Below are positions 1 to 64,000 of a stretch of 64,000 bases of DNA, piece after piece; within the stretch, counting starts at the first letter, position 1, and every line of letters starts with the position of its first letter. The DNA is taken from positions 2,598,001-2,662,000 of the forward strand of contig NZ_CP036250.1 of NCBI RefSeq assembly GCF_004300825.1. The letters are read 5' to 3'. Origin of the DNA: Egicoccus halophilus. Lineage in GTDB: Bacteria > Actinomycetota > Nitriliruptoria > Nitriliruptorales > Nitriliruptoraceae. The notes below the pieces were generated by a model that was not told the DNA's origin, made no database searches, and was given only the letters and a program-made list of their open reading frames with translations. The position numbers and the translations under genes were made by a program.

Positions 1-463
1 AGCCGATCTCCAGCAGCGCACCGGCCAGGGGGGGCAGGCCGAAGACGGGCCCGAGGACGAGCAGCCCCAGCCCGATGCCGACGACGTACTGGCCCCAGGC
101 GATCGTCTGGCCCAGCGCGACCTGCGGGCCGGCGATGCGCCAGATGGCACCGATGCTCGGAATCGTCTTGCCGATGAACAGGGCCGCGAACACGACGCTG
201 ATGAGGATCACCGGCAGCTGACCCCACACCTCGCCGACCGCCGGCGGCAACAACCCGTCGGTGAGCACCTGCGGACCGTCGAACGCCCCGACCAACCGGC
301 CGAGCACCTGCGGTCCGGCCAGCAGCGCGAGGACGCCGCCGATCACCGAGGCCGGCAAGAACAACTCGCGCAGCACCGTCAGTCGTGCCCGCAACGTCTT
401 CGCCACGAGCAGGAACAGCCCGATCACGAGCAGGGCGGCGAACACGTCGGTCACGGAGGTCAT
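1..463 (-). CDS. gltS: Sodium/glutamate symporter, GltS family (N-terminal part)
   Basis: The frame opens at an ATG (461-463 on the + strand reads cat) and runs off the left edge, so only about 154 N-terminal residues are visible. The start reads MTSVTDVFAALLVIGLFLL, then the cytoplasmic segment LTVLRELFLPASVIGG. That hydrophobic helix followed by a FLPxSVIGG element is typical of GltS Na+-coupled glutamate carriers in the inner membrane. Four or five membrane helices can be seen. It transcribes in the same direction as glnE/glnA/amtB, which fits a nitrogen/glutamate neighbourhood, but the 78-bp gap to glnE does not prove a shared transcript. A related divergent anion permease is the main alternative. 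Confidence 0.75.
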   Translation of the reverse strand, partial: MTSVTDVFAALLVIGLFLLVAKTLRARLTVLRELFLPASVIGGVLALLAGPQVLGRLVGAFDGPQVLTDGLLPPAVGEVWGQLPVILISVVFAALFIGKTIPSIGAIWRIAGPQVALGQTIAWGQYVVGIGLGLLVLGPVFGLPPLAGALLEIG

Positions 464-541
464 GGGCACGGACCCTCGCAGGGACGGCGGGTGGCAAGGG
501 TCGCCGACCGTAGGCGCCCCACGTCGGCGCGTGCGCCGCGG

Positions 542-3500
542 TCACCAGACGTTGGTGTGCTGGCCCGCGTCGAGCCCGTAGAAGAGCCGGTCGAACACCT
601 GGCGCACGTGACGCTGGTGCCGACGCCGCTCCTCCTCGAGGTCCTGCCAACCTCCTCGGGCATACCCCATGGACCGGGCGAGCAGCTCGAGGACCTGCGG
701 GTTGCCCGGGACCACGTCGACGTCACGCTGACGCAGCAGATACAGCCGGTTGCGCAGCAAGGACAGGAACCGGTAGCCCTCGCGCAGCTGCTCCGCGTCC
801 GCGTGCTCGAGCAGCCCGGCGTCCTGGGCCCCGTCGAGCACGACCATGGTCGCCGGTGAGCGCAGTTCGGTGTGCTGGTGCCCGTGACGCTGTTGGAGCA
901 GCTGGACGGTCCACTCGACGTCGCTGATCCCACCCGGACCGAGCTTGAGGTGGCGTTCCGGATCGACACGCCGCGGAATGCGTTCCTTCTCGATGCGGGC
1001 CTTCATCCGTCGGATGCGCTGGGCGTCGCGTTCGCCGAACTCGGCCGGGAAGGCGCGCTGCCGGCCGGCGTCGACCAGGCGCTGACCGAGCGCACGGTCG
1101 CCGGCGACGACCCGGGCCTTGAGCAGCGCCTGCGCCTCCCAGGGCTCCGACCAACGGTTCCAGTAGCTCAGGTACGACGGATGGGAGCGGGACAGCGGTC
1201 CACTGCGTCCCTCGGGACGCAGATCGGCGTCGACCTCGAAGGCGGTGCCCTCGGCGGTGATGTCGGACAACGAACGCATGACGTTGCCGGCCACGGTCAG
1301 CGCCAGCTTGTTGGCGTCCTCCCGGTCGGCCCCGTCGGCGACCTCGTGCACGAACAGCACGTCGAGGTCGGAGACGTAGTTGAGCTCGAAGCCACCGAGC
1401 TTGCCCATCCCCACGATCGCGACCGAGACCGGTAGCTCGTCGGGTGAGTCCAGGCCCCGTTCCCGTGCCTGGCGACGCAGCTCGGCCCGAAGCGCGCCGG
1501 TCAGGCACGCCTCGCCGAGCGCCGTGAGCTCCTCCCCCACCCCGCCGACCGTGCTGGCACCGGCCAGGTCACGCAGGACGATCCGCAGCAGCTCCAGCCG
1601 CTTGAACCGGCGCAGTGCCGCGGTGGTGTCCTGCCAGTGCAGACGGGCCATCGCCATGCGTACCAGGTCGTCGCGGGTGCGCGGCCGGTCGCGCAGGTGC
1701 TCGTCACGCAGCCAGTCGATGCCCTGGGGTTGGCTCACCAGCAGCTCACCGACGACCCGGGACGTGCCCAGTACGCGGGCCAGCAGCTCCGAGGCGGGCG
1801 GATGGTCCCGCAGGTGCTCGAGCAGCTTGGCCGTGTCGCCCTGCGCGTCGACGAGCTCTCGGAAGCTCTGGAGTCCGGTGTCCGGGTCGGGCGTCTCCTG
1901 CAGCAGGCTCAGCATCGCCGGCAGGACGGCCCGCAGGGTGCGTGCCCGGCGACTGACCCCGGCGGTCATCGCCCGCACGTGGCGCAGCGCCGCCCTGCCG
2001 TCACGGAAACCGAGCACCTCGAGCCGCTCCTGGGCGGCCTCGTCACCCATCCGTCGCGCCTCGACCGGGACCGACACACCGGCCGCCGCGGCCGGCAGGG
2101 TCGCGTAGGTCTCCAGCAGCGGCCGGTAGAACAGCTTGGCGTGCAACTCCTTGACCCGGGTCTGGACCTGCGTCAGCTCGCGGACGAACGCCGTACGTGC
2201 CGGTTCGTCCACCCCGGCGCGGTAGCCGAGCGAGCGCGCCAGCCACTCCTGGCGTTCGGGGTCGTCGGGGATGGTGTGGGTGCGTCGCTCGTGGGCGAGC
2301 TGCAGACGGTGCTCCACCGTCCGCAGCATCCGGTAGGCGGCCGCGAACGCCTCGGCGTCCTCCTCGGCCACGTAGCCGTTGGTCTGCAGGGCCCGCAGCG
2401 TCGGCAACGTGCCCGGGTCGCGCAGGGAGCGGTCACCGCGGCCGTGCACGAGCTGCAGCAGTTGGACGGCGAACTCGATGTCGCGGATCCCGCCGGGACC
2501 GAGCTTGATCTGGCGCTCACCGTGACGGACCACCTCGGGCTTGGCCTCGATGCGCGACTTCATCTCGCGGATCTCGGCCACCACGTCGTGATCGAGGCGG
2601 TCGGGCCAGACGAACCGTTCGGCCTCGGCGAGCAGCTGCTCCCCCAGGCTCCGGTCGCCGGCGACCGGCCGGGCCTTGAGCAGCGCCTGGAACTCCCAGG
2701 TCTTCGCCCACCGTTCCCAGTAGGCGACGAAGGCGGCGACCGGTCGCGACAGCGGGCCGTTGCGGCCCTCGGGCCGCAACGTCGGATCGACCTCGTAGGC
2801 CCGTCCCATCGTGGTCGAGGCGTTGAGCACCTCCAGGCAGCGGGTGAACACCTGCCGGGCTTCCCGGCTGGCCCGTTCGGCGGCATCGTCGGCGTCGGGG
2901 TCGACCGGCTCGTGCACGAACACGACGTCGACGTCGGAGACGTAGTTCAGCTCGTGCCCACCGAGCTTGCCCATCCCGATGACGGCGAGCCGGGCGCAGG
3001 GCGTGTCGCCGGCGATCTGCCGGTGCACGGCCCGCACCGTGCCCTCGAGCACCGCCTCGGCGAGGCGCGCGAGTTCGGCCGCGACCTCCTCGACGTCGGC
3101 CAGGCCGGTGAGGTCACGGGCGGCGATGTCGGCGGTCGCACCGCGACGGATGCGGGCGACGGCGGCCGCCTGGCGTTGGCTGTCGTCCTCGGCCAGGAGT
3201 GCTCGGGCGACGCGGTCGGCGACCGTGGCGACCTCGACCGGCTCGAGGACCTGCAACGCCCGCGCCGCATCGGGGTGGCGGGCCAGCAGGTCCCCCAGCG
3301 GACGCGAGACCCCCGCGACCGCGACCAACCGCTCGAGCCAGTCGTCGTCGGGACACAGCTCCTGCCACAGGCGCGGGTGCTCGGTGGCCAGGTCGGTCAG
3401 GCAGCTCAACGCGTCCGAGGGCTCGGCTGCGCGCGACAGCGCCGCGAGCAACCGCTCGTCGGGTTCGTCGTCGACGAGCAGGTCGGCCTCGGCGAGCCGG

Positions 3501-3574
3501 TGGCAGGCCAGGTCGGGGTCGAGACCCGCCGCGGCGAGGCGGGCCCGGACGGAACGCGATCGTGACGCGGCCAT
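542..3574 (-). CDS. glnE: Bifunctional glutamine synthetase adenylyltransferase / adenylyl-removing enzyme
   Basis: This 1010-residue protein has the family's full length and duplicated nucleotidyltransferase layout. The N-terminal (deadenylylating) half carries GMGKLGGHELNYVSDVD near residue 197. The C-terminal (adenylylating) half carries GMGKLGGFELNYVSDLD near residue 718; the Asp pairs are the metal ligands. In the cytoplasm GlnE adds and removes AMP on a tyrosine of type I-beta glutamine synthetase according to nitrogen status. The start ATG lies 3 bp after the stop of glnA, so the two genes are almost certainly co-transcribed. The neighbouring synthetase appears to lack the modified tyrosine (see its entry), so the substrate is probably a second GS encoded elsewhere. 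Confidence 0.95.
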   Translation of the reverse strand: MAASRSRSVRARLAAAGLDPDLACHRLAEADLLVDDEPDERLLAALSRAAEPSDALSCLTDLATEHPRLWQELCPDDDWLERLVAVAGVSRPLGDLLARHPDAARALQVLEPVEVATVADRVARALLAEDDSQRQAAAVARIRRGATADIAARDLTGLADVEEVAAELARLAEAVLEGTVRAVHRQIAGDTPCARLAVIGMGKLGGHELNYVSDVDVVFVHEPVDPDADDAAERASREARQVFTRCLEVLNASTTMGRAYEVDPTLRPEGRNGPLSRPVAAFVAYWERWAKTWEFQALLKARPVAGDRSLGEQLLAEAERFVWPDRLDHDVVAEIREMKSRIEAKPEVVRHGERQIKLGPGGIRDIEFAVQLLQLVHGRGDRSLRDPGTLPTLRALQTNGYVAEEDAEAFAAAYRMLRTVEHRLQLAHERRTHTIPDDPERQEWLARSLGYRAGVDEPARTAFVRELTQVQTRVKELHAKLFYRPLLETYATLPAAAAGVSVPVEARRMGDEAAQERLEVLGFRDGRAALRHVRAMTAGVSRRARTLRAVLPAMLSLLQETPDPDTGLQSFRELVDAQGDTAKLLEHLRDHPPASELLARVLGTSRVVGELLVSQPQGIDWLRDEHLRDRPRTRDDLVRMAMARLHWQDTTAALRRFKRLELLRIVLRDLAGASTVGGVGEELTALGEACLTGALRAELRRQARERGLDSPDELPVSVAIVGMGKLGGFELNYVSDLDVLFVHEVADGADREDANKLALTVAGNVMRSLSDITAEGTAFEVDADLRPEGRSGPLSRSHPSYLSYWNRWSEPWEAQALLKARVVAGDRALGQRLVDAGRQRAFPAEFGERDAQRIRRMKARIEKERIPRRVDPERHLKLGPGGISDVEWTVQLLQQRHGHQHTELRSPATMVVLDGAQDAGLLEHADAEQLREGYRFLSLLRNRLYLLRQRDVDVVPGNPQVLELLARSMGYARGGWQDLEEERRRHQRHVRQVFDRLFYGLDAGQHTNVW

Positions 3575-3577
3575 CGT

Positions 3578-4924
3578 CTACAGCAGCGGCAGGTAGCGCT
3601 GGGTCTCGAACGTCGTCACGTGCGCCTGGTACTCGTCCCACTCGCGGCGCTTGTTGGCCAGGAAGAACGCGAACAGGTGTTCACCGAGGGTGTTGGCGAC
3701 CAGCTCGGAGTTCTCCATGATCGACAGGGCCTCGCCGAGGCTGGCCGGGAGCCGTTCGATGCCCGAGGCGGCACGCTCGGCCGGGGTCAGCTCGAAGGCG
3801 TTGTCCTCGGACTCCTCGGGCAGCTGGTAGCCCTCCTCGATGCCCTTGAGCCCGGCGGACAGGATCAGCGCGAACGCGAGGTAGGGGTTGGTGGCCGGGT
3901 CCGGCGCCCGGTACTCGATCCGGGTCGAGGTGCCCTTGCGCGGCTTGTACATCGGGATGCGCACCAGCGAGCTGCGGTTGGAGTGGCCCCAGGTCACGAA
4001 GATCGGCGCCTCGCCGGAGGGCTGGGGGCCGTGCAACCGGGCGGTCAACCGCTTGTAGGAGTTGACCCACTGGTTGGTGACGGCCGTGATCTCGCGGGCG
4101 TGGCGCAGCAACCCGGCGGTGAACGCCCGCGCCGTGGGCGACAGGTGGTAGGGGTCACCGGCCTCGTGGAAGGCGTTGTTGTCGCCCTCGAACAACGACA
4201 GGTGCAGGTGCATCGCGTTGCCCCACTGCCCCTCGATCGGCTTGGGCATGAAGGTGGCGTAGATGCCCCGCTGCAGCGCCGTCTCCTTGACCACGAGGCG
4301 GAACGTCATGATGTTGTCGGCCATCGTCAGCGCGTCGGCGTAGCGCAGGTCGATCTCGTGCTGCGACGGCGCGACCTCGTGGTGGGAGAACTCGACCGAG
4401 ATCCCCATGCGCTCGAGGGTGTTGATCGTCTGACGCCGGAAGTCCTGCTGCACGTCGAGCGGCGTCATGTCGAAGTACCCGCCGTTGTCCAACGGCTTGG
4501 GATCCTCGGCGCTGTCGAACAGGAAGAACTCCATCTCCGGGTGCACGTAGAAGGTGAACCCCATGTCGGCCGCCCGCTCGAGGGTGCGCTTGAGCACGTA
4601 CCGCGGGTCGGCCGCGAACGGCTGGCCGTCGGGCGTCAGAATGTCGCAGAACATGCGCGCCACGCCCTGGGACTCGGGCCGCCAGGGCAGGATCTGGAAC
4701 GTCGAGGCGTCCGGCACGACCAGCATGTCGGCCTCCTGGACGCGGGCGAAGCCCTCGATCGACGAGCCGTCGAAGCCGATGCCCTCCGAGAAGGCGTTCT
4801 CGAGTTCGGCGGCGGTGATCGCGACCGACTTGAGGAAGCCCTGCACGTCGGTGAACCACAGCCTGATGAAGCGGACGTCACGCTCCTCGACGGTGCGGAG
4901 GACGTACTCCTGCTGCTTGTCCAT
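3578..4924 (-). CDS. glnA: Glutamine synthetase, type I-alpha (GlnA2-like)
   Basis: This 448-residue enzyme makes glutamine from glutamate, ammonia and ATP. It begins MDKQQEYVLRTVEERDVRF and contains the family signatures GFDGSSIEGF, the ATP-site segment HMHLHLSLFEG and RIEYRAPD. Length and the C-terminal stretch NAFELTPAERAASGIERLP resemble mycobacterial GlnA2, which lies next to glnE in Mycobacterium as here. At the place where beta-type enzymes have the adenylylated Tyr (consensus NLYDLPP), this protein has Phe (NAFELTP). The ATG was chosen because GGGAG lies 8 nt upstream; the much longer open frame continuing to 6835 runs antisense-like through amtB and is not real. Own promoter and an upstream hairpin separate it from amtB. 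Confidence 0.95.
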   Translation of the reverse strand: MDKQQEYVLRTVEERDVRFIRLWFTDVQGFLKSVAITAAELENAFSEGIGFDGSSIEGFARVQEADMLVVPDASTFQILPWRPESQGVARMFCDILTPDGQPFAADPRYVLKRTLERAADMGFTFYVHPEMEFFLFDSAEDPKPLDNGGYFDMTPLDVQQDFRRQTINTLERMGISVEFSHHEVAPSQHEIDLRYADALTMADNIMTFRLVVKETALQRGIYATFMPKPIEGQWGNAMHLHLSLFEGDNNAFHEAGDPYHLSPTARAFTAGLLRHAREITAVTNQWVNSYKRLTARLHGPQPSGEAPIFVTWGHSNRSSLVRIPMYKPRKGTSTRIEYRAPDPATNPYLAFALILSAGLKGIEEGYQLPEESEDNAFELTPAERAASGIERLPASLGEALSIMENSELVANTLGEHLFAFFLANKRREWDEYQAHVTTFETQRYLPLL

Positions 4925-4981
4925 GGCGTTGGCTCCCAGGAGGCTGGCCGCGGGCACGCATGTCGCGGGCGGTCGGTGCAC

Positions 4982-5017
4982 AGCGTAGTGAGTTGCGTCG
5001 TCGTGCCACGGCACGAC
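4982..5017 (-). promoter_or_regulatory. Putative glnA-glnE promoter with overlapping inverted repeat
   Basis: On the - strand a TACGCT -10 box (4982-4987) follows a GTGGCA -35-like box (5004-5009) with a 16-nt spacer, placing the start of transcription about 50 nt before the glnA ATG. An 8-bp inverted repeat, GTCGTGCC-ac-GGCACGAC (5000-5017), covers the -35 box and could be an operator. Assignment is by pattern only; no classic GlnR box pair was recognised. Confidence 0.4.
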
Positions 5018-5146
5018 AGCACGGTCGACGGCCGCCGCAGGCCCGGTCGCACACCGACGGACGCGCGACGACGCACGACGGAAGCCAGGCGCGGCCACGC
5101 CCCTCCCGGGCGTGACCGCGACCTGGCGCGCAGAGCGGCGCGACGG

Positions 5147-5186
5147 GCGAGCGGCCGCGTCCTCCCTCGGTGACGCGGCCGCTCGC
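5147..5186 (-). terminator. Hairpin terminator after amtB
   Basis: A perfect 15-bp stem (5147-5161 with 5172-5186) around a 10-nt loop lies 17 bp beyond the amtB stop. There is no U-tract, as is common for terminators of high-GC actinobacteria. It separates amtB from the glnA promoter. Confidence 0.65.
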
Positions 5187-5202
5187 GTGCTCCTCCCAGC
5201 TG

Positions 5203-6603
5203 TTACTCCTCGACGGGCTTGGCCACGGGCGCCGTGGCCGGCCGCGGGGAGAATCCGAACTCGCCACCGGAGCTCATCCCGGGGCCGTGCACGAGCTCCG
5301 GGTAGCCCGGGACGCCGTGCTCGTGGACGTCGAGGCCCTCGATCTCCTCTTGCTCCGACACCCGCAGGAAGTCGGCGGCCTTGAGGACGAGGAACAGCCC
5401 GCCGACGGTCACGCCGACCCAGGCGACCACGGCCACGACCCCGATCGCCTGCGTGGCGAGCAGTCCCGGTCCTCCGCCGTAGAACAGGCCGTCCTCCACG
5501 TGTGCCAGGCCGACCCACAGGGTGCCGAGGATGCCGCAGACACCGTGGACCGAACTGGCACCGACCGGGTCGTCGATCCGGATCGCGTCGATGGAGGCGA
5601 CCGCGACCGCGACCAGCACGCCGGCGAACAGGCCCACGACGAGCGCCATCAGGTGCGAGACGCTGTCCGCTCCGGCCGTGATACCGACCAGGCCGGCGAG
5701 GATGCCGTTGGCGGTCATCGAGACGTCGAACTTGCCGCTGCGGAATCGGGTGAACAGTGCGGCGGCCAACCCCCCGGCGGTTCCGGCCATGGCGGTCGTC
5801 ACGATCACGTGGCCGAGCGCCGGACCGTCGAGCGCGAGCACCGAACCGCCGTTGAACCCGAACCAACCGAAGAACAGCAGCATCGTGCCGAGCGCGGCCA
5901 GCGGCATGGAGTGCCCCGGGATGGCCCGCGGCCTGCCGGTCCTGGCGTCGAACTTGCCGATGCGCGGTCCGATGATCGCGGCGGCGACCAACGCCGCCGC
6001 ACCGCCGGTGAGATGCACGATCGTGGAGCCGGCGAAGTCGGTGAAGCCGAGCTCGGCGAGCCAACCGCCGCCCCAGGTCCAGGCACCGACGACCGGATAG
6101 ATCACGCCTGTGAGCACCATGACGACGACGAGGTAGGCACCGAACTTGATGCGCTCGGCCACCGCACCGGAGACGATGGTCGCCGCGGTCGCCGCGAACA
6201 TCGCCTGGAAGGCGAAGTCGATCTCGGTGGTGATGAGCTCGCCCGCCCCGCCGGTGGCGTTGGAGAGCAGGAACCCACTCGTGCCGATGAAGCCGCCGGC
6301 GATGTCCCCGTACATGAACGCCCACCCGACCACGTAGTACGTGACCGTGCCGAGCGCGATCGTCAGCAGGTTCTTGCCGATGATGTTGGCCGCGTTCTTC
6401 TGGCGCGTCATCCCGGCCTCGAGCATCGAGAAGCCGGCGTGCATCAGGAAGACGAGCCCGGTGGCGAACGTCAGGTACAGCGTCATGGCGAAGACGTTCA
6501 GCGCCTCGAGATCGACCGTGTCCTCGATCTGTGCGAGCGCCGGAACCGCCGACATCATCAGCAACGTGGCCGTGACCACCCCCAACTTCAGCAGTCGTCT
6601 CAC
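5203..6603 (-). CDS. amtB: Ammonium transporter
   Basis: This 466-residue Amt/Rh-family channel has an N-terminal signal-like helix (LLKLGVVTATLLMMSAVPALAQ) and about eleven further membrane helices. Both pore histidines are present, in STIVHLTGG and SSVHGVCG, and the conserved GWFGFNGGS is seen. The tail EIEGLDVHEHG is the usual cytoplasmic regulatory segment that GlnK-type PII proteins contact. The GTG at 6601-6603 was chosen over an upstream ATG because GGAGAG sits 6 nt before it. It imports ammonium for the glutamine synthetase encoded just downstream. No glnK or glnD follows, unlike the usual amtB-glnK-glnD order. Confidence 0.95.
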   Translation of the reverse strand: MRRLLKLGVVTATLLMMSAVPALAQIEDTVDLEALNVFAMTLYLTFATGLVFLMHAGFSMLEAGMTRQKNAANIIGKNLLTIALGTVTYYVVGWAFMYGDIAGGFIGTSGFLLSNATGGAGELITTEIDFAFQAMFAATAATIVSGAVAERIKFGAYLVVVMVLTGVIYPVVGAWTWGGGWLAELGFTDFAGSTIVHLTGGAAALVAAAIIGPRIGKFDARTGRPRAIPGHSMPLAALGTMLLFFGWFGFNGGSVLALDGPALGHVIVTTAMAGTAGGLAAALFTRFRSGKFDVSMTANGILAGLVGITAGADSVSHLMALVVGLFAGVLVAVAVASIDAIRIDDPVGASSVHGVCGILGTLWVGLAHVEDGLFYGGGPGLLATQAIGVVAVVAWVGVTVGGLFLVLKAADFLRVSEQEEIEGLDVHEHGVPGYPELVHGPGMSSGGEFGFSPRPATAPVAKPVEE

Positions 6604-6649
6604 GTGTTCTCTCCAGATGGTCGTCGTCGTTACATCCCTGGGTGGTGCG

Positions 6650-6664
6650 GACGACACTGTCGTC
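6650..6664. promoter_or_regulatory. Small palindrome upstream of amtB
   Basis: GACGACA-c-TGTCGTC is a 7-bp inverted repeat with a one-base centre, 46 bp upstream of the amtB GTG in the amtB/nadE divergent region. It could be a regulator site for nitrogen control of amtB. The rest of the 276-bp gap holds a possible nadE -10 box (TAGCGT, 6839-6844) and nothing else I can name. Confidence 0.3.
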
Positions 6665-6879
6665 AGCGGCTGTTGCGCGCCGTTGCGGAGATCGTTTCGA
6701 ACGCGTGTCGAACCGCCCCCTGCGTGTGAAGTCTGCGTTTCGCGCCACCGGCGGCCCCGCCCGCGACCCGGGTCCGGTCCCGCCCGCCACCCGGGCGGTG
6801 TGCCCGGCCGGCCGGGCAGGCCACGACGTCTCCACGGCTAGCGTCGGCGCCTCGACACGGACCTCGAACGGAGCCGCTC

Positions 6880-8640
6880 GTGCCCCTGCGCCTCGCCCTC
6901 GCCCAGATCCGCTCCCAGGTCGGCGACATCGACGGCAACGTCGAGCGCGTCCTGGACGCGTGGCGGCGCGCCGCCGACCTCGGCGCCGACCTGGTGGTGT
7001 TCACCGAACTCACCACCACCGGGTATCCGCCCGAGGACCTGCTGCTCAAGCCGGAGTTCCTGCGGGCGAACCTCGACGCGGTGCGACGCCTGGCCACCGA
7101 GGGGCCACACGGCACCGTGGCCCTCGTCGGCTACGTCGGCACCGAGGAGGACGACCTCGTCGCCGACGACCCCGCCGACCACACCGGTTGGGAGGTGGCC
7201 TCGGCCGCCGGCGTCTCGCTGACCAACTCGGCGGCGGTCCTGGCCGACGGCGCCGTGGTCGCCACCTACGACAAGTTCCGCCTGCCCAACTACGGCGTCT
7301 TCGACGAGGCCCGCTACTTCACCCCCCGTGACGAGCCGCTGGTGGTGCGCGTGGCCGGGGTCCCGGTCGGGGTGACCATCTGCGAGGACCTGTGGCTCGA
7401 GCCCGGTCCGGTCGGCCGGGCCGCGCAGGCGGGCGCGAAGCTGGTGGCCAACCTCAACGCCTCGCCCTACCACCGTGGCAAGCACGCCGAACGCGAGGAC
7501 TGGGCGCGTCGCCACGTGCGACGCGACGGCACCTGGCTGGCCTACGTCAACGTCGTCGGAGGACAGGACGACGTCGTCTTCGACGGTGACTCGTTCCTGC
7601 TCGGCCCCGACGGCGAGGTGACCGCCCGCGGCGCACAGTTCGCCGAGGACCTGGTGGTGGTGGACGTGCCGGTCGAGACCGCCGAGGTCACCGCCGCCTG
7701 CGACCTCGACGGTCACACCGGCGACCGTCCCGTCCTGGCCGGGCAGCAGGCCGCCGAGCGCCTCGACCCGGTCGGCGAGGTCTGGCACGCGCTGGTGCTC
7801 GCGACCCGTGACTACTGCCACCGCAACGGCTTCGAGGAGGCCATCATCGGCCTGTCGGGCGGGATCGACTCCGCGGTCGTCGCCGCCGTCGCCGCCGACG
7901 CGCTCGGCGGTGAACACGTGCTTGGCGTGGCGATGCCATCGCCCTACTCCTCGCAGCACTCGCTCGACGACGCCGAGTCCCTGGCGAAGAACTTCGGCAG
8001 CCCCTACCACGTGCTGCAGATCGAGGAGCCGATGGCCGCGGTGGGACGCGTGCTCGGTGACCTGGTGGTGACCGGGTTCGGCGAGCAACGCGGGGACGAC
8101 CGCGAGGCCGGCGTCGCCTACGAGAACATCCAGGCCCGTCTGCGTGGCGTGCTGGTCATGGCGCTGTCCAACGAGCGCGGTTCGATCGTGCTGACCACCG
8201 GCAACAAGTCCGAGTACGCGGTCGGCTACGCGACCCTGTACGGCGACATGGCCGGCGGGTTCGCCCCCCTCAAGGACGTTCCGAAGCTGCTCGTGTACGA
8301 ACTGGCCCGCTGGCGCAACGCGCAGGGTGACGGTGAACTCGTGCCGGTCAACACCATCGAGAAGGCACCGTCGGCCGAACTGCGGCCCGATCAGCGCGAC
8401 GACGACAGCCTGCCTCCCTACGAGATCCTCGACGACATCATCGAGGGCTACGTCGAACGCGACCTCGGGCTCCGCGCGCTGGTCGAGCGCGGTCACGACG
8501 AGGCGACGGTCCGCCGGGTCGTGCAGCTCGTGGACCGCGCGGAGTACAAGCGCCGACAGGCCGCCCCCGGACCCAAGGTGACCTGCCGCGCCTTCGGTCG
8601 CGAGCGCCGCGTCCCCATGACGAATGACTGGCAGGGCTGA
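6880..8640 (+). CDS. nadE: Glutamine-dependent NAD+ synthetase
   Basis: This 586-residue protein fuses an N-terminal nitrilase-type glutaminase domain (about 1-265) to a C-terminal NAD synthetase domain (about 290-560). It makes NAD+ from deamido-NAD+, ATP and glutamine in the cytoplasm. The glutaminase nucleophile is Cys168 in VGVTICEDLW, with Glu in FTELTTTGYPPED. The synthetase PP-loop LSGGIDSAV is at about residue 326 and TTGNKSEYAVGY further on. The GTG start has GGAG 6 nt upstream. It is a single gene divergent from amtB. Its 3' end, including the stop codon, is duplicated 65 bp downstream (see repeat). Confidence 0.95.
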   Translation: MPLRLALAQIRSQVGDIDGNVERVLDAWRRAADLGADLVVFTELTTTGYPPEDLLLKPEFLRANLDAVRRLATEGPHGTVALVGYVGTEEDDLVADDPADHTGWEVASAAGVSLTNSAAVLADGAVVATYDKFRLPNYGVFDEARYFTPRDEPLVVRVAGVPVGVTICEDLWLEPGPVGRAAQAGAKLVANLNASPYHRGKHAEREDWARRHVRRDGTWLAYVNVVGGQDDVVFDGDSFLLGPDGEVTARGAQFAEDLVVVDVPVETAEVTAACDLDGHTGDRPVLAGQQAAERLDPVGEVWHALVLATRDYCHRNGFEEAIIGLSGGIDSAVVAAVAADALGGEHVLGVAMPSPYSSQHSLDDAESLAKNFGSPYHVLQIEEPMAAVGRVLGDLVVTGFGEQRGDDREAGVAYENIQARLRGVLVMALSNERGSIVLTTGNKSEYAVGYATLYGDMAGGFAPLKDVPKLLVYELARWRNAQGDGELVPVNTIEKAPSAELRPDQRDDDSLPPYEILDDIIEGYVERDLGLRALVERGHDEATVRRVVQLVDRAEYKRRQAAPGPKVTCRAFGRERRVPMTNDWQG

Positions 8641-8710
8641 CGCCCAGCGCGCCGTGCGTGCTCGGCTCCGCCTCCGCGCCACCGGCGAATGACTGGCAGG
8701 GCTGACGCCC
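8621..8710. repeat. 25-bp direct repeat of the nadE 3' end
   Basis: The 25 bases 8621-8645, which encode the last NadE residues NDWQG plus the stop, recur exactly at 8686-8710 with a 40-bp spacer. The second copy is non-coding and ends 3 bp before the stop codon of the convergent gene. This looks like a small local duplication. Confidence 0.85.
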
Positions 8711-8713
8711 CGA

Positions 8714-9271
8714 TCAGTCGTCGAAGGCCAGCGGGCCGTCGTCGAGCTCGTCGAGATCGTCCACCTCGTGCACCCGCAGTACCTCGGCCCGTTCGAGGAC
8801 GCGTCGCACCCGCACCTGCTGGCGCGAGGTGTGCACGCGCACGCCCACGCCCACGCCACCGGGCACCATCGGGGCGAACGTGCGCTCCCACGAGCTGGCC
8901 ATCGTCGGCATGGACAGCAGCCCGGTGAGGACCCCGATGCTGGCACCGAAGGCCGCGCCACCACCGGCCCCGGCCGAGATCGCGAACAGCGTCGGTTCGG
9001 TGGTCACCGCGAGCAGCACGGCGCCGAACGCCGCCCCCGGCAGCAGGCCGTACAGCAGCCCGCGGGCCGCCCGTCCCCCCAGCGCCAACGAGCTGCCGAG
9101 ATCGGTCTGCCGGTCCCCGTAGCGCCCGGCGGTCGTCACCTCGACCCGGCCGAGCAGCAGGATCGACCCGCCGTCGATGCCGTTGCGCGAGAGCCGCTCG
9201 ATCGTACGCCGCGCGTCCTTGCCGTTGCGGTGCACGGCCAGCAGGTCGGCGACGCCCGACTCCCGCCCCAT
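8714..9271 (-). CDS. Glycine-rich membrane protein of unknown function
   Basis: A 185-residue protein beginning MGRESGVADLLAVHRNGKDA. The N-terminal ~60 residues form a soluble alpha/beta-looking segment. Two hydrophobic glycine-rich stretches follow (GLLYGLLPGAAFGAVLLAV and the segment with ISAGAGGGAAFGASIGVL), which suggest a glycine-zipper membrane hairpin; the tail is acidic (DDLDELDDGPLAFDD). The layout recalls actinobacterial DUF1269/general-stress-17M-like proteins, but I cannot assign a function. The ATG was chosen because GAGGAG lies 8 nt upstream; a longer frame to 9379 has no such site. It is convergent with nadE and divergent from panB. Confidence 0.75.
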   Translation of the reverse strand: MGRESGVADLLAVHRNGKDARRTIERLSRNGIDGGSILLLGRVEVTTAGRYGDRQTDLGSSLALGGRAARGLLYGLLPGAAFGAVLLAVTTEPTLFAISAGAGGGAAFGASIGVLTGLLSMPTMASSWERTFAPMVPGGVGVGVRVHTSRQQVRVRRVLERAEVLRVHEVDDLDELDDGPLAFDD

Positions 9272-9479
9272 CCCGAACACTCCTCGCGGTGGACCGGTCC
9301 GGCCGGAACCGCCGGGTGCCAGACTACGTCGCCGCAGCCGGGACCATCGGCCGCGCCGGGCACGTCGACGGGCACCCACCGGCCGATGGTGGCGATCCCG
9401 ACGCGAGCGGGCACACTGTCGACGTCCACCGACACGACGACCGCTGGACCCCTCGGGGCCGGCAGGATGGAGTCCGTAG

Positions 9480-10313
9480 GTGTCCGTTCACGTGTCCGCC
9501 GACGCCCCGACACCCCGGCGTCCCGTCAGCATCCACGACCTGCGCGCGTCCAAGCAGCGCGGCGAGAAGTTCGTGATGCTCACCGCCTACGACCACAGCG
9601 CCGCCGCCCTGCTCGACGAGCTCGGCGTGCCGGTTCTGCTCGTCGGTGACAGCCTCGGGATGGTGGTGCTCGGCTACGAGTCCACCGTCCCGGTCACGCT
9701 CGACGAGATGCTGCACCACACCCGCGCGGTGGCGCGCGGCGCCCCGAACGCCGTCGTCGTCGGGGACCTGCCGTTCGGTACCTACCAGGACGGTCCCTCC
9801 CAGGCCCTGGCGTCGGCCACGCGCCTGCTCAAGGAAGCCGGGGCCACCGCCGTGAAGCTCGAGGGCGGCGGCCCGATGATCGAGGTCACCGCCCACCTGG
9901 TGCGAGCCGGCATCCCCGTGATGGGCCACCTCGGTCTCACGCCGCAGTCGGTCCACCAGTTCGGCGGCTTCAAGGTGCAGGGACGCGACGTCGAGGCGGC
10001 GGACCAGCTGGTCGCCGACGCCGTCGGGCTGGCCGACGCCGGCGCCTTCGCGATCGTGCTCGAGTGCGTTCCCACCGAGCTCGGGGCACGGATCACCGAA
10101 GCGGTCGATGTGCCGACGATCGGCATCGGCGCCGGTCCCCACACCGATGGTCAGGTGCTCGTCTGGCACGACCTGCTCGGCCTCACGACCGGCCGGCTAC
10201 CCCGCTTCGTCAAGCCGTACGCGGACCTGCGCTCGGAGATCGCGGGCGCCGTGAAGGCCTTCAGCTCCGAGGTCGCCGACGGCGAGTACCCCGGCCCCGA
10301 ACACCGCTACTGA
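9480..10313 (+). CDS. panB: 3-methyl-2-oxobutanoate hydroxymethyltransferase
   Basis: This 277-residue TIM-barrel enzyme transfers a hydroxymethyl group from 5,10-methylene-tetrahydrofolate to 2-oxoisovalerate, giving ketopantoate for pantothenate and coenzyme A. Metal and substrate residues are visible in LVGDSLGMVVLG, VVGDLPFGTYQ and AVKLEGG, and the pattern GHLGLTPQSVHQFGGFKVQG is diagnostic. The GTG start has GGAG 7 nt upstream. Neither panC nor panD is nearby. The downstream hybrid kinase is in the same direction after 158 bp, but its own ribosome site and unrelated role make co-regulation uncertain. Confidence 0.95.
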   Translation: MSVHVSADAPTPRRPVSIHDLRASKQRGEKFVMLTAYDHSAAALLDELGVPVLLVGDSLGMVVLGYESTVPVTLDEMLHHTRAVARGAPNAVVVGDLPFGTYQDGPSQALASATRLLKEAGATAVKLEGGGPMIEVTAHLVRAGIPVMGHLGLTPQSVHQFGGFKVQGRDVEAADQLVADAVGLADAGAFAIVLECVPTELGARITEAVDVPTIGIGAGPHTDGQVLVWHDLLGLTTGRLPRFVKPYADLRSEIAGAVKAFSSEVADGEYPGPEHRY

Positions 10314-10471
10314 CGCGAGGGGTGCCCCCACGCGCGGGCGCGGCGCCGACCAACGGTCAGGCAGCCGCGGTGCGCGCTGGCGTACGGTTCCGGCGGCGGC
10401 CCCCGCGGCCGGAACCGCACGTGGGCGGCCCCGGCTCCGTCGACCCGTCGGGGCGCCGAAGGAGAGTTGGC

Positions 10472-13090
10472 GTGCGGCACGGCCGGACCCCGGACGCGCG
10501 TCTGCGTCAACTGTTCCTGCGCGTCTCCACCGCGATCGCGGTGACCGACGCCGACGGGCGCCTGCGCGACGCCAATCCTGCCTTCTGCGAGATCCTCGGA
10601 CGTTCCCTCGAGGAGTTGTACGACGCGGAGCTGGTCACGCTGGCCCACGACGGCGACCGCGCCGAGCTGGCCGAGCTGATCGCCCAGATCGTCACGGGCG
10701 GCAAGCCCGCCGCCAGCACCGAGCACCGCTTCGTCAACGCGGCGGGTCGCACCGTGTGGGTCCGCAGCGACCTCGTGCTGCTCGAGGACGACACCGGACG
10801 CCACCTGGCGGTGTCCACGGAGAACATCTCGCCGCAGAAGTCGGTCGAGGCCCGCCTCGAGGAGAGCGTGACGCTGTTGCGCATCGCCGGCGACATCGCC
10901 CGGGTGGGCGGGTGGGCGATCGAGGCGGACCCGGTGCGTCTGTACTGGTCGGACCAGGTCCACGACCTGGCCGGCTACCCCCGGGGGCGGACCCCACCAC
11001 TGCAGGAGGCGTTCGAGCTGTACCCGCCCGCCGCGCGGGACCGGATGGGCGCGGCGGTCGAGGCGTGCCTCGCCCACGGGGTGCCCTTCGACCTCGAGGT
11101 GCCCTTCTCCTCGGCGCAGGGGGTCGGCCGTTGGGTCCGGGTCGTGGGCGAGCCGCGACGACGCCCCGACGGCACGGTGGAGCGCATCCAGGGCGCGATC
11201 CTGGACATCACCGAGCAGAAGCAGGCGCAGCTCCAGCAGGAGCTGCTCGCACGTCGCCTGTCGACCACGATGGAGAGCATCACCGACGCCCTCTACACCG
11301 TCGACACCGACTGGCGGTTCACCTACGTCAACGCCCGTGCGCAGGAGGTCCTCGAACGCGACGCCCGCGACCTGGTGGGACGCCGGTTGTGGGACGAGTT
11401 CCCGGCGGCGATCGGTTCCCCGCTCGAGACGGCGCTGCGGGCCGCTGACGAACACCGCCACACGATGTCGATCGACGAGTACCACTACGGCCCGCTCGGG
11501 CGGTGGTTCTCGGTCACGGTGTACCCGTCGGAGCAGGGCCTGGCGGTCTACTTCCAGGACGTCACCGATCAGCGTCGCAACCGGGTCGAGCTCGAGGCAC
11601 GCGGGGCCCAGCTGGCCGAGCAGGCCGCCCTGCTCGACGCCGCCCAGGACGCCATCGTGGTCCGCGACCTCGACGGGCGCGTCGGGTACTGGAACCGCGG
11701 CGCCGAGCGCATCTACGGCTTCACGGCCGACGAGGCGCAGGGCCGCCCGGTGTGCGAGCTGCTCGGCCTCGACGGCGTGGTGCACGAGCGTGCACTCGAG
11801 GAGTTGCACCGCAGCGGGCACTTCTTCGACGAGCTCGTGCAGACCGCCAAGGACGGGACCGAGCTGACGGTGCAGGCCCGCTGGACGCTGCTGCGCGACG
11901 AGGAGGGTGTGCCGGTGTCGGTGCTCGGTATCGAGACCGACGTCACCGATCGCAAACGCATGGAGCAGCAGTTCCTGCGGGCGCAGCGCATGGAGAGCAT
12001 CGGCCACCTCGCCGGAGGGATCGCGCACGATCTCAACAACGCGCTCGCCCCCATCCTGATGGGGGTGGCCCTGCTGTCGCAGGACGAGGACGACCCCCAG
12101 CGCCAGCATCTGCTGCAGATGATGGCGGGCAGCGCCGAGCACGGGGCGCAGATGGTCCGTCAGGTGCTGTCCTTCGCCCGGGGCGTCGACGGCCGCCGGG
12201 AGGCCGTCGCCGTCGACGACGTGCTCGAACGGGTCCGGCGAATCTGCGTCGACACCTTCCCCAAGAGCATCACCGTCACGGCCGAGGTCGCCGAGGACCT
12301 GTTGCCCGTGGTCGGTGATCCGACCCAGATCCAGCAGGTGTTGGTCAACCTGTGCGTCAACGCCCGCGACGCGATGCCCGAGGGTGGCGAGCTGACGCTG
12401 CGCGCCCACAACGGCGGCTCGGTCCCGGCAAACGGGCCGGCGGTGGTGTTGCAGGTCACCGACACCGGCAGCGGCATCCCCCCGGAGGTCGTGACCAAGA
12501 TGTTCGACCCGTTCTTCTCGACCAAGCCGCAGGGCGAGGGCACCGGACTGGGTCTGTCCACCTCGGCGGTGATCGTCGACAGTCACGGTGGCGACATCGA
12601 GGTCGAGAGCGAGGAGGGCCTCGGGACGACGTTCACGATCCGGTTGCCCGCGGAAGAGGCCGACACGGCCGGCGGTGAGGCCACCACCGGGGCGGCGTTG
12701 CCCGGCTCGGGAGAGCTCGTCCTGGTCGTCGACGACGAACACGCGTTGCGGGAGGTCGGCCGTCGGGTGCTCGAGGGCTCGGGTTACCGGGCGCTGACCG
12801 CCGCCGACGGCCGCGAGGCCCTGGAGGCCTACCGGGCGCACCGCTCACGGGTCGCCGCCGTGGTGACCGACCTGATGATGCCGGTCATGGACGGCTACGC
12901 CCTGATCGGCGAGCTGCGCAAGCTCGACCGTGAGCTGCCGGTGGTCGCCAACAGCGGGCTGTCCGCGCCCGAGGCCGTCGACCGCGCCTACGCGGCCGGC
13001 GCCGATCGCTTCCTGGCCAAGCCCTACACGCCCGTGTCGCTGCTGGAGGTCCTGCGCGACCTGTTGGCCACGGCCGACGAGGCGCGCTGA
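10472..13090 (+). CDS. Hybrid sensor histidine kinase with four PAS domains and a receiver
   Basis: The GTG start (AGGAGAG upstream) gives 872 residues without any membrane segment, so this is a soluble sensor. Four PAS-type modules occupy about 12-115, 125-245, 255-365 and 375-490. The HisKA domain follows with the phospho-acceptor His519 in GIAHDLNNALAP, then the ATPase domain (N box VNLCVNARDAMPEGG; G boxes DTGSGIPPE and GEGTGLGLS). A C-terminal receiver has Asp800 in VTDLMMPVMDG and Lys in FLAKPY. No response regulator is adjacent, so the output partner is unknown. The longer open frame starting at 10064 overlaps panB and was discarded. Its last 67 bp overlap the convergent gene. Confidence 0.9.
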   Translation: MRHGRTPDARLRQLFLRVSTAIAVTDADGRLRDANPAFCEILGRSLEELYDAELVTLAHDGDRAELAELIAQIVTGGKPAASTEHRFVNAAGRTVWVRSDLVLLEDDTGRHLAVSTENISPQKSVEARLEESVTLLRIAGDIARVGGWAIEADPVRLYWSDQVHDLAGYPRGRTPPLQEAFELYPPAARDRMGAAVEACLAHGVPFDLEVPFSSAQGVGRWVRVVGEPRRRPDGTVERIQGAILDITEQKQAQLQQELLARRLSTTMESITDALYTVDTDWRFTYVNARAQEVLERDARDLVGRRLWDEFPAAIGSPLETALRAADEHRHTMSIDEYHYGPLGRWFSVTVYPSEQGLAVYFQDVTDQRRNRVELEARGAQLAEQAALLDAAQDAIVVRDLDGRVGYWNRGAERIYGFTADEAQGRPVCELLGLDGVVHERALEELHRSGHFFDELVQTAKDGTELTVQARWTLLRDEEGVPVSVLGIETDVTDRKRMEQQFLRAQRMESIGHLAGGIAHDLNNALAPILMGVALLSQDEDDPQRQHLLQMMAGSAEHGAQMVRQVLSFARGVDGRREAVAVDDVLERVRRICVDTFPKSITVTAEVAEDLLPVVGDPTQIQQVLVNLCVNARDAMPEGGELTLRAHNGGSVPANGPAVVLQVTDTGSGIPPEVVTKMFDPFFSTKPQGEGTGLGLSTSAVIVDSHGGDIEVESEEGLGTTFTIRLPAEEADTAGGEATTGAALPGSGELVLVVDDEHALREVGRRVLEGSGYRALTAADGREALEAYRAHRSRVAAVVTDLMMPVMDGYALIGELRKLDRELPVVANSGLSAPEAVDRAYAAGADRFLAKPYTPVSLLEVLRDLLATADEAR

Positions 13091-13926
13091 CGACGACGGT
13101 CGAGCTGCCGGGCGAGCCGCGCGAGGTCCCCCAGCGCGTGTGGCGTACGCGGCCCCCACCACGACAGCGCCGTGCCGTCCAGCAGCCGCGTCCGTGCCGA
13201 CCAGTCGGCGAACACGGCCCGGTCCTGCTCACCGAACAGGTACGGCTCGTCGGGCAGCAGCACGACCTCGGGCGCGGCGTCGGCGACCTCCTGCAACCGC
13301 AGCCGCGGATAGCGTCCGTCGGCCGCGTCGGGCACCACGTCGAAGCCACACCGGGCGAGCAGGTCGCCGCCGAAGGTGTCGCGTCCCAAGGCCCACCAGG
13401 TCTCGTCGAGCGGTCCGCCGTCACTGGGGACCCCGTCGCGCCACACCGGGCAGAAGGCCCGCAGCCGACGCCGGGGCCGAGGCAGCTGGTCGAGTGCGCG
13501 GCGGATGGCCTGCGCACTGCCGGCACCGGCCCGTTCCACGCCCAGCGCCGCACCGAGACGGGCCAGCGCTCCCGCGGCGTCGTCGACGGTGCGCACGCGG
13601 GTCACGTACACCGCGACCCCGGCCTCGCGCAGGCGCCGGACGTCGAGTTCGCGGTTCTCCTCCTCGTTGGCGACCACGACGTCGGGCGCCAGCTCCACGA
13701 TCGCCCGCACGTCGGGGTTCTTCGTCCCGCGGACCCGCCGGGCGGTCGGGAACGCCGAGGGCGGAGCGACACACCAGTCGGTCACGGCCACGACGTCGTC
13801 CGCGAGCTGCCACCACCACAACACCTCGGACAGGCTCGGCACGAGGCTGACGAAGCGGGTCGGGCGCTCGGGCACCGCCACGGTCGCGCCCAGGTCGTCG
13901 ACGACGCTGCGCATGTCGCCGCTCAT
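13024..13926 (-). CDS. BtuF-like helical-backbone metal/cobalamin-binding protein, no signal peptide
   Basis: This 300-residue protein has the periplasmic-binding fold of class III (vitamin B12/Fe-siderophore) receptors: RFVSLVPSLSEVLWWW near the start, KNPDVRAIVELAPDVVVANEEEN, and APEVVLLPDEPYLF near the end. It starts MSGDMRSVVDDLG with no secretion signal or lipobox, so it would be cytoplasmic unless exported another way. The ATG overlaps the stop of the cobalamin adenosyltransferase gene (ATGA), so the pair is translationally coupled and probably handles corrinoids. No ABC permease or ATPase lies next to it. The C-terminal ~22 codons overlap the 3' end of the hybrid kinase on the other strand. 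Confidence 0.75.
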   Translation of the reverse strand: MSGDMRSVVDDLGATVAVPERPTRFVSLVPSLSEVLWWWQLADDVVAVTDWCVAPPSAFPTARRVRGTKNPDVRAIVELAPDVVVANEEENRELDVRRLREAGVAVYVTRVRTVDDAAGALARLGAALGVERAGAGSAQAIRRALDQLPRPRRRLRAFCPVWRDGVPSDGGPLDETWWALGRDTFGGDLLARCGFDVVPDAADGRYPRLRLQEVADAAPEVVLLPDEPYLFGEQDRAVFADWSARTRLLDGTALSWWGPRTPHALGDLARLARQLDRRRQRASSAVANRSRRTSSSDTGV

Positions 13927-14468
13927 CGCTCGTCCCGCGACGGGACGTGCTCGCCCTCGGCCTCGCGTGCGAGCACGTAGAGGTAGTCGGCACACCGGTT
14001 GAGGTAGCGCAGCGGCGCCTGGTCCGGCAGCTGCCCGGCCCGCGCCATCGCCACGACGTGCCGCTCGGCCCGGCGGCAGACCGCACGCGCGAGGTCCAGG
14101 GCCGCGGCGGCACGGTTGCCGCCGGGGACGACGAAGGTGGTGGGCAGGGGGTGACGTGCCACGCAGGCGTCGATGCGGGCGTCGAGGGCGTCGACCATCG
14201 GGTCGTCGACCAGGCTCACCCCCGCTTCCAGCCGCTCCCAGTGCTCGACCAGCGTGGCGAGTTGGGCACCGACCACGAACAGTTCCCGCTGCACCTCGAG
14301 GACCAGCCCGTGCAGGTGGCCGTCGAGTTCCGCGCGGGCCAGGCCCAGGGCGCTGCAGGCCTCGTCCACCGTGCCGTAGGCGGTGGTGCGCAGGTCGTCC
14401 TTGTCGACGCGCCCGCCGTACAGCAGCCCCGTGGTGCCGTCGTCGCCGCGCTTGGTGTAGACCTTCAC
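13923..14468 (-). CDS. pduO: Cob(I)alamin adenosyltransferase, PduO type
   Basis: A 181-residue enzyme that attaches the 5'-deoxyadenosyl group from ATP to cob(I)alamin, giving coenzyme B12. Signatures are VYTKRGDDGTTGLLYGGRV at the N-terminus (ATP loop) and RYLNRCADYLYVLAR near the C-terminus. The GTG start is the only plausible one; AGGAG lies 11 nt upstream, a somewhat long spacing. Its TGA overlaps the ATG of the BtuF-like gene. The 144-bp gap upstream is shared with the divergent small gene at 14613; no cobalamin riboswitch was recognised in it. Confidence 0.92.
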   Translation of the reverse strand: MKVYTKRGDDGTTGLLYGGRVDKDDLRTTAYGTVDEACSALGLARAELDGHLHGLVLEVQRELFVVGAQLATLVEHWERLEAGVSLVDDPMVDALDARIDACVARHPLPTTFVVPGGNRAAAALDLARAVCRRAERHVVAMARAGQLPDQAPLRYLNRCADYLYVLAREAEGEHVPSRDER

Positions 14469-14612
14469 GATGAGGGCAGCTCCTGTGGTGGTGTCGCCCG
14501 GAGCGTAGTGAGGCCCGTCCGTGCACTCCGGGCGCCGGACGGCCGTCCTGGCGTTGTCGTGTCGGTGAGCGGACCGGTAGGTTCCGCCTCCCCGCCGCTG
14601 GGAGACGTCGAG

Positions 14613-14855
14613 GTGCCCACCCAACGTTCGCCGCGTCGCGACTTCCGGATCCTGACCCGGCGCCGTGGCGGCTACGACGGCGGCGAGATGTACGACGTGC
14701 AGCTGCAGGTCGCCGGCACGGGCGCCCTGGTGTGGGCGCAGACCTTCTCCGACGAACGGCAGGCCGACGAGTTCCAGCGGCAGCTCGAGGAGGACCTCGA
14801 CACCCTCGACGACCCCAGCTTCCGGCGCAAGTACGGCGTGCCCTCCAGCGCGTGA
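14613..14855 (+). CDS. Small protein of unknown function, 80 residues
   Basis: GTG start with GGAG 8 nt upstream. The protein opens with a basic segment (PTQRSPRRDFRILTRRRGG), then a beta-strand-like part YDVQLQVAGTGALVWAQTF and an acidic helix (DERQADEFQRQLEEDLDTL). No signal, membrane segment or cysteine. Codon use matches its neighbours (strong GC at third positions), which supports a real gene. It lies 38 bp before pabB in the same direction and may share its transcript. I do not recognise the family. Confidence 0.6.
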   Translation: MPTQRSPRRDFRILTRRRGGYDGGEMYDVQLQVAGTGALVWAQTFSDERQADEFQRQLEEDLDTLDDPSFRRKYGVPSSA

Positions 14856-14893
14856 GCCGCTTCGCGGTGAGACCACGGGCGGGCGTGGTACGC

Positions 14894-16294
14894 ATGGCGG
14901 TGCCCGACGCGCCGCGCACCGCGACCGGGGCGGTCGACCTCGACGCACTCGTGCGCGCGTGCGGCCCGGCCGACCTGCTCGAGTCGGCCGACGGAACCGG
15001 CTGGTCGTACGTCGTCCCGCACACGGGTGTGGGCCTGGTCGACGACGGCACCCGGACCCGCTGGCACGACGCGGTCGACGGCGGGCCGGACGAGGACCTG
15101 GGCACGGATCCGTTCACGGCGATCGACCGCGTGTGCGACCGGCTCGGGGTCCGGCCCGACGCCGTCGACGTCGATCACGACGCCGGCCCCGCCTTCACCG
15201 GCGGCCTGGTCGGCGCCCTGGCTTACGACCTCGGCCACCGCGTGGAGCACCTGCCCCGCCGGCTGGCCGACGACCGTGGCCTGCCGCACCTGTGGCTGCA
15301 GTTGGCCGACCTCGTCGTCGCCGTCGCGCCGGCGCGCGACCGGGTGCTGGTGGTCGGGCGTGAGCTCACCGGGCGCGGCGACCTCGCGCGTCGTGCCGAG
15401 GCGCTCGGCCACCGGCTGCGTGCCGCCCCCCCGGCGACGTCCGTGCCGGTGCGCTCCGACGACGCCCCGCTGACCAGCAGCCTGGACCGCCGGGCGCACC
15501 TCGCCGCGGTGCGGGCCGTCCTGGACCACGTGGCGGCCGGCGACGTCTTCCAGGTCAACCTGACCCAGCGGCTCACCAGCCGGTGGGAGGCCGACCTCGG
15601 CGCGCTGTACCGGGCCCTGCGCGAGCGCTCACCGGCGCCCTTCGGCGCGGCCCTGCCGGCGGTCGGCCTGGCCTCGGTCTCACCCGAGACCTTCCTGCGC
15701 GTCGACGGCCGCTCGGTCGCGACCCGGCCGATCAAGGGCACCCGTCCCCGCCACCGCGATCCGGAGCTCGACGCGGCGCTCGCCGACGACCTGGCCACCT
15801 CGGTCAAGGACCGGGCCGAGAACGTGATGGTCGTCGACCTCGAGCGCAACGATCTCGGCCGCGTCTGCGTCCCCGGCAGCGTGCGGGTCCCGGAACTGGC
15901 CACCGTCGAGGCCCACCCCACCGTGTGGCACCTGGTCTCCACCGTGAGCGCGACGCTGCGCGACGACGTCGGCTACGGCGAACTGCTGCGCGCGACCTTT
16001 CCCTGCGGCTCGATCACGGGGGCACCGAAGATCGCGGCCATGCGCATCATCGAGCGCCTCGAGACGGCGCGCCGCGGCTGGTACTGCGGCGCGGTCGGGT
16101 TCCTCTCGCCGGGGGCGGCACGGTTGTCGGTCGCGATCCGGACCGCCACCCTGCACGCCGACGGGACGGTCGACTACGGCGCCGGCGGCGGCATCGTCGC
16201 CGACTCCGACCCCGCCGACGAGCGGCACGAGAGCTTCGACAAGGCGGCGGCCTTCCTGCGTGCCGTCCGGGCCCGACGACCGGAGCAACGATGA
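14894..16294 (+). CDS. pabB: Aminodeoxychorismate synthase component I
   Basis: A 466-residue chorismate-binding enzyme that aminates chorismate to 4-amino-4-deoxychorismate for folate synthesis. Lys281 in ATRPIKGTRPR is the residue that marks PabB; anthranilate synthases usually have PIAGT. Further family motifs are DRAENVMVVDLERNDLGRV, FPCGSITGAPKIAAMRII, WYCGAVGF and the C-terminal GGGIVADSDPADE. The ATG at 14894 was chosen by alignment of family length; GTG codons 6-9 bp upstream are possible. Its TGA overlaps the pabC start (ATGA). No pabA-type amidotransferase subunit is adjacent, so that partner must come from elsewhere. Confidence 0.9.
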   Translation: MAVPDAPRTATGAVDLDALVRACGPADLLESADGTGWSYVVPHTGVGLVDDGTRTRWHDAVDGGPDEDLGTDPFTAIDRVCDRLGVRPDAVDVDHDAGPAFTGGLVGALAYDLGHRVEHLPRRLADDRGLPHLWLQLADLVVAVAPARDRVLVVGRELTGRGDLARRAEALGHRLRAAPPATSVPVRSDDAPLTSSLDRRAHLAAVRAVLDHVAAGDVFQVNLTQRLTSRWEADLGALYRALRERSPAPFGAALPAVGLASVSPETFLRVDGRSVATRPIKGTRPRHRDPELDAALADDLATSVKDRAENVMVVDLERNDLGRVCVPGSVRVPELATVEAHPTVWHLVSTVSATLRDDVGYGELLRATFPCGSITGAPKIAAMRIIERLETARRGWYCGAVGFLSPGAARLSVAIRTATLHADGTVDYGAGGGIVADSDPADERHESFDKAAAFLRAVRARRPEQR

Positions 16295-17280
16295 GCGAGC
16301 CGACGACGACCCGGCCACTGTCGGTGTGGATCGACGGGGCACAGGTGCCCGCCGATCGCGCCACCGTGTCGGTCTTCGACCGGGGGTTCCGCAACGGCGA
16401 GGGCGTGTTCGAGACCTTCCGTGCCTACGGCGACCACGTGTTCCGCCTGGACCAGCATCTCGCGCGTGCGGTCGCGGGCGCGACCGAGCTCGGGTTCGAT
16501 CCCGGGCCGACGGCGGTCCTGCGCGCGGCGGTGGCCGACACCGCCCGCGCGAACCTCACGGCGCTGGACGGGCAGGACAGTGCGCTGCGCCTGACGGTGT
16601 CGGCCGGGTCCATCGACCCCGACGCGCCCTTCCCCGGCCGACCCGTCGGCGTCCCGACGGTGGTCGTGACCTCCCACCGGCTGGCGCACGACCCGCAGCG
16701 CACGGAGGTCGGGGTGTCCGCGTCGAGCGTCGCGCTGGCACGGGAGCTCCCGCACGTGAAGGCCGTGTCGTACCTGGTGGCCGTCACCGCGCGACGACGG
16801 GCACGCGCACAGGGCTGCGACGAGGCCCTGCTGACCAGCCCCTCCGGCGAGGTCCTCGAGGGGGCGAGCTCGAACCTGTTCGCGGTCGTGGACGGGCAGC
16901 TCGTGACGCCGCCGACCGAGGCCGGCCTGCTGGCGGGCGTGACCCGCGCGGTCGTGCTCGAGGTCGCCGCCCGGCTCGGTCTGCCGGTCGCCGCACGGCC
17001 CCTTCCCGTCGAGGAGCTGGCCGGCGCCGAGGAGGCCTTCCTGACCGCGACGACCCGCGAGGTCGTGCCGCTGGTCCGGGTCGACGGTGCCGCGGTCGGC
17101 ACCGGCCGACCGGGCCCGGTCACCGGACGCATCGTGGCCGGGTTCCGGGCGCTGGTCGAGGAGGAGCGGCGCGCCGGATCAGGACTTCGGCGTCCGGATC
17201 GGCAGGTCGCGCACGACGAGCCAGGTGAGGGCGACCAGCACCGCGGCGGCCACGAGTCCGGCGGCGGCGACGACCGGTGA
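16291..17280 (+). CDS. pabC: Aminodeoxychorismate lyase / class IV aminotransferase
   Basis: A PLP enzyme of fold type IV, here 329 residues. Given the overlap with pabB (ATGA), the likely reaction is release of pyruvate from aminodeoxychorismate to give 4-aminobenzoate. Visible features are VSVFDRGFRNGEGVFETFRAY, the PLP lysine (about Lys157) in LPHVKAVSYL, EVLEGASSNLFAV and the glycine-rich GLLAGVTRAVVLE. Family members usually end near residue 290; here about 33 extra residues, rich in Gly, Asp and Arg, run antisense into the next gene. The tail may be tolerated read-through rather than function. A branched-chain aminotransferase is the alternative role. Confidence 0.88.
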   Translation: MSEPTTTRPLSVWIDGAQVPADRATVSVFDRGFRNGEGVFETFRAYGDHVFRLDQHLARAVAGATELGFDPGPTAVLRAAVADTARANLTALDGQDSALRLTVSAGSIDPDAPFPGRPVGVPTVVVTSHRLAHDPQRTEVGVSASSVALARELPHVKAVSYLVAVTARRRARAQGCDEALLTSPSGEVLEGASSNLFAVVDGQLVTPPTEAGLLAGVTRAVVLEVAARLGLPVAARPLPVEELAGAEEAFLTATTREVVPLVRVDGAAVGTGRPGPVTGRIVAGFRALVEEERRAGSGLRRPDRQVAHDEPGEGDQHRGGHESGGGDDR

Positions 17281-17949
17281 TCCCACCGCGGGCGCCGACC
17301 CGCCGGCCAGGTCCTGGAAGAACGGCAGCGCGTTCAACCCGGTGTCGCGGGTCCCCGCCGCCCACTCGATGCCGATGACCGCCCCGACGGCCGGTACCAG
17401 TGCCAGCGCGCCGTGGCCGCCACCCCGGTAGAAGGCCGCGCCGAGCAGACCGCCGGCCGCGTGCCAGACGGCGAACAGCACCAGGTACTGCCCCAGCAGC
17501 CGGGGGTGGTCGGTCGCGGCGGTGACGAAGGTGGTGGGCTCGACGCCCTGCTCCCATCCGGCGAGCGCGTACACCAGCGTCTCCAGCGCGTATCCCGCCG
17601 TGATCAGCACGCCGGCGAGGACCACGTAGACGACCCCGAACCCGGCCAGCTGCACCGCGGTCTCGCGGCGGGTGCGACCGTGCGCGACGTACAGCGGCAG
17701 GTAGACGGCGGTGAGGTAGACGCCGATGGCGCCGACGAACCAGCGGGCGATCTGCGTCCCGACCTGCCAGCCGCTGGTGGTGATGTCGACACGGACGGAG
17801 ACGACCAGCGTCAGCACCGTCACCGAGACCCAGAAGAGCCCGGCGAGCCAGACCAGGCCCATCCCGTCGTTGGCGAGACGGTGCCGCAGGATGGCCGTGT
17901 CGCGGCCGCTGCCGGTCGCGGCGGTCGGGCGTTCGACGGTGGTGTTCAT
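17179..17949 (-). CDS. ABC transporter membrane protein of the YtrA-type operon
   Basis: A 256-residue integral membrane protein with about six helices and short polar ends; after a polar N-terminus come segments such as GLFWVSVTVLTLVVSV and LAGFGVVYVVLAGVLITAGYAL. It is the third gene of a regulator-ATPase-permease operon; its ATG overlaps the ATPase stop (ATGA) and GGAG lies upstream. Such operons (ytr/bcr-like) respond to cell-envelope stress or antimicrobial peptides in Gram-positive bacteria. Substrate cannot be read from the sequence. Its 3' end overlaps pabC by 102 bp, tail to tail. Confidence 0.8.
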   Translation of the reverse strand: MNTTVERPTAATGSGRDTAILRHRLANDGMGLVWLAGLFWVSVTVLTLVVSVRVDITTSGWQVGTQIARWFVGAIGVYLTAVYLPLYVAHGRTRRETAVQLAGFGVVYVVLAGVLITAGYALETLVYALAGWEQGVEPTTFVTAATDHPRLLGQYLVLFAVWHAAGGLLGAAFYRGGGHGALALVPAVGAVIGIEWAAGTRDTGLNALPFFQDLAGGSAPAVGSPVVAAAGLVAAAVLVALTWLVVRDLPIRTPKS

Positions 17950-18839
17950 CGCGTCTCCTTCGTGGCCTCGGTCAGGTGCACGAACAGGTCCTGCAACGGC
18001 ACGGGGCCGATCTCGAGTCCGGCGGCGACGGCCGCGGCACGTTGCTCGGTGCTCACCGTGCCGAAGACGGTGACGGCCTTGGTCGGTCCGAGTCGGCGCT
18101 CGTCGAGCACCCGGTGGCTGGCGACGAAGGCGTCGACCCGTTCGGCGGGACCGGTCACCGTCGCCCCCTGTTCGCGCAGGTCGTCGGTGGTCGCCTGCAG
18201 CAGCAGGCGTCCCCGATCGATCACCAGCACCTCCTCGAGCAGGGGCGCCACTTCCTCGATGTGGTGGGTGGAGAGCACGAAGGTGCGACCGGTCTCGGCG
18301 AAGTCCTCGAGCAGCGCGTGGTGGAAGGCGTACCGCGACGGGGCGTCCATGCCGAGGTAGGACTCGTCGAAGAGCGTGACCGGTGCCCGGCTCGCGAGCC
18401 CCAGGGTGATGCCGAGGGCCGCGCGTCGGCCCTTGGACAGCTCCCCGACGCGTGCCTGCGGATCGACGTCGAAGCGGTCGAGGAGTCGCTCGGCGTAGGG
18501 CTGGTCCCACCCCGGACGGGTGATCGCGGCGAACCCGAGGGCGTGGACGACGCGGTCGTCGGGCCAGTCGTTGACGACCGTGTCGCCGTGGCCGCGGATG
18601 AAGCAGATGCGGTGGACCGCCTCGGCGCGCTCGAACACGGGGACGCCGTCCAGCGTCACCCGCCCCGCGTCCGGACGCCGGAAGGCGCCCAGGACCGACA
18701 GCAACGTGGTCTTGCCCGAACCGTTGCGGCCCAGCAGGCCGTGGATGCGGCCGGGCTCGAGCCGGAAGCTCAGCCCGTCGACGGCGACGGTGTCCCCGAA
18801 GCGGACGGTGAGGTCCTCGACCTCGATCAGGCCGTTCAT
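17946..18839 (-). CDS. ABC transporter ATP-binding protein (YtrB-like)
   Basis: A 297-residue ATPase with Walker A GRNGSGKTT, signature ELSKGRRAAL (LSKGR instead of LSGGQ), Walker B VTLFDES and the switch His in LSTHHIEE. The C-terminal ~90 residues (after DRGRLLLQ) form an accessory domain seen in bacitracin-type exporters. It energises the membrane protein encoded next, with which it overlaps by 4 bp, and it overlaps the GntR regulator gene upstream in the same way. Signature and Walker B variants (S-K-G-R, F-D-E-S-Y) are typical of the YtrB group rather than defects. Confidence 0.9.
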   Translation of the reverse strand: MNGLIEVEDLTVRFGDTVAVDGLSFRLEPGRIHGLLGRNGSGKTTLLSVLGAFRRPDAGRVTLDGVPVFERAEAVHRICFIRGHGDTVVNDWPDDRVVHALGFAAITRPGWDQPYAERLLDRFDVDPQARVGELSKGRRAALGITLGLASRAPVTLFDESYLGMDAPSRYAFHHALLEDFAETGRTFVLSTHHIEEVAPLLEEVLVIDRGRLLLQATTDDLREQGATVTGPAERVDAFVASHRVLDERRLGPTKAVTVFGTVSTEQRAAAVAAGLEIGPVPLQDLFVHLTEATKETR

Positions 18840-19234
18840 GCGTCCTCCTCCTGGCGGTCGTCGGCCGCGCCGGAAAGGCGCGCCGCGACGTCGTTGACCC
18901 GGGCCACGACGAGATCGACGTCGATCCCCAGCGCGACCGCCCGGGCGATCACCGGCTCGAGGTCCTCGTCGAGGAAGCGCTCGCGGTGATGCGCCCGCAA
19001 CCGTTCGGGCGCGTCGGGACGGACGAACATGCCGACGCCACGGCGCTTGTAGAGCACGCCCTCGTCGACCAGTTGCTGGAACGCCTTGGCCGCCGTCGCG
19101 GGATTGATCCGGTAGTGCGCCGCGTACTGTGTCGTGGACATCACCTGGGCGTCGGGGCCGAGCGCACCGCTGAGCACGTCGTCACGGATCCGGCCGGCGA
19201 TCTGCCGGTAGATCGGCGTGCCGTCGTCGAACAC
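18836..19234 (-). CDS. GntR-family transcriptional regulator, YtrA subfamily
   Basis: A 132-residue repressor-type protein. The N-terminal winged helix (PIYRQIAGRIRDDVLSGALG ... INPATAAKAFQQLVDEGVL) binds DNA; only a short C-terminal helical region follows, as in the YtrA branch. It starts at GTG; its stop overlaps the ABC ATPase start (ATGA). It most likely represses its own operon by binding the palindrome centred about 75 bp upstream of its start, and is relieved by an envelope-related signal. The assignment rests on size, motif and operon order. Confidence 0.9.
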   Translation of the reverse strand: MFDDGTPIYRQIAGRIRDDVLSGALGPDAQVMSTTQYAAHYRINPATAAKAFQQLVDEGVLYKRRGVGMFVRPDAPERLRAHHRERFLDEDLEPVIARAVALGIDVDLVVARVNDVAARLSGAADDRQEEDA

Positions 19235-19295
19235 CGCAGCGCGCTCCCGCGTCCCTGAGCCGGTCGTCCCCGATGCGTCGTACGCGATCAGGTCC

Positions 19296-19323
19296 TTGGT
19301 TCATTACAACAGTAATGAACCAA
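19296..19323. promoter_or_regulatory. Operator of the GntR/ABC operon
   Basis: TTGGTTCATTA-caacag-TAATGAACCAA is a perfect 11-bp inverted repeat with a 6-bp centre, located 62-89 bp upstream of the GntR start. It is strikingly AT-rich in a 72-74% GC region. Position, symmetry and the known autoregulation of YtrA-type repressors make it the likely binding site. The remainder of the 218-bp gap shows nothing else. Confidence 0.75.
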
Positions 19324-19452
19324 CGAAGGTCCGTCAAGACGCCGTCGCGACCGGAGGACGGACGGATGCCTGGCGGGACGACTCCCGCGCCGCGGGACGT
19401 CGGGGCCCCTGGACGTTTCCCGCCTCCCGGACGGACCCAGCGGCGGAACGCG

Positions 19453-20124
19453 TCAGCGCGGGGTCAGGCGGGTGAAGCGCAGGCCGGCATGCCCGCGGTG
19501 CCGCTTGTTGATCGAGATGATCAGCGCCGTGAGCTGCTCGAGCGGCGCGGACAGACGCAGCGGCCCCGCGGCGTAGGCCCGGACCCCGTCGATGCGGCCG
19601 GCGAGGTCCACGACCGTGGCCACGGCCTCCTCGTCGTCGCCGACCACCGGGACGTCGTCGTCGAGCGGGTGCTCGAGGCGGTTGAGCTCCCGACTCGAGA
19701 CGCTGTGGAACGCCGCGGTGAGCCGCGCGCCGGGCAGGCGCGCGGCGATCGCCTCGGCGACACTGCCCTCGGCGACCGGCGTGTTGTGCGGACCGGCCGC
19801 GTCGAAGGCGAGCGGGTTGATCGCGCTGACCACCACCCGCCCGGCCAGCGCCTCGGTCAGCGGTGCGAGGACCGCGTCGAGGCCGTCCCAGGGCACGGCG
19901 AGCACGACCACCTCGGCAGTGGCGGCGTCGAGGTTGTCGACCCCGTCGAGCCGCCCACCGGCCTCGTCGAGCTCGTCGGCCAGTTCCTCGGCCAGTTGCT
20001 CGGCGGCGGCCCGTGCCCGGTTGGCGTCCCGGGATCCGACGAGCACGTCGACGCCGGCGAGTGCCCACCGTCGGGCCAGGCCCCGCCCCAGCGCACCGGT
20101 CCCGCCGACGATCCCGACCTGCAT
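19453..20124 (-). CDS. npdG: F420H2:NADP+ oxidoreductase
   Basis: A 223-residue Rossmann protein that moves hydride between NADPH and coenzyme F420. The dinucleotide loop is VGIVGGTGALGRGLA at the N-terminus, followed by VGSRDANRA, which fits recognition of the NADP phosphate. Further family features are VVSAINPLAFD and LTAAFHSVSS. The ATG has AGGAG 6 nt upstream. It fits with the F420-type luciferase-like oxidoreductase at 56765-57775 and indicates an F420-using organism. It is transcribed toward the GntR operon but separated by its operator region, so the two are probably independent. Confidence 0.88.
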   Translation of the reverse strand: MQVGIVGGTGALGRGLARRWALAGVDVLVGSRDANRARAAAEQLAEELADELDEAGGRLDGVDNLDAATAEVVVLAVPWDGLDAVLAPLTEALAGRVVVSAINPLAFDAAGPHNTPVAEGSVAEAIAARLPGARLTAAFHSVSSRELNRLEHPLDDDVPVVGDDEEAVATVVDLAGRIDGVRAYAAGPLRLSAPLEQLTALIISINKRHRGHAGLRFTRLTPR

Positions 20125-20283
20125 GCCCGCTCCTGACGTCGCTCGCTGACGCCGGCAGGCTGCCACAGCCGGTCGACGGGTGCCGCATCGCTAGACTGCC
20201 CGGTCGGTTCCGACGTCCGACGCCCGCACCTGGATCGGGCGGATCGCGACGTCCGAGCACCTCCCCCGGCGAGCGGAGACCAC

Positions 20284-21126
20284 GTGGCGCGTCCGTCCGA
20301 CGCCGACCTGCGCTGGCACCGCACCACGCTCGAGGGGCAGGTGGCGGTCTACGGCGAGGCCGGGGACGGCCCACCGCTGGTGTTCCTGCACGGCTGGGGC
20401 CTCTCCGCCCGCTCCTACGCCCGGGCACTGCCGGGCATCGCCGCCGCCGGCTGGCGGGTCCTGGCACCCGCGCTGCCCGGCTTCGGACGCAGTGCGGCGC
20501 TCGACGGCGAGTACACGTTCGAGAAGCTCGCCAACTGGGTCGACGACCTGCTCGACCACGTCGGTGTCGAAGAACCGGCCGCGCTCGTGGGACACTCGTT
20601 CGGAGGAGGCGTCGCGACCGCCGTCGCGTGGTACCACCCGCACCGGGCCCGCTCGCTGACCCTGGTCAACGCGATCGGGGGGTCGGTCTGGAAGGCCGGG
20701 GACCGTGTCGACCGCCTGCTCGCCGAGCGACCGCTGTGGGACTGGGGCCTGCGGCTACCCGGCGAGTTCCGTCGCCGCGACTACCGCTCCGTGCTGCCGG
20801 TCGTGGTGCGCGACCTGGTCGGCAACGCCCTGACCAACCCAAGCGCCGTCTGGCGCGCCGGAGAGCTGGCCCGCAACGCCGACCTGCGCGAGGAGTTGGC
20901 GACCCTCGCCGCCCGCGGTCTGCCCACCACCATCCTGTGGGGTTCGGCCGACCGGGTGGTGCCGGAGGCCACCTTCCTCGCCATGTGCGAGGCCGCCGGC
21001 GCACCGGGTGACATCGTCTCCGACGCCGGACACTCCTGGCTGCTCGCCGACCCGGACGGGTTCGGCGAGCTGCTGACCAACTCCCTCACGGTGCGCCGCA
21101 CCGTCTCCGAACGCACGCGAGCATGA
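20284..21126 (+). CDS. Alpha/beta-fold hydrolase
   Basis: A 280-residue hydrolase. The oxyanion loop is LVFLHGWGLSA, the nucleophile elbow GHSFGGG (Ser), the acid Asp in WGSADRVVP and the His in DAGHSWLL, so the full triad is present. No signal peptide. The GTG start has GGAG 5 nt upstream, and a TAGACT -10-like box stands at 20192-20197. Its stop overlaps the nadB start (ATGATGA), so both are translated from one mRNA, although no functional link to NAD synthesis is known. The natural substrate cannot be deduced. Confidence 0.88.
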   Translation: MARPSDADLRWHRTTLEGQVAVYGEAGDGPPLVFLHGWGLSARSYARALPGIAAAGWRVLAPALPGFGRSAALDGEYTFEKLANWVDDLLDHVGVEEPAALVGHSFGGGVATAVAWYHPHRARSLTLVNAIGGSVWKAGDRVDRLLAERPLWDWGLRLPGEFRRRDYRSVLPVVVRDLVGNALTNPSAVWRAGELARNADLREELATLAARGLPTTILWGSADRVVPEATFLAMCEAAGAPGDIVSDAGHSWLLADPDGFGELLTNSLTVRRTVSERTRA

Positions 21127-22727
21127 TGACGACCTCCTCGATCCCCCCGTCCCCCGCCATCGTCGACGACCGCGTCCGCGCCGACGTGGTGATCGTCGGT
21201 GCCGGCGTCGCCGGCCTGTACGCCGCCGCCCGACTGCCCGACCACCTCGAGGTGGTGGTGGTCGACAAGGGCGTCCCGGGTGGCGACTCGGGATCCTCGC
21301 CGTGGGCGCAGGGCGGGCTCGCGGTCGCGCTCGGTCCCGACGACTCCCCTGCCGTCCACGCGGCGGACACCCGGTTGGCCGGCGACGGGCTGTGTGACCC
21401 GGTCGCGGTCGACGTGCTGACCCGCGAGGCACCCGGACACGTGCGCCAGCTGCTGCGGATGGGTGCCCAGTTCGACCGGGTGGCGGGCGAGCTCGACTCC
21501 GACGACCCCGGCCATCTCGACCTCGCCCGCGAGGGCGGCCAACGGGTGCCGCGCTCGGTGCACCGGGCGGACGCCACCGGCGCCGAGCTGGTCCGGGTGC
21601 TGCGGGCGGCGGCGGCGCCCAAGGTCTCGCGGTTGGCCGGCATCGCGGTCGGGCTCGCGCAGGACGACGCCCGTCGCGTGACCGGGTTGTGGGTCCTGGT
21701 CGAGGGACGCGTGGTCGCGGTCGAGGCGCGGGCGGTCCTGCTGGCCACCGGCGGGTGCGGCGGGCTGTTCGCCGCCACCACCAATCCCGCCCACGCCACC
21801 GCCGACGGGGTCGCGCTGGCCCTCGCGGCCGGCGCCGCGGTGCGCGACCTGGAGTTCGTGCAGTTCCACCCGACGGGTCTGGCCGTCGCGGGCACGTGGC
21901 GCTTCCTGCTGACCGAGGCCTTGCGTGGTGCCGGTGCGACCCTGCACGACGCCCAGGGCAACCGGTTCCTGCTCGAGCGACACCCGGACGCCGAGCTGGC
22001 GCCCCGGCACGTGGTCGCCAAGGCCATCCTCGACCAGCACGACGGCACCGCCTGGCTCGACGCGACCCATCTGTCCGAGCAGCAGTTCGCGTCCGAGTTC
22101 CCCACCGTCCTGGCGGGGGCCCGCCGCTACGGCTTCGACCTGGTGAACGAACGCGTGCCGGTGACGCCGGCCGCCCACTACCAGGTCGGTGGTGTGCGGA
22201 CCGACCTCGACGGCCGCACCTCGCTGCACGGGCTGTACGCGGCCGGTGAGGTGGCCTCGACCGGCGTCCACGGCGCCAACCGCATGGCCGGCAATTCACT
22301 CAGCGAGGCACTCGTGTTCGGCGCGCGTGCCGTCGACGCCCTCGTCGCCGAGCTGCCGAGCCGCCAGGGTGACCTCGGACCGGCGCCGGCGCTGGCGTCC
22401 CGGCCGTCGGTGGCCACCGACGGGCTGCGCGACCGGCTGCGCAGCGCGATGCTCACCGGAGCGGGCCCGGTACGCACCGAGGCCGGCCTGGCCACCGTGG
22501 CCGCCGCGCTCGACACCATGGTCGGCGACCTCGATCTCCCGGCGGCCGTGCCCGACGAGGTCGAGCTGTGGCACGCCCTGCGGGTGTCGCGCTTGCTGGT
22601 ACGGGCGGCCCGGCTGCGCACCGAGTCCCGCGGTGGTCACTGGCGCGACGACCATCCCGCCAGCGACGACGCGTGGGCCGACGTCCACCTCGAGCACGTC
22701 GCGACCCGCCGACCCGGCGACGGCTGA
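21123..22727 (+). CDS. nadB: L-aspartate oxidase
   Basis: A 534-residue FAD enzyme that oxidises aspartate to iminoaspartate, the first step of de novo NAD synthesis. The FAD loop is VIVGAGVAGLYAA (about 22-34), then SSPWAQGGLAVAL, the active-site segment VQFHPTGLAV, and near the C-terminus GLYAAGEVASTGVHGANRM with NSLSEALVFG. These separate NadB from fumarate reductase flavoproteins. There is no ribosome site before its ATG; translation is coupled to the hydrolase gene by the overlap. nadA and nadC, often adjacent, are not in this window, while nadE lies 13 kb upstream. Confidence 0.92.
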   Translation: MMTTSSIPPSPAIVDDRVRADVVIVGAGVAGLYAAARLPDHLEVVVVDKGVPGGDSGSSPWAQGGLAVALGPDDSPAVHAADTRLAGDGLCDPVAVDVLTREAPGHVRQLLRMGAQFDRVAGELDSDDPGHLDLAREGGQRVPRSVHRADATGAELVRVLRAAAAPKVSRLAGIAVGLAQDDARRVTGLWVLVEGRVVAVEARAVLLATGGCGGLFAATTNPAHATADGVALALAAGAAVRDLEFVQFHPTGLAVAGTWRFLLTEALRGAGATLHDAQGNRFLLERHPDAELAPRHVVAKAILDQHDGTAWLDATHLSEQQFASEFPTVLAGARRYGFDLVNERVPVTPAAHYQVGGVRTDLDGRTSLHGLYAAGEVASTGVHGANRMAGNSLSEALVFGARAVDALVAELPSRQGDLGPAPALASRPSVATDGLRDRLRSAMLTGAGPVRTEAGLATVAAALDTMVGDLDLPAAVPDEVELWHALRVSRLLVRAARLRTESRGGHWRDDHPASDDAWADVHLEHVATRRPGDG

Positions 22728-22749
22728 TCCCCGCACCGGACGGACGCGC

Positions 22750-23895
22750 TCAGGCGACCGTGCCCATCCGTCGCACCGCCTCGGTGAGCACCGCCCTCGA
22801 CGTCGCGAAGTTCAGTCGCACGTGGCCCGCTCCGCCGACGCCGAAGTCGTCCCCGGCCACCAGCGCGACCCGTCCCCGGCGCAGGAGGTGCCCGGCCGGA
22901 TCGTCGTGCCCGAGTGCGCGGCAGTCGAGCCACGCGAGGTAGGTCGCCGCGCCCGGCCGCCAGCGCACCGCCGGCAGGTGCTCCTCCACCAGCTCCCCCA
23001 GCAGCTCCCGGCGCGCCAGCAGTTCCCGGCGGACCTCGTCGAGCCAGCCGACGCCGTCGCGCAGGGCGGCGGTGTGGGCGAGGACCCCGAGGTGACTCGC
23101 GCCGTGCGACACCTCGACCGGCAGCCGGTCGAGGTCGTCGGTGGTCGCCGGCCCCCCGACGGCGACCGCGGCCTTGAGGCCGGGCAGGTTCCAGCCCTTG
23201 GACGCCGAGTGCAGCGCGAAGGCGTCCTCGCTGCCCTCGACGGTCAGGTACGGCACGAACGGTGGGCCCGACAGCACCAGCGGCGCGTGGATCTCGTCGC
23301 TGAGGACGCGCACCCCGCGGGTACGCGCCAACGCGGCGAGCTGCCGCAACTCGTCGGCGCGGTGGACGGTTCCGGTCGGGTTGTGCGGACTGCACAGCAG
23401 GTAGGCGGTCGGCCCGTCGGCCCGGGCGCGCGCCATCGCGGCGTCGATCGCGTCGAGGTCGAGACGGGCGTCCTCGGTCAGCGGGACCTCGACGACCCGA
23501 CGGCCGGTGTGCCGGACGAAGGCGAAGAAGGGCGGGTAGACCGGCGGGTTCACCAGGACCGTGCCGCCGGGCGGCGTGACCAGCCGCACGAGCTCCGTCG
23601 CACCACGCATGACGTCGGGCACGAGCCGGGCGCGCTGGGGCGCGATCGTCCAGTTCCACCACGGTCGGGCGCGCTCGGCCAGTGCCTCGACGTAGCCCTC
23701 GCCGGACGCGTAGCCGGTGTCGCCGATCGCGACGGCGTGGCGGAGGACGTCGACGACCGCCGGCGCGAGCGCAACGTCCATCTCCGCGACCCACAGCGGC
23801 AGCACGTCCTCGGGGTGCGCGCGCCACTTGATGCTGCTCCGCTGGCGCAGCTGCGCCAGTGTCAGCGCCTCGAACGGATCGCCCACGTCGGTCAC
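22750..23895 (-). CDS. patB: PatB/MalY-type PLP-dependent C-S lyase
   Basis: A 381-residue fold-type-I aminotransferase-like enzyme. It begins with [18 protein letters not shown] and [10 protein letters not shown], the pattern of PatB/MalY cystathionine beta-lyases, which cleave cystathionine or other cysteine S-conjugates. NPTG is in [13 protein letters not shown], the PLP-binding DEIHAPL follows, and the Schiff-base lysine is in [12 protein letters not shown]. It starts at a GTG that overlaps the stop of the ferritin-like gene (GTGA). Substrate could be cystathionine or another S-conjugate; the sequence alone does not decide. Confidence 0.85.
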
Positions 23896-24569
23896 TCGAT
23901 CTCGTCGAGATCCTCGAGGCCGAGCTCGATCATGCGCCGGTGATGGCCCTGCATCACGCCGATCGCGAGCCGCTTGGCGCGGGTCTCGCCGGTCTCGCCG
24001 TCCGCCGCGCCGCTGGCGAGCACGACCTTGAGCGCGTCGGTGTCGGACATCACGCCCTGGAAGCCCTGCAAGGCCCGGCCGAGCAGGTTCGCGACCAGCT
24101 GGCGGGCCCGCGCGCAGGTCTCGTCGTCGCCGAGCTGGGCGCGCAGGTGGTCGGTGGCGAACTGCTGGAAGGGACCGCGGTCGGCCAGCGAGGCCACGAC
24201 CACCATGCCGGTCTCCCGATCCAACGACGCGGCAAGTTCCCGCCCGAAGTCGGCCGCGATCGGCAGCCCGAGCGCGAAGAAGGCGCAGGCGCCGAACCAG
24301 TCGTCGAGCGGTACCCGGTCGAAGTAGGCATCGAAGTGGGGTTTCTGCCGGTCCATGACCGCGGCCGGCAGGTCCGTGCGGTGCGCCAGGGTGTCGCGCA
24401 GCAGGACGTAGCCCGCGTGCTCACGCAGGGCGAGCTCGGCCAACTCGTCCGCCGTCCGGGCGTCCGGGGCGTGTCCCACGGCACGCGCGGTGACCTGGAA
24501 CGAACGCAACTGCCCGTAGGCCAGGGCCCCGAGCACCTCGACCGTCGCGAGCTCGAGCTCCTCGGACAC
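23892..24569 (-). CDS. Ferritin-like / MiaE-like diiron-fold protein
   Basis: A 225-residue all-helical protein found in actinobacteria as a ferritin-like fold protein distantly related to MiaE tRNA hydroxylase. Helix-borne Glu/His residues that could bind two irons are seen in [25 protein letters not shown] and [15 protein letters not shown]. The role is unknown; the fold predicts an oxygen- or iron-handling centre, but I cannot confirm a full ligand set. The GTG start follows GGAAGGA. Its stop overlaps the C-S lyase start, so the two are co-translated. Confidence 0.7.
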
Positions 24570-24632
24570 CCCGATCCTTCCCGTCGCCGACGTCGTGGCC
24601 CGACAGCGTAGACCCCACGCGCGCCCGCGCCG

Positions 24633-25865
24633 TCAGCCGGTCGGCGTCGGGGCGGCCGAAGCCCCGGCGGCGCGGGGGACCGCCGGCTCGGACGCCGGCT
24701 CGAGCTCGATGGGTGGCGTCCACGACCAGGCGTAGTCGGGCTGGTCGAGCTCACGCGCGAACGACGTCAGCCGCAGCGGATGGAAGGTGTCCACCATCAC
24801 GGCCACCTCCTCGGTGTGCGTCGTCCCCAGGCTGCCCTCGGCCAGGCCCGGCTGGGGTCCGTGCGTCAACCCCGACGGGTGCAGCGTCAGCGAGGCGACG
24901 TCGATGCCCCGTCGCGAGCCGAACGAGCCCGCCACGTAGTAGATGAGCTCCTCGGAGTTGAGGTTCGCGTGGCTGTAGGGGATCGGGACCGCCTGTGGGT
25001 GCCAGTCCAGCGGCCGCGGCAGGAACGTGCAGACCGTGAACCCCCGCCCCTCGAAGGTCTGGTGCACCGGCGGCGGCGGATGGATCTGCTTGGTCAGCGG
25101 CTCGAGGTCGGCGATGTTGAGCGCCCACGGGGCGAGGTAGCCGTCCCAGCCCACGACGTCACACGGGTGGTGCGGGACGACGTAGTCCTGCAGACCGCCG
25201 CGGATGCGCAGGGTGACCTCGAACTCGCCCTCCTGGTCGATCGTGCGCAGCGTCGACGGCCCGCGCAGGTCGCGTTGGCAGAACGGCGCGTGCTCGAGCA
25301 GTTGTCCGTAGCCGTTGCGGTAACGGGACGGGACCTCGATCAGCCCGCTGGAGACGACCACCAGGTGGCGCTGCGGCGTCGGTCCGTCAGGCACGACGCG
25401 GTAGGTGATGCCGCGCGGCAGCACGACGTAGTCCCCGTCGCGGTAGTCGATGTCCCCCAGCACGCTCTCGATCGTGCCGCACCCCTCGTGCACGAACAGC
25501 AGCTCGTCGGCCTCGCCGTTGCGGTACCAGCCGGACATCACCCGGTCCGGGCGGGCCAGCCACACCTCCACGTCGTCGTTGAAGGCCAGCAGACGTCGGC
25601 CCGACAGGGCGTCGCCTCCCGGCGCCAGCGTCTGCCCCGCGAAGTGGTGGTGGATGTGCGCCTCGGGCACCCACTCCTCGCGTGGCAGGGGACGCCACCC
25701 ACCGAGCCGGCGCAGCTGCATCGGCTGGTGCAGGTGGTACAGCGTCGACGCGGGCCCGTCGAAGCCGTCGAGGCCGATGACCTCCTCGGTGAGCAGCCGG
25801 CCGTCCCGCCACAGTTGCGTGTGCCGTTTCGCCGGCACGTCCCCGAATCGCTGGTAGCTGATCAC
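24633..25865 (-). CDS. Homogentisate 1,2-dioxygenase-like cupin
   Basis: A 410-residue protein of the homogentisate dioxygenase family, which opens the ring of homogentisate (tyrosine and phenylalanine breakdown) using Fe(II). The C-terminal cupin carries the likely ligands: His in IPYSHANLN, Glu in SEELIYYVAG and His in LHPSGLTHGPQPG. The N-terminal segment PAKRHTQLWRDGRL is usual for the actinobacterial form. A GTG start with an upstream AGG-rich stretch was chosen; the longer frame to 25994 crosses a terminator hairpin. The C-terminus is Ala/Pro-rich. An IclR regulator upstream is the natural candidate for control. fah and hpd homologues are not in the window. Confidence 0.8.
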   Translation of the reverse strand: MISYQRFGDVPAKRHTQLWRDGRLLTEEVIGLDGFDGPASTLYHLHQPMQLRRLGGWRPLPREEWVPEAHIHHHFAGQTLAPGGDALSGRRLLAFNDDVEVWLARPDRVMSGWYRNGEADELLFVHEGCGTIESVLGDIDYRDGDYVVLPRGITYRVVPDGPTPQRHLVVVSSGLIEVPSRYRNGYGQLLEHAPFCQRDLRGPSTLRTIDQEGEFEVTLRIRGGLQDYVVPHHPCDVVGWDGYLAPWALNIADLEPLTKQIHPPPPVHQTFEGRGFTVCTFLPRPLDWHPQAVPIPYSHANLNSEELIYYVAGSFGSRRGIDVASLTLHPSGLTHGPQPGLAEGSLGTTHTEEVAVMVDTFHPLRLTSFARELDQPDYAWSWTPPIELEPASEPAVPRAAGASAAPTPTG

Positions 25866-25963
25866 TCGGCGCCCTTCCCCCGTGGTCTCGCCCGAGCACG
25901 CATGCTCGTCGTCCTGACCCGTCGGGACCACGGTTCGTGCGCGTAGCGACCGTGGCGACACGA

Positions 25964-25994
25964 GTGGAGGGCCGGGCAGGGCCCGGCCCTCCAC
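25964..25994 (-). terminator. Terminator between iclR-type gene and dioxygenase
   Basis: GTGGAGGGCCGGGC (25964-25977) pairs perfectly with 25981-25994 around a 3-base loop. A second hairpin (26023-26032 with 26035-26044) straddles the stop codon of the regulator gene. Together they should end the regulator transcript before the dioxygenase gene. Confidence 0.7.
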
Positions 25995-26033
25995 GGTGGC
26001 GTGCGGCGCACCGACGCGCCGCGCGCCACCTGG

Positions 26034-26771
26034 TCAGGTGGCGCGTCGGGGACGCCAGCCCAGCCGCTCGGAGATCTCCCGGGCACTGCGCAGCACCCGC
26101 AGGGCGATCGCCTCCGGCTCGGGCAGCCGGGCGGTCGGGGCCACGATGCCGACCGCGGCGACGGCGCGGCCGGTGTGGTCGAACACCGGTGCGGCGACGC
26201 CCGAGGCACCGGGCTCGAGCTCGTCACGGGTGTAGGCGACCCCGCGCTGACGGACCGGCTGCAGCTCCGGGTTGCGGGCGCCCTCCGGCAGGAAGGCCAG
26301 CAGGGCCTTGCCGTGGGCGGCCACGCCCAGCTCGTGCCGGAAACCGATGCGGTAGTTCACCTGTACGAACCGGTCGCCGGGTTCGATGACCTCCACGACC
26401 ACGAGGTCGTCGCGGTCGCGGACCGCGAGGCAGGCGGTCTCGTTGGTGTCCTCCGACAGGGCCCGCAACGGCGGCCCGGCCAGGCGGCGCACCTCGAGGC
26501 CCTGCGCCGCGCGGACCCCGAGTTCCAGCATCGCCAGGCCGAGCCGGTACTTGCGCGTCTCGGGGTCGCGGGTGACGAACCCCTCCCCGGTCAGGGTGTC
26601 GAGCAGCCGGTAGAGCACCGCGCGGTCGAGCCCGGTGGATTCGGCCAGGCCGGAGACGGTCGCGCCGTCGCTGTGCTCGCCCAGGGCGTTGAGCAACGCC
26701 AGTCCTCGGGCCAGCGTCCGGGACCCGCTGGAACGGCGGCCGCGCTTGTCGTCCTCGTCGTCCGGTGCCAC
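26034..26771 (-). CDS. IclR-family transcriptional regulator
   Basis: A 245-residue regulator with an N-terminal winged helix (LARGLALLNALGEHSDGATVSGLAESTGLDRAVLYRLLDTL, about 19-60) and a C-terminal effector domain (VNYRIGFRHELGVAAHGKALLAFLP; GVAAPVFDHTGRAVAAVGI). IclR proteins sense small aromatic or organic acids. It is divergent from the P450 gene and upstream of the homogentisate-dioxygenase-like gene, so it may control either or both; the 20-bp palindrome at 26843-26862 is a candidate site. GTG start, with AAGGA about 10 nt upstream. Confidence 0.9.
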   Translation of the reverse strand: MAPDDEDDKRGRRSSGSRTLARGLALLNALGEHSDGATVSGLAESTGLDRAVLYRLLDTLTGEGFVTRDPETRKYRLGLAMLELGVRAAQGLEVRRLAGPPLRALSEDTNETACLAVRDRDDLVVVEVIEPGDRFVQVNYRIGFRHELGVAAHGKALLAFLPEGARNPELQPVRQRGVAYTRDELEPGASGVAAPVFDHTGRAVAAVGIVAPTARLPEPEAIALRVLRSAREISERLGWRPRRAT

Positions 26772-26842
26772 GTGTCGGATCCTTCTCGGTCGTCATCCCG
26801 CCCCGCGCGGGATGTGGCGATCGACGTCGACTCGGAGCCGGC

Positions 26843-26862
26843 GTGCGGGACGCGTCCCGCAC
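26843..26862. promoter_or_regulatory. 20-bp perfect palindrome in the IclR/P450 divergent region
   Basis: GTGCGGGACG-CGTCCCGCAC is fully self-complementary and lies 72 bp upstream of the regulator start. A second symmetric element, TCGCG-gtt-CGCGA, follows at 26877-26889. Both are plausible operators for the IclR-type protein. The rest of the 353-bp gap has no convincing gene; an open frame running through it into the P450 lacks a ribosome site. Confidence 0.45.
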
Positions 26863-27124
26863 ACCCGAGTGCGTTGTCGCGGTTCGCGAGTGTGCTGCGC
26901 GACCCGCGCACGGTCAAGCGGAACCGCGACCGAACGGGCGGGAGCGACGTCGGCCGGCGGCCGGCCACCCCGTCACCCGGCCGGCGCGGCGCCGTGCGTC
27001 GCGTGTCCGTGAGGAGGGTGCCCGACGTCCCGGTCCGCCGACCCGACCGCCAGACTCGTGGGCAACCAGACCCGTGGGCGATCGGTGCACCGCGGGCCCG
27101 CCCACCGCAGCTCCAGGAGCCGAC

Positions 27125-28486
27125 GTGACGAGCACCGCGACCAGTTCGACCACCGCGGACACCGGGCTGGTGCCCAGGGCGTCGGTCGCCGACACGCTGC
27201 GCGCCGTCAACCTCGTCCTGCTGCCGCTGGTGGCCCGAGGTCTGATCGTGCGCCGGCCCCCGCTCGTGGCCGGTGCCGAGAAGCTGCAGCTCGACCGGAC
27301 CGCGGTGCGGGAACTGCAGCGCCTGCGCCGGATCTACGGGCCCGGTCCGTTGCGGCTGGCGCTGCCACGTGCCGTGGCGCTGATCCTCGACCCGGAGGAC
27401 GCCAAGCGGGTACTGGCGGAGTCCCCCGAGCCGTTCCGGGCCGACAGCCTCGAGAAGCGGCACGCGCTGGGCCACTTCCAGCCCTACGGGGTGCTCGCCA
27501 GCTCCGGCGTGCCGCGCGACGACCGGCGGGCCTACAACGAGCAGGTCCTCGACACCCCCGCGCCGGTCCACTGCCTGGCCGACGAGCTGCTCGGCAAGGT
27601 CGTCGACGAGGCCGACACCCTGCTCGCCGTCAGCGAGGCGACCGGCCGGCTGACCTGGGACGACTTCATGCGGCACTGGTTCCGCATGGTCCGCCGGGTG
27701 GTGTTCGGCGACCACGCCGCCGACGACGAGGAGGTCACCGACCTCAGCGGCGCGTTGCGGGCCGACGGGAACTGGTCGTACCTCAAGCCCAAGTCGCGCC
27801 GGAAGTTCGAACGCTTCGAGGCCCGCCTGCTGCACCACCTCGCGAAGGCCGAGCCGGGCAGCCTCGCCGGCCTCATGGCGCAGACCCCGGCCTCGCCGAT
27901 CACCGTGCCCCACATGCAGGTCCCACAGTGGCTGTTCGCGTTCGACCCGGCCGGGATCGCCACCTGGCGGGCGCTGGTGCTGCTCGAGGGCCATCCTCGG
28001 CAGATGGAGCGCGCCGTCTCGGAGGTCGCGGACGTCGACCTGCGCCGACCGCACGAACTCGAGTTCGCCCGTGCCTGCGTCCTCGAGTCGCTGCGCCTGT
28101 GGCCCACCACACCGGGCATCCTGCGCGACACGACCGAGGACACCGAGTGGTCGACCGGCACGCTGCCGGCCGGCCACGGCGTGGTGCTCTTCGCGCCCTA
28201 CTTGCACCGCGACGACGAACGCCTCGCGTTCGCCGACCGGTTCGAGCCCTCCCTGTGGACCGGCGACCACGACCCGGACGCGTTCCCGCTGGTGCCCTTC
28301 AGCGCCGGACCGGTCGTGTGCCCGGGCCGCAACCTGGTGCTGCTGCTCACCAGCGCGATGCTCGGGCGGCTCGTCCAGCACCACGAGTACCGGCTGCCGG
28401 CGCGGCGCCACCTCGACGCCACCGAACCGATGCCGGCCATCTACGACCCCTTCCGGGTCACCTTCGCGATGCGCCGCCGCGCCTGA
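27125..28486 (+). CDS. Cytochrome P450 with unusual I-helix
   Basis: A 453-residue soluble haem-thiolate enzyme. The ExxR motif is in LESLRLWPTTPGIL, and the haem loop is FSAGPVVCPGRNLVLL with the axial Cys, matching FxxGxxxCxG. The I-helix reads FAFDPAGIATWRAL: the usual A-G-x-(D/E)-T has Ala where the proton-relay acid should be. It starts at GTG with AGGAG 6 nt upstream. The redox partner genes (ferredoxin, reductase) are absent nearby. The substrate is unknown; an IclR regulator is divergent. The missing acid may mean altered oxygen activation or peroxide use, which is inference. Confidence 0.88.
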   Translation: MTSTATSSTTADTGLVPRASVADTLRAVNLVLLPLVARGLIVRRPPLVAGAEKLQLDRTAVRELQRLRRIYGPGPLRLALPRAVALILDPEDAKRVLAESPEPFRADSLEKRHALGHFQPYGVLASSGVPRDDRRAYNEQVLDTPAPVHCLADELLGKVVDEADTLLAVSEATGRLTWDDFMRHWFRMVRRVVFGDHAADDEEVTDLSGALRADGNWSYLKPKSRRKFERFEARLLHHLAKAEPGSLAGLMAQTPASPITVPHMQVPQWLFAFDPAGIATWRALVLLEGHPRQMERAVSEVADVDLRRPHELEFARACVLESLRLWPTTPGILRDTTEDTEWSTGTLPAGHGVVLFAPYLHRDDERLAFADRFEPSLWTGDHDPDAFPLVPFSAGPVVCPGRNLVLLLTSAMLGRLVQHHEYRLPARRHLDATEPMPAIYDPFRVTFAMRRRA

Positions 28487-28563
28487 GCGCCGGGATCGCC
28501 GGCCGCCCGCAGGGGCCCTGCTGGCCGCCGACTCAACTCGCGGGAGCCCTGCAGGGCCGTCGC

Positions 28564-28569
28564 TACCAT
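28564..28569 (+). promoter_or_regulatory. Putative clpP -10 box
   Basis: TACCAT matches the TAnnnT -10 pattern seen at other starts here and lies 45 bp before the clpP GTG. No clear -35 box is seen; many actinobacterial promoters lack one. Confidence 0.35.
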
Positions 28570-28613
28570 CTGCCGCCCGCCAACCGGCATGTTCCCCGAC
28601 CGGGAGTTCCATC

Positions 28614-29195
28614 GTGGCCGAAGAAGAAGCGAACGAGCTCGAGCAGCTGCTCGGCGCCCCCCGGCGCGTCTACGACAAGCTCTTCGAGCAGCGCATGCTC
28701 TTCCTCAAGGGCCCGCTGGAGGACAAGAACGGCGACCAGCTCGTCGCCCAGTTGCTGGCGCTCGACGCCGACGACAACGAGGACATCACCCTCTACATCA
28801 ACTCCCCCGGCGGCATCATCACCGGCATGTTCGCCCTCTACGACACCATCAACCTGTTGCAGAGCAAGGTGAACACCCGCTGCGTCGGCCTGGCCGCGTC
28901 GGCGGCGGCGTTCCTGCTGTGCACCGGCACCGGTACGCGCTCGGCCACCGAGAACTCCCGCATCATGATCCACCAGCCGCTCGGGGGGGCTCGTGGTACG
29001 GCCAAGGACATCGAGATCCAGGCCAAGAACATCGTCTGGATGCGCGAGCGGATCAACGAGATCATGGCCGGACGCACCGGCAAGCCGGTCGAGCAGGTCC
29101 GCCAGGACACCGACCGCGACTTCTGGATGACCGGCGCCGAGGCCGTCGAGTACGGCCTCATCGACCAGGTGCTCCAGCCCGCCACCGGCAGCTGA
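28614..29195 (+). CDS. clpP: ATP-dependent Clp protease proteolytic subunit
   Basis: A 193-residue serine peptidase that forms the 14-subunit ClpP chamber and degrades proteins fed by Clp ATPases. The catalytic triad is intact: Ser96 in GLAASAAAFLL, His120 in IMIHQPLGG and an Asp (about 169) in QDTDRDFW; INSPGG lines the oxyanion region. The usual ASMG around Ser is ASAA here. The GTG start has GGGAG 7 nt upstream. It stands alone, without clpX, tig or a second clpP, so it may be one of several paralogues in this genome. A short pro-segment of acidic residues (AEEEANELEQLL) precedes the body. Confidence 0.93.
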   Translation: MAEEEANELEQLLGAPRRVYDKLFEQRMLFLKGPLEDKNGDQLVAQLLALDADDNEDITLYINSPGGIITGMFALYDTINLLQSKVNTRCVGLAASAAAFLLCTGTGTRSATENSRIMIHQPLGGARGTAKDIEIQAKNIVWMRERINEIMAGRTGKPVEQVRQDTDRDFWMTGAEAVEYGLIDQVLQPATGS

Positions 29196-29283
29196 CACCC
29201 GTCGGTGCCGACGCCCCGCCGCACGTGTGCCGGCGGGGCGTCGCGCATCTGCCGCAGCTCGCGGTCCGGCCCAGGGAGATCCC

Positions 29284-29991
29284 ATGCACATCGGTCTGCT
29301 CGCGTGTGACCACGTCGCCGACGACCTGGTGGCGATCGCCGGGGACTACGCCGACATGTTCGAGCGGTTGTTCGCCCGCCATGCCCCGGAGTTGTCCTTC
29401 GTTCGTCACGACGTCGTCGGCGGCGACCCGCTGCCCGACCCGGCGAGCGCCGACGGGTGGCTCGTGACCGGCAGCCGCCACGGCGTCCACGACCAGGGCG
29501 TGACCTGGATCGACGAGCTGGCCGACTTCGTCCGCCGCGCCGATGCGCAGGACGCGCCGATGGTCGGCATCTGCTTCGGCCACCAGTTGTTCGCCTCGGC
29601 CCTGGGCGGCGAGGTGCAGCGCGCCGGACAGGGGTGGGGCGTCGGGGTCCACGAGGCCAGTGTCGAGCACCCGACCGACTGGATGCAGCCGGCGTCGTCG
29701 GCCTACCGGCTGCTCGTCAGCCACCAGGACCAGGTCGTCCGGCTGCCCGAGGGCGCCACGCGGGTGGCCACGAGCAGACACGCGCCCGTGGCCGCTTTCC
29801 AGCGCGACAACGTGCTGGGATTCCAGGGCCATCCCGAGTTCACGCCCCCGTACGCCGAGGCACTGCTGAGCGAGCGGGTCGAGCGCATCGGCGCACCCGT
29901 GGTCGAAGCCGCCCGCGCCTCGCTCGACACCACCACCGACCATCCGATCGTCGCTCGGTGGATCGCCCGATTCTTCACCGCGTACGCGTGA
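29284..29991 (+). CDS. Class I glutamine amidotransferase domain protein
   Basis: A 235-residue stand-alone GATase1 with the nucleophile Cys97 in MVGICFGHQLFA and the His-Glu pair in QGHPEFTPPY, so hydrolysis of glutamine (or a gamma-glutamyl compound) is expected. It is of the GMP-synthase-like type found as single genes near varied metabolism; the acceptor is unknown. ATG with AGGGAG 6 nt upstream. It follows clpP by 88 bp in the same direction and could share its transcript. A gamma-glutamyl-polyamine or peptide hydrolase role is an alternative. Confidence 0.8.
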   Translation: MHIGLLACDHVADDLVAIAGDYADMFERLFARHAPELSFVRHDVVGGDPLPDPASADGWLVTGSRHGVHDQGVTWIDELADFVRRADAQDAPMVGICFGHQLFASALGGEVQRAGQGWGVGVHEASVEHPTDWMQPASSAYRLLVSHQDQVVRLPEGATRVATSRHAPVAAFQRDNVLGFQGHPEFTPPYAEALLSERVERIGAPVVEAARASLDTTTDHPIVARWIARFFTAYA

Positions 29992-30052
29992 TGACCTGCG
30001 GCCACGCGTCGGTACCGTGGATCTCGACGCCGTTCTCGTCCGTGGGGGGGTC

Positions 30053-30892
30053 GTGTCCCGAGCGCGTGTCGCCGGCCTGGCGGCCCTCCTGTCCGGCCTG
30101 CTGCTGACCGTGGAACTGCTGCTGGCCTGGTCGGTGGCCGTGCCGTTGGGGTACCGATTCGGTGCCGTGCCGCTGCTCAGCCTGCTCCCGGCAGCGACCG
30201 TCGGCGTCGTCGCGGTCGGCGGGGCGCTGCTGTGGCGAGGGCACCGGACGGCAGGAACGGCGCTGGTCGCGAGCACGTCGCTGCTGGCGCTGCCCCTGGC
30301 CGCCGACGTGGTGCACACCCTGGCCGGCTCGGGGCCGGATCAGCGGACCCTCGGTGCCGCCCTGGTGCTGCTCGGTGCCGTCGGTTCGCTCTTCCTCGCC
30401 GCCGTGCTGGGGCTGCGGACAGTGCCGTCTCGTCCGCCACGGCGCCCGGCGCACCCGGGTGTCCTGGTCCTGGTCGCCGTGGCCGCGACCGGCCTGTTCT
30501 GGCCCGTGGTGTCGACCCAGGTACCGCTCGAGCTCTTCGACGCGACGGCCTGGAGTCGACCACTGGCGATGACGGCCCTCGACGGGCTCGACCGGTGGCG
30601 GCACCTGCTCACGGCCGTCGTGCCGATCGCCCTCCTGCTGTACGCCGCCACCACCGCCCGGCGGGTCGGCGCGCTCGTGGTCGTCGCCGTGGTGCTGCCC
30701 TGGCTGGCCGGTGACCTCGGCAGTGCCGTGGCGGCCACCCGGGAGGCGGCGTGGTTCTTCACGCCGGCCGGCTGGCTCTCGCTGGCCGGACAGGGCGGGC
30801 TGCTGTTGCTCGCCGCCGCCTGGTGGCGTCGCGGCGAGCCACTCGACACGGTCTTCGCGGTGGAGACCGACGAGCAGCCCACCACCGGCTGA
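30053..30892 (+). CDS. Multi-spanning membrane protein of unknown function
   Basis: A 279-residue protein with about seven or eight hydrophobic helices (for example AGLAALLSGLLLTVELLLAW and GVLVLVAVAATGLFWPVV) and a charged C-terminus (VETDEQPTTG). No catalytic or transport motif is recognisable. Two starts are possible. The GTG at 30017 lies inside a TACCGT box (30013-30018) that looks like a -10 element; I prefer the GTG at 30053, preceded by a run of G residues that can pair with 16S rRNA. It ends 38 bp before the convergent chemoreceptor-like gene. Confidence 0.65.
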   Translation: MSRARVAGLAALLSGLLLTVELLLAWSVAVPLGYRFGAVPLLSLLPAATVGVVAVGGALLWRGHRTAGTALVASTSLLALPLAADVVHTLAGSGPDQRTLGAALVLLGAVGSLFLAAVLGLRTVPSRPPRRPAHPGVLVLVAVAATGLFWPVVSTQVPLELFDATAWSRPLAMTALDGLDRWRHLLTAVVPIALLLYAATTARRVGALVVVAVVLPWLAGDLGSAVAATREAAWFFTPAGWLSLAGQGGLLLLAAAWWRRGEPLDTVFAVETDEQPTTG

Positions 30893-30930
30893 GTGCACCG
30901 ATGGGGGGCCACGTCACGTCGACCGCTCGG

Positions 30931-32367
30931 TCAGACGCCGACGCGAGACGCGAAGCGGGGAACCTCGACCTCGAGGGAGCGCGACGCCTGCGCACCGTCA
31001 CCACCGCGACGGCCGCGCGTCCGCGGGAGGGCCGGGCCACCGGCGCGGCCGTCGACCAACGCCTGCAGCTCACCGGCGACCTCACGCAGCTCGGTCGCGG
31101 CCTGCTGCGTGCGGGCCGAGCCCTGGGAGGTCTCCCCCGCCGCCTGCGCCACCGAGACGATGTTCTCCGCGATCTCGGCGCTGCCACGCGCCGCCTCGGC
31201 GACGTTGCGGGAGATCTCGTTGGTGGTCGCGGTCTGCTCCTCGACCGCGCTCGCGATCGTGGTCTGCATGTCGGCGATCCGGGCGATGACCTGACCGATC
31301 TCCCCGATGGAGGTCACCGCCTGCCCCGTCTCGGCCTGGATGGCGGCGATGCGCGACCCGATCTCCTCGGTCGCCTTCGCCGTCTGGGTGGCGAGCTCCT
31401 TGACCTCGCCGGCGACCACCGCGAAGCCCTTGCCGGCCTCGCCCGCACGCGCCGCCTCGATGGTGGCGTTGAGCGCGAGCAGGTTGGTCTGCTCCGCGAT
31501 CGAGGTGATCACCTCGATGACCCTGCCGATCTGCGCCGAGGAGTCCCCGAGCTGAGCGATCTGACCGTTGGTCACCTCGGCGGTGCGCACGGCATCGGCC
31601 GCGACCCGTGATGCCTCGGCGGAGGAGGTGGCGATCTCGCGCACGCTGGCCGACAGCTCCTCGACCGCTGTGGCGACGGTCTGCACGTTGTGTGACACCT
31701 GCTCGCCGGCCGCGGCCACGACGTTGGCCTGCGTCGCCGTCTCCTCGCTGGCCGCCGACACCTGCGCCGAGACGGCCGCGAGCTCCTCCGAGTTCCCGTT
31801 CAGTCGTTGCGATCCACGCCGCACCGACGAACTCACCGAGCGGCCCAGCATCCAGGCCAGCCCGGCCGCCAGCAGGGTGACGAGCAGTGTGGTCAGCCCG
31901 ACCATGGCGCGCGCACCTCCGTACGTGCTCTCCGCGGTGGTCCGCGCCTGCGCGGTGGTGTCACGGAAGTGCGCGAGCAGGACGTCCACCGCTTCCACGC
32001 TGGCCGTGACCGCCCGGAACTGCACGTCGGTGGTGTTCTGCTGGGCCTGCTCGAAGCGGCCCTGGGCGAGGTGGCCGAGCGTGTCGATCATCGCGACGTG
32101 CGAGGCGTCGAACGCGTGCTGCAGGGCAACGACCTTGTCCCGGTCCGCCGTGCCGACGCCCGCCTCGAGCTGCTCGAGGTATCCGCGACCACGGGTGGCC
32201 AGCTCCTCCAGCTTCGGCAGCGCGTCCGCGCCGGCGCCCGTGGACCCCACGACCGTCGAGCGCCCGAACAGCTTGGTCTGCATCGAGAAGTGACGAGGCA
32301 TCAGTGTGGTCTCGGGGTGAGGTGGGATGGTTGCCTCTTGGTACGGCACACGAGGGCGTCGGTCCAT
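30931..32367 (-). CDS. Reduced methyl-accepting chemotaxis-like protein
   Basis: A 478-residue protein. Its cytoplasmic signalling coiled coil (about 185-430) is complete, including the CheA-contact tip [21 protein letters not shown] and [13 protein letters not shown]. One membrane helix (about 155-174, [20 protein letters not shown]) precedes it. The N-terminal helix expected near MQTKLFG is absent, and the ~50-residue HAMP linker between the membrane helix and the signalling region is missing. The ATG at 32367 is supported by GGAGG 7 nt upstream; an internal ATG at 32301 has none. No che or flagellar genes are nearby, so the signalling partner is unknown. Confidence 0.8.
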
Positions 32368-32567
32368 AGTCCACCTCCGGAAACCGCGGTCCCTCGGCGG
32401 CGGCGCGGGGACGTTCGGCCCTACGTCGCGCCCCCGACTGTCGCGCCAGGCGCACGTTCCAGCACACCTGGGATCCCGTTGCCCGACCCGCTGCACCTCG
32501 CGGTGACCTCGCCCGCGCGTCCGGACACCGGCTCGGCCGGACGCCGTCGGCGATCCGTTCCGGCCGT

Positions 32568-32573
32568 TAGGGT
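32568..32573 (+). promoter_or_regulatory. Putative pirin -10 box
   Basis: TAGGGT, 63 bp before the pirin ATG, fits the TAnnnT pattern. The divergent gap of 269 bp otherwise shows no symmetric element that I trust. Confidence 0.3.
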
Positions 32574-32636
32574 CGAACTCCTTCGTCGCATCGCGCGGCG
32601 CCCGGTCGGGGCCTGCGCCCGACAGGAGAGCCAGCC

Positions 32637-33572
32637 ATGAGTGGACCGGTCACCGACGCCGAGGCACCGACGGACGTCGCCGACGGCAGCTCCCCCGAAC
32701 CGGCCTGCGTGGAGGTGTCCGACAGCCGCGAGGCGCAGGTCGGCCGCTTCCGGGTCCGTCGCGCACTGCCTCGCCGGGGCCGACGCACCGTCGGGGCCTG
32801 GTGCTTCGCCGATCACCTGGGCCCGGCCGACGTCACCGAGAACTCCGGTCTCGACGTCGGCCCGCACCCGCACATCGGCCTGCAGACGGTCACCTGGCTC
32901 CTCGACGGGCAGGTGCTGCATCGCGACAGCCTCGGCAGCGAACAGGTGATCAAGCCCGGCCAACTCAACCTGATGACCTCGGGCGGCGGCGTGACCCACG
33001 CCGAGGAGGCCACCGGCCAGTACCGCGGCACGCTCGAGGGCATCCAGTTGTGGGTCGCCCTCCCGGAGGCGACCCGTCACGGAGCGAGCGCCTTCGAACA
33101 CCATGCCGAGCTGCCGCAGAGCGAACTCGACGGTGCGGTCGCGACCGTGCTCGTGGGCGACTTCGCGGGCCTGTCGAGCCCGGCGCGGCATGACACCCCG
33201 CTCGCCGGGGTCGATCTGACCCTGCACGGGGACACGACCGTGCCACTGCGTCCGGCGTGGGAGTACGCCCTGGTCGTGCTCGAGGGCGGTGTCGCGATCA
33301 ACGGCGAACGACTCGCCCCCGGCACGTTCGGCTACCTCGGTGAAGGGCGCGACGAACTGCGGCTCGAGGTCCGCGAGCGCACACAGGCGCTGCTGCTGGG
33401 CGGGGAGCCGTTCTCCGAGCCGATCGTCATGTGGTGGAACTTCGTCGGCCGCAGCCGCGAGGAGATCGACGCCGCCTACACGTCCTGGCAACGCCGGGAC
33501 GACCGCTTCGGACGCCTCGACTCGCCGCTGCCGCGCATCCCCGCCGAAGCGCCGTGGTGGCACCGCGCCTAG
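32637..33572 (+). CDS. Pirin-family bicupin protein
   Basis: A 311-residue pirin. The N-terminal cupin carries the metal-binding pattern [13 protein letters not shown], then the GGGVTHAEE segment with the remaining His/Glu ligands; the C-terminal cupin ends with [12 protein letters not shown]. Pirins are iron proteins with quercetinase or redox-regulatory roles; which applies here cannot be read. The ATG has AGGAGAG 6 nt upstream. It is a single gene, convergent with the luciferase/FMN reductase pair. Confidence 0.9.
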
Positions 33573-33584
33573 GCGGGGACCGGG

Positions 33585-34202
33585 TCAGCCGGCGGAGAGG
33601 AGCTGGGAGAACGGCGTGACGTCGCCGAAGGGGTCGACGCGCCCGGCGGTCTCGCGGGAGGCGACGAGCCCGGCGAGCTCGGTGGCGGCCCGCTGGATGC
33701 GGGCGGCGAGGCCACCCTCGACCGTGGCGTCGTTGCCCCAGTCCTCGGCAGCGGCGAACACGGCCGTGGGGTTGGTCAGGGCACCGAGGTGGGCGAACAG
33801 CGGCCGGACGGCGTGCTCGAGCGCCAGGGAGTGGCGAGCGGTCCCGGCGGTCGCGCCCAGCAGCACCGGCGTCTCGCGCAGCGCGCCCCGATCGAGCACG
33901 TCGAAGAAGGTCTTGAACAACCCGTTGTAGGACGCGGAGAAGATCGGCGTGACGGCGACCAGCCCGTCGGCGCCGACGACGGCGTCCTTGGCGGCCTGGA
34001 GCGTCTCGGTGGCGAAGCCGGTCAGCAGGTGGTCGGTCAGGTCGTGCGCGTGGGTGCGCAGCTCGACCGTGGTGACCTCCACCTCGATGCCGAGGTCGAG
34101 CAGCGCCTGGCTGGTCGCACCGGCGAGCCGGCCGGCGAGCAGACTGGTCGAGGACGGTTGGCCGAGACCGGCGGAGACGACCGCGAGCGTGCGTGAGGTC
34201 AT
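33585..34202 (-). CDS. NAD(P)H-dependent FMN reductase, CE1759 family
   Basis: A 205-residue flavodoxin-fold reductase (VVSAGLGQPSSTSLLAGRLA phosphate loop; TPIFSASYNGLFKTFFD FMN loop). It belongs with the luciferase-like enzyme encoded immediately upstream; its ATG overlaps that gene's stop (ATGA). The arrangement matches the family described as the CE1758/CE1759 'LLM duo', in which this reductase supplies reduced FMN to the monooxygenase. The substrate of the duo is not known. Confidence 0.88.
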   Translation of the reverse strand: MTSRTLAVVSAGLGQPSSTSLLAGRLAGATSQALLDLGIEVEVTTVELRTHAHDLTDHLLTGFATETLQAAKDAVVGADGLVAVTPIFSASYNGLFKTFFDVLDRGALRETPVLLGATAGTARHSLALEHAVRPLFAHLGALTNPTAVFAAAEDWGNDATVEGGLAARIQRAATELAGLVASRETAGRVDPFGDVTPFSQLLSAG

Positions 34203-35305
34203 CGTCCGATTCCTTCCATGACCCGGACGTCGTTGGCCGCTTCGGCCCTCCGGGCGGCGTGGGTGGGTGCGTCGGGCACGTGTGCGGGGCGGCCGGTCGC
34301 GAACTCGCGGCGCAGGGCGGGCACGATCTCCCCGCCGAGGATCTCGAGCTGCTCGAGCACCGTGGACAGCGGGAGACCGGCGTGGTCGACGAGGAACAGC
34401 TGCCGCTGGTAGTCCCCGACCAGCTCACGCATGCCGGCATAGCGTTCGACGACCTGCTGCGGCGATCCGACGGTCAGCGGCGTCTGGGCGGTGAAGTCCT
34501 CGAGCGAGGGGCCGTGGCCGTAGACCGGCGCCACGTCGAAGTACGGCCGGAACTCGCGCACGGCGTCCTGGGAGTTGCGTCGCGCGAAGAACTGGCCACC
34601 GAGTCCCACGATGGCCTGCTCGGCGGTGCCGTGGCCGTAGTGCTCGAACCGGCGCCGGTAGAGCTCGACCATCTGCTGGGTGTGACGCGGTGGCCAGAAG
34701 ATGTTGTTGGAGAAGAACCCGTCGCCGTAGAAGGCGGCCTGTTCGGCGATCTGCGGCGTCCGGATCGAGCCGTGCCACACGAATGGCGGGACGCCGTCCA
34801 GCGGCCGCGGCGTGGAGGTGAACCCCTGCAGCGGCGTTCGGTGCCTGCCCTCGAAGTCCACGACCTCCTCGCGCCAGAGCCGGTGCAGCAGTGCGTAATG
34901 CTCCACGGCGAGGTCGAGCCCATCGCGGACGTCGTAGCCGAACCACGGGTAGACCGGCCCGGTGTTGCCGCGGCCGAGCATCAGGTCCATGCGCCCGCCC
35001 GCGAGGTGCTGGAGCATCGCGTAGTCCTCGGCGATCTTGACCGGGTCGTTGGTCGTGATCAACGTGGTCGCGGTGGACAGCAGCAACCGCTCGGTGCGTG
35101 CGGCGATGTAGGCCAGCGTCGTGGTCGGCGAGGACGAGAAGAACGGCGGGTTGTGGTGCTCGCCGAGGGCGAACACGTCGAGGCCGACCTCCTCGGCCTT
35201 GGCCGCGATCTGGACGATCGCCTGGATCCGCTCGGCCTCGCTCGGCGTGCGGCCGGTGGTCGGGTCGGGCGTGAGGTCGCTGACGGAGAAGACACCGAAC
35301 TGCAT
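34199..35305 (-). CDS. FMN-dependent luciferase-like monooxygenase, CE1758 family
   Basis: A 368-residue TIM-barrel flavoprotein. Typical segments are LDVFALGEHHNPPFFSS, LLSTATTLITTNDPVKIAEDYAML and GRMDLMLGRGNTGPVYPWFG. It would oxygenate an unknown small molecule with FMNH2 from the reductase encoded next. The ATG at 35305 begins MQFGVFSVSDLTPD; the longer frame to 35476 overlaps intergenic sequence. The two genes form a tight two-cistron unit ending tail to tail with pirin. Confidence 0.9.
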   Translation of the reverse strand: MQFGVFSVSDLTPDPTTGRTPSEAERIQAIVQIAAKAEEVGLDVFALGEHHNPPFFSSSPTTTLAYIAARTERLLLSTATTLITTNDPVKIAEDYAMLQHLAGGRMDLMLGRGNTGPVYPWFGYDVRDGLDLAVEHYALLHRLWREEVVDFEGRHRTPLQGFTSTPRPLDGVPPFVWHGSIRTPQIAEQAAFYGDGFFSNNIFWPPRHTQQMVELYRRRFEHYGHGTAEQAIVGLGGQFFARRNSQDAVREFRPYFDVAPVYGHGPSLEDFTAQTPLTVGSPQQVVERYAGMRELVGDYQRQLFLVDHAGLPLSTVLEQLEILGGEIVPALRREFATGRPAHVPDAPTHAARRAEAANDVRVMEGIGR

Positions 35306-35411
35306 CGTGGTCTCGCTTCGCGCCGCCGACGCGGCTGCTGGGGTGGTGTCGGGGCCGCTGCCATCAGCGGCCCCGACCGGTACGACGGAGGAGCGAGCGC
35401 GTCGGGCGCGC

Positions 35412-35969
35412 TCAGGCGTTCTTGGTGGCCGAGATCTCGAACTCCAGGGTGACCTTCTCGCCGACCAGCACGCCACCGGCGTCCAGCGCGGCGTTCCAGT
35501 TGACGCCCCAGTCCTTGCGGTTGACGACCGTGGAGCCCTCGAAGCCGACGCGGGTGTTCCCCCACGGGTCGACGGCCGAACCGGTGTACTCGAGCTCGAT
35601 GGTGACCGGCTTGGTCACGCCGCGCAGCGTCAGGTCACCGGTGACGCGGTAGTCGGTGTCGCCGACCCGCTCGATCCCGGTCGAGACGAACGTCAGCTCC
35701 GGGAACTGCTCCATCACGAAGAAGTCGTTGGACCGCAGGTGGGTGTCGCGGTCTTCGTTGCGCGTGTCGATGCTGGCCGCCTGGATGGTCAGCTCCGCGG
35801 TCGAGTTCGACGGCGTGTCGGCGTCGATCGTGAAGGAACCCACGAAGTCGTTGAAGGCGCCACGGACCTTGGTGACCATCGCGTGGCGGGCCACGAACCC
35901 GACCTGGCTGTGGGACGGGTCGATGGTGTAGGTACCGGTCAGCTCGGACAGGGCGGTGGTGGCGGACAT
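35412..35969 (-). CDS. YceI-family lipocalin-like protein
   Basis: A 185-residue YceI protein: GTYTIDPSHSQVGFVARHAMVTKVRGAFNDF, DFFVMEQFPELTF and LTLRGVTKPVTIELEY are the hallmark strands of this beta-barrel, which binds isoprenoid-like lipids. There is no signal peptide, so this is the cytoplasmic type common in actinobacteria. GGAG lies 6 nt before the ATG. It is divergent from the MarR gene; a GTTG-atg-CAAC repeat between them suggests that MarR controls it. Confidence 0.92.
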   Translation of the reverse strand: MSATTALSELTGTYTIDPSHSQVGFVARHAMVTKVRGAFNDFVGSFTIDADTPSNSTAELTIQAASIDTRNEDRDTHLRSNDFFVMEQFPELTFVSTGIERVGDTDYRVTGDLTLRGVTKPVTIELEYTGSAVDPWGNTRVGFEGSTVVNRKDWGVNWNAALDAGGVLVGEKVTLEFEISATKNA

Positions 35970-36009
35970 GGACGTCTCCGTGGAGGTCGGGGGCCGACGA
36001 GGCCAGGTA

Positions 36010-36020
36010 GTTGATGCAAC
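36010..36020. promoter_or_regulatory. Candidate MarR operator
   Basis: GTTG-atg-CAAC sits 41 bp upstream of the yceI-type start and 67 bp upstream of the MarR start. Such TTGatgCAA-like short palindromes are typical MarR sites. Neighbouring bases (GTTGATGCAACAAC) add a second half-site. Confidence 0.5.
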
Positions 36021-36074
36021 AACCACCACGGTAGCACCGATCGGTGACACGTCAACCATTGGGGTCGGGGCTGG

Positions 36075-36080
36075 TACCGT
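36075..36080 (+). promoter_or_regulatory. -10 box giving a leaderless MarR transcript
   Basis: TACCGT ends 6 bp before the ATG at 36087. Transcription normally starts about 6-7 bp after such a box, that is at the A of the ATG, and no ribosome site is present. Confidence 0.55.
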
Positions 36081-36086
36081 GCCGTC

Positions 36087-36590
36087 ATGGACACCTCCCC
36101 CGCCCCCCGCTGGCTCGACGAGCGCGAAGCCCACGCCTGGCGCAGCTACACCCGCATGCGCGTGCAGCTGCAGGCACGCCTGGCCCAGGCGCTGCAGCGC
36201 CGTTCCGGGCTCTCGGAACCCGACTACGACGTCCTCGTGCACCTCTCCGAGGCACCCGACGCACGCCTGCGCCCGTTCCAGCTCGGTCAGGCACTGCAGT
36301 GGGAGAAGAGCCGGCTCTCCCACCAGCTCACCCGCATGGCCAGACGCGGCCTGGTCGCCCGCCACGACTGCGACACCGACGGCCGCGGCGCGTACGTCGT
36401 GCTGACCCCGGCCGGCCTGGCCGCCATCGAGGCTGCGGCCCCGGCCCACGTCGACGACGTCCGGCGTCACCTCGTCGACGCGCTCACACCGCAGCAGCTC
36501 GAGGCGCTCGCCGACATCGCCGACACGGTCCTCGCCAACCTCCAGCGTCTGGAGGCGGACGAGATGGACGCGGAAGCGGAGGCCCGGTAG
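36087..36590 (+). CDS. MarR-family transcriptional regulator
   Basis: A 167-residue winged-helix regulator: LSEPDYDVLVHLSEAP, LGQALQWEKSRLSHQLTRMARRGLV (recognition helix) and the wing RHDCDTDGRGAYVVLTPAG. The EKSRLSHQL variant is common in actinobacterial MarR proteins. It is probably translated from a leaderless mRNA. The likely target is the divergent yceI gene and itself. Effector unknown. It ends 12 bp before the convergent NYN-LOTUS gene. Confidence 0.92.
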   Translation: MDTSPAPRWLDEREAHAWRSYTRMRVQLQARLAQALQRRSGLSEPDYDVLVHLSEAPDARLRPFQLGQALQWEKSRLSHQLTRMARRGLVARHDCDTDGRGAYVVLTPAGLAAIEAAAPAHVDDVRRHLVDALTPQQLEALADIADTVLANLQRLEADEMDAEAEAR

Positions 36591-36602
36591 CCCCGAGGAC
36601 GG

Positions 36603-37766
36603 TCAGGACGCCGGCGCGTCGTCCTCGACGTAGAGGTAGTACTCCTGGTCGGGCTCTTCCCAGTCCATCTCGACGACGTCCTTGTTGACCGCCGCCTTGC
36701 AGAACTGCAGGAAACCGGAGTAGCCGAGGTCCTTCTCGGAGAAGTCCGGCTGGCGCTTGCGCAGCTGGTCCTTGAGCCCGGACAGCGGCGGGTCACCGCC
36801 GAGCTCGTCCATCAGCTCCTTGACGGTGGTCCGCAGCAACTGGAACGCGGCGTCCTCGTCGCGGGGCGCGGACGGGAAGTCGACCTCCGGGTCGCCCTTG
36901 GCGCTCCCCTGCGTCAGCACGAGGACCTTCTGCTCCTCGAGGTGGCGCAGCAGCTCGCGGAACCCGCGGAAGCCGTAGTCCTGCTCGTTGAACGTCGGGT
37001 CCTTGCGCAGCAGTGCCCGCTTGAGGTTGGAGGCCTGCACGGCGCCGTCGGCCGAGGACTGGATCCCCGACAGGGTGCGCGCGATGAGCCGCTCGAGCTT
37101 GCGCAGGTCCTGCTTCTGGCTCGACGCCTTGGCCGGCTTGTCCGCCTGACCGGCGTCGTCGGGCGTCATCTCGGCCTTGGGTTCGCTCGCCGGCGCCGGG
37201 GTGGTGGTCGCCTTGCCACTCGACTTCTTGGTCCCGCCCTTCTTCTTCGCCCGGCCGGCCGGGGCACTGCCCGGCGTGCGCCGCGGCGCGCCCTCGAGCC
37301 GGTCGTAGAACAGGAACTCGTCGCAGGCCGGCGGGAGCATCGCCGAGGTCGAGCCCTTCAGCCCGACGCCGATGACACGCTTGTTGAGCTCGCGCAGCTT
37401 GCTCACCAGCGGGGTGAAGTCCGAGTCGCCGGAGACGATCACGAACGTCGACACGAAGTCGCGGGTGAACGCCAGCTCGAGCGCGTCCACGGCCATCTGG
37501 ATGTCGGCCGCGTTCTTGCGCACCGAGTCCGACCGCTGCGGGATCTCGAGGAGCTCGACGTTGCTGTCCACCATGCCGCGGCGGTCCTCGGAGAACAGGT
37601 TCCAGTCCGCGTACGCCTTGCGGACCAGCAGCTTGCCGCGTTCCGCGAGCGCCTCCATCAGGGGCGCGGGGTCGAATCGGTAGCCGATGTCGCGTGCTCC
37701 GATCGCCACGTTCTCGTGGTCGATGAACAGCGCGAGTCGCTCTTCTGCAGGTTCGGTGATCGCCAT
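36603..37766 (-). CDS. NYN-domain protein with two LOTUS (OST-HTH) domains
   Basis: A 387-residue protein. An N-terminal NYN/LabA domain (about 10-158) has the PIN-like acidic set: LALFIDHENVAIG, ADIQMAVDALELAF and IVSGDSDFTPLVSKLRE. A Lys/Ala/Pro-rich linker follows (about 170-240). Two LOTUS-type winged helices then appear (about 243-315 and 325-372), each with the GFRGFRELL / GYSGFLQF pattern. NYN domains are predicted RNases and LOTUS domains bind G-rich RNA, so this is probably an RNA-acting enzyme; target unknown. The ATG at 37766 is leaderless: TAGGGT (37774-37779 on the + strand reads accct a) ends 7 nt before it. Confidence 0.9.
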   Translation of the reverse strand: MAITEPAEERLALFIDHENVAIGARDIGYRFDPAPLMEALAERGKLLVRKAYADWNLFSEDRRGMVDSNVELLEIPQRSDSVRKNAADIQMAVDALELAFTRDFVSTFVIVSGDSDFTPLVSKLRELNKRVIGVGLKGSTSAMLPPACDEFLFYDRLEGAPRRTPGSAPAGRAKKKGGTKKSSGKATTTPAPASEPKAEMTPDDAGQADKPAKASSQKQDLRKLERLIARTLSGIQSSADGAVQASNLKRALLRKDPTFNEQDYGFRGFRELLRHLEEQKVLVLTQGSAKGDPEVDFPSAPRDEDAAFQLLRTTVKELMDELGGDPPLSGLKDQLRKRQPDFSEKDLGYSGFLQFCKAAVNKDVVEMDWEEPDQEYYLYVEDDAPAS

Positions 37767-37773
37767 GCGTCCC

Positions 37774-37779
37774 ACCCTA
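37774..37779 (-). promoter_or_regulatory. -10 box giving a leaderless NYN-LOTUS transcript
   Basis: On the - strand TAGGGT is followed by GGGACGC and then the ATG, so transcription would begin at or next to the start codon. No ribosome binding site is present. Confidence 0.5.
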
Positions 37780-37832
37780 GCTGCACCGGCGGGCGTCCCT
37801 GCACGCGTCGTGCGGCCGCGCGGTGGGGAACG

Positions 37833-38465
37833 TCAGCGCAGCGGCATCCCGAGGTGCTCCTCGAGCGCGGCGATGGTGGTGTCGTCGTCGACGTGGTGGA
37901 TCGCGCGCATGCCCAGCGTCTCGGCCGGTCGCAGGTTGAAGGCCAGGTCGTCGACGAACGCGACCCGCCCGGCGGGGATCCCGAGCCGATCGAGCGCCAA
38001 CGCGTAGATGCCGGGCTCGGGCTTGCGCATCCCGACCTCCCCGGAGATGACCTGCACCTCGAAGTGCTCGTCGACCAGCGCCCGCGGGTACATCGCCGTG
38101 CCCCACGAGTTCGACAGCAGCCCGACCCGCACCCCGGCGGCCCGCGCCCGCCTGGCCACGTCCCACAACTCGCCCGCAGGTCGCAGACCGGCGAACATCC
38201 GCTCGACCAGTGCACCGTCGACCAGGTCGTGACCGGCGTCGTAGAGGAGTTGCCGCAGGCGGCCGTCGAAGTCCTCGACGCTGAGCTCGCCCCGCTCGAC
38301 CGAGCCGATGAGCCCGCCGTCGGCATCGCGCGAGGCCGCCACCAGCAACTCGAAGGTCTGGCCGGGCGGGATGCCGTGCTCGGCCTCGAAGACCGCGAAC
38401 GACTGCCCGACCGGCGGTGTGAGCACGCCGCCGTAGTCGAGCAGCAGACCACGCTGGGCACTCAT
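37833..38465 (-). CDS. HAD-superfamily hydrolase (ACAD10-type)
   Basis: A 210-residue HAD enzyme: motif I LLLDYGGVLTPP (nucleophile Asp, with Gly-Gly instead of D-x-D-x-T), motif II VGLLSNSWGT, lysine in GMRKPEPGIY and acidic motif IV FVDDLAFNL. This form, where the second Asp of motif I is Gly, is seen in the N-terminal domain of mammalian ACAD10. Its ATG overlaps the stop of the phosphotransferase gene (ATGA). In ACAD10 the same two domains are fused, so the partners probably act in one pathway on hydroxyacyl-CoA-like substrates. Confidence 0.85.
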   Translation of the reverse strand: MSAQRGLLLDYGGVLTPPVGQSFAVFEAEHGIPPGQTFELLVAASRDADGGLIGSVERGELSVEDFDGRLRQLLYDAGHDLVDGALVERMFAGLRPAGELWDVARRARAAGVRVGLLSNSWGTAMYPRALVDEHFEVQVISGEVGMRKPEPGIYALALDRLGIPAGRVAFVDDLAFNLRPAETLGMRAIHHVDDDTTIAALEEHLGMPLR

Positions 38466-39493
38466 CGGCCGGCCCTGGCCGCCGTCTGTGCGGCGCGCTC
38501 GCCGAGTGCGAGCACCATCTGCCCGAACGCCTCGAAGCTGTCGTCGGTCTCACCGTAGGCGCCCGACGCGTAGCGGCTGTACACGCCCTCGAGGATGCAG
38601 GCCAGCTTCCAGTAGCCGAAAGCGACGTAGTAGTCGAGCTCGCCGACGTCGCGACCCGAGCGCTCGGCGTAGCGGGTCGCCACCTGCTCGCGGGTCAGGA
38701 ACCCGTCCACCACGGTCGGCGAGTCGAGCAGGGGCAGGACGTCGTCGCCCGCCTCGCCCCAGTAGACCTGCAACAGTCCGAGGTCGGCGAGCGGGTCACC
38801 GAGGGTGGTCAACTCCCAGTCGAGCACCGCCTGCACGTGTCCGGTGGCCGGGTCGAGGATCAGGTTGTCGAGCCGGTAGTCGCCGTGGACGATCGTGGCC
38901 GGCCCCTGAGCCGGGATGTCGGCCGACAGGCGGGCGTGCACGTCCTCGAGCACCGGCAGCTCGCGGGTCGCGCCCTGCTGGAGCTGGCCGTGCCAGCGCT
39001 TGAGCTGCCGCGCCAGGTAGTCCTCGCGCCGGGCGAGGTCGCCGAGCCCGACCGCGTCGACGTCCACCTCGTGCAACCGCACCAGCACGTCGACGAGGTC
39101 CTCCGACGCCTTCCGGCGGCTGTCGGCGTCCAGACGCGTGCGGGCCGTCTCGGCGTCGCGCACCACCACGCCGTCCACGAACTCCATCACGTAGAAGGGT
39201 GCCCCGGTCACCGACGGGTCGTCCTCGTGACCGACCGTCGGCGGCACCGGCACGTCGGCATCGGCCAGGGCCGACACGATGCGGTGCTCGCGGCCCATGT
39301 CGTGGGCCGACTGGAGCACCCCGTGCAGCGGCGGACGCCGCAGGATCAGCCGTCTGCCGTCGGCGTCGGTGACCGTGTAGGTGAGGTTGGAACGGCCCCC
39401 CTGGACGACGGCGAAGTCGAGCGGCGGTGTGACCGACGCGCGCTCGGCCAGCCACCGCGTCACCGGCTCGACCTCGATGCCCTCGACTCCCAC
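38462..39493 (-). CDS. Phosphotransferase family (APH-like, ACAD10/11-type)
   Basis: A 343-residue kinase-fold protein. It has the glycine-rich start QGGRSNLTYTVTD, ATP lysine-loop region LILRRPP, the catalytic loop IVHGDYRLDNLILD and the metal Asp in AVLDWELTTLGDPLADLG. This signature set is that of the acyl-CoA-dehydrogenase-linked APH family (ACAD10/ACAD11), not of antibiotic kinases; resistance should not be inferred. The GTG at 39493 has GAGGAG 9 nt upstream; another GTG at 39499 is too close. Co-translated with the HAD gene. Confidence 0.88.
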   Translation of the reverse strand: MGVEGIEVEPVTRWLAERASVTPPLDFAVVQGGRSNLTYTVTDADGRRLILRRPPLHGVLQSAHDMGREHRIVSALADADVPVPPTVGHEDDPSVTGAPFYVMEFVDGVVVRDAETARTRLDADSRRKASEDLVDVLVRLHEVDVDAVGLGDLARREDYLARQLKRWHGQLQQGATRELPVLEDVHARLSADIPAQGPATIVHGDYRLDNLILDPATGHVQAVLDWELTTLGDPLADLGLLQVYWGEAGDDVLPLLDSPTVVDGFLTREQVATRYAERSGRDVGELDYYVAFGYWKLACILEGVYSRYASGAYGETDDSFEAFGQMVLALGERAAQTAARAGR

Positions 39494-39636
39494 CGGCACA
39501 CGCTCCTCGTCGTCGACCCGCGATGGAGCAGCCTGGCAGATCCCCCACGGCGCGACCAAGCCGGCCGACCGCGCCCCCGCGACGCCAAGGCGCCTCAGCC
39601 GCGGCGCCGCGGCCCGCCGAGGTCGCCTCGGACGAG

Positions 39637-40655
<1,019 letters not shown>

Positions 40656-40659
<4 letters not shown>

Positions 40660-42578
40660 CGTCCGACCTCCCCGTTGTCCGTGGTGGCCGTGGTGGCCGC
40701 CTGTCCCGTCCCGAACCCCAGTGTCGTGATCGCCTCCATCAGCTCCGCCGACGAGAACGGCTGCCCGGTCACCCGGGTGTAGGGCTGGACGTCGACCAGC
40801 GTCCGGGCCCGCAGGAGCATCGCGAGCTGCCCACTGTTGTTCTCCGCGCACACCACCCGGTCGTAGCGGCGCAGCAGTTCGTCGAGGTCGCGCGGCAACG
40901 GCGCGAGGTGGCGCAGGTGGATACGCGCGACCGCGCGGCCGCGCCCACGCAGCTCGTGGCAGGCGGCGCGCAACGGCCCGTCGGTCGAGCCCCAGCCGAC
41001 CACCAGCACGCGTGCGGCACCGTCGGGGTCCTCGACCGGCGTCGGCGGCAACGCGTCGGCGACCTTGGCCACCTTCGCCGCCCGCAGGTCGGTCATGCGC
41101 TGGTGGTTGTCGGCCTCGTAGCTGATGTGGCCGGTGACGTCCTCCTTCTCGAGTCCGCCGATGCGGTGCTGCAGCCCCGGCGTGCCCGGTACGGCCCACG
41201 GCCGCGCCAGCGTGTCCGGGTCGCGCAGGTAGGGCAGGAACGTGCCGTCCTCGCCGTTGGGCTCGGTCGTGAACTCGACCCGCAGGTCGGGCAGGTCGTC
41301 GACCTCCGGCAGCCGCCACGGTTCGGCGGAGTTGGCCAGGTAGCCGTCGGAGAGCAACACGACCGGCGTGCGGTAGGTGAGCGCGATCCGGCAGGCCTCG
41401 ATGGCCGCGTCGAAGCAGTCCGCCGGCGAGGTCGCGGCCACGACGGGCATCGGGGCCTCGCCGTTGCGCCCGTAGAGCACCTGCAACAGGTCGGACTGCT
41501 CGGTCTTGGTCGGCAGGCCGGTCGACGGTCCGCCGCGCTGCACGTCGACGACCACCAGCGGCAGCTCGGTCGCCAGGGCCAGCCCCATCGCCTCGGACTT
41601 GAGCGCGATGCCCGGACCGCTGGAGGCGGTGACCGCCAGCGCACCGCCGAACGCCGCGCCGATCACCGAGCCGATGGCGGCGATCTCGTCCTCGGCCTGG
41701 AAGGTCGACACCCCGAAGTGCTTCTGCCGCGACAGCTCGTGCAGGATGTCCGAGGCGGGCGTGATCGGGTACGAACCGTAGAAGAGCGGCAGGCCCGAGC
41801 GGACGCTGGCGGCGACCAGCCCGTAGGCCAGCGCCTGGTTGCCGGTGATGTTGCGGTAGCGGCCGGGCGTGAGCTTGGCCGCCTTGACCTCGTAGGTGAA
41901 GGTGAAGGCCTCGGTGGTCTCGCCGTAGTTGCGTCCGGCGTGCAGCGCCGCGACGTTGGCCCGTGCGAGCTCCGGGCGCTTGGCGAACTTGGTCGTCAGC
42001 CACGTCTCGGTGTCGTCGAGCGGACGGTGGAACATCCACGACACCAGGCCGAGCGCGAACATGTTCTTGCAGCGCTCGGCCTCCTTCTTGTTGAGCTCAC
42101 CCGCCTCGACCTGCCCTTGCAGGGCGCGCAGCGTCAGATCCGTCAGCGCCACCTCGTGGACCTGGTAGTCGGTCACCGACCCGTCCTCGAGCGGATTGGT
42201 GTCGTAGCCGGCCTTGGCCAGGTTGCGCTTCTCGAACGCGTCGGCGTTGACGATCAGGGTGCCGCCGGGCTTGAGCGCCTCGAGGTGCTTGAGCAGCGCG
42301 GCCGGGTTCATCGCGACCAGCACGTCCGGTCGGTCACCGGGCGTGTGGATGTCCTTGTCGGAGAAGTGCAACTGGAACGAACTCACCCCCGCCAGCGTCC
42401 CGGCCGGCGCCCGGATCTCGGCGGGGAAGTCGGGCAGGGTCGCGAGGTCGTTGCCGGCCAGCGCGGACTGGGTCGTGAAGCGGTCCCCGGTCAGTTGCAT
42501 CCCGTCGCCCGAGTCACCCGCGAAGCGGATGACGGCGTTGGACAGTTGCACCCGATGACGTGCGGCGGTCTCGGTCAT
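40656..42578 (-). CDS. korA: 2-oxoacid:ferredoxin oxidoreductase, fused gamma-alpha subunit
   Basis: A 640-residue subunit joining an N-terminal gamma domain (about 1-195; VIRFAGDSGDGMQLTGD) to the pyrimidine-binding alpha domain (YGSYPITPASDILHELS; FQAEDEIAAIGSVIGAAFGGA) and the C-terminal domain (VVGWGSTDGPLRAA). It supplies the thiamine cofactor's pyrimidine contacts and CoA-binding part. The ATG at 42578 has GGAGG 5 nt upstream; longer in-frame extension to 42866 is rejected. It is the first gene of the korAB operon, as in mycobacteria, where the enzyme sustains an anaerobic-type TCA route. Confidence 0.93.
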
Positions 42579-42744
42579 CTCGTCCTCCCACCGCGACCCG
42601 TCGGCTCCCGACGCGGGTCGCGGTCGACAGCCTGCCACCTCCCCGCCGATCCTGCGCGGATCCCGGATCGGCGCGCGCCTGAGCGACCTCTCAGCGACGG
42701 GTGGGGCCATCGACCGCCTGCTGCGGGCCGCGGGCATCCGCCCC

Positions 42745-42927
42745 GTGCGCATCAGCGAGCAGGCGGCGGCGGTGGCCGCGATCCCTGAGGACCTGCCGGG
42801 CAATCCCTGGTCACGTGTGCTCGACCGCTTCGAGCGCCGAGCGCTGCAGCCGGCCGAACGACGCACCTCGGCGCTGGCGGACTTCTCGGTCAGCCGCAGG
42901 CCCGCCGCAGGGTCGGGAAGGGGTTGA
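42745..42927 (+). CDS. Doubtful small reading frame between korA and the M23 gene
   Basis: A 60-codon frame opening at GTG (VRISEQAAAVAAIPEDLPG) with no ribosome site. The same frame is open much farther upstream (from about 42640) and reads like protein (GAIDRLLRAAGIRPVRISEQ), with GC-rich third positions, but contains no ATG, GTG or TTG before 42745. Its 3' end overlaps the M23 gene by 38 bp on the other strand. It may be a small gene or the remnant of a longer one. This is all that I see in the 311-bp gap. Confidence 0.25.
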   Translation: MRISEQAAAVAAIPEDLPGNPWSRVLDRFERRALQPAERRTSALADFSVSRRPAAGSGRG

Positions 42928-44152
42928 CGGCCGCGCCCCCGCCCGGGTGCAGCTCGAAGTGGATGTGCGGCGTCCCGCGGGCGTTGCCGGTGTCACCGTT
43001 GGTCGCGACCTGCTGACCGGCGGTGACCCGCGCGCCGTTGGTGACGGTGTGGCGCTGCAGGTGCAGGTACCAGTAGTGGTTGCCGTCGTCGCCGTGCAGG
43101 ATCGCCCAGAGCCCGGCGCTGGGGCCGGGCGAGCGGATCGACCAGGTGCCGTCCACGATGGCGCGCACCGGGATCCCGTACGGGCCGAGGATGTCGGTAC
43201 CGCGGTGGGCACGACCACCCGAGCGCGGCGCACCCCAGGTGTCGGTGAAGTGCCGCGGGTGGTCCAACGGGCACGCCATGGCACCCGACGAGCCGCCGCC
43301 GGAGGTACCGGTGGTCGCACCACCACCGGTCGACCTGCCTGCCGCACCGCCGTCACCGCTCGCGCCCGCGTCGTGCGAACCATCCCCGGTCGGCACGTCG
43401 ACGGCCGGTGCCGCACGGCTGCGCTCGCGCTCGGCGGCGGCCTCACGTTCGCGAGCCTCACGCTCCCGCGCCTCGCGTTCGCGGCGTTCGCGCTCTTCGC
43501 GTTCCCGGCGCTCGCGTTCCAGCCGCTCGCGTTCGGCGCGCTCCTGCGCGGTCAGTTGCGCCTCCAGCCGCTGGGCCTCCTCGAGGTCCGCGGTCAGCTG
43601 CGCGGCCACCTGCTGCTGGCGGGCCTCGGCGTCGGCGAGCTCCCGGGTGCGCTCGTCGAGCCGGGTGCGCACGGCCTCGAGGCTGGTGCGGGTCGCGCCG
43701 AGCACCTGGGTGCGGGAACGGTCCCCGGCCACGAGCCGGTGCACCGTCTCGGCGCGTGACAGCGCCGCGTTCGGATCGTCGCTGGCCAGGAAGATCGCCA
43801 GTGGCTCGAGGGTCGAGCCGTGCATGTACGACTCGCGGACCCGCAGCGCGATCAGCGCCTCGAGCTCGGTGAGCTCGTCCGCCAGCGCGTCGGCCTCACG
43901 CTGCAGGCCGTCACGCTCGATCTCGAGCTCGGCGACGCGCACCTGCAACGCGTCGAGCTGCTGGGCGGCATCGGCGAGGCGCGACTCGACCGCGGCGCGG
44001 GCGGCCGCCGCCTCGCTCCGACGCTGCTGCAGTTCCTCCAACGTCTGCGCGCCGACCTGGGTCGACGAGACAGACAGCAGCAGCGCGACGACGAGGACGG
44101 CGCTGCCGCGGCGGGCACGGCGCAGCGAGGACGCGAGCGATCGGCGGGGCAC
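42890..44152 (-). CDS. Secreted M23 peptidase with coiled coil (EnvC/NlpD-like)
   Basis: A 420-residue exported protein. A signal sequence (VLVVALLLSVSSTQVGAQ) is followed by a long coiled coil (about 37-245) that ends in a highly charged Arg/Glu repeat (REREERERREREAREREAR), a Ser/Gly-rich linker, and a LytM domain (about 295-415). The zinc ligands are in HRGTDILG (HxxxD) and TPHIHFELH (HxH); HYWYLHL holds the third motif. The domain is therefore expected to be active and to cut peptidoglycan cross-links at the cell surface. GTG start with AAGGGA 5 nt upstream. Similar proteins act in cell separation. Confidence 0.9.
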   Translation of the reverse strand: MPRRSLASSLRRARRGSAVLVVALLLSVSSTQVGAQTLEELQQRRSEAAAARAAVESRLADAAQQLDALQVRVAELEIERDGLQREADALADELTELEALIALRVRESYMHGSTLEPLAIFLASDDPNAALSRAETVHRLVAGDRSRTQVLGATRTSLEAVRTRLDERTRELADAEARQQQVAAQLTADLEEAQRLEAQLTAQERAERERLERERREREERERREREAREREAREREAAAERERSRAAPAVDVPTGDGSHDAGASGDGGAAGRSTGGGATTGTSGGGSSGAMACPLDHPRHFTDTWGAPRSGGRAHRGTDILGPYGIPVRAIVDGTWSIRSPGPSAGLWAILHGDDGNHYWYLHLQRHTVTNGARVTAGQQVATNGDTGNARGTPHIHFELHPGGGAAVNPFPTLRRACG

Positions 44153-44325
44153 GGGTTCCCTTCGGCGACCGGGGCAGCAGGACCTTCTGACCGCCGCCAG
44201 AGCCTAGTGGTGGGCCCCGGCGCGCAGGCCAGCCGGCACGGCGCCGGGTGCGGTCGGCGACCACCCGCCGCTCGGCCGCCTCGGGGCGGGCAACGCACGA
44301 GCGGCTCGCGTCGGCGCCGACGTCC

Positions 44326-44354
44326 TTGTCGGCCGCCTCCCCGCCGTTTACGGT
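44326..44354 (+). promoter_or_regulatory. Promoter of the 26-residue peptide gene
   Basis: TTGTCG (44326-44331), a 17-bp spacer, and TACGGT (44349-44354) make a good sigma-70-type promoter. Transcription would start near 44361, giving a leader of about 74 nt before the ATG. Confidence 0.55.
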
Positions 44355-44434
44355 GCTTCTCGGCCGTGAACCGCGTTCCTGCGGCAGCCGCGGCCCCGAG
44401 TGCACGAGCGAGACCGAGCGAAGGAGGTGCCCCG

Positions 44435-44515
44435 ATGACGAAGTGTGGTGATGACCTCGGTCTGATCGGTGGCGCCGCCGTGCGTCCCGCCGTGTCTGCT
44501 CGGTACGGAGTGTAG
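44435..44515 (+). CDS. 26-residue peptide of unknown function
   Basis: ATG at 44435 preceded by AAGGAGG with a 7-nt spacing, the best ribosome site in the window. The peptide starts MTKCGDDLGLIGG and ends SARYGV, with one Cys and no membrane segment. It has its own promoter and is followed 21 bp after the stop by a hairpin with a U-rich tail. This is either a free-standing small protein or a leader peptide in front of an attenuator that governs the 66-residue gene downstream. I do not recognise it. Confidence 0.55.
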   Translation: MTKCGDDLGLIGGAAVRPAVSARYGV

Positions 44516-44535
44516 GCAGCACTCCCCCAGCGCAG

Positions 44536-44558
44536 CGCCGGCGGTCTCCCCGCCGGCG
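44536..44558 (+). terminator. Intrinsic terminator after the 26-residue peptide
   Basis: CGCCGGCGG (44536-44544) pairs with CCGCCGGCG (44550-44558) around a 5-nt loop, followed by TTCTTCGTTGTC. The T-rich tail favours termination on the + strand. Confidence 0.7.
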
Positions 44559-44640
44559 TTCTTCGTTGTCGCTGGCGTCGAGAACCGGTCCGGAGGCGTC
44601 CTCGACCGATGTCAGGGTCCGAGGCAACGCCTCCGACCGC

Positions 44641-44704
44641 TGCCTCGTCTGCCCTTCGGCGGGCGATGCCCCTGCCTCGTCTGCCCTTCGGCGGGCGATG
44701 CCCC
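44641..44704. repeat. Two perfect 32-bp tandem repeats
   Basis: Positions 44641-44672 are repeated exactly as 44673-44704, and 6 further bases continue the pattern. Each unit contains a GCCC-ttcggc-GGGC mini-hairpin. It lies between the terminator of the peptide gene and the start of the 66-residue gene; no coding role is seen. Confidence 0.85.
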
Positions 44705-44742
44705 TGCCCCACCATCCCTACCACCGTGCAAGGACGTCGCTG

Positions 44743-44943
44743 ATGTTGCATCCCGGACTGACCCACACCGAAGCCGACCTGCGGATCCGCGAGGACCTGC
44801 GCGCCGCCGAGGCCCGCAGCGCGCATCCTCGACGGCCACGGCCACCTTCTCGGGTGCGTGCCGTCGTGGCGTCCCGACTGGTCCGCCTGGCGGCGCGTGT
44901 CGCCGACGAGCCGGTCGCCGTCGTCGCCCGTCGGGCGGCCTGA
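44743..44943 (+). CDS. Small basic protein, 66 residues
   Basis: ATG with AGGA 8 nt upstream. The protein begins MLHPGLTHTEADLRIREDLRA, a helical, charged N-terminus, and continues with an Arg/Ala-rich second half (VRAVVASRLVRLAARVADE). It resembles the small actinobacterial proteins starting with M-x-H-P, for which no function is known. A 16-bp hairpin follows 12 bp after the stop, so the transcript appears to end here. An upstream frame extension to 44566 crosses the tandem repeats and is unlikely. Confidence 0.6.
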   Translation: MLHPGLTHTEADLRIREDLRAAEARSAHPRRPRPPSRVRAVVASRLVRLAARVADEPVAVVARRAA

Positions 44944-44955
44944 CCACCGCTCGAC

Positions 44956-44995
44956 CCGCGAGGCCGGCCCCACGTCTGCGGGGCCGGCCTCGCGG
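44956..44995 (+). terminator. Strong hairpin terminator of the 66-residue gene
   Basis: A perfect 16-bp stem (44956-44971 with 44980-44995) and an 8-nt loop, starting 12 bp after the stop codon. It would also work on the - strand for gltB read-through. Confidence 0.75.
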
Positions 44996-45015
44996 CCGAT
45001 GGGGGGGAGCCGGAT

Positions 45016-45075
45016 CTCCACCCCGGTTCCCCCTGGTAGGGGGAACGAGGCCGCTCGCGGCCGATGGGGGTGGAG
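45016..45075 (-). terminator. Nested hairpins downstream of gltB
   Basis: Within 6-65 bp after the gltB stop, CTCCACCCC (45016-45024) can pair with GGGGTGGAG (45067-45075), and GTTCCCCCT-ggt-AGGGGGAAC (45026-45046) forms an inner hairpin. This is the likely gltB terminator. Confidence 0.55.
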
Positions 45076-45080
45076 CGAAT

Positions 45081-48000
45081 TCAGTCCACGTTGGCGGCGC
45101 CGCCGGGCTCGACGGAGGCGACCCGCTCCATCTCGGTCTTCGGGGCGATCCGCCACAGCTTGGTGGCGGCCTGGTCCCAGTCGGTCAGCAGACGCTGGGC
45201 GTTGACCGAGCCGGTGAGGGTGGCGTGGCGTTCGACGAGCTCCCGGACCTGGGCGAGCTGTCCACCGTTGGGACGGTGGGCCTCGACCAGCTGCCGGTTG
45301 ACGTGCGCGAGCAGGTCGCCGGTCGTGTCGAGCACGTAGCACTCGCCGCCGCTCATGCCGGCGCCCACGTTCTGTCCGGTCGGGCCGAGCACGACGACGG
45401 TGCCGCCGGTCATGTACTCGCAGGCGTGGTCTCCGGTGCCCTCGACGACCGCCGTGGCGCCAGAGTTGCGCACGGCGAAGCGTTCGCCGGCGCGTCCGGC
45501 GACGAACAGCTCACCGCTGGTGGCGCCGTACAGGACGGTGTTGCCGACCAGCACCGGGTCGCCCGCGTCGTCGTGCGGGGCCCGGATCACCAGCCGCCCG
45601 CCCCCGAGCCCCTTGCCGACGTAGTCGTTGGCCTCGCCGTCGAGGACGAGCTCGACGCCGCGGCTGACGAAGGCCCCGAAGGACTGTCCGGCCGAGCCGG
45701 TGAACCGCAACCGGGCGAGCCCGTGCGGCTCGGCGTCGCCGAACTCGAGCCCGATGGCGCCACCGATACGGGCACCGACGGTGCGGTCGGCATTGGCGAT
45801 GTCGTAGGTGAACTCGGTGATGCCGCCGAGGAACACCGTCTCGAGCGCGTCGTCGAACGCCCGGTCACCGAGTTCGCTGCGCGGGTCCTGGATCGGCTCG
45901 CGCGAGACGAACGAGCGGGCGCCGATGCCGGGCTCGACGAGCAGCGGGGTGACGTCGAGCCGGGCCGCACGGCCCTCGAGGTCATCGCGGGGTTCGAGCA
46001 GGTCGACCCGGCCGACCGCGTCGTCGAGGCTGCGCAGCCCGAGCTCGGCGAGCAGGTGGCGGACCTCCTCGGCGACCATCAGCAGGTAGCCGGCGACCAT
46101 CTCGGGCGTGCCGACGAACTTGTCGCGCAGGTCGCGGCGCTGGGTGGCGATGCCGACCGGGCAGGTGTCGCGGTGGCAGGCGCGGGCCATGATGCAGCCC
46201 TCGGCGAACAGTGCGGCGGTGCCGAACGAGTACTCGTCGGCGCCGAGCAGCGCGGCCTTGAGGATGTCGTGGCCGGTCTTGAACCCGCCGTCGACGCGGA
46301 GCCTCACCCGCCCGCGCAGCCCGTTCTCGCGCAGGGTGCGCTGGACCTCGGCCAGCCCGAGTTCCCACGGCATGCCGGCGTGCTGGATCGAGGACAGCGG
46401 CGAGGCGCCGGTGCCGCCGTCGTTGCCGGAGATGTGGATCGAGTCGGCCAGTGCCTTGACCACGCCGGCGGCGATGGTGCCGATGCCAGCTGCGGCCACC
46501 AGCTTGACGTCGACCTGCGCCTGCGGGTTGACCTGCTTGAGGTCGAAGATCAGCTGTGCGAGGTCCTCGATCGAGTAGATGTCGTGGTGCGGCGGCGGGC
46601 TGATCAGCGTCACGCCGGGCGTGGTGTGCCGCAGCCGGGCGATCTCGTCGGTCACCTTGTGGCCGGGGATCTGGCCGCCCTCGCCGGGCTTGGAGCCCTG
46701 CGCCATCTTGATCTGGAGCAGCTCGGCGTTGGCGAGGTAGGCCGGCGTCACGCCGAAGCGTCCGGAGGCGACCTGCTTGATGCGGCAGTCGAGGTCGCGC
46801 TCGCTGCCGCGGGTGGCGAAGCGGGCCGGGTCCTCGCCGCCCTCACCGGAGTTGGCCCGACCGCCGATCAGGTTGAGTGCGGCCGCCAACGTCTCGTGAG
46901 CCTCGGCCGACAGCGCACCGTGCGACATCGCTCCGGTCGAGAACCGGCGGGCGATGGCGGACGCCGGCTCGACTTCGTCGAGGGGGACGGCGCCACCGGT
47001 CGCCCGCGGACGCAGGAAGTCGCGTGGGTAGGCGACCGGCCGCGATCGCACGGTCTCGGAGAACACCTGGTAGAGGTCGTAACGCCCCTGTTCGGACGCC
47101 GCCCGCAACAGCTGGGCGGTGCGACCGTCGACCTGGTCGACGTCGGAGCCGGGCAGCAGGTCGTCGGGGGCGTCGAGGGCGAACGGGTCGGTCCTGGGAC
47201 GGCGGCCGAGCCCGAGCGTGTCGTGCAGCGCGTCGATGACCGGCTTGTTCATGTCGTGGTACTCGCCGCCCTTGCGCCACTTGATGATGCCGGGGCTGGG
47301 CAGGTCGGGCAGGGCGTCGTCGGCGGCGGCGAACGCCTCGGCGTGCTGGGCCAGGACGTCCTCGGCGAGGTCGTCGAGCGTCAGGCCACCGAGCGTCGAC
47401 ACGGTGCCGGTGAAACAGCGTTCGACGACGTCGGGTCCGAGCCCGAGCGCCTCGAAGATCTGGGCGCTGCGGTAGCTGTCGAGGACGGAGATGCCCATCT
47501 TGGACATGATCTTGAGCACGCCGTCCTCGACGGCGTTGCGGTAGCGCTCCTGGGCGACGTTGGCGGTCGGGCTGTCGCCACCGATGCGGCCCTCGTCGGC
47601 GAGGTCGGCGATGGTCTGCAGCACCAGCCGCGGCACGATCGCGTCGGCGCCGTAGCCCAGCAGCGTCGCGGCGTCGTGGGTCTCGCGGGCCTCGTCGGTC
47701 TCGGCGACGATCGAGGTACGCGTGCGCAGACCTTCGTCGAGCAGGTGCTGGTGCACGGCACCGACGGCGAGCAGGATCGGCACGCGGCAGTGGTCCTCGT
47801 CGACCCCGGCGTCGGAGACGACGACGATGCCGGCACCGGCGCGTACGTGGGCGGCGGCCTCCCGGCCGAGGCGGTCGAGCGCATCACGCAGCCCGGCCGG
47901 GCCGTCGGCAACGGGGAAGGTCGCGTCGACCGCCATCACCGCGAACGGGATCTCGGGGTCGAGCACGAGACGCTGCAGGCCCTCCGGGTACAGGAAGAAC

Positions 48001-49772
48001 GACCCGAGCTCGAGCAGCCGCGCCGCCTCGGGACGCTCGGTCAGGATCGGTTCGCGCGGCCCGAGCAGGGTCCGCAGGCTCATCACCTGCGACTCGCGGT
48101 AGTGGTCGATGGGTGGGTTGGTGACCTGGGCGAAGCGTTGCTTGAGGTAGTGCGAGACGGGCCGGCGCACCTGGCTGAGCGGCTCGATCGGGGTGTCGTC
48201 CCCCATCGAGGAGATCGTCTCCTTGCCCTGCGTCGCCATCGGCCGCAGGATCGAGATGACCTCCTCCTTGGTGAACCCGAACGCGAGCTGGCGTCGTTGC
48301 AGGTCCGCCGGCGCGCTCTCGACCGGCAGGCCCGCCCGCACCGGCTGCAGGTGCTGGTGCAGCCACTCGCCGTACGGCTGGCGCCGGGCGAGCTGCAGCT
48401 TGATCTCGAGGTCCTCCTGCAGGCCGCCCTCGTCGGGGTCGACGCACAGCATCTGGCCGGGGCCGAGGCGTTCCCGACGGATGGTGCCGTGCTCGGCGGA
48501 CGGCGTGCTGGTGGGCACCGCGCCGACCTCGGAGGAGGCGACGACGGTGCCGTCCTCGCACACGTGGTAGCGCAGCGGGCGCAGGCCGTTGCGGTCGAGC
48601 GTCGCACCGACGCGACGCCCGTCGGTGAAGATCAGTCCGGCCGGGCCGTCCCACGGCTCGACCAGGCCGGCGTGGTAGCGGTAGAAGTCGCGGACGTTCG
48701 GGTCGAGGTCACGGGCGCCCTCCCACACCTGCGGGACCAGCATCGCCTGGGCGTGGCGGACGTCACGACCGCCGCGGACCAGCAGTTCGAGTCCCTGGTC
48801 GAGCTTGGCGGAGTCGGACTGGTCGTCGTCGACCACCGGGACGAGCAGCGAGGGCTCGACCCAGTCGCTGCCGTCGACCGAGAGCGACCCCTCGACGAGC
48901 TGTCCCTCACGGGCGCGCATCAGGTTGCCGTTGCCGGCGATGGTGTTGATCTCGCCGTTGTGGCACAGCATCCGGAACGGCTGCGCCCGCTCCCAGCTCG
49001 GGGTGGTGTTGGTCGAGAACCTGGAGTGGAAGATCGCGAGCGCGCTGGTGAAGCGCTCGTCGTCGAGGTCCGGGTAGAAGGTGCCGAGCTGGTCGGCGTT
49101 GGCCATGCCCTTGTAGGTCACGGTGACGAACGAGCACGAGGCGGCGTAGAAGCGTGCCCCGGCGGCCTCGCAGTTCTTGCGGGCCCGGCGGCGCAGGCGG
49201 TAGGCGACCCGTTCGGCCTGGCGGTCGTCGACGGGGCCGTCCTCGCCGTCGGGGCGCACGAACAGCGCCTGCTCGAGAGCCGGCTGCACGGCGGCGGCCA
49301 TCTCGCCGATGACCGACGGGTCCGAGGGCACCTCGCGCCAGCCGACGAAGCGCACGCCCTCGGCGGCGCAGGCCTTCTCGAAGGCGCCACGGGCGGTCGC
49401 CCGGTCCTGCTCGGCCTCGGACGTCGTGCCGGGCGTGAGGAACAGGAACGCGACCCCGAGCGCCTCGGCGGGGACGTCGGCCGCGCCGAGCTCCGCCGCC
49501 CAGGTGGCGACGAGGTCGCGCGGGATCTGCGTCAGGATGCCGGCACCGTCCCCGGACAGCCCGTCGGCGGCCACCGCTCCGCGGTGCTCGACGCCGTACA
49601 GGCCCTGCAGCGCCTTGGCGACGATGCTGCGCCGCGGTCGACCGTCGACGTGCGCCACGAACCCGATCCCGCAGGCGTCGCGTTCACCACGCGGGTCGAA
49701 CGCGGTGGCGCGGGCGGCGCGACGCGCCGCCGGCGAGGCGTGGTCGGGCGGAGGGAGGTCGACGGAGGTCAC
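45081..49772 (-). CDS. gltB: Glutamate synthase (NADPH) large subunit
   Basis: A 1563-residue enzyme that turns glutamine and 2-oxoglutarate into two glutamates. The class II amidotransferase nucleophile is Cys34 (DACGIGFVA), so about 33 residues would be removed. Then come the central domain, the FMN/synthase domain (GEGGEDPARFATRGSERD; KPGEGGQIPGHKV), the 3Fe-4S cysteines in CHRDTCPVGIATQ, and the C-terminal beta-helix domain with GATSGELFVAGRAGERFAVRNSGA. The GTG start follows GAAGG by 7 nt. The partner gltD is not in the window, though it usually follows gltB. Its leader holds an intrinsic terminator (see 49887-49921). Confidence 0.96.
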   Translation of the reverse strand: MTSVDLPPPDHASPAARRAARATAFDPRGERDACGIGFVAHVDGRPRRSIVAKALQGLYGVEHRGAVAADGLSGDGAGILTQIPRDLVATWAAELGAADVPAEALGVAFLFLTPGTTSEAEQDRATARGAFEKACAAEGVRFVGWREVPSDPSVIGEMAAAVQPALEQALFVRPDGEDGPVDDRQAERVAYRLRRRARKNCEAAGARFYAASCSFVTVTYKGMANADQLGTFYPDLDDERFTSALAIFHSRFSTNTTPSWERAQPFRMLCHNGEINTIAGNGNLMRAREGQLVEGSLSVDGSDWVEPSLLVPVVDDDQSDSAKLDQGLELLVRGGRDVRHAQAMLVPQVWEGARDLDPNVRDFYRYHAGLVEPWDGPAGLIFTDGRRVGATLDRNGLRPLRYHVCEDGTVVASSEVGAVPTSTPSAEHGTIRRERLGPGQMLCVDPDEGGLQEDLEIKLQLARRQPYGEWLHQHLQPVRAGLPVESAPADLQRRQLAFGFTKEEVISILRPMATQGKETISSMGDDTPIEPLSQVRRPVSHYLKQRFAQVTNPPIDHYRESQVMSLRTLLGPREPILTERPEAARLLELGSFFLYPEGLQRLVLDPEIPFAVMAVDATFPVADGPAGLRDALDRLGREAAAHVRAGAGIVVVSDAGVDEDHCRVPILLAVGAVHQHLLDEGLRTRTSIVAETDEARETHDAATLLGYGADAIVPRLVLQTIADLADEGRIGGDSPTANVAQERYRNAVEDGVLKIMSKMGISVLDSYRSAQIFEALGLGPDVVERCFTGTVSTLGGLTLDDLAEDVLAQHAEAFAAADDALPDLPSPGIIKWRKGGEYHDMNKPVIDALHDTLGLGRRPRTDPFALDAPDDLLPGSDVDQVDGRTAQLLRAASEQGRYDLYQVFSETVRSRPVAYPRDFLRPRATGGAVPLDEVEPASAIARRFSTGAMSHGALSAEAHETLAAALNLIGGRANSGEGGEDPARFATRGSERDLDCRIKQVASGRFGVTPAYLANAELLQIKMAQGSKPGEGGQIPGHKVTDEIARLRHTTPGVTLISPPPHHDIYSIEDLAQLIFDLKQVNPQAQVDVKLVAAAGIGTIAAGVVKALADSIHISGNDGGTGASPLSSIQHAGMPWELGLAEVQRTLRENGLRGRVRLRVDGGFKTGHDILKAALLGADEYSFGTAALFAEGCIMARACHRDTCPVGIATQRRDLRDKFVGTPEMVAGYLLMVAEEVRHLLAELGLRSLDDAVGRVDLLEPRDDLEGRAARLDVTPLLVEPGIGARSFVSREPIQDPRSELGDRAFDDALETVFLGGITEFTYDIANADRTVGARIGGAIGLEFGDAEPHGLARLRFTGSAGQSFGAFVSRGVELVLDGEANDYVGKGLGGGRLVIRAPHDDAGDPVLVGNTVLYGATSGELFVAGRAGERFAVRNSGATAVVEGTGDHACEYMTGGTVVVLGPTGQNVGAGMSGGECYVLDTTGDLLAHVNRQLVEAHRPNGGQLAQVRELVERHATLTGSVNAQRLLTDWDQAATKLWRIAPKTEMERVASVEPGGAANVD

Positions 49773-49886
49773 GGGAAGGCCTTCGACTCAAGGCGCGGCG
49801 TCGATCGACGCGCGCACGAACGGCAGGAACCAGCAGGCCGACGTCGAGTGGCGGCGCCACGCGAGATGGTCGCCGCCGGAGGCACG

Positions 49887-49921
49887 AAAAAACGGCGCCC
49901 CGTCGTGTCGGGAGCGCCGTT
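49887..49921 (-). terminator. Intrinsic terminator in the gltB leader
   Basis: Read on the - strand, an 8-bp stem AACGGCGC...GCGCCGTT plus an inner 4-bp CCCG/CGGG stem (one bulged base, 6-nt loop) is followed by six U residues. On the + strand no U-run follows, so it works only toward gltB. No - strand gene lies upstream. The only TAnnnT box seen on this strand (TAGGCT, 49933-49938) is before the hairpin, and none occurs between it and the gltB start. An attenuator is therefore possible. Confidence 0.65.
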
Positions 49922-50025
49922 GCTCGTCGACAAGCCTACCGGTCCGCCCGGCCGGATGTCCATCCAGGAAGGTGCGGACGCGCTGCCTAGAGTCCGACCG
50001 CCGACCCACGAGAGGAGCGACGCCC

Positions 50026-50817
50026 GTGTCCGTAGGCCTCGACCGGCACGACGACGGGATCGTCGTGCTCACGCTCGACGACCCCGAGCGTCGCAACGCC
50101 ATGACCGTCGACATGGGCGACGCGCTGCGCGACGCCACGGCCGAACTGCGCGACGACGCCGGGCTGCGCGCCGTGGTGCTCACCGGCACACCTCCGGCCT
50201 TCTCGGCCGGCGGTGACCTCGACATGCTCGAGGACCTCGCCCGCCGCACCCGCGAGGAGGGCTACGACGCCACCGGCCACATGCGCGCCTTCTACGGCCG
50301 GTTCCTCAGCGTGCGCGACCTGCCCGTCCCGGTCGTGGCCGCGATCAACGGCCACGCCGTCGGTGCCGGGCTGTGTGTCGCACTCGCCTGTGACCTGCGC
50401 ATCGTCGCCGAGGACGCCAAGGTCGGCCTCAACTTCTCCCGCCTGGGCCTACACCCGGGCATGGGTGGCTCGTGGCTGCTCGCCCGCATCCTCGGCCACC
50501 AGCGCGCCGCCGAGTGGCTCTACACCGGCCGGCTCGTGCGTGGCGCCGAGGCCGCGGCGCAGGGCCTGGCGCTCGAGGCGGTGCCCGCCGGGGACGTCCT
50601 GCCGCGCGCGCTCGCGCTGGCCGGCGAGATCGCCGCCGCGTCCCCGGTCACGGTGCGTCAGCTCAAGCGGACGCTGGCCACCACCGCCGACGCCGACCTC
50701 GACACCGCCCTGGCCCGCGAGGCAGCCTGCCAGGCGGTCAGCTACGGCACCGACGACCTGCGCGAGGGCCTCGCCGCCGGCCGCGAACGTCGCACCCCCG
50801 ACTTCCCCGGCCGCTGA
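50026..50817 (+). CDS. Enoyl-CoA hydratase/isomerase family protein
   Basis: A 263-residue crotonase-fold protein: PERRNAMTVDMGDAL, the oxyanion pattern AFSAGGDLDML and the HAVGAGLCVALACDLRI helix with the second backbone contact. Where standard hydratases have QPE (catalytic Glu) this protein reads VGLNFSRLGLHPGMGG, so that Glu is not evident and the reaction may be an isomerisation or thioester hydrolysis rather than hydration. GTG start with AGAGGAG 10 nt upstream; a TAGAGT -10 box is at 49988-49993. Single gene, convergent with the ABC exporter. Confidence 0.85.
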   Translation: MSVGLDRHDDGIVVLTLDDPERRNAMTVDMGDALRDATAELRDDAGLRAVVLTGTPPAFSAGGDLDMLEDLARRTREEGYDATGHMRAFYGRFLSVRDLPVPVVAAINGHAVGAGLCVALACDLRIVAEDAKVGLNFSRLGLHPGMGGSWLLARILGHQRAAEWLYTGRLVRGAEAAAQGLALEAVPAGDVLPRALALAGEIAAASPVTVRQLKRTLATTADADLDTALAREAACQAVSYGTDDLREGLAAGRERRTPDFPGR

Positions 50818-50842
50818 CGGCATCCGAGGGCGCCGGACGCGG

Positions 50843-52068
50843 TCAGTCGCGGGCGCCGCGCCAGGCGGTGCGGTACCCGACGCGCCCGCCGCTGCGCAGG
50901 ATCGATCCCTCGTAGAGCCGCGCGGCGAACAGCGTGAGCAGCACGGCCGTCACCGCCACGATCAGGCCCGACAGCGCGGCCTCCCACAGCGGCAGCTCGA
51001 CCAGCGCCAGGCGCACCGGCACCACGAACGGCGCCGAGAACGGCACGTAGGTCGCGACCACCGCGATCGTGCTCTCAGGGGCGTTGAGCGCCGGGAAGGC
51101 CAGGAAGAACGCGAAGATGATGATCGCCCACAGCGGCATGACGACGGCCTGCAGGTCCTCGACCCGGGACGCCAGGGCCGCGAGCCCCCCGGTCACGCCG
51201 GCGTAGAGGGCGAAGCCGAGCACGAAGAACACGATCACCGAGACCACCGCAGCGCCGACCCCCGGCGGCAACAGTCCCGGATCGCGCAGCAGCACCAGCA
51301 GCAGTGCCGGCGCGAGAATCACGATGATCTGGAGCGTGCCGACGACCCCGAGCCCGATCAGCTTGCCGCCCAGCAGCTGCCGCGGCGGCACGGTCGGCAG
51401 CATCAGCTCGACGACCCGGGAGCCCTTCTCCTCGATGACCCCGGTCGCCACCATCTGCGCGAAGAAGATCAGCGCCAGGTACAGGAAGAACGAGCCGACG
51501 TAGGCGACGCCGAAGCGGGCCGCCGCCGTGTCCGCGTCGACGCCCGCACCGGTCTCCACGATGTCGACCTGGACGGGCGCCGCCCGCAGGGCCACCCCCA
51601 CCTCGTCGGCGTCGGCGCCCGCGTCGTCGAGCGCGGTCGCGACCCCGAGCGCCTCGGACACCCCGGGTGGGACGGGAGGGACGAAGGGACCCTCGGCGGG
51701 AGGAGCGAGCAGTCGCCGACCACCGTCGAGGATGGCGAAGTCGGCCCCCTCGGCGACCGCCTCGCGTGCCGCCGCCTCGTCGGCGACGTCCCGGTAGTCG
51801 GGCGGCTGGCCGAGACGGGCGTCGAGGGCCGTGCGGGCGGTCTCGGGGAGCTCACCGACCACGGCGACCTCGAGGGTCGGCCCGGTCGCGACCGCGCCGA
51901 CAGCGGGCGCATCGTCGCCGCCGCCGAACAGCTCGTCGCCCGCGAGGACGAACAGCGCCCCGGCGAACACGACCACCGCGATCAGCACCGTCGTGCCGAC
52001 GAACGCCTTGGAGCGCAGGCGCTGGCGGATCTCCCGACCGGCGACGAGCAGGATCTGTCGGGTGCGCA

Positions 52069-52069
<1 letters not shown>
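50843..52069 (-). CDS. ABC-2 exporter permease, NatB-like
   Basis: A 408-residue membrane protein: an N-terminal helix (VGTTVLIAVVVFAGALFVL), a large extracytoplasmic domain (about 50-190), then five or six helices with the cytoplasmic loop VIEEKGSRVVELMLPTVPPRQLLGGK, the hallmark of NatB-type Na+ or drug exporters. The ATG overlaps the ATPase stop by one base (TGATG), so both are made together. Substrate unknown. It ends 25 bp from the convergent crotonase gene. Confidence 0.88.
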
Positions 52070-52962
<893 letters not shown>

Positions 52963-53068
52963 GCCGCCAACCCCTGGTCGCCCGGTCGCGGCCGGTGGCC
53001 GGCACCCGGGACCGGCACCCTAGGGACGGGCCGGCGGACCCGCCAGTCGGCGCGTCGTGCGCGGCGGG

Positions 53069-54715
53069 CTACGCGGCGGACGGCGGGTCGCGCAGTGCGT
53101 CGGCCAGCAGCGTGCGGGCGATCACGCGCAGCGCGAGGACCTCGTCGGCGCCCTCGAAGATCGACAGCACCCGCGCGTCGACGAACAGGCGCGACACGGT
53201 GTACTCCTCGGCGTAGCCGTAGCCGCCGTGGATCTGCTGCGCCTCGCGGGTGACCCACTCGGCGACCCGGCACGACAGCTGCTTGAGCTGGCTGGCCGCC
53301 AGGGCGGCGTCGTCGTCGCCGCGGGCGAGCCGTCGGGCCACGTCGGTGGCGAACACCCGGCAGGCGGCGATCATCGCCGCCATCCGCGCGATCTTGGTCC
53401 GGTTGAGCTCGTAGCCCGCCAGCGGCGTGCCGAAGACGTGGCGCTGCTGCGCGTAGCCGCAGGCGTGCTCGAGGGCGGACTGCATCACCCCGAGCGCCCG
53501 CGCCGCGGTCTGCAGCCGCGCGTTCGCGAACGCCTGCATCTGCAGGTAGAAGCCGCGGCCGAGGCCGTCGTCCTCGCCGATCAGGTTCGCGTGCGGCACC
53601 CGCCAGCCGTCGAGGACGACCTCGAACGAGTGCATGCCGCGGTAGCCCAGCGTCGGGATCGCCCGGGCGTCCATCGCGCCGCCCGCGTCCTGCGACACCT
53701 GCCAGGCGTGCCCGTCGAACGACGGCTTGTCGACCACGAACAGGCTCAGGCCCCGGTGACCGAGCGAGCGGTCCGGGTCGGTGCGGGCGAGCACCAGCAG
53801 GTACTCGGCCCGACCGGCGAAGGTGCACCAGGTCTTGACGCCGTTGAGCACCCACTCGTCGCCGTCGCGGGTGGCCGAGACCTTGACCCCGGCCACGTCG
53901 GAGCCGACGTCGGGTTCGGTGACCGCGACACCGCACATCTTCTCGCCTGCCGCGATCGGCGGCAGCCAGCGCTGCTTCTGCTCCTCGGTTCCGCCCTTGA
54001 GGATGGCGGTGCCGATGATCTCGGGCCGGGTGATCAGGGAGCCGGCCACACCGAGCGATCCGCGCGAGAGCTCCTCGGTGACCAGCACCATGTTGAGCAG
54101 CTCGTCCTCCCCGCCGGCCGAGAACCCGCCGTACTGCTCGGGGATCGACAGGGCGAAGCAGCCGAGCTCCGCCAGTCCGTCGACGACGTCCTGCGGGATG
54201 TCGCGGTCCTCGCGGTGGACCTCCTCGGCGACCGGCACGACCTTGTCCTCGGCGAACCGGCGGAAGGTCTGCCGGACCATCTCGAGTTCCTCGTCGAGGT
54301 GGCGCGGTCCGGCCTCGCCGGTGGTGAGCACCCGCTCGGCGAGCCCGGCGAGGACGCCCGGGTCGCGTCCCGCGGCGACGGCGTCGGCGACCCCGGCGAG
54401 CGGGTCGGCTCCGAGGCCCCAGGCGGCGAGGCGGCCGGCGGTGCGGCCCTGCAGGTCCGCGGCGACGTCGGCCGCCCAGGCCAGCGCCAGGGCCGCCTCG
54501 TGGTCCCCACGCTCGCCGTAGGCCAGCAGCTGGCGGGCGGCGGCGACCGCCGAGGCGATCGAGGCGAGGTCGTAGGCGACCGTCTGGTGCTCGTCGAGCC
54601 GGCCGGTGCTGATCCGCCCGTCCTGCGCGCAGCGCCCGGCGAGCGCCCGCGTCGAGGTGGCGACCGCCTCCTCGAGTGCGGTGACGATGGACCGTGCCTG
54701 CGCCAGCGGCTCCAC
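53069..54715 (-). CDS. Acyl-CoA dehydrogenase, (2S)-methylsuccinyl-CoA dehydrogenase-like
   Basis: A 548-residue flavoprotein, longer than usual acyl-CoA dehydrogenases (about 380) by an N-terminal helical domain with AQDGRISTGRLDEHQTVAYDLA. This and the segment DEELEMVRQTFRRFAEDKVVPVAEEVH resemble Mcd of the ethylmalonyl-CoA pathway. The core has AVTEPDVGSDVAGVKVSA, WCTFAGRAEYLLVLART, the FAD part YELNRTKIARMAAMI and QIHGGYGYAEEYTVSR, where the Glu in AEEY is the likely base. GTG start with GGAGG 8 nt upstream. ccr, ecm and meaA are not nearby, so another long acyl-CoA dehydrogenase is the alternative. Confidence 0.75.
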   Translation of the reverse strand: MEPLAQARSIVTALEEAVATSTRALAGRCAQDGRISTGRLDEHQTVAYDLASIASAVAAARQLLAYGERGDHEAALALAWAADVAADLQGRTAGRLAAWGLGADPLAGVADAVAAGRDPGVLAGLAERVLTTGEAGPRHLDEELEMVRQTFRRFAEDKVVPVAEEVHREDRDIPQDVVDGLAELGCFALSIPEQYGGFSAGGEDELLNMVLVTEELSRGSLGVAGSLITRPEIIGTAILKGGTEEQKQRWLPPIAAGEKMCGVAVTEPDVGSDVAGVKVSATRDGDEWVLNGVKTWCTFAGRAEYLLVLARTDPDRSLGHRGLSLFVVDKPSFDGHAWQVSQDAGGAMDARAIPTLGYRGMHSFEVVLDGWRVPHANLIGEDDGLGRGFYLQMQAFANARLQTAARALGVMQSALEHACGYAQQRHVFGTPLAGYELNRTKIARMAAMIAACRVFATDVARRLARGDDDAALAASQLKQLSCRVAEWVTREAQQIHGGYGYAEEYTVSRLFVDARVLSIFEGADEVLALRVIARTLLADALRDPPSAA

Positions 54716-54739
54716 GGGCGTGCCTCCCTCGGTGGCCGT

Positions 54740-54762
54740 CGCGTGTCGGATGCCGACACGCG
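54740..54762. promoter_or_regulatory. Perfect inverted repeat upstream of the acyl-CoA dehydrogenase
   Basis: CGCGTGTCGG-atg-CCGACACGCG lies 25-47 bp before the dehydrogenase GTG and 78 bp after the ROK gene stop. It may be an operator (for instance of a TetR-type regulator) or the terminator of the ROK transcript; the 3-base centre fits either. Confidence 0.45.
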
Positions 54763-54840
54763 CCCCGGCAGCCTGCCACCGCGCCGCGGGCACCTCCAAG
54801 CCGAGGCGGACACGCCCGGTGCCGGCCTCGGCCTCGACCC

Positions 54841-55791
54841 TCAGATCTCGGCGGCCAACAGCGCGGCACCGATGGCTCCGCCCTCGTCGCCCAGTTCGGC
54901 GGCCACGACGCGGATCCGGGGCGGCTGCAGGAACAGGTGCGGCCGCATCGCCGCGTCGACCCGGGAGCGGAACCAGCCGCCGAACCGGTCGGCGAACCCG
55001 CCGCCGAGCACGACCACGTCGACGTCGAGCAGGTTCACCGCGCTGGCGATGCCGGCACCGAGCGCCTCGATGGCATCGTCGAGCAGGTCGGCGACCAGCG
55101 TGTCGCCGCGCTCGTAGGCGGCGGCGAACACGCCCGAGGTGGCCCGGGCCTTGCCCTTGTCCTCCATGACGTCGAACAGGATCGTCGACGTGCCGGCCGC
55201 CTTCGCCCGCTCGGCGGCCAGCGTCATCGCGCGGCGGCCCGCGTAGGCCTCGACGCAGCCGCGACGACCGCACGGGCACACCGCACCGCCCTGCCGGACC
55301 ACGATGTGCCCGAACTCCCCCGCACCGCCCGCGCCGCCCTCGAAGGGACGACCGCCGAGGATGATGCCGCCGCCGACGCCGGTGCCGACGTGGACGGCGA
55401 GCAGGTCGTCGGTGCCGCGTCCGGCACCCAGGCGGTGCTCGGCGACCGCTGCCGCCGTGACGTCGTTGGTGACCCGGACCTCGCGACCGACCTTCTGCTT
55501 GAGCAGGTCGGCCAGCGAGAAGCGCTCGAGGAACCCGGGGACGTTGGAGGCGCCGCCGACCGTGCCGGCCATGACGACGCCGGGTGAGCCGACGCCGACG
55601 CCGGTGACCTCGTCGATGTCGCGGCCCGCGTCTCCCAGCGCGTCGCGTACCGCGGCGTCCATCACGTCGATGACCCCGGTGCGGTCCCCCGTCGAGGGGG
55701 TGCGCAACTTGGCCCGCCCCAGCCGTTCCTCGCCGTCCAGCACGACGGCGTAGATGTTGGTGCCGCCCAGATCGATGCCGACCGTGACCAC
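54841..55791 (-). CDS. ROK-family sugar kinase (glucokinase-like)
   Basis: A 316-residue kinase: ATP loop GIDLGGTNIYAVVLD, the sugar-site pattern GEFGHIVV and the zinc motif CPCGRRGCVEAYAG, all diagnostic of ROK. Catalytic Asp is in RVTNDVTAAA. Glucose is the likely substrate. The C-terminus ends GGAIGAALLAAEI. GTG start with GGAGG 7 nt upstream. A gap of 32 bp to the EamA gene upstream suggests a shared transcript of the - strand run 56768-54841, but no functional link is clear. Confidence 0.9.
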   Translation of the reverse strand: MVTVGIDLGGTNIYAVVLDGEERLGRAKLRTPSTGDRTGVIDVMDAAVRDALGDAGRDIDEVTGVGVGSPGVVMAGTVGGASNVPGFLERFSLADLLKQKVGREVRVTNDVTAAAVAEHRLGAGRGTDDLLAVHVGTGVGGGIILGGRPFEGGAGGAGEFGHIVVRQGGAVCPCGRRGCVEAYAGRRAMTLAAERAKAAGTSTILFDVMEDKGKARATSGVFAAAYERGDTLVADLLDDAIEALGAGIASAVNLLDVDVVVLGGGFADRFGGWFRSRVDAAMRPHLFLQPPRIRVVAAELGDEGGAIGAALLAAEI

Positions 55792-55823
55792 GCGTGATCC
55801 TCCGTTGACCAGGGACCGGCAGC

Positions 55824-56768
55824 CTAGCGGTCGGGCACCGCCCGACCCGGGGTCGGATCGGCCGGGGCGTCGACCCGACGACCGCGGCCGGCGAGCGCCA
55901 GCCCGACCGTGACCAGCGCCGCGCCCGCGAGCGCCCCCGCCGACAGGCGTTCACCGACGACCGCGACGGCCAGCACGGTCGCGGTCAGCGGCTCGGCGAG
56001 GGTGAGCGTCGTGGCCGTCGGGGCGTCGACGCTGCGCAGACCGGCGGCGAACAGGGTGTAGGCCAGCGCGATGGTCCCCACGGCGAGCCAGGCGATCATG
56101 ACCAGGCCGTCGGTCCGTCCGATCCAGGCGACGCCGTGGGGCAGCAGCGCCGGCACCAGCAGCACCCCGCTGACCGCGAAGGTGAGGGCCACCCCGGCCG
56201 TGCCGTCCACCTCCCGGTCGACCATCCGCTTCGACGCCACCGTGTAGGTCGCGTACGCGGCGCCGGCGGTGAGCGCGGTCACGACCCCCGCCGGCGAGGT
56301 GGTGCCCGCGTCGGGGCCGGCCCCCGCGTCGGACCCGCCGAGCACGAGCAGCGCGGTGCCCACCACCGTCACGCCCGTGGCGGTCATCCACCGCCGGCCC
56401 GGCCGGCGGCCGGCCAGCGCCTCGAGCACCCCGGCCCACACCGGGGCACTGCCGATGGCGAGCAGCGTGCCGACCGCGACACCGGCCGCGCGGATGCCGG
56501 TGAAGTAGGCCCACTGGAACACCGAGATGGCCGCCGCGGCGCCGAGCAGCGGCCCCCGTGCCACGCGGGCCACCGTGGCGATCGCCGCCCGACCCCGCCA
56601 GGCGACCACGACGGCGAGCAGCACCGCCCCGCCGGTGAGCGTGCGCAGTGCCGCCACCGCCGGCGGCCACGCCTCGGGCGGGCCGAGCTCCTGGGCGGTG
56701 CCGGCGGTGCCCCACAGCGTCGCCGCCGCGAGCACCAACAGCGGCCCACGGCCGTCGGCCCGGCTCAT
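55824..56768 (-). CDS. EamA-type drug/metabolite transporter
   Basis: A 314-residue permease with ten membrane helices in two EamA repeats (LLVLAAATLWGTAGTAQEL; VVTALTAGAAYATYTVASKR). The conserved loop LTLAEPLTATVLAVAVVGERLSAG near the end supports the family. It belongs to an overlapping trio with the oxidoreductase and thioesterase genes: its ATG overlaps the oxidoreductase stop (ATGA). It may export or import a small metabolite; direction and substrate are unknown. Confidence 0.88.
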   Translation of the reverse strand: MSRADGRGPLLVLAAATLWGTAGTAQELGPPEAWPPAVAALRTLTGGAVLLAVVVAWRGRAAIATVARVARGPLLGAAAAISVFQWAYFTGIRAAGVAVGTLLAIGSAPVWAGVLEALAGRRPGRRWMTATGVTVVGTALLVLGGSDAGAGPDAGTTSPAGVVTALTAGAAYATYTVASKRMVDREVDGTAGVALTFAVSGVLLVPALLPHGVAWIGRTDGLVMIAWLAVGTIALAYTLFAAGLRSVDAPTATTLTLAEPLTATVLAVAVVGERLSAGALAGAALVTVGLALAGRGRRVDAPADPTPGRAVPDR

Positions 56769-57775
56769 CCCGCCAGGTCCCGCACGAGGCGGGCGACGTC
56801 GTCGACGGACGGGACGAACGGGGTGTAGAGGCTCACCCGGTCGGCCAGGCCGGCGTAGCGGTCCCGGATCTCGGTGCCCAGCCGGTCGGGCGGCGCGACC
56901 AGCGCGAAGGTGTGCAGCACCTCGTCGTCGATGGCCGCTGCCATCGCCTCCCACTCGCCGCGCAGGGAACGGGCGTGCAACTGCTCGTGCAGACCGCCCC
57001 AGCCGTGCAGGTCCAGCACGGGCCGGTAGGCCGGCGTGGAGCCGTAGAAGGCGATCTGCTGGCGCACGAACGCCTCGGACGCGGCCACCTCGGCGTCGTC
57101 GTGGCCGGTCACGGCGAACACCGGCAGCACCACCTCGAGCCCGTCGCGGTCACGTCCCGCCCGTCGGGCACCGGCGGTCAGCGCCGGCAGCGTCACCTCA
57201 CGCAGGTAGCGGTCGGTGGTGAACCCGTGGCAGAGCAGCCCGTCGGCGACCTCCCCGGCCACCTCGGTCATCCTCGGGCCGACCGCAGCGAGCCACACCG
57301 GTGGTGCGCCGTGGCCGTGGTCGGGCGGCGTGAAGAACGGCGTCATCAGCGTGTGGCGGTAGAACTCGCCGCGGTGGGCCAGCCGCTCACCGGTCGCCCA
57401 GGCGTGCCAGATCGCGCGCAGGGCCTGCACGTGCTCGCGCATCCGCGCGGCGGGCGCCGACCAGGTCGCGCTGAAACGCTTCTCGACGTGGGCCTTGACC
57501 TGCGAGCCGAGGCCGAGCACGAAGCGGCCGCCGGTGAGGTCCTGCAGGTCCCACGCCGCCTGCGCGACGTGCATCGGCGAGCGGGGGAAGGCGACCGCGA
57601 TCGCGGTGCCCACCTGCAGGCGCGAGGTGGCGGCCCCGGCGGCGGTGCACGCCAACAGCGGCTCGTGAGCGGTCTCGCCGGTGAACCACCCGTCGTAGCC
57701 GGCGGCCTCGGCGGCGGCCGCCGAACCGGCGGCGCTCGGCAGCCGGGTCCCGAGCAGCATCGCGTCGAGCTTCAT
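56765..57775 (-). CDS. Luciferase-like F420-dependent oxidoreductase (MSMEG_2256-type)
   Basis: A 336-residue TIM-barrel enzyme of the LLM superfamily: KLDAMLLGTRLPSAAGSAAA, YDGWFTGETAHEPLL, GTAIAVAFPRSPMHVAQAAWDLQDLTGGRF and LGLGSQVKAHVEKRF match the F420-using MSMEG_2256-type branch. It would transfer hydride to or from F420. It is co-translated with the thioesterase gene before it and the EamA gene after it (4-bp overlaps). Presence of F420H2:NADP oxidoreductase at 19453-20124 supports F420 use. Substrate unknown, perhaps an acyl-CoA-derived compound given the partner. Confidence 0.88.
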   Translation of the reverse strand: MKLDAMLLGTRLPSAAGSAAAAEAAGYDGWFTGETAHEPLLACTAAGAATSRLQVGTAIAVAFPRSPMHVAQAAWDLQDLTGGRFVLGLGSQVKAHVEKRFSATWSAPAARMREHVQALRAIWHAWATGERLAHRGEFYRHTLMTPFFTPPDHGHGAPPVWLAAVGPRMTEVAGEVADGLLCHGFTTDRYLREVTLPALTAGARRAGRDRDGLEVVLPVFAVTGHDDAEVAASEAFVRQQIAFYGSTPAYRPVLDLHGWGGLHEQLHARSLRGEWEAMAAAIDDEVLHTFALVAPPDRLGTEIRDRYAGLADRVSLYTPFVPSVDDVARLVRDLAG

Positions 57776-58254
57776 CGGCCCCCTGCCAGCCGGTCGGCGG
57801 GCACGCACTGCACCCGGACCTGCCCGCGCGCGACGTCCTTGCCGTCCTCGGACCGGCGCACCGTCACCTGCCACAGCTGCTGCGCGCGGCTCAGGTGCAG
57901 CGGTGTGCCCTCGATCTCGACCCGGCCGCTGCGGTGCGCGCGCAGGAAGTCGGTGGTGTTGCTGACCCCGACGGCGACCTCGTCGCGCGCTGCGGCGTGC
58001 AGGGCCGCGCCGACCGACGCGATCGACTCCACGACCGCGCACCACACGCCGCCGTGCACGATCCCGTAGGGCTGGTGGTGGCGCTCGTCGACCTCCAGCG
58101 ACGCGGTCAGTCGATCGAGCGCCAAGGTGCCCCACGCGAGCCCGACGACGCCGGTCGCGAAGACGTCGCGTGCGAGCAGCGGCACCTCGTCGGCCGGCAC
58201 CGTCTCCCCCGCCTGCAGGCGCGGCAGCAACTCGCCCAGCGTCGCCTCGGTCAT
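57772..58254 (-). CDS. PaaI-type hotdog thioesterase
   Basis: A 160-residue hotdog protein: QPYGIVHGGVWCAVVESIASVGA is the active helix region and VGVSNTTDFLRAHRSG the following strand. Such enzymes hydrolyse acyl- or aryl-CoA thioesters. ATG with GAGGAGG 5 nt upstream; first gene of the overlapping trio. The N-terminal 45 residues precede the hotdog core and look like a short added helix pair. Divergent from ilvD. Confidence 0.85.
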   Translation of the reverse strand: MTEATLGELLPRLQAGETVPADEVPLLARDVFATGVVGLAWGTLALDRLTASLEVDERHHQPYGIVHGGVWCAVVESIASVGAALHAAARDEVAVGVSNTTDFLRAHRSGRVEIEGTPLHLSRAQQLWQVTVRRSEDGKDVARGQVRVQCVPADRLAGGR

Positions 58255-58381
58255 CGGCGCCTCCTCGTCGTTGGGTGCGGCCCGGCACGCTACCCGTGCG
58301 TTTCGACGTCCCCGTACCGGTGTGGTCAGATGGCGCGCCGTTCCCGCACGGCCGGGACGGTGACGTGTCGAGGAGGACGCC

Positions 58382-60064
58382 ATGGCCGACCACAAGCCGC
58401 ACAGCCGGGACGTGACCGACGGCTACGAGCGCGCGCCCGCCCGGGCGATGCTGCGCGCCGTCGGGATGACCGACGAGGACTGGGGCCGCTCGCAGGTCGG
58501 CGTGGTCTCGTCGTGGAACGAGGTCACCCCCTGCAACCTGCCGCTGGACCGGCTGGCCAAGCAGGCCAAGGAAGGCGTCCGCGAGGCGGGCGGCTTCCCG
58601 ATCGAGTTCGTGACCATCGCCGTGTCCGACGGGATCTCGATGGGCCACGAGGGCATGCGCGCCTCGCTGGTGTCGCGGGAGGTGATCGCCGACTCGGTCG
58701 AGACCGTCATGCACGCCGAGCGCCTCGACGGGATGGTCACCTTCGCCGGCTGCGACAAGTCACTGCCCGGCATGGCGATGGCCGCCGCCCGCCTCGACGT
58801 GGCCAGCGTGTTTCTCTACGGCGGCTCGATCCTGCCGGGCCGGCACCACGGCCGCGACATCACCATCCAGGAGGTGTTCGAGGCCGTGGGTGCGCGCGGC
58901 CGCGATCAGATCGACGACGAGGAGCTGGGCGCGATCGAACGGGCCGCCTGCCCCTCGGAGGGGTCGTGCGGCGGGATGTTCACCGCCAACACCATGGCCT
59001 CGGCGATCGAGGCGATGGGGCTCGCGCTGCCCGGGTCGTCGGCCGCGCCGGCCACCGACCCGCGCCGCGACGAGTTCGCCCGCCGCTCGGGCGAAGCGGT
59101 CGTGGCCCTGCTCGAGCAGGGCATCACCGCCCGGCAGATCATCACCCGGGCGTCGCTCGAGAACGCGATCTCGGTGGTGATGGCCGTCGGCGGGTCGACC
59201 AACGCGGTGCTGCACCTGCTCGCCATCGCCCGCGAGGCCGAGATCGAGCTGACGCTGGCGGACTTCGACCGCATCGGCCGGCGGGTGCCGCACATCGCCG
59301 ACACCAAGCCGGGCGGCCGCTACGTGATGAACGACGTCGACCGGGTCGGTGGCGTGCCGGTCGTGATGAAGCAACTGCTCGACGCCGGCCTGCTGCACGG
59401 CGACGCGCTGACCGTCACCGGACGCAGCATCGGCGAGGAGCTCGAGGCGCTCGACGTGCCCGCGCCCGACGGCGAGGTCGTCCGGGCGCTGGACCGGCCC
59501 GTCCACGCCGAGGGTGGGCTCGCCATCCTCCACGGTTCGCTGGCGCCCGACGGCGCGGTCGTCAAGGTCGCCGGCCTCGCCGAGAACCAGCTCGTGTTCG
59601 AGGGCCCGGCCCGGGTGTTCGACGGCGAGCCCGGCGCGATGGAGGCCGTCCTCACCGGCCAGATCGTCGACGGTGACGTGATCGTGATCCGCTACGAGGG
59701 ACCCAAGGGCGGCCCCGGCATGCGCGAGATGCTGGCGGTCACCTCGGCGGTCAAGGGGGCCGGGCTCGGCTCGAGCGTCGCGCTGCTGACCGACGGCCGC
59801 TTCAGCGGCGCCACCCACGGCTTCTCGATCGGGCACGTCGCGCCGGAGGCGACCGACGCCGGGCCGATCGCGTTCGTCCGCGAGGGCGACCGCATCCGCA
59901 TCGACGTGCCCAACCGCACCATGGACCTGCTCGTCGAGGCCGACGAGCTCGACCGGCGCCGGCAGGGCTGGCAGCCGCTGCCGCCGCGCTACACCCGAGG
60001 CGTGCTCGCCAAGTACGCCCGTACGGTGCGCTCGGCCAGCGAAGGTGCGACCACCTCGGTGTGA
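58382..60064 (+). CDS. ilvD: Dihydroxy-acid dehydratase
   Basis: A 560-residue iron-sulphur enzyme of valine, leucine, isoleucine and pantothenate synthesis; it dehydrates 2,3-dihydroxy-isovalerate to the 2-oxoacid used by PanB as well. The cluster cysteines are Cys51 (VTPCNL), Cys124 (GCDKSLPG) and one in [14 protein letters not shown]; with three Cys spaced this way it binds a 2Fe-2S cluster. The C-terminal [22 protein letters not shown] is conserved. ATG preceded by GGAGG (spacing about 5). No other ilv gene is near. Confidence 0.95.
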
Positions 60065-60132
60065 TCGTCCGGCCGGCAGCCCTCCTCGGCGCTGCCGGCC
60101 GTCGCCGGACCGGCCGCAGGAGAGGAGACGGT

Positions 60133-60630
60133 GTGCAGTTCGAAGAACTCCGCTACGTCTGCCAGGAGGCGGCCATCGAGGTCGTGCGCAGCAACGACCG
60201 GCCGATCCCGCCGACGGTCGTCCTGCCCGGCCCGCAGCGGACCCAGCTGGTGGCGCTGCCCGACTTCCCCGAGGACGACGAGGTCCGCCACGCGCTGCTG
60301 GCGCAGTTCGCCGCCGACCGCATGACCCCCGAGGCGATCCCCGCCTGGGGGTTCGTGGCGGAGGCCGACGTCAACGGGGCCGACGCCGTGATCACCGTGT
60401 TCGGCGCCCGCCGGCACGCGCCGCACATCACCGCGTCCCGGTTCACCGAGGAGGGTGGGCTCGAGGCGTTCGTGCCTTCCGAGGAGCTCGACCCGACCGC
60501 GCTGCCGTTCCTGCACCCGCTCCAGCACGCGGTCGACGCCCTGCCGGCGCAGCCGCCCGCCGGACCGGGTGGGCCGGGCGGGCCGGACGACGTCCTCGGT
60601 AGCGGCGGTCTGCCGATCCACCCGGACTGA
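60133..60630 (+). CDS. Conserved-looking protein of unknown function, 165 residues
   Basis: GTG start with AGGAG 8 nt upstream (an in-frame GTG at 60061 overlapping the ilvD stop is possible but lacks such a site). The protein has a globular body with FEELRYVCQEAAIEVVRSND and AIPAWGFVAEADVNGADAVITVFGARRHAPHI, then a Pro/Gly-rich tail (AQPPAGPGGPGGPDD). No signal or membrane segment. It is in the same direction as ilvD, 68 bp after it. I do not recognise the family. Confidence 0.7.
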   Translation: MQFEELRYVCQEAAIEVVRSNDRPIPPTVVLPGPQRTQLVALPDFPEDDEVRHALLAQFAADRMTPEAIPAWGFVAEADVNGADAVITVFGARRHAPHITASRFTEEGGLEAFVPSEELDPTALPFLHPLQHAVDALPAQPPAGPGGPGGPDDVLGSGGLPIHPD

Positions 60631-60729
60631 TCCCTACGCTCGCGCATGTGGGCGGACGTGGAGACCCACCTGCCCCACGCTGGCCGAGCCGGGTCGACCT
60701 CGCGCCGTCCGCCCGTCGGCTGGTGTCGA

Positions 60730-60769
60730 TCGCGACGAGCCCCCGGAGAAGTCCGGGGGCTCGTCGCGA
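60730..60769. terminator. Bidirectional terminator hairpin
   Basis: An 18-bp perfect stem (60730-60747 with 60752-60769) and a 4-nt loop lie between the convergent genes ending at 60630 and 60783. This is the strongest hairpin in the window. Confidence 0.85.
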
Positions 60770-60782
60770 AGGTGACGACGGG

Positions 60783-61538
60783 TCAGTTGTCGATGAACAG
60801 GATGTCCACGATCATCGCCGTCGTGCAGACGAGTCCCGGCACGTCGACCTCGATCACCTCGAACTCGTCACCGGGCACGGGGATGTTGGGGAGGAACCAG
60901 GGCGTCGGGATCGTGAACCCGTCGTAGCCGGCGTACGCCGCGACCACGCAGGACTCCCAGCCCAGGTACACCTCGGTCTCGGCGTCGACGCCGAGGTCGA
61001 AGACCGGCCGGTAGGTGTCGCTCGTCCCCGGCGCACCGATGACCCCTTGCTGGGACGCGCCGTAGGTCACGAGCAGCATCAGGTCGAGCTCGACGGTGAG
61101 GATCAGCTGTCCCTCGACGGACACGCGGAGGTAGCCGATGTCCAGGTCGCGCAACGCGTCCGGGATCAGGCCGAGGACCGGACCGAGCGGGCCGAGATCG
61201 ACATCGGTGAAGTCCTCGGCGAGGTCCACCAGGTCGAGCAGTTCCCCGAGGGTCAGGTCCTGGCGGAAGAGCGTGAGGTCGAGGTCGTAGAGCTCGCGTT
61301 CGTAGTCGACGACCCGACCGAGATCGATCTCCTCGGTGTAGACGCAGGACGCGGTGCCGCGGTCCCTGGACCACTCACCGCCGAGCGCCTCGCACCGCGG
61401 CTGGTTGATGATGTCCTGTCCCTGGGCATGCCCCCCGCCGCCGACCGGCGGGCCACCCCTGGGTTGGGCGAGGGCCGCCGGAGCGAACAGCCCCAGGGTC
61501 ATGGCGATCACGGACAGTAGTGTCGTTACCCGTCGCAA
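60783..61538 (-). CDS. Secreted protein of unknown family
   Basis: A 251-residue protein with a clear signal peptide (MRRVTTLLSVIAMTLGLFAPAALAQ). After a Gly/Pro-rich stretch come an acidic, strand-rich body (DLDLTLFRQDLTLGELLDLVDLAEDF) and four Cys: one in NQPRCEALG, one in TASCVYTEE, one in WESCVVAAY and one in GLVCTTAM, which could form two disulphides. The C-terminus ends VDILFIDN. The start is TTG with AAGGGG 8 nt upstream. I find no recognisable domain. It is a single gene ending at the hairpin terminator. Confidence 0.7.
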   Translation of the reverse strand: MRRVTTLLSVIAMTLGLFAPAALAQPRGGPPVGGGGHAQGQDIINQPRCEALGGEWSRDRGTASCVYTEEIDLGRVVDYERELYDLDLTLFRQDLTLGELLDLVDLAEDFTDVDLGPLGPVLGLIPDALRDLDIGYLRVSVEGQLILTVELDLMLLVTYGASQQGVIGAPGTSDTYRPVFDLGVDAETEVYLGWESCVVAAYAGYDGFTIPTPWFLPNIPVPGDEFEVIEVDVPGLVCTTAMIVDILFIDN

Positions 61539-61639
61539 GGCGGGGCCCCTTCACTCGAGCAGGGGGGCCAGCCCCCCCCCGCTGGAGCGCGTCACGGTAG
61601 GGAACCCGTCGGACTCCTACGACGGCCATTCGGCCGAAC

Positions 61640-61849
61640 CTGCGCCGGGGGGTAGAAGGCGCTCGACCCGGCTGCCGCGCACCGACCGCCTGGACCGACC
61701 TCCACCACGTCGTCCCCCGCCGCCGCGACGGCCCCACCACGGTCGACAACCTCGTCTGCCTGTGCCGACGCCACCACAGGCCGTCACCGACGGTCACTGG
61801 CGCCCACGAACACCGCCTCTCCGGCAGCGACCCACCCCTGCGCGGCTGA
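61640..61849 (+). pseudogene. Remnant of a 13E12/DUF222-type HNH endonuclease
   Basis: In one frame the sequence reads PGCRAPTAWTDLHHVVP, then GPTTVDNLVCLCRRHHR and a stop at 61847-61849. This is the C-terminal HNH domain (zinc cysteines and the HHxV...DNL...CRRHH pattern) of the abundant actinobacterial DUF222/13E12 HNH proteins. The several hundred upstream residues are missing: the frame closes at 61598-61600 and the residues before PGCR no longer match. It lies in a 372-bp gap with poly-G/C tracts (61562-61580) and no start codon of its own. Confidence 0.75.
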
Positions 61850-61910
61850 CGCGGCGCGCCGGACGACGCCCGGGCAGGGCCGGGCCCGTCGCCTCCGAGG
61901 TCCCGGCGGA

Positions 61911-62477
61911 TCACACGATGCTGGCGGCCTCGGCGACCTGCCGATACCAGGCGGCGAGGCTGTCGATGGTCTCGTGCGCGTTGAGTCCGCTCGGGTTGGG
62001 CACCACCCACAGCTCGGCGCCGGCCAGCGGCTCGGGTTGCCGGCCCATCTGCGCCTTGGGACGTCCGAACGCGCTGCGGTACGCGGTCACGCCGGCGATC
62101 GCGACGACCTTCGGGGCCCAGGCCTCGAGGCGGGACACGAGCGCCTCACCGCCCTCCCGCAGTTCCGCCCGCGTCAGCTCCGAGGCGGCCGCGGTCGCGC
62201 GTGGCACGACGTTGGTGATGGCGATGCCCCGATCGGTCAACTGCCGGCGGTCCGCATCGTCCAGGCCCTCGACCCGATCCAACACCCGGTCGGTGATGCC
62301 GGCACGGTGCAGGGCCGGGTAGAACCGGTTGCCCGGATGCGCGAAGTGGGTCTGCGTCGCCGCGGTCCACAGACCCGGGTTGATCCCCACGAAGACCAGT
62401 CGCGGCGGCCACTCGCCGACGAGGTCGGGAACCGTCGCGTCGCGATGAGCCTCGAGTTGCTCGCGGGACAGCCCCAC
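61911..62477 (-). CDS. mug: G/U mismatch-specific DNA glycosylase
   Basis: A 188-residue Mug/TDG-type glycosylase that removes uracil or thymine from G mismatches. The catalytic motif is GINPGLWTA (Asn), the minor-groove loop NPSGLNAH near the C-terminus, and GNRFYPAL in between; all three family motifs are intact. GTG start with a G-rich stretch upstream. Single gene; the neighbours give no operon context. Confidence 0.9.
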   Translation of the reverse strand: MGLSREQLEAHRDATVPDLVGEWPPRLVFVGINPGLWTAATQTHFAHPGNRFYPALHRAGITDRVLDRVEGLDDADRRQLTDRGIAITNVVPRATAAASELTRAELREGGEALVSRLEAWAPKVVAIAGVTAYRSAFGRPKAQMGRQPEPLAGAELWVVPNPSGLNAHETIDSLAAWYRQVAEAASIV

Positions 62478-62595
62478 CTACGCCCCCACCGGTTCGACGA
62501 CACGGAGACGCAGCCTGTCAGGCGGCACCGCGCGGCCGCCAATCCGTGCGCGCGCCCGGCGGCGCCTCACGTCGGCCGGCCGCCGGGAGACCGGG

Positions 62596-62829
62596 TCACG
62601 TCCAGGTGGAGCGGTCCCACGGGAACGGGCCCGCGGCCGCCGTCGGCGACACCGGTGGACGGCAGGCGATGGTCACCAACTGACCGTCGCGCCGTTCGAC
62701 GCCCTCCAGGGCCGGGCAGGCCATGCAGAGTTCCACGCTGACGTCGACACCGACGCGGGCGCAGCCCACCAGGCCGCGTTCGTCGACGGGATGCAGGCGG
62801 GGGTCGGTGCGGGGGCGTAGGCGCCTCAT
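62596..62829 (-). CDS. Small Cys-containing protein, 77 residues
   Basis: ATG with GGAG 8 nt upstream. The N-terminus is basic (MRRLRPRTDPRLH), then VGCARVGVDVSVELCMACPALEG has three cysteines in a C-x14-C-x2-C arrangement, with a fourth in TIACRPPV. The four Cys could bind zinc or an iron-sulphur cluster, but I cannot name a family. Codon use is like the neighbours. It starts divergently from the ABC gene region. Confidence 0.55.
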   Translation of the reverse strand: MRRLRPRTDPRLHPVDERGLVGCARVGVDVSVELCMACPALEGVERRDGQLVTIACRPPVSPTAAAGPFPWDRSTWT

Positions 62830-62946
62830 GGCGTGATCTCCTGGCCGGACTCGCCCAGCCTGACCCCCGCCCCCGACCACTGGCAGGGCCGCAGGTCACG
62901 TGGCGAGGGGACCATCGCCGGACCGCGCCGCGGACCGACGTGGAAC

Positions 62947-62974
62947 CGGGCGGCCGGTTCCCCCCGGCCGCCCG
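62947..62974. other. Hairpin in the 388-bp gap before the ABC gene
   Basis: CGGGCGGCCGG (62947-62957) pairs with CCGGCCGCCCG (62964-62974) around TTCCCC. It is in the divergent region 62830-63217 where no gene is expected to end. The same gap has TAGCTT (63012-63017) and TATGCT (63149-63154) boxes and a GTTGCAAC palindrome (63156-63163). No convincing protein-coding frame was seen. Confidence 0.4.
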
Positions 62975-63217
62975 ATCGGATGTCGCGTGCCCGCGCGTTG
63001 TGGCCGGACGCTAGCTTGAAGCCTGCCTGAAGGCGCGACTTCGGAGCGGGTGTTGCGCTGCCGCACAGCGGTGTCCGGCGAATGGCGACGGTGGAGCGCG
63101 GGCGAAGGGAGCGGATCGCCCGCCGCCGAACCGCGAACGCCATGGCCTCGTATGCTGTTGCAACCCGTTCGCAGGCAGTCGCCGGTGTCCTCCCGCTTCC
63201 CCGCTCCGCATCCTCTC

Positions 63218-64000
63218 ATGGCGCCTGCTCCGGCCGTCGAGCTCGTCGACGTGACGGCCGGGTACGGCGCCGTGCCGGTGCTCGAGCGACTCTCGCTGCG
63301 CGTCGAGGCCGGTGAACTCGTCGGGGTCGTCGGCCCGTCGGGGGCCGGCAAGACCACGTTGCTGCGTCTGCTCACGGGGGATGCTGACCGCCACCACGGT
63401 GAGGTCCGGCTGTTCGGCGAGCCCGTGGGACGCCGGCCGCCCCGCCGGGTCGGGGTCGTGCCGCAGCTCGGAACGATCGACTGGGACTTCCCGTTGCGGG
63501 TGCGCGAGGCCGTCCTCCTGGGCCTGGTCCCCCGGACGCGTCGCGTGCCGTGGTTCGCCCGTGACGAGCGGCAACGGGTCGACACCCTGCTCGAGCGCCT
63601 CGGCATCGGGGAACTCGGTGACCGTTTCATCCGGGAGCTCTCGGGCGGACAGCAACAGCGGGTGCTGCTCGCCCGCGCGTTGGTCCGCGAGGCGGACCTG
63701 CTGCTGCTCGACGAGCCGACGTCCGGCGTCGACCTCGCCACCCGGCACGACGTCCTGCACCTGATCGGGGAGCTCAACGCCGAGGGCATCGCCGTGCTGC
63801 TCACGACCCACGATCTCAACTGGGTCGCGACGCACCTGCCACGCATCGTCTGCTTCGCCTCCGGCGTGGTCGCCGACGGGCCACCCGGGAGCGTGCTCAC
63901 CTCCGAGACCCTGATGCTCACCTACGGCGCGCCGATGCGGGTCGTCCGCGACGGCGGCACCGTGGTCGTCGTCGACGAGGAGCCGCTGCTGGAGGCCCGC
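63218..64000 (+). CDS. Metal-type ABC transporter ATP-binding protein (partial)
   Basis: The gene runs off the right edge; 261 codons are visible. Walker A is GPSGAGKTTLL, Q-loop GVVPQLGTIDWDFPLRVREAVLLG (the DWDFP-x-x-V pattern is typical of Zn/Mn/Fe ABC ATPases, ZnuC/MntB/SitB type), signature RELSGGQQQRV, Walker B LLLLDEPTSGVD and switch His in TTHDLN. It would energise uptake of a divalent metal, with permease genes expected beyond the window. No ribosome site precedes the ATG at 63218; an in-frame GTG at 63185 is an alternative start. Confidence 0.85.
   Translation, partial: MAPAPAVELVDVTAGYGAVPVLERLSLRVEAGELVGVVGPSGAGKTTLLRLLTGDADRHHGEVRLFGEPVGRRPPRRVGVVPQLGTIDWDFPLRVREAVLLGLVPRTRRVPWFARDERQRVDTLLERLGIGELGDRFIRELSGGQQQRVLLARALVREADLLLLDEPTSGVDLATRHDVLHLIGELNAEGIAVLLTTHDLNWVATHLPRIVCFASGVVADGPPGSVLTSETLMLTYGAPMRVVRDGGTVVVVDEEPLLEAR

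Follow-up and report, generated by a model that had tools for sequence, protein, structure and literature searches.

In Egicoccus halophilus, a promoter, a leader ORF of 26 codons, an intrinsic terminator and a gene for a 66-amino-acid arginine-rich protein are predicted to form one unit, in which the small gene would be controlled by translation-dependent transcription attenuation. Judged from the sequence, we give this reading a probability of about 70%. The complete order of elements was found in 14 related genomes, and the leader appears to be conserved as an ORF and free of selection on its peptide. In each unit the terminator is predicted to compete with a second, mutually exclusive pairing.

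The leader unit and its surroundings

The window (the whole stretch of 64,000 nucleotides that was analysed) carries the unit between a divergent M23 peptidase gene (42890-44152) and a convergent glutamate-synthase-like (gltB-like) gene (45081-49772, called by translation), which lies beyond the gene for the 66-amino-acid protein. The following features were located:

44326..44354, + strand: promoter, -35 box TTGTCG (44326-44331), 17-nt spacer, -10 box TACGGT (44349-44354), by pattern match
44421..44429, + strand: Shine-Dalgarno sequence AAGGAGGTG of the leader ORF, by pattern count in the window and in shuffles
44435..44515, + strand: leader ORF of 26 codons, MTKCGDDLGLIGGAAVRPAVSARYGV, stop codon TAG at 44513-44515, by ORF translation and retention in relatives
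44487..44503, + strand: putative antiterminator 5' strand (A), CCGCCGTGTCTGCTCGG, within the leader ORF, by predicted pairing
44507..44525, + strand: hairpin GGAGTGT-AGGCA-GCACTCC across the leader stop codon, by folding
44527..44544, + strand: putative antiterminator 3' strand (A'), spacer and terminator 5' arm, by predicted pairing
44534..44560, + strand: intrinsic terminator hairpin AGCGCCGGCGG-TCTCC-CCGCCGGCGTT with tail CTTCGTT, by terminator scan and folding
44743..44943, + strand: proposed regulated gene for the 66-amino-acid arginine-rich protein, by homologues, codon-position differences and structure model
44958..44993, + strand: GC-rich long inverted repeat between the small gene and the gltB-like gene, by sequence

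The initial annotation had described a sigma-70-like promoter, the best ribosome site of the window, a frame of 26 residues and a U-tailed hairpin. The promoter boxes are present; the pattern TTGNCN-N17-TANNNT matches twice in the 64 kb, this site included, where 0.24 matches are expected. A scan with a stricter sigma-70 consensus returned no promoter site. The window has a single AAGGAGGTG-N5-ATG motif, which is never seen in shuffled sequences, and the frame was confirmed at 44435-44515. The hairpin at 44534-44560 was likewise recovered, with a tail (TTCTTCGTT) that is weak in uridines. It is the sole terminator-like site between 43900 and 45200, with 0.2 expected per 1.3 kb, and the predicted fold of 44507-44575 has an energy of -41.6 kcal/mol (z = -5.7). 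The U-tail is also poor in most units of the relatives, where tails mostly read TCGT or TCGTCGT in place of a U-run (alignment A5, columns 215-224); these tails may be typical of the lineage or a conserved element.

The hairpin across the stop codon showed no excess over shuffles when contiguous stems were counted (Fisher p 0.12). Local folding around the stop, summed over 11 units, exceeded that of codon shuffles (1 of 500 as strong) and was weak in single units. On these two results the stop-codon hairpin was given a secondary role. RNAalifold, applied to a MAFFT alignment of the units, recovered the terminator as its sole structure, since the leader-ORF portions fail to align. Covariance models from Rfam gave no match at gathering score within the window, and a tRNA search of the window was also empty.

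The stretch from terminator to small gene contains a 32-bp tandem repeat, CTGCCTCGTCTGCCCTTCGGCGGGCGATGCCC, with 2.2 copies at 100% match (44640-44708). It accounts in part for the larger size of this gap, 183 nt compared with 35-137 nt in the relatives. The inverted repeat at 44958-44993 has no U-run and is possibly a terminator shared by the small gene and the gltB-like gene.

The unit in related genomes

Units were located by reading upstream of the small-protein genes and of the orthologous M23 gene. Promoter, Shine-Dalgarno sequence, leader ORF, terminator and small arginine-rich protein gene were found in this order in the window and in 13 further genomes, together covering seven genera of the family (G000, G001, G002, G003, G027, G026, G006, G030, G010, G005, G017, G007, G020 and G008). 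Several of these genomes are incomplete, and since they are related to each other the counts are not independent. Of 35 family genomes, 21 gave no leader unit in the same searches. In G001 the leader and the small gene are split by a contig break, with the terminator sequence present at both contig ends.

The leader ORF varies from 24 to 42 codons in length and is preceded by GGAGG or a close variant in all 14 units. A simple pattern search placed a -35/-10-like pair with 16-18 nt spacing upstream of 13 leader ORFs. In every unit about 20-30 nt lie between the leader stop and the start of the terminator 5' arm. In G005 and G017 the whole unit is found at a different chromosomal site, after an acyl-CoA dehydrogenase-like gene, which indicates that its parts travel together.

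The distance from the terminator to the second ATG bears on whether the elements are coupled at all. If they were not, a short ORF would simply be followed by a constitutive terminator, the small gene would be transcribed from its own promoter and the pairings described below would be a by-product of GC-rich RNA. The 183-nt gap in G000 could hold such a promoter, and the pairing of the window's unit taken singly is not significant. However, the gap is 35 nt in G020 and 44 nt in G008, which leaves no space for a promoter with its 5' UTR, and the small gene of these two genomes would thus depend on read-through. The intact unit at a second chromosomal place and a pairing stronger than that of real gene ends argue in the same direction, and we regard the absence of regulation as very improbable. 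The coupling of leader and terminator to the gene at 44743, one of two options in the initial annotation, is thus the one borne out by the 14 genomes, by the pairing present in all of them and by the lack of promoter room in two.

The leader peptide

Differences at the first, second and third codon positions of the leader ORF were counted as 47/48/56 within the genus and as 9/10/9 and 10/14/14 in two other genera. For the small gene of the matching genomes the counts were 50/73/128, 11/15/32 and 16/14/33. The third-position excess in the small gene and the even spread in the leader indicate that the former is under coding selection and the peptide is not. A search with the peptide in 60 relatives gave no match at E < 0.01 beyond its own genome, owing to this divergence; within the genus a loose pattern, [IL]GG..A..R[PS][AV]V.AR.GV, can be written. 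In the comparison of the frame across relatives, as suggested by the initial annotation, frame and start are kept in 14 genomes, without third-position bias. The leader seems to be conserved as an ORF and not for its peptide product, and appears to act in cis.

The composition of the 14 peptides differs from that of the long ORFs of the sampled relatives. Threonine makes up 12% against 6%, glutamine is depleted, and glutamate occurs once in about 420 residues (5.7% expected). Twelve cysteines were counted (2.9% against 0.8%, p 2e-4), distributed over 11 peptides at no fixed place, 4 to 23 codons ahead of the stop; glycine is found in all 14. The switch alone is insufficient to explain this skew.

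Two other functions of the leader were weighed against these data. The peptide could itself be the functional product, its mRNA ended or dampened by the terminator, with constant read-through yielding smaller amounts of the 66-amino-acid partner. Such a role would agree with the strong promoter and Shine-Dalgarno sequence, a frame kept in 14 genomes, the C-terminal motif RP[AV]V.AR.GV within the genus and the skewed composition. But the peptide can barely be aligned across genera, its third positions show no excess, and the codons for RP..AR overlap the antiterminator strand. We therefore consider it unlikely, as is the stand-alone, unannotated small protein of the initial annotation, which the missing third-position bias and the little conservation beyond the genus count against.

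Alternatively, the unit could be an attenuator that responds to a particular amino acid, like those of trp and ilv, in which stalling at particular codons, most plausibly those for cysteine or glycine, favours the antiterminator. The architecture is identical, and both the enrichment of cysteine, present in 11 of 14 peptides, and the ubiquity of glycine fit. Cysteine, however, is variable in position and missing from three peptides, glycine codons are expected anyway in GC-rich RNA, and the target does not resemble a biosynthetic or transport gene. No conserved run of control codons was found across the 14 peptides, in agreement with the initial annotation, which had seen no codon run hinting at a sensed amino acid. 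Specific sensing of this kind is accordingly judged improbable.

Antiterminator pairing

When the RNA was folded without the terminator 3' arm, the 5' arm paired with a segment late in the ORF and enclosed the stop region, usually as a small hairpin. The mean pairing probability between 5' arm and ORF was 0.78-0.99 in all 14 units, whereas 26 ordinary genes that end ahead of a terminator gave 0.43 ± 0.27 (p = 2.4e-7); the corresponding fold z values were -1.6 for the units and -0.1 for the gene ends (p = 0.001). These controls were genes from the same genomes, with the stop codon similarly distant from a terminator hairpin and known units excluded. An earlier control of nine gene ends showed no difference and was probably contaminated by units, with open frames entering leaders; the set grew to 26 after removal of the units and addition of 800 kb of sequence.

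The leader ORFs were also compared with codon shuffles in which the first eight codons were held fixed. The summed pairing probability was 12.1, against 9.1 ± 0.8 after shuffling (0 of 150 as high), and the summed fold energy -733.9, against -657.6 ± 12.3 (0 of 300). The significance of the antiterminator holds at the level of the set, the window's unit alone giving p 0.13 for pairing and p 0.75 for energy.

Genus g6 (G020 and G008) has a distinct terminator arm, GAGAGACGGCGG, to which its ORFs are matched: their mean z was -3.2 with their own arm, against -0.3 and -0.4 with the other arms. The ORF of G020 contains CCGCCGTCCTCTC, and the terminator 3' arm reads CCGCCGTCTCTC, so that the ORF contains the 3' arm sequence almost unchanged. 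In the common terminator class the specificity for the own arm is weak (z -0.5), and GC-rich RNA pairs readily. In the full-length RNA the terminator is more stable by 2-14 kcal/mol. The antiterminator could thus win only while the RNA is being transcribed, as attenuators require.

A search for a trp-like protector (1:2) hairpin, with which termination would occur even in the absence of translation, gave no support for one, the self-folding of the ORFs being no better than that of codon shuffles (mean z 0.0).

Proposed switch

Three RNA elements would compete: A (44487-44503), A' (44527-44544) and the terminator 3' arm. A ribosome that translates to the leader stop would mask A and melt the hairpin at the stop codon, leaving the 5' arm unpaired; the terminator would then form and transcription would end ahead of the small gene. 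After failed initiation or early stalling, A would pair with A' around the stop hairpin and block the terminator, allowing RNA polymerase to read through into the small gene. Transcription of the unit, read-through, the direction of control and its signal are what we infer from the conserved arrangement and the predicted pairings. The signal is probably the general status of translation, such as the presence of a drug or a shortage of ribosomes or charged tRNA, and not a single amino acid, since neither the peptide nor its codons are conserved.

By its sequence features the unit fits the known class of leader-ORF (ribosome-mediated) transcription attenuators, with a short ORF that has a promoter and ribosome site, an intrinsic terminator with a weak U-tail and a predicted antiterminator that overlaps both the ORF and the terminator 5' arm. 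A further-reaching and rather doubtful proposal is that the unit is a lineage-specific sensor of translation status independent of the peptide, in which the antiterminator around the leader stop reports the completion of a dummy ORF. When translation fails, it might then release small arginine-rich proteins of a new family, which would act on ribosomes or RNA.

The small arginine-rich protein

The 66-amino-acid protein is present in four genomes of the genus with 69-77% identity, and more distant homologues occur in other genera; a contig scan with the protein returned a single relative, a metagenome-assembled genome. Its structure model consists of two helices (residues 4-27 and 37-55) with an RPRPPS turn between them (mean pLDDT 82, pTM 0.36), and it points to no particular function. 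A comparison with Pfam and NCBIfam gave no family at E ≤ 1, DUF1127 (PF06568) included.

Possible distant homologues were seen as weak matches in another family of the same class (L048 and L050). They carry no leader ORF and lie directly 3' of a gene for an ArsR-type-HTH-like regulator, upstream of position 1501 (on the - strand in L050). A second copy of an RPRPP small protein was observed in G017 on contig C211 (L084, 1501-1665), downstream of an AraC-like frame and without a recognisable leader.

Comparison with known systems

In leader-peptide attenuators, such as those of trp, of ilvBNC in Corynebacterium (PMC11857589) and of ilvB1NC in Mycobacterium tuberculosis (PMC13236596), the position of the ribosome selects between terminator and antiterminator. 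The present unit resembles them in its mutually exclusive terminator and antiterminator and in the predicted masking of the antiterminator strand by a ribosome at the stop codon. It differs in that no run of control codons and no biosynthetic target were seen and the leader peptide is not conserved.

That uORF attenuators function in Actinomycetota is known from whiB7 and ilvB1 of mycobacteria (PMC13236596). In the actinobacterial whiB7/wblC systems, as they are cited in that paper, ribosome stalling induces the downstream gene. To the extent of that citation, the likeness is one of architecture, a uORF followed by a terminator, and the target differs in being a WhiB transcription factor.

The nearest published case found is duf1127_1 of Sinorhizobium meliloti, reported in 2025 (PMC12218461), where an unannotated uORF is associated with premature termination before a gene for a small arginine-rich protein. 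Termination requires translation of the uORF, the second half of the peptide being irrelevant, and it is relieved when tetracycline is added or the uORF is no longer translated; the element was proposed to sense how efficiently translation proceeds and whether ribosomes are available. The logic of uORF, termination and small arginine-rich target is the same as proposed here. In duf1127_1, however, termination is proposed to depend on Rho, with a C-rich element near the start of the uORF, whereas the present unit has an intrinsic terminator and, where the ORF ends, a putative antiterminator. The host belongs to a different phylum, and the 66-amino-acid protein, having no Pfam match, is not a DUF1127 protein by that test. 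The unit would be a leader-ORF attenuator from a little-studied actinobacterial lineage whose target is small and arginine-rich, a parallel to the duf1127 switch of S. meliloti. If both switches sense the failure of translation and release small arginine-rich proteins, a convergent stress circuit is suggested, and the small protein would gain a testable role.

Follow-up and report, generated by a model that had tools for sequence, protein, structure and literature searches.

A near-invariant hairpin ahead of the glutamate synthase gene of Egicoccus halophilus looks like an ancient RNA switch

The window, by which we mean the whole 64-kb stretch of DNA that was analysed, carries on its minus strand gltB, the gene for the large subunit of glutamate synthase, an enzyme that forms a main route of ammonium nitrogen into metabolism. 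The product matches the Pfam domains GATase_2, Glu_syn_central, Glu_synthase and GXGXG, each far above the cut-off, and is therefore a full GltB. A preliminary description of this DNA had placed a hairpin with six U residues, reading toward gltB, in front of the gene; the hairpin is real and lies at 49887–49921 on the minus strand. No gene ends upstream of it on that strand, as had also been stated, the neighbour on the far side being a divergent plus-strand gene, enoyl-CoA-hydratase-like (named by eye from its sequence). The features of the locus are as follows.

49957–49962, minus strand: −35 box TGGACA, from the sequence, 18 nt before TAGGCT
49933–49938, minus strand: −10 box TAGGCT, with TANNNT conserved among relatives
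49912–49925, minus strand: hexaloop hairpin GAGC[AACGGC]GCTC of ANTAR type, a conserved 14-mer and presumed antiterminator, from fold and conservation
49887–49921, minus strand: intrinsic terminator, stem AACGGCGCTC/GGGCGCCGTT plus some inner pairs, from fold against shuffles
49921–49912, minus strand: 5′ arm of the terminator, AACGGCGCTC
49900–49891, minus strand: 3′ arm of the terminator, GGGCGCCGTT
49892–49887, minus strand: six-U tract
49773–49886, minus strand: remaining gltB leader, 114 nt up to the GTG, with no conserved competing element by inspection
45081–49772, minus strand: gltB, glutamate synthase large subunit, 1563 aa, GTG start, from open reading frame and Pfam

The TAGGCT box, which the preliminary description had pointed out beyond the hairpin, belongs to a conserved arrangement. 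Of 59 unique relatives, 46 have a TANNNT 6–12 nt 5′ of the element (2.3 ± 1.4 in shuffles), and in 10 further leaders of the 59 a −10 box is found 16–28 nt ahead of the 14-mer. A match of at least 4/6 to TTGACA at a spacing of 16–19 nt accompanies it in 26 of those 46 leaders, compared with 6.3% of shuffles. The conserved element begins at 49925, so that the start of the hairpin falls within a few nucleotides of the predicted +1. Because the hairpin is directly 3′ of the TGGACA-18-TAGGCT pair, the predicted gltB mRNA opens with it, and it makes up the first ~40 nt of the transcript. A start between hairpin and gltB, which had been raised as a possible objection, is not indicated, the conserved predicted promoter lying upstream of the hairpin. 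A 64-aa ATG open reading frame (49963–49769, minus strand) covers the hairpin and at its end overlaps gltB by GTGA. It is probably untranslated, since the predicted transcript does not include its start, which precedes the −10 box.

The 41-nt element folds at −23.2 kcal/mol (z = −5.1) and the terminator fold alone at −21.8 kcal/mol; in each case none of 200 shuffles (dinucleotide shuffles for the former) is as stable. The whole gltB leader folds at a z of −1.4 only. The GC-rich terminator stem is followed by six U, and this T6 is the sole run of at least six T or at least six A in the window, which is 72.9% GC, bearing out the rarity of U-runs remarked on earlier. The isolated 14-mer folds as a 4-bp stem closing the hexaloop AACGGC (−4.0 kcal/mol). 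Its positions 5–14 double as the 5′ arm of the terminator and the hexaloop and terminator folds are thus mutually exclusive. The GGCGCC segments downstream, formerly suggested as competitors of the terminator stem, are not supported in this role: they are made after the termination point and, by inspection, have no conserved counterpart in the leaders of relatives. The competitor of the terminator is the hexaloop hairpin, which is built from the same 5′ letters. It is very likely that the gltB leader is regulatory and conserved and that its two structures exclude each other.

Leaders of gltB were gathered from named contigs and from the relatives of the window. Of 180 loci entered, 36 were unscored as they had no N-terminal gltB match, and the core hairpin was present in 84 of the 144 scored; most of the 60 loci without it come from non-actinobacterial genomes. 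Dropping copies with identical first 45 nt left 66 loci, 59 of terminator type (including one Bacillota leader, L070) and 7 of GGGC/GTGC type. The 14-mer is identical in 46 of the 59, and its pairs 3–12 and 4–11 are invariant. Conservation of the hairpin among close relatives, which had been put forward as a test, is found throughout: within the same family and order (30 loci, L107 being left out as it is cut by the contig end) all 29 leaders with enough upstream sequence contain the 14-mer, 28 as GAGCAACGGCGCTC and one as AAGCAACGGCGCTT. It stands 6–9 nt after TANNNT; a spacer of variable length comes next, and most leaders then have the complementary arm. A nearly identical 14-mer also precedes gltB in distant Actinomycetota of many other families. 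Among 20 class-level leaders beyond the order, 13 have the 14-mer at no more than two mismatches and three (L195, L199, L200) have a diverged form, while in the remaining four (L191, L196, L201, L203) it is not clear.

Both folds leave a mark on the pattern of substitutions. At least 9 of the 10 terminator pairs can form in 50 of the 59 unique leaders, compared with 5.6% in shuffles of the downstream sequence, a count taken over an unselected set, whereas the covariation alignment (A1; 45 of the 59, with at least 9/10 pairs and a short loop) was chosen for pairing. In that alignment the terminator stem covaries, with 9 double-change cells against 1.9 in shuffles, and none of 500 column shuffles reaches its score. 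Pairing of the small hairpin is kept in 98.3% of cells of A1, where percentages of this kind lean towards structure, with few changes; its 4-bp stem covaries weakly within the terminator-type set (one double-change cell). Across classes its variants stay paired (GAGC/GCTC, AAGC/GCTT, GGGC/GCCC, GTGC/GCAC). In 52 of the 59 leaders U13 is opposite G in the terminator; a C would strengthen this wobble pair, yet U is retained, which the A2-U13 pair of the small hairpin explains. Conservation extends to the 5′ GAG, though the terminator makes no use of it. Of the indications that the small hairpin has a role, the retention of U13 is the clearest.

The part downstream of the 14-mer is less uniform. 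The window and families f6 and f44 have a strong U-tract, but many Nitriliruptorales have a poor one, and only 32 of the 59 relatives have at least five U in nine positions. Overlap of the 3′ arm with the likely GTG start is seen in one genome (G010, L097), and with a GGAGG ahead of an ATG in another (G033, L110), both starts having been assigned by eye. From these overlaps and the variable U-tracts it appears that the 14-mer is constant while the part it controls varies. A constant element joined to a varying expression platform is also the plan of riboswitches and protein-read leaders.

The element is confined to gltB to a high degree. Across 396 genomes of the phylum there are 49 exact copies of the 14-mer, 34 of them upstream of gltB; the remaining 15 are at the chance level given by a reversed control pattern (17). 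A covariance model built from 45 leaders gives 44 matches at E ≤ 1e-6 in the 396 genomes, from 9 families, and inspection of the context of each places all 44 directly upstream of gltB. As the model was trained on many of the same leaders, the new information in this result is that there are no strong matches elsewhere and that gltB matches not seen before were recovered (G194, G103, G080, G090, G076, G125 and G243, with G194 and G103 being genomes of named loci already within the model). In the genome of the window the exact 14-mer is found at gltB only; four places with one mismatch were inspected, such copies being expected by chance. One of these, GAGCAACGTCGCTC (L115:1501–1514; 711648–711661 of the genome), is in the groES–groEL gap, 79 nt before groEL, the genes being named by eye. 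Two other model matches in this genome were rejected: that at 3890941 looks like an ordinary terminator behind a gene of the opposite strand, and that at 1440458, with the start of an open reading frame 54 nt further on, is inside long frames that are open on either strand.

Some copies in other positions are recorded here for their own sake. The only plausible exact copy outside gltB is in G090 (L208, minus strand, 2001 from the start of the locus), where the 14-mer and a short GC hairpin stand 65 nt before a sufB-like gene (by eye); in the same genome a variant box stands ahead of gltB (L308). Within a single genus whose genomes are small (L305, L306 and L307 from G210, G180 and G229) GAGCAAAGGCGCTC and a terminator are conserved before an HdrB-like gene, again named by eye, a second target of the element. 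A second gltB paralogue within the class, ~45% identical (L212–L225), has AACGGC hexaloops of GGGC/GCCC type in several leaders, L218, L219 and L224 among them, without an evident terminator.

A search of the window against Rfam gave no match at the gathering score, the best below it having an E-value of 0.069 on the other strand. A known RNA family or riboswitch was therefore rejected, the matches below the gathering score being chance matches only. The element does resemble the RNA targets of ANTAR proteins. The EutV box, AGCAANGRRGCUY, overlies the 5′ part of the eut terminators and forms a hexaloop whose first base is A and whose fourth is G, as described by Ramesh 2012 (PMC3369931). The window sequence AGCAACGGCGCUC matches this box at 12 of 13 positions, its loop AACGGC has the A and the G where they belong, and the hairpin shares letters with the 5′ arm of the terminator, as P2 should. 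Among the 59 unique relatives G4 is invariant (59/59), while A1 is present in 51 and replaced by G in the other 8. This agrees with the structure of EutV with RNA reported by Walshe 2022 (PMC8934654), in which G4 is a base-specific contact, A1 is uncontacted and one hexaloop is the minimal site; single hairpins are bound by EutV at 3–6 µM.

A second hexaloop, P1, is absent in the lineage of the window, there being no room for it between promoter and box, so that membership among the ANTAR antiterminators is incomplete. When P1 was sought upstream in the 59 leaders, P1-like hairpins were seen in 10, mostly before the predicted +1 and mutually dissimilar, and they are not conserved; with the −10 box 6–12 nt ahead of the 14-mer in 46 of the 59, most leaders cannot have P1 within the transcript. 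Here either one hexaloop is enough or a different partner is used. In Acidimicrobiia-type gltB leaders the classical tandem ANTAR layout is found before the same target gene: 8 of 10 have tandem hexaloops (0.7 expected), these ten loci having been picked for showing a first hexaloop and tested for a second close behind. In three of this type (L026, L027 and L031) an outer stem such as CCGGGGC/GCCCCGG seems by eye to surround the tandem hexaloops, in the manner of a three-way junction.

The genome of the window has six ANTAR matches, one of which is a REC-ANTAR protein, encoded near position 2056790 of the genome. Its best solved relatives are 1s8n and 6wsh, which we take to be Rv1626 and EutV, respectively. 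In the alignment with EutV it keeps the RNA-contact residues R142, K143, K147, K149, E160 and M172 (residue numbers in the author's count, shifted by two), and Tyr164 is replaced by Phe. It is the natural candidate for the reader of the leader, judged from these residues. The presence or absence of ANTAR genes cannot discriminate between explanations, since all 61 relatives have them, as do all 15 well-assembled genomes in a group chosen because they have the motif; no ANTAR gene was found in two motif genomes that are 64% and 68% complete. A REC-ANTAR gene lies directly 3′ of gltB in G072 and G086, which are of one genus, and ~2.5 kb after gltB in G099, from another genus of the same family; adjacency of this kind was seen in that one family only. 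In G061 (99% complete) and G165, which also carry the leader, the only ANTAR found is GAF-like by eye and not of REC type, and a single universal REC-ANTAR reader is thus not supported. In two other cases (L268 from G035 and L269 from G029) the sole ANTAR is a REC-ANTAR protein, followed on the same strand by a gene resembling that of a polar amino-acid ABC binding protein.

The box is not restricted to Actinomycetota. The Peptococcaceae gltB leader L070 has GAGCAATGGCGCTC and a terminator, and its genome has an ANTAR gene beside a glutamine synthetase gene (named from sequence). In the Bacillota order to which L070 belongs the box is enriched (539 against 264 for the reversed control in 61 genomes), and in the leaders examined, box and terminator lie ahead of glnN, gltB and amtB-glnB (genes by eye). 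No second hexaloop was found upstream in these leaders, except for tandem whole units and one weak case, L352. One example of the former is a pair of box and terminator units 47 nt apart (L351:494 and L351:541) before amtB-glnB.

We consider it the best overall explanation, with a probability of about 0.68, that glutamate synthase is under ANTAR-type antitermination through one hexaloop. In the default state the 14-mer would pair with GGGCGCCGTT to give an intrinsic terminator ~40 nt from the start, and transcription would halt before gltB. An active ANTAR protein would grip the emerging hexaloop, with G4 of the loop as the main contact, and the bound hexaloop would withhold its letters from the terminator stem so that RNA polymerase continues into glutamate synthase. 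The most likely reader would be the REC-ANTAR response regulator of the genome, a relative of EutV and Rv1626/PdtaR, and the likely signal would be nitrogen or glutamine status. We infer the direction of control (off by default, released by the protein) and the nitrogen signal from what is known of the family. Attenuation of glutamate synthase, which the preliminary description had proposed with the acting signal left open, gains support, as structure and conservation fit a leader switch for which an ANTAR protein can now be named as candidate reader.

In the same two-state switch the reader of the hexaloop could also be a metabolite, a small RNA or an RNA-binding protein that is not of the ANTAR type. 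The single-hexaloop layout is unlike that of the characterised ANTAR antiterminators, the invariance of all 14 letters (identical in 46/59) goes beyond what contact with G4 alone needs, and the sole ANTARs of motif genomes differ in architecture. Against this stand the 12/13 match to the EutV box, the invariant G4 and the tandem hexaloops of sister leaders, together with the REC-ANTAR gene behind gltB in G072 and G086 and the nitrogen genes in Bacillota; for a metabolite aptamer a 14-nt hairpin is, moreover, very small. We regard a non-ANTAR reader as rather unlikely and an ANTAR reader as the best-supported mechanism, and a likely one.

As another alternative, the 14-mer might be a DNA operator for a transcription factor, the palindrome GAGCNNCGNNGCTC over the start site, with the hairpin incidental or a plain insulator. 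The imperfect palindrome, the strict conservation and the position at about +1 in most relatives would suit an operator; since, however, the −10 box stands anywhere from 6 to 28 nt away and a separate 3′ arm, 6–37 nt off, covaries with the 14-mer, we think this very improbable. An ordinary terminator or insulator against stray leftward transcription would account for the strong hairpin and U-tract of the window, and a stabiliser of the 5′ end for the poor U-tracts of many relatives, in neither case with regulation. Such an element would hardly sit downstream of a conserved gltB promoter, nor be specific to gltB in 44/44 model matches, nor keep U13 and the GAG preceding the stem, neither of which a terminator needs, and it would be surprising if this were the answer. 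Least credible, to the point of being nearly negligible, is attenuation by ribosomes on a leader peptide or by a downstream GGCGCC competitor. The 64-aa frame does cover the hairpin and GGCGCC segments are present, but with the frame starting upstream of the −10 box and the terminator beginning at about +1 there is no room for a leader peptide, and the GGCGCC segments are transcribed past the termination point, with no conserved counterpart seen. No translated short open reading frame lies between predicted start site and terminator, and a leader-peptide attenuator was rejected on this ground.

If ANTAR-type antitermination by a single hexaloop is correct, the control of glutamate synthase in deep-branching Actinomycetota would be a 40-nt RNA switch. 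With near letter-for-letter conservation in distant bacteria the gltB hairpin looks like an ancient RNA on/off switch. We would put at even odds the broader proposal that a single hexaloop at the 5′ end of the mRNA switches the terminator without P1, that this is an old and widespread switch of nitrogen assimilation (gltB in deep Actinomycetota; glnN, gltB and amtB-glnB in Bacillota), and that in some relatives it acts on the ribosome-binding site. According to Walshe 2022 (PMC8934654) what single-hexaloop sites do has yet to be settled; the gltB leaders bear on this question as a large natural set, since their promoter geometry is fixed and P1 is hardly possible in them. They also supply a candidate target for the actinobacterial REC-ANTAR proteins of Rv1626/PdtaR type. 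Our literature search returned no report that connects ANTAR to gltB or to single hexaloops, or leader attenuation to gltB, and the supplementary target tables of PMC8164766 and PMC3369931, outside its scope, may list some of these leaders.

Among the known systems, the eut leaders of Enterococcus faecalis, read by EutV/EutW, share with the gltB leader the hexaloop, the AGC/GCU stem, G4 and the letters held in common with the 5′ arm of the terminator. They differ in having the second hexaloop, P1, 5–12 nt upstream, where none fits between promoter and box of gltB. As described in PMC3369931, the characterised ANTAR antiterminators carry two hexaloops, and P1 is required in vivo, its deletion abolishing induction by EutV. 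The actinobacterial ANTAR RNAs of Mehta & Ramesh 2021 (PMC8164766), 5′ UTR hexaloops read by ANTAR proteins, are from the same phylum as the gltB leader, but curation there demands two hexaloops; the main text of that paper does not name glutamate, Nitriliruptor or Acidimicrobiia. The nasF (NasR) and amiE (AmiR) leaders are cases of nitrogen-linked ANTAR antitermination (PMC3369931), as is proposed here, although they have two hexaloops and different genes and sensors, where gltB has a single hexaloop. In Desulfotomaculum reducens, ANTAR RNAs were predicted at the glutamate synthase genes using a dual-hairpin model (Ramesh 2012, PMC3369931). The target gene and class of box are the same as in the leaders described here, most of which, in contrast, have one hexaloop per terminator, and the gltB, glnN and amtB-glnB leaders of Bacillota may belong to the same kind of regulon as the Desulfotomaculum reducens RNAs.
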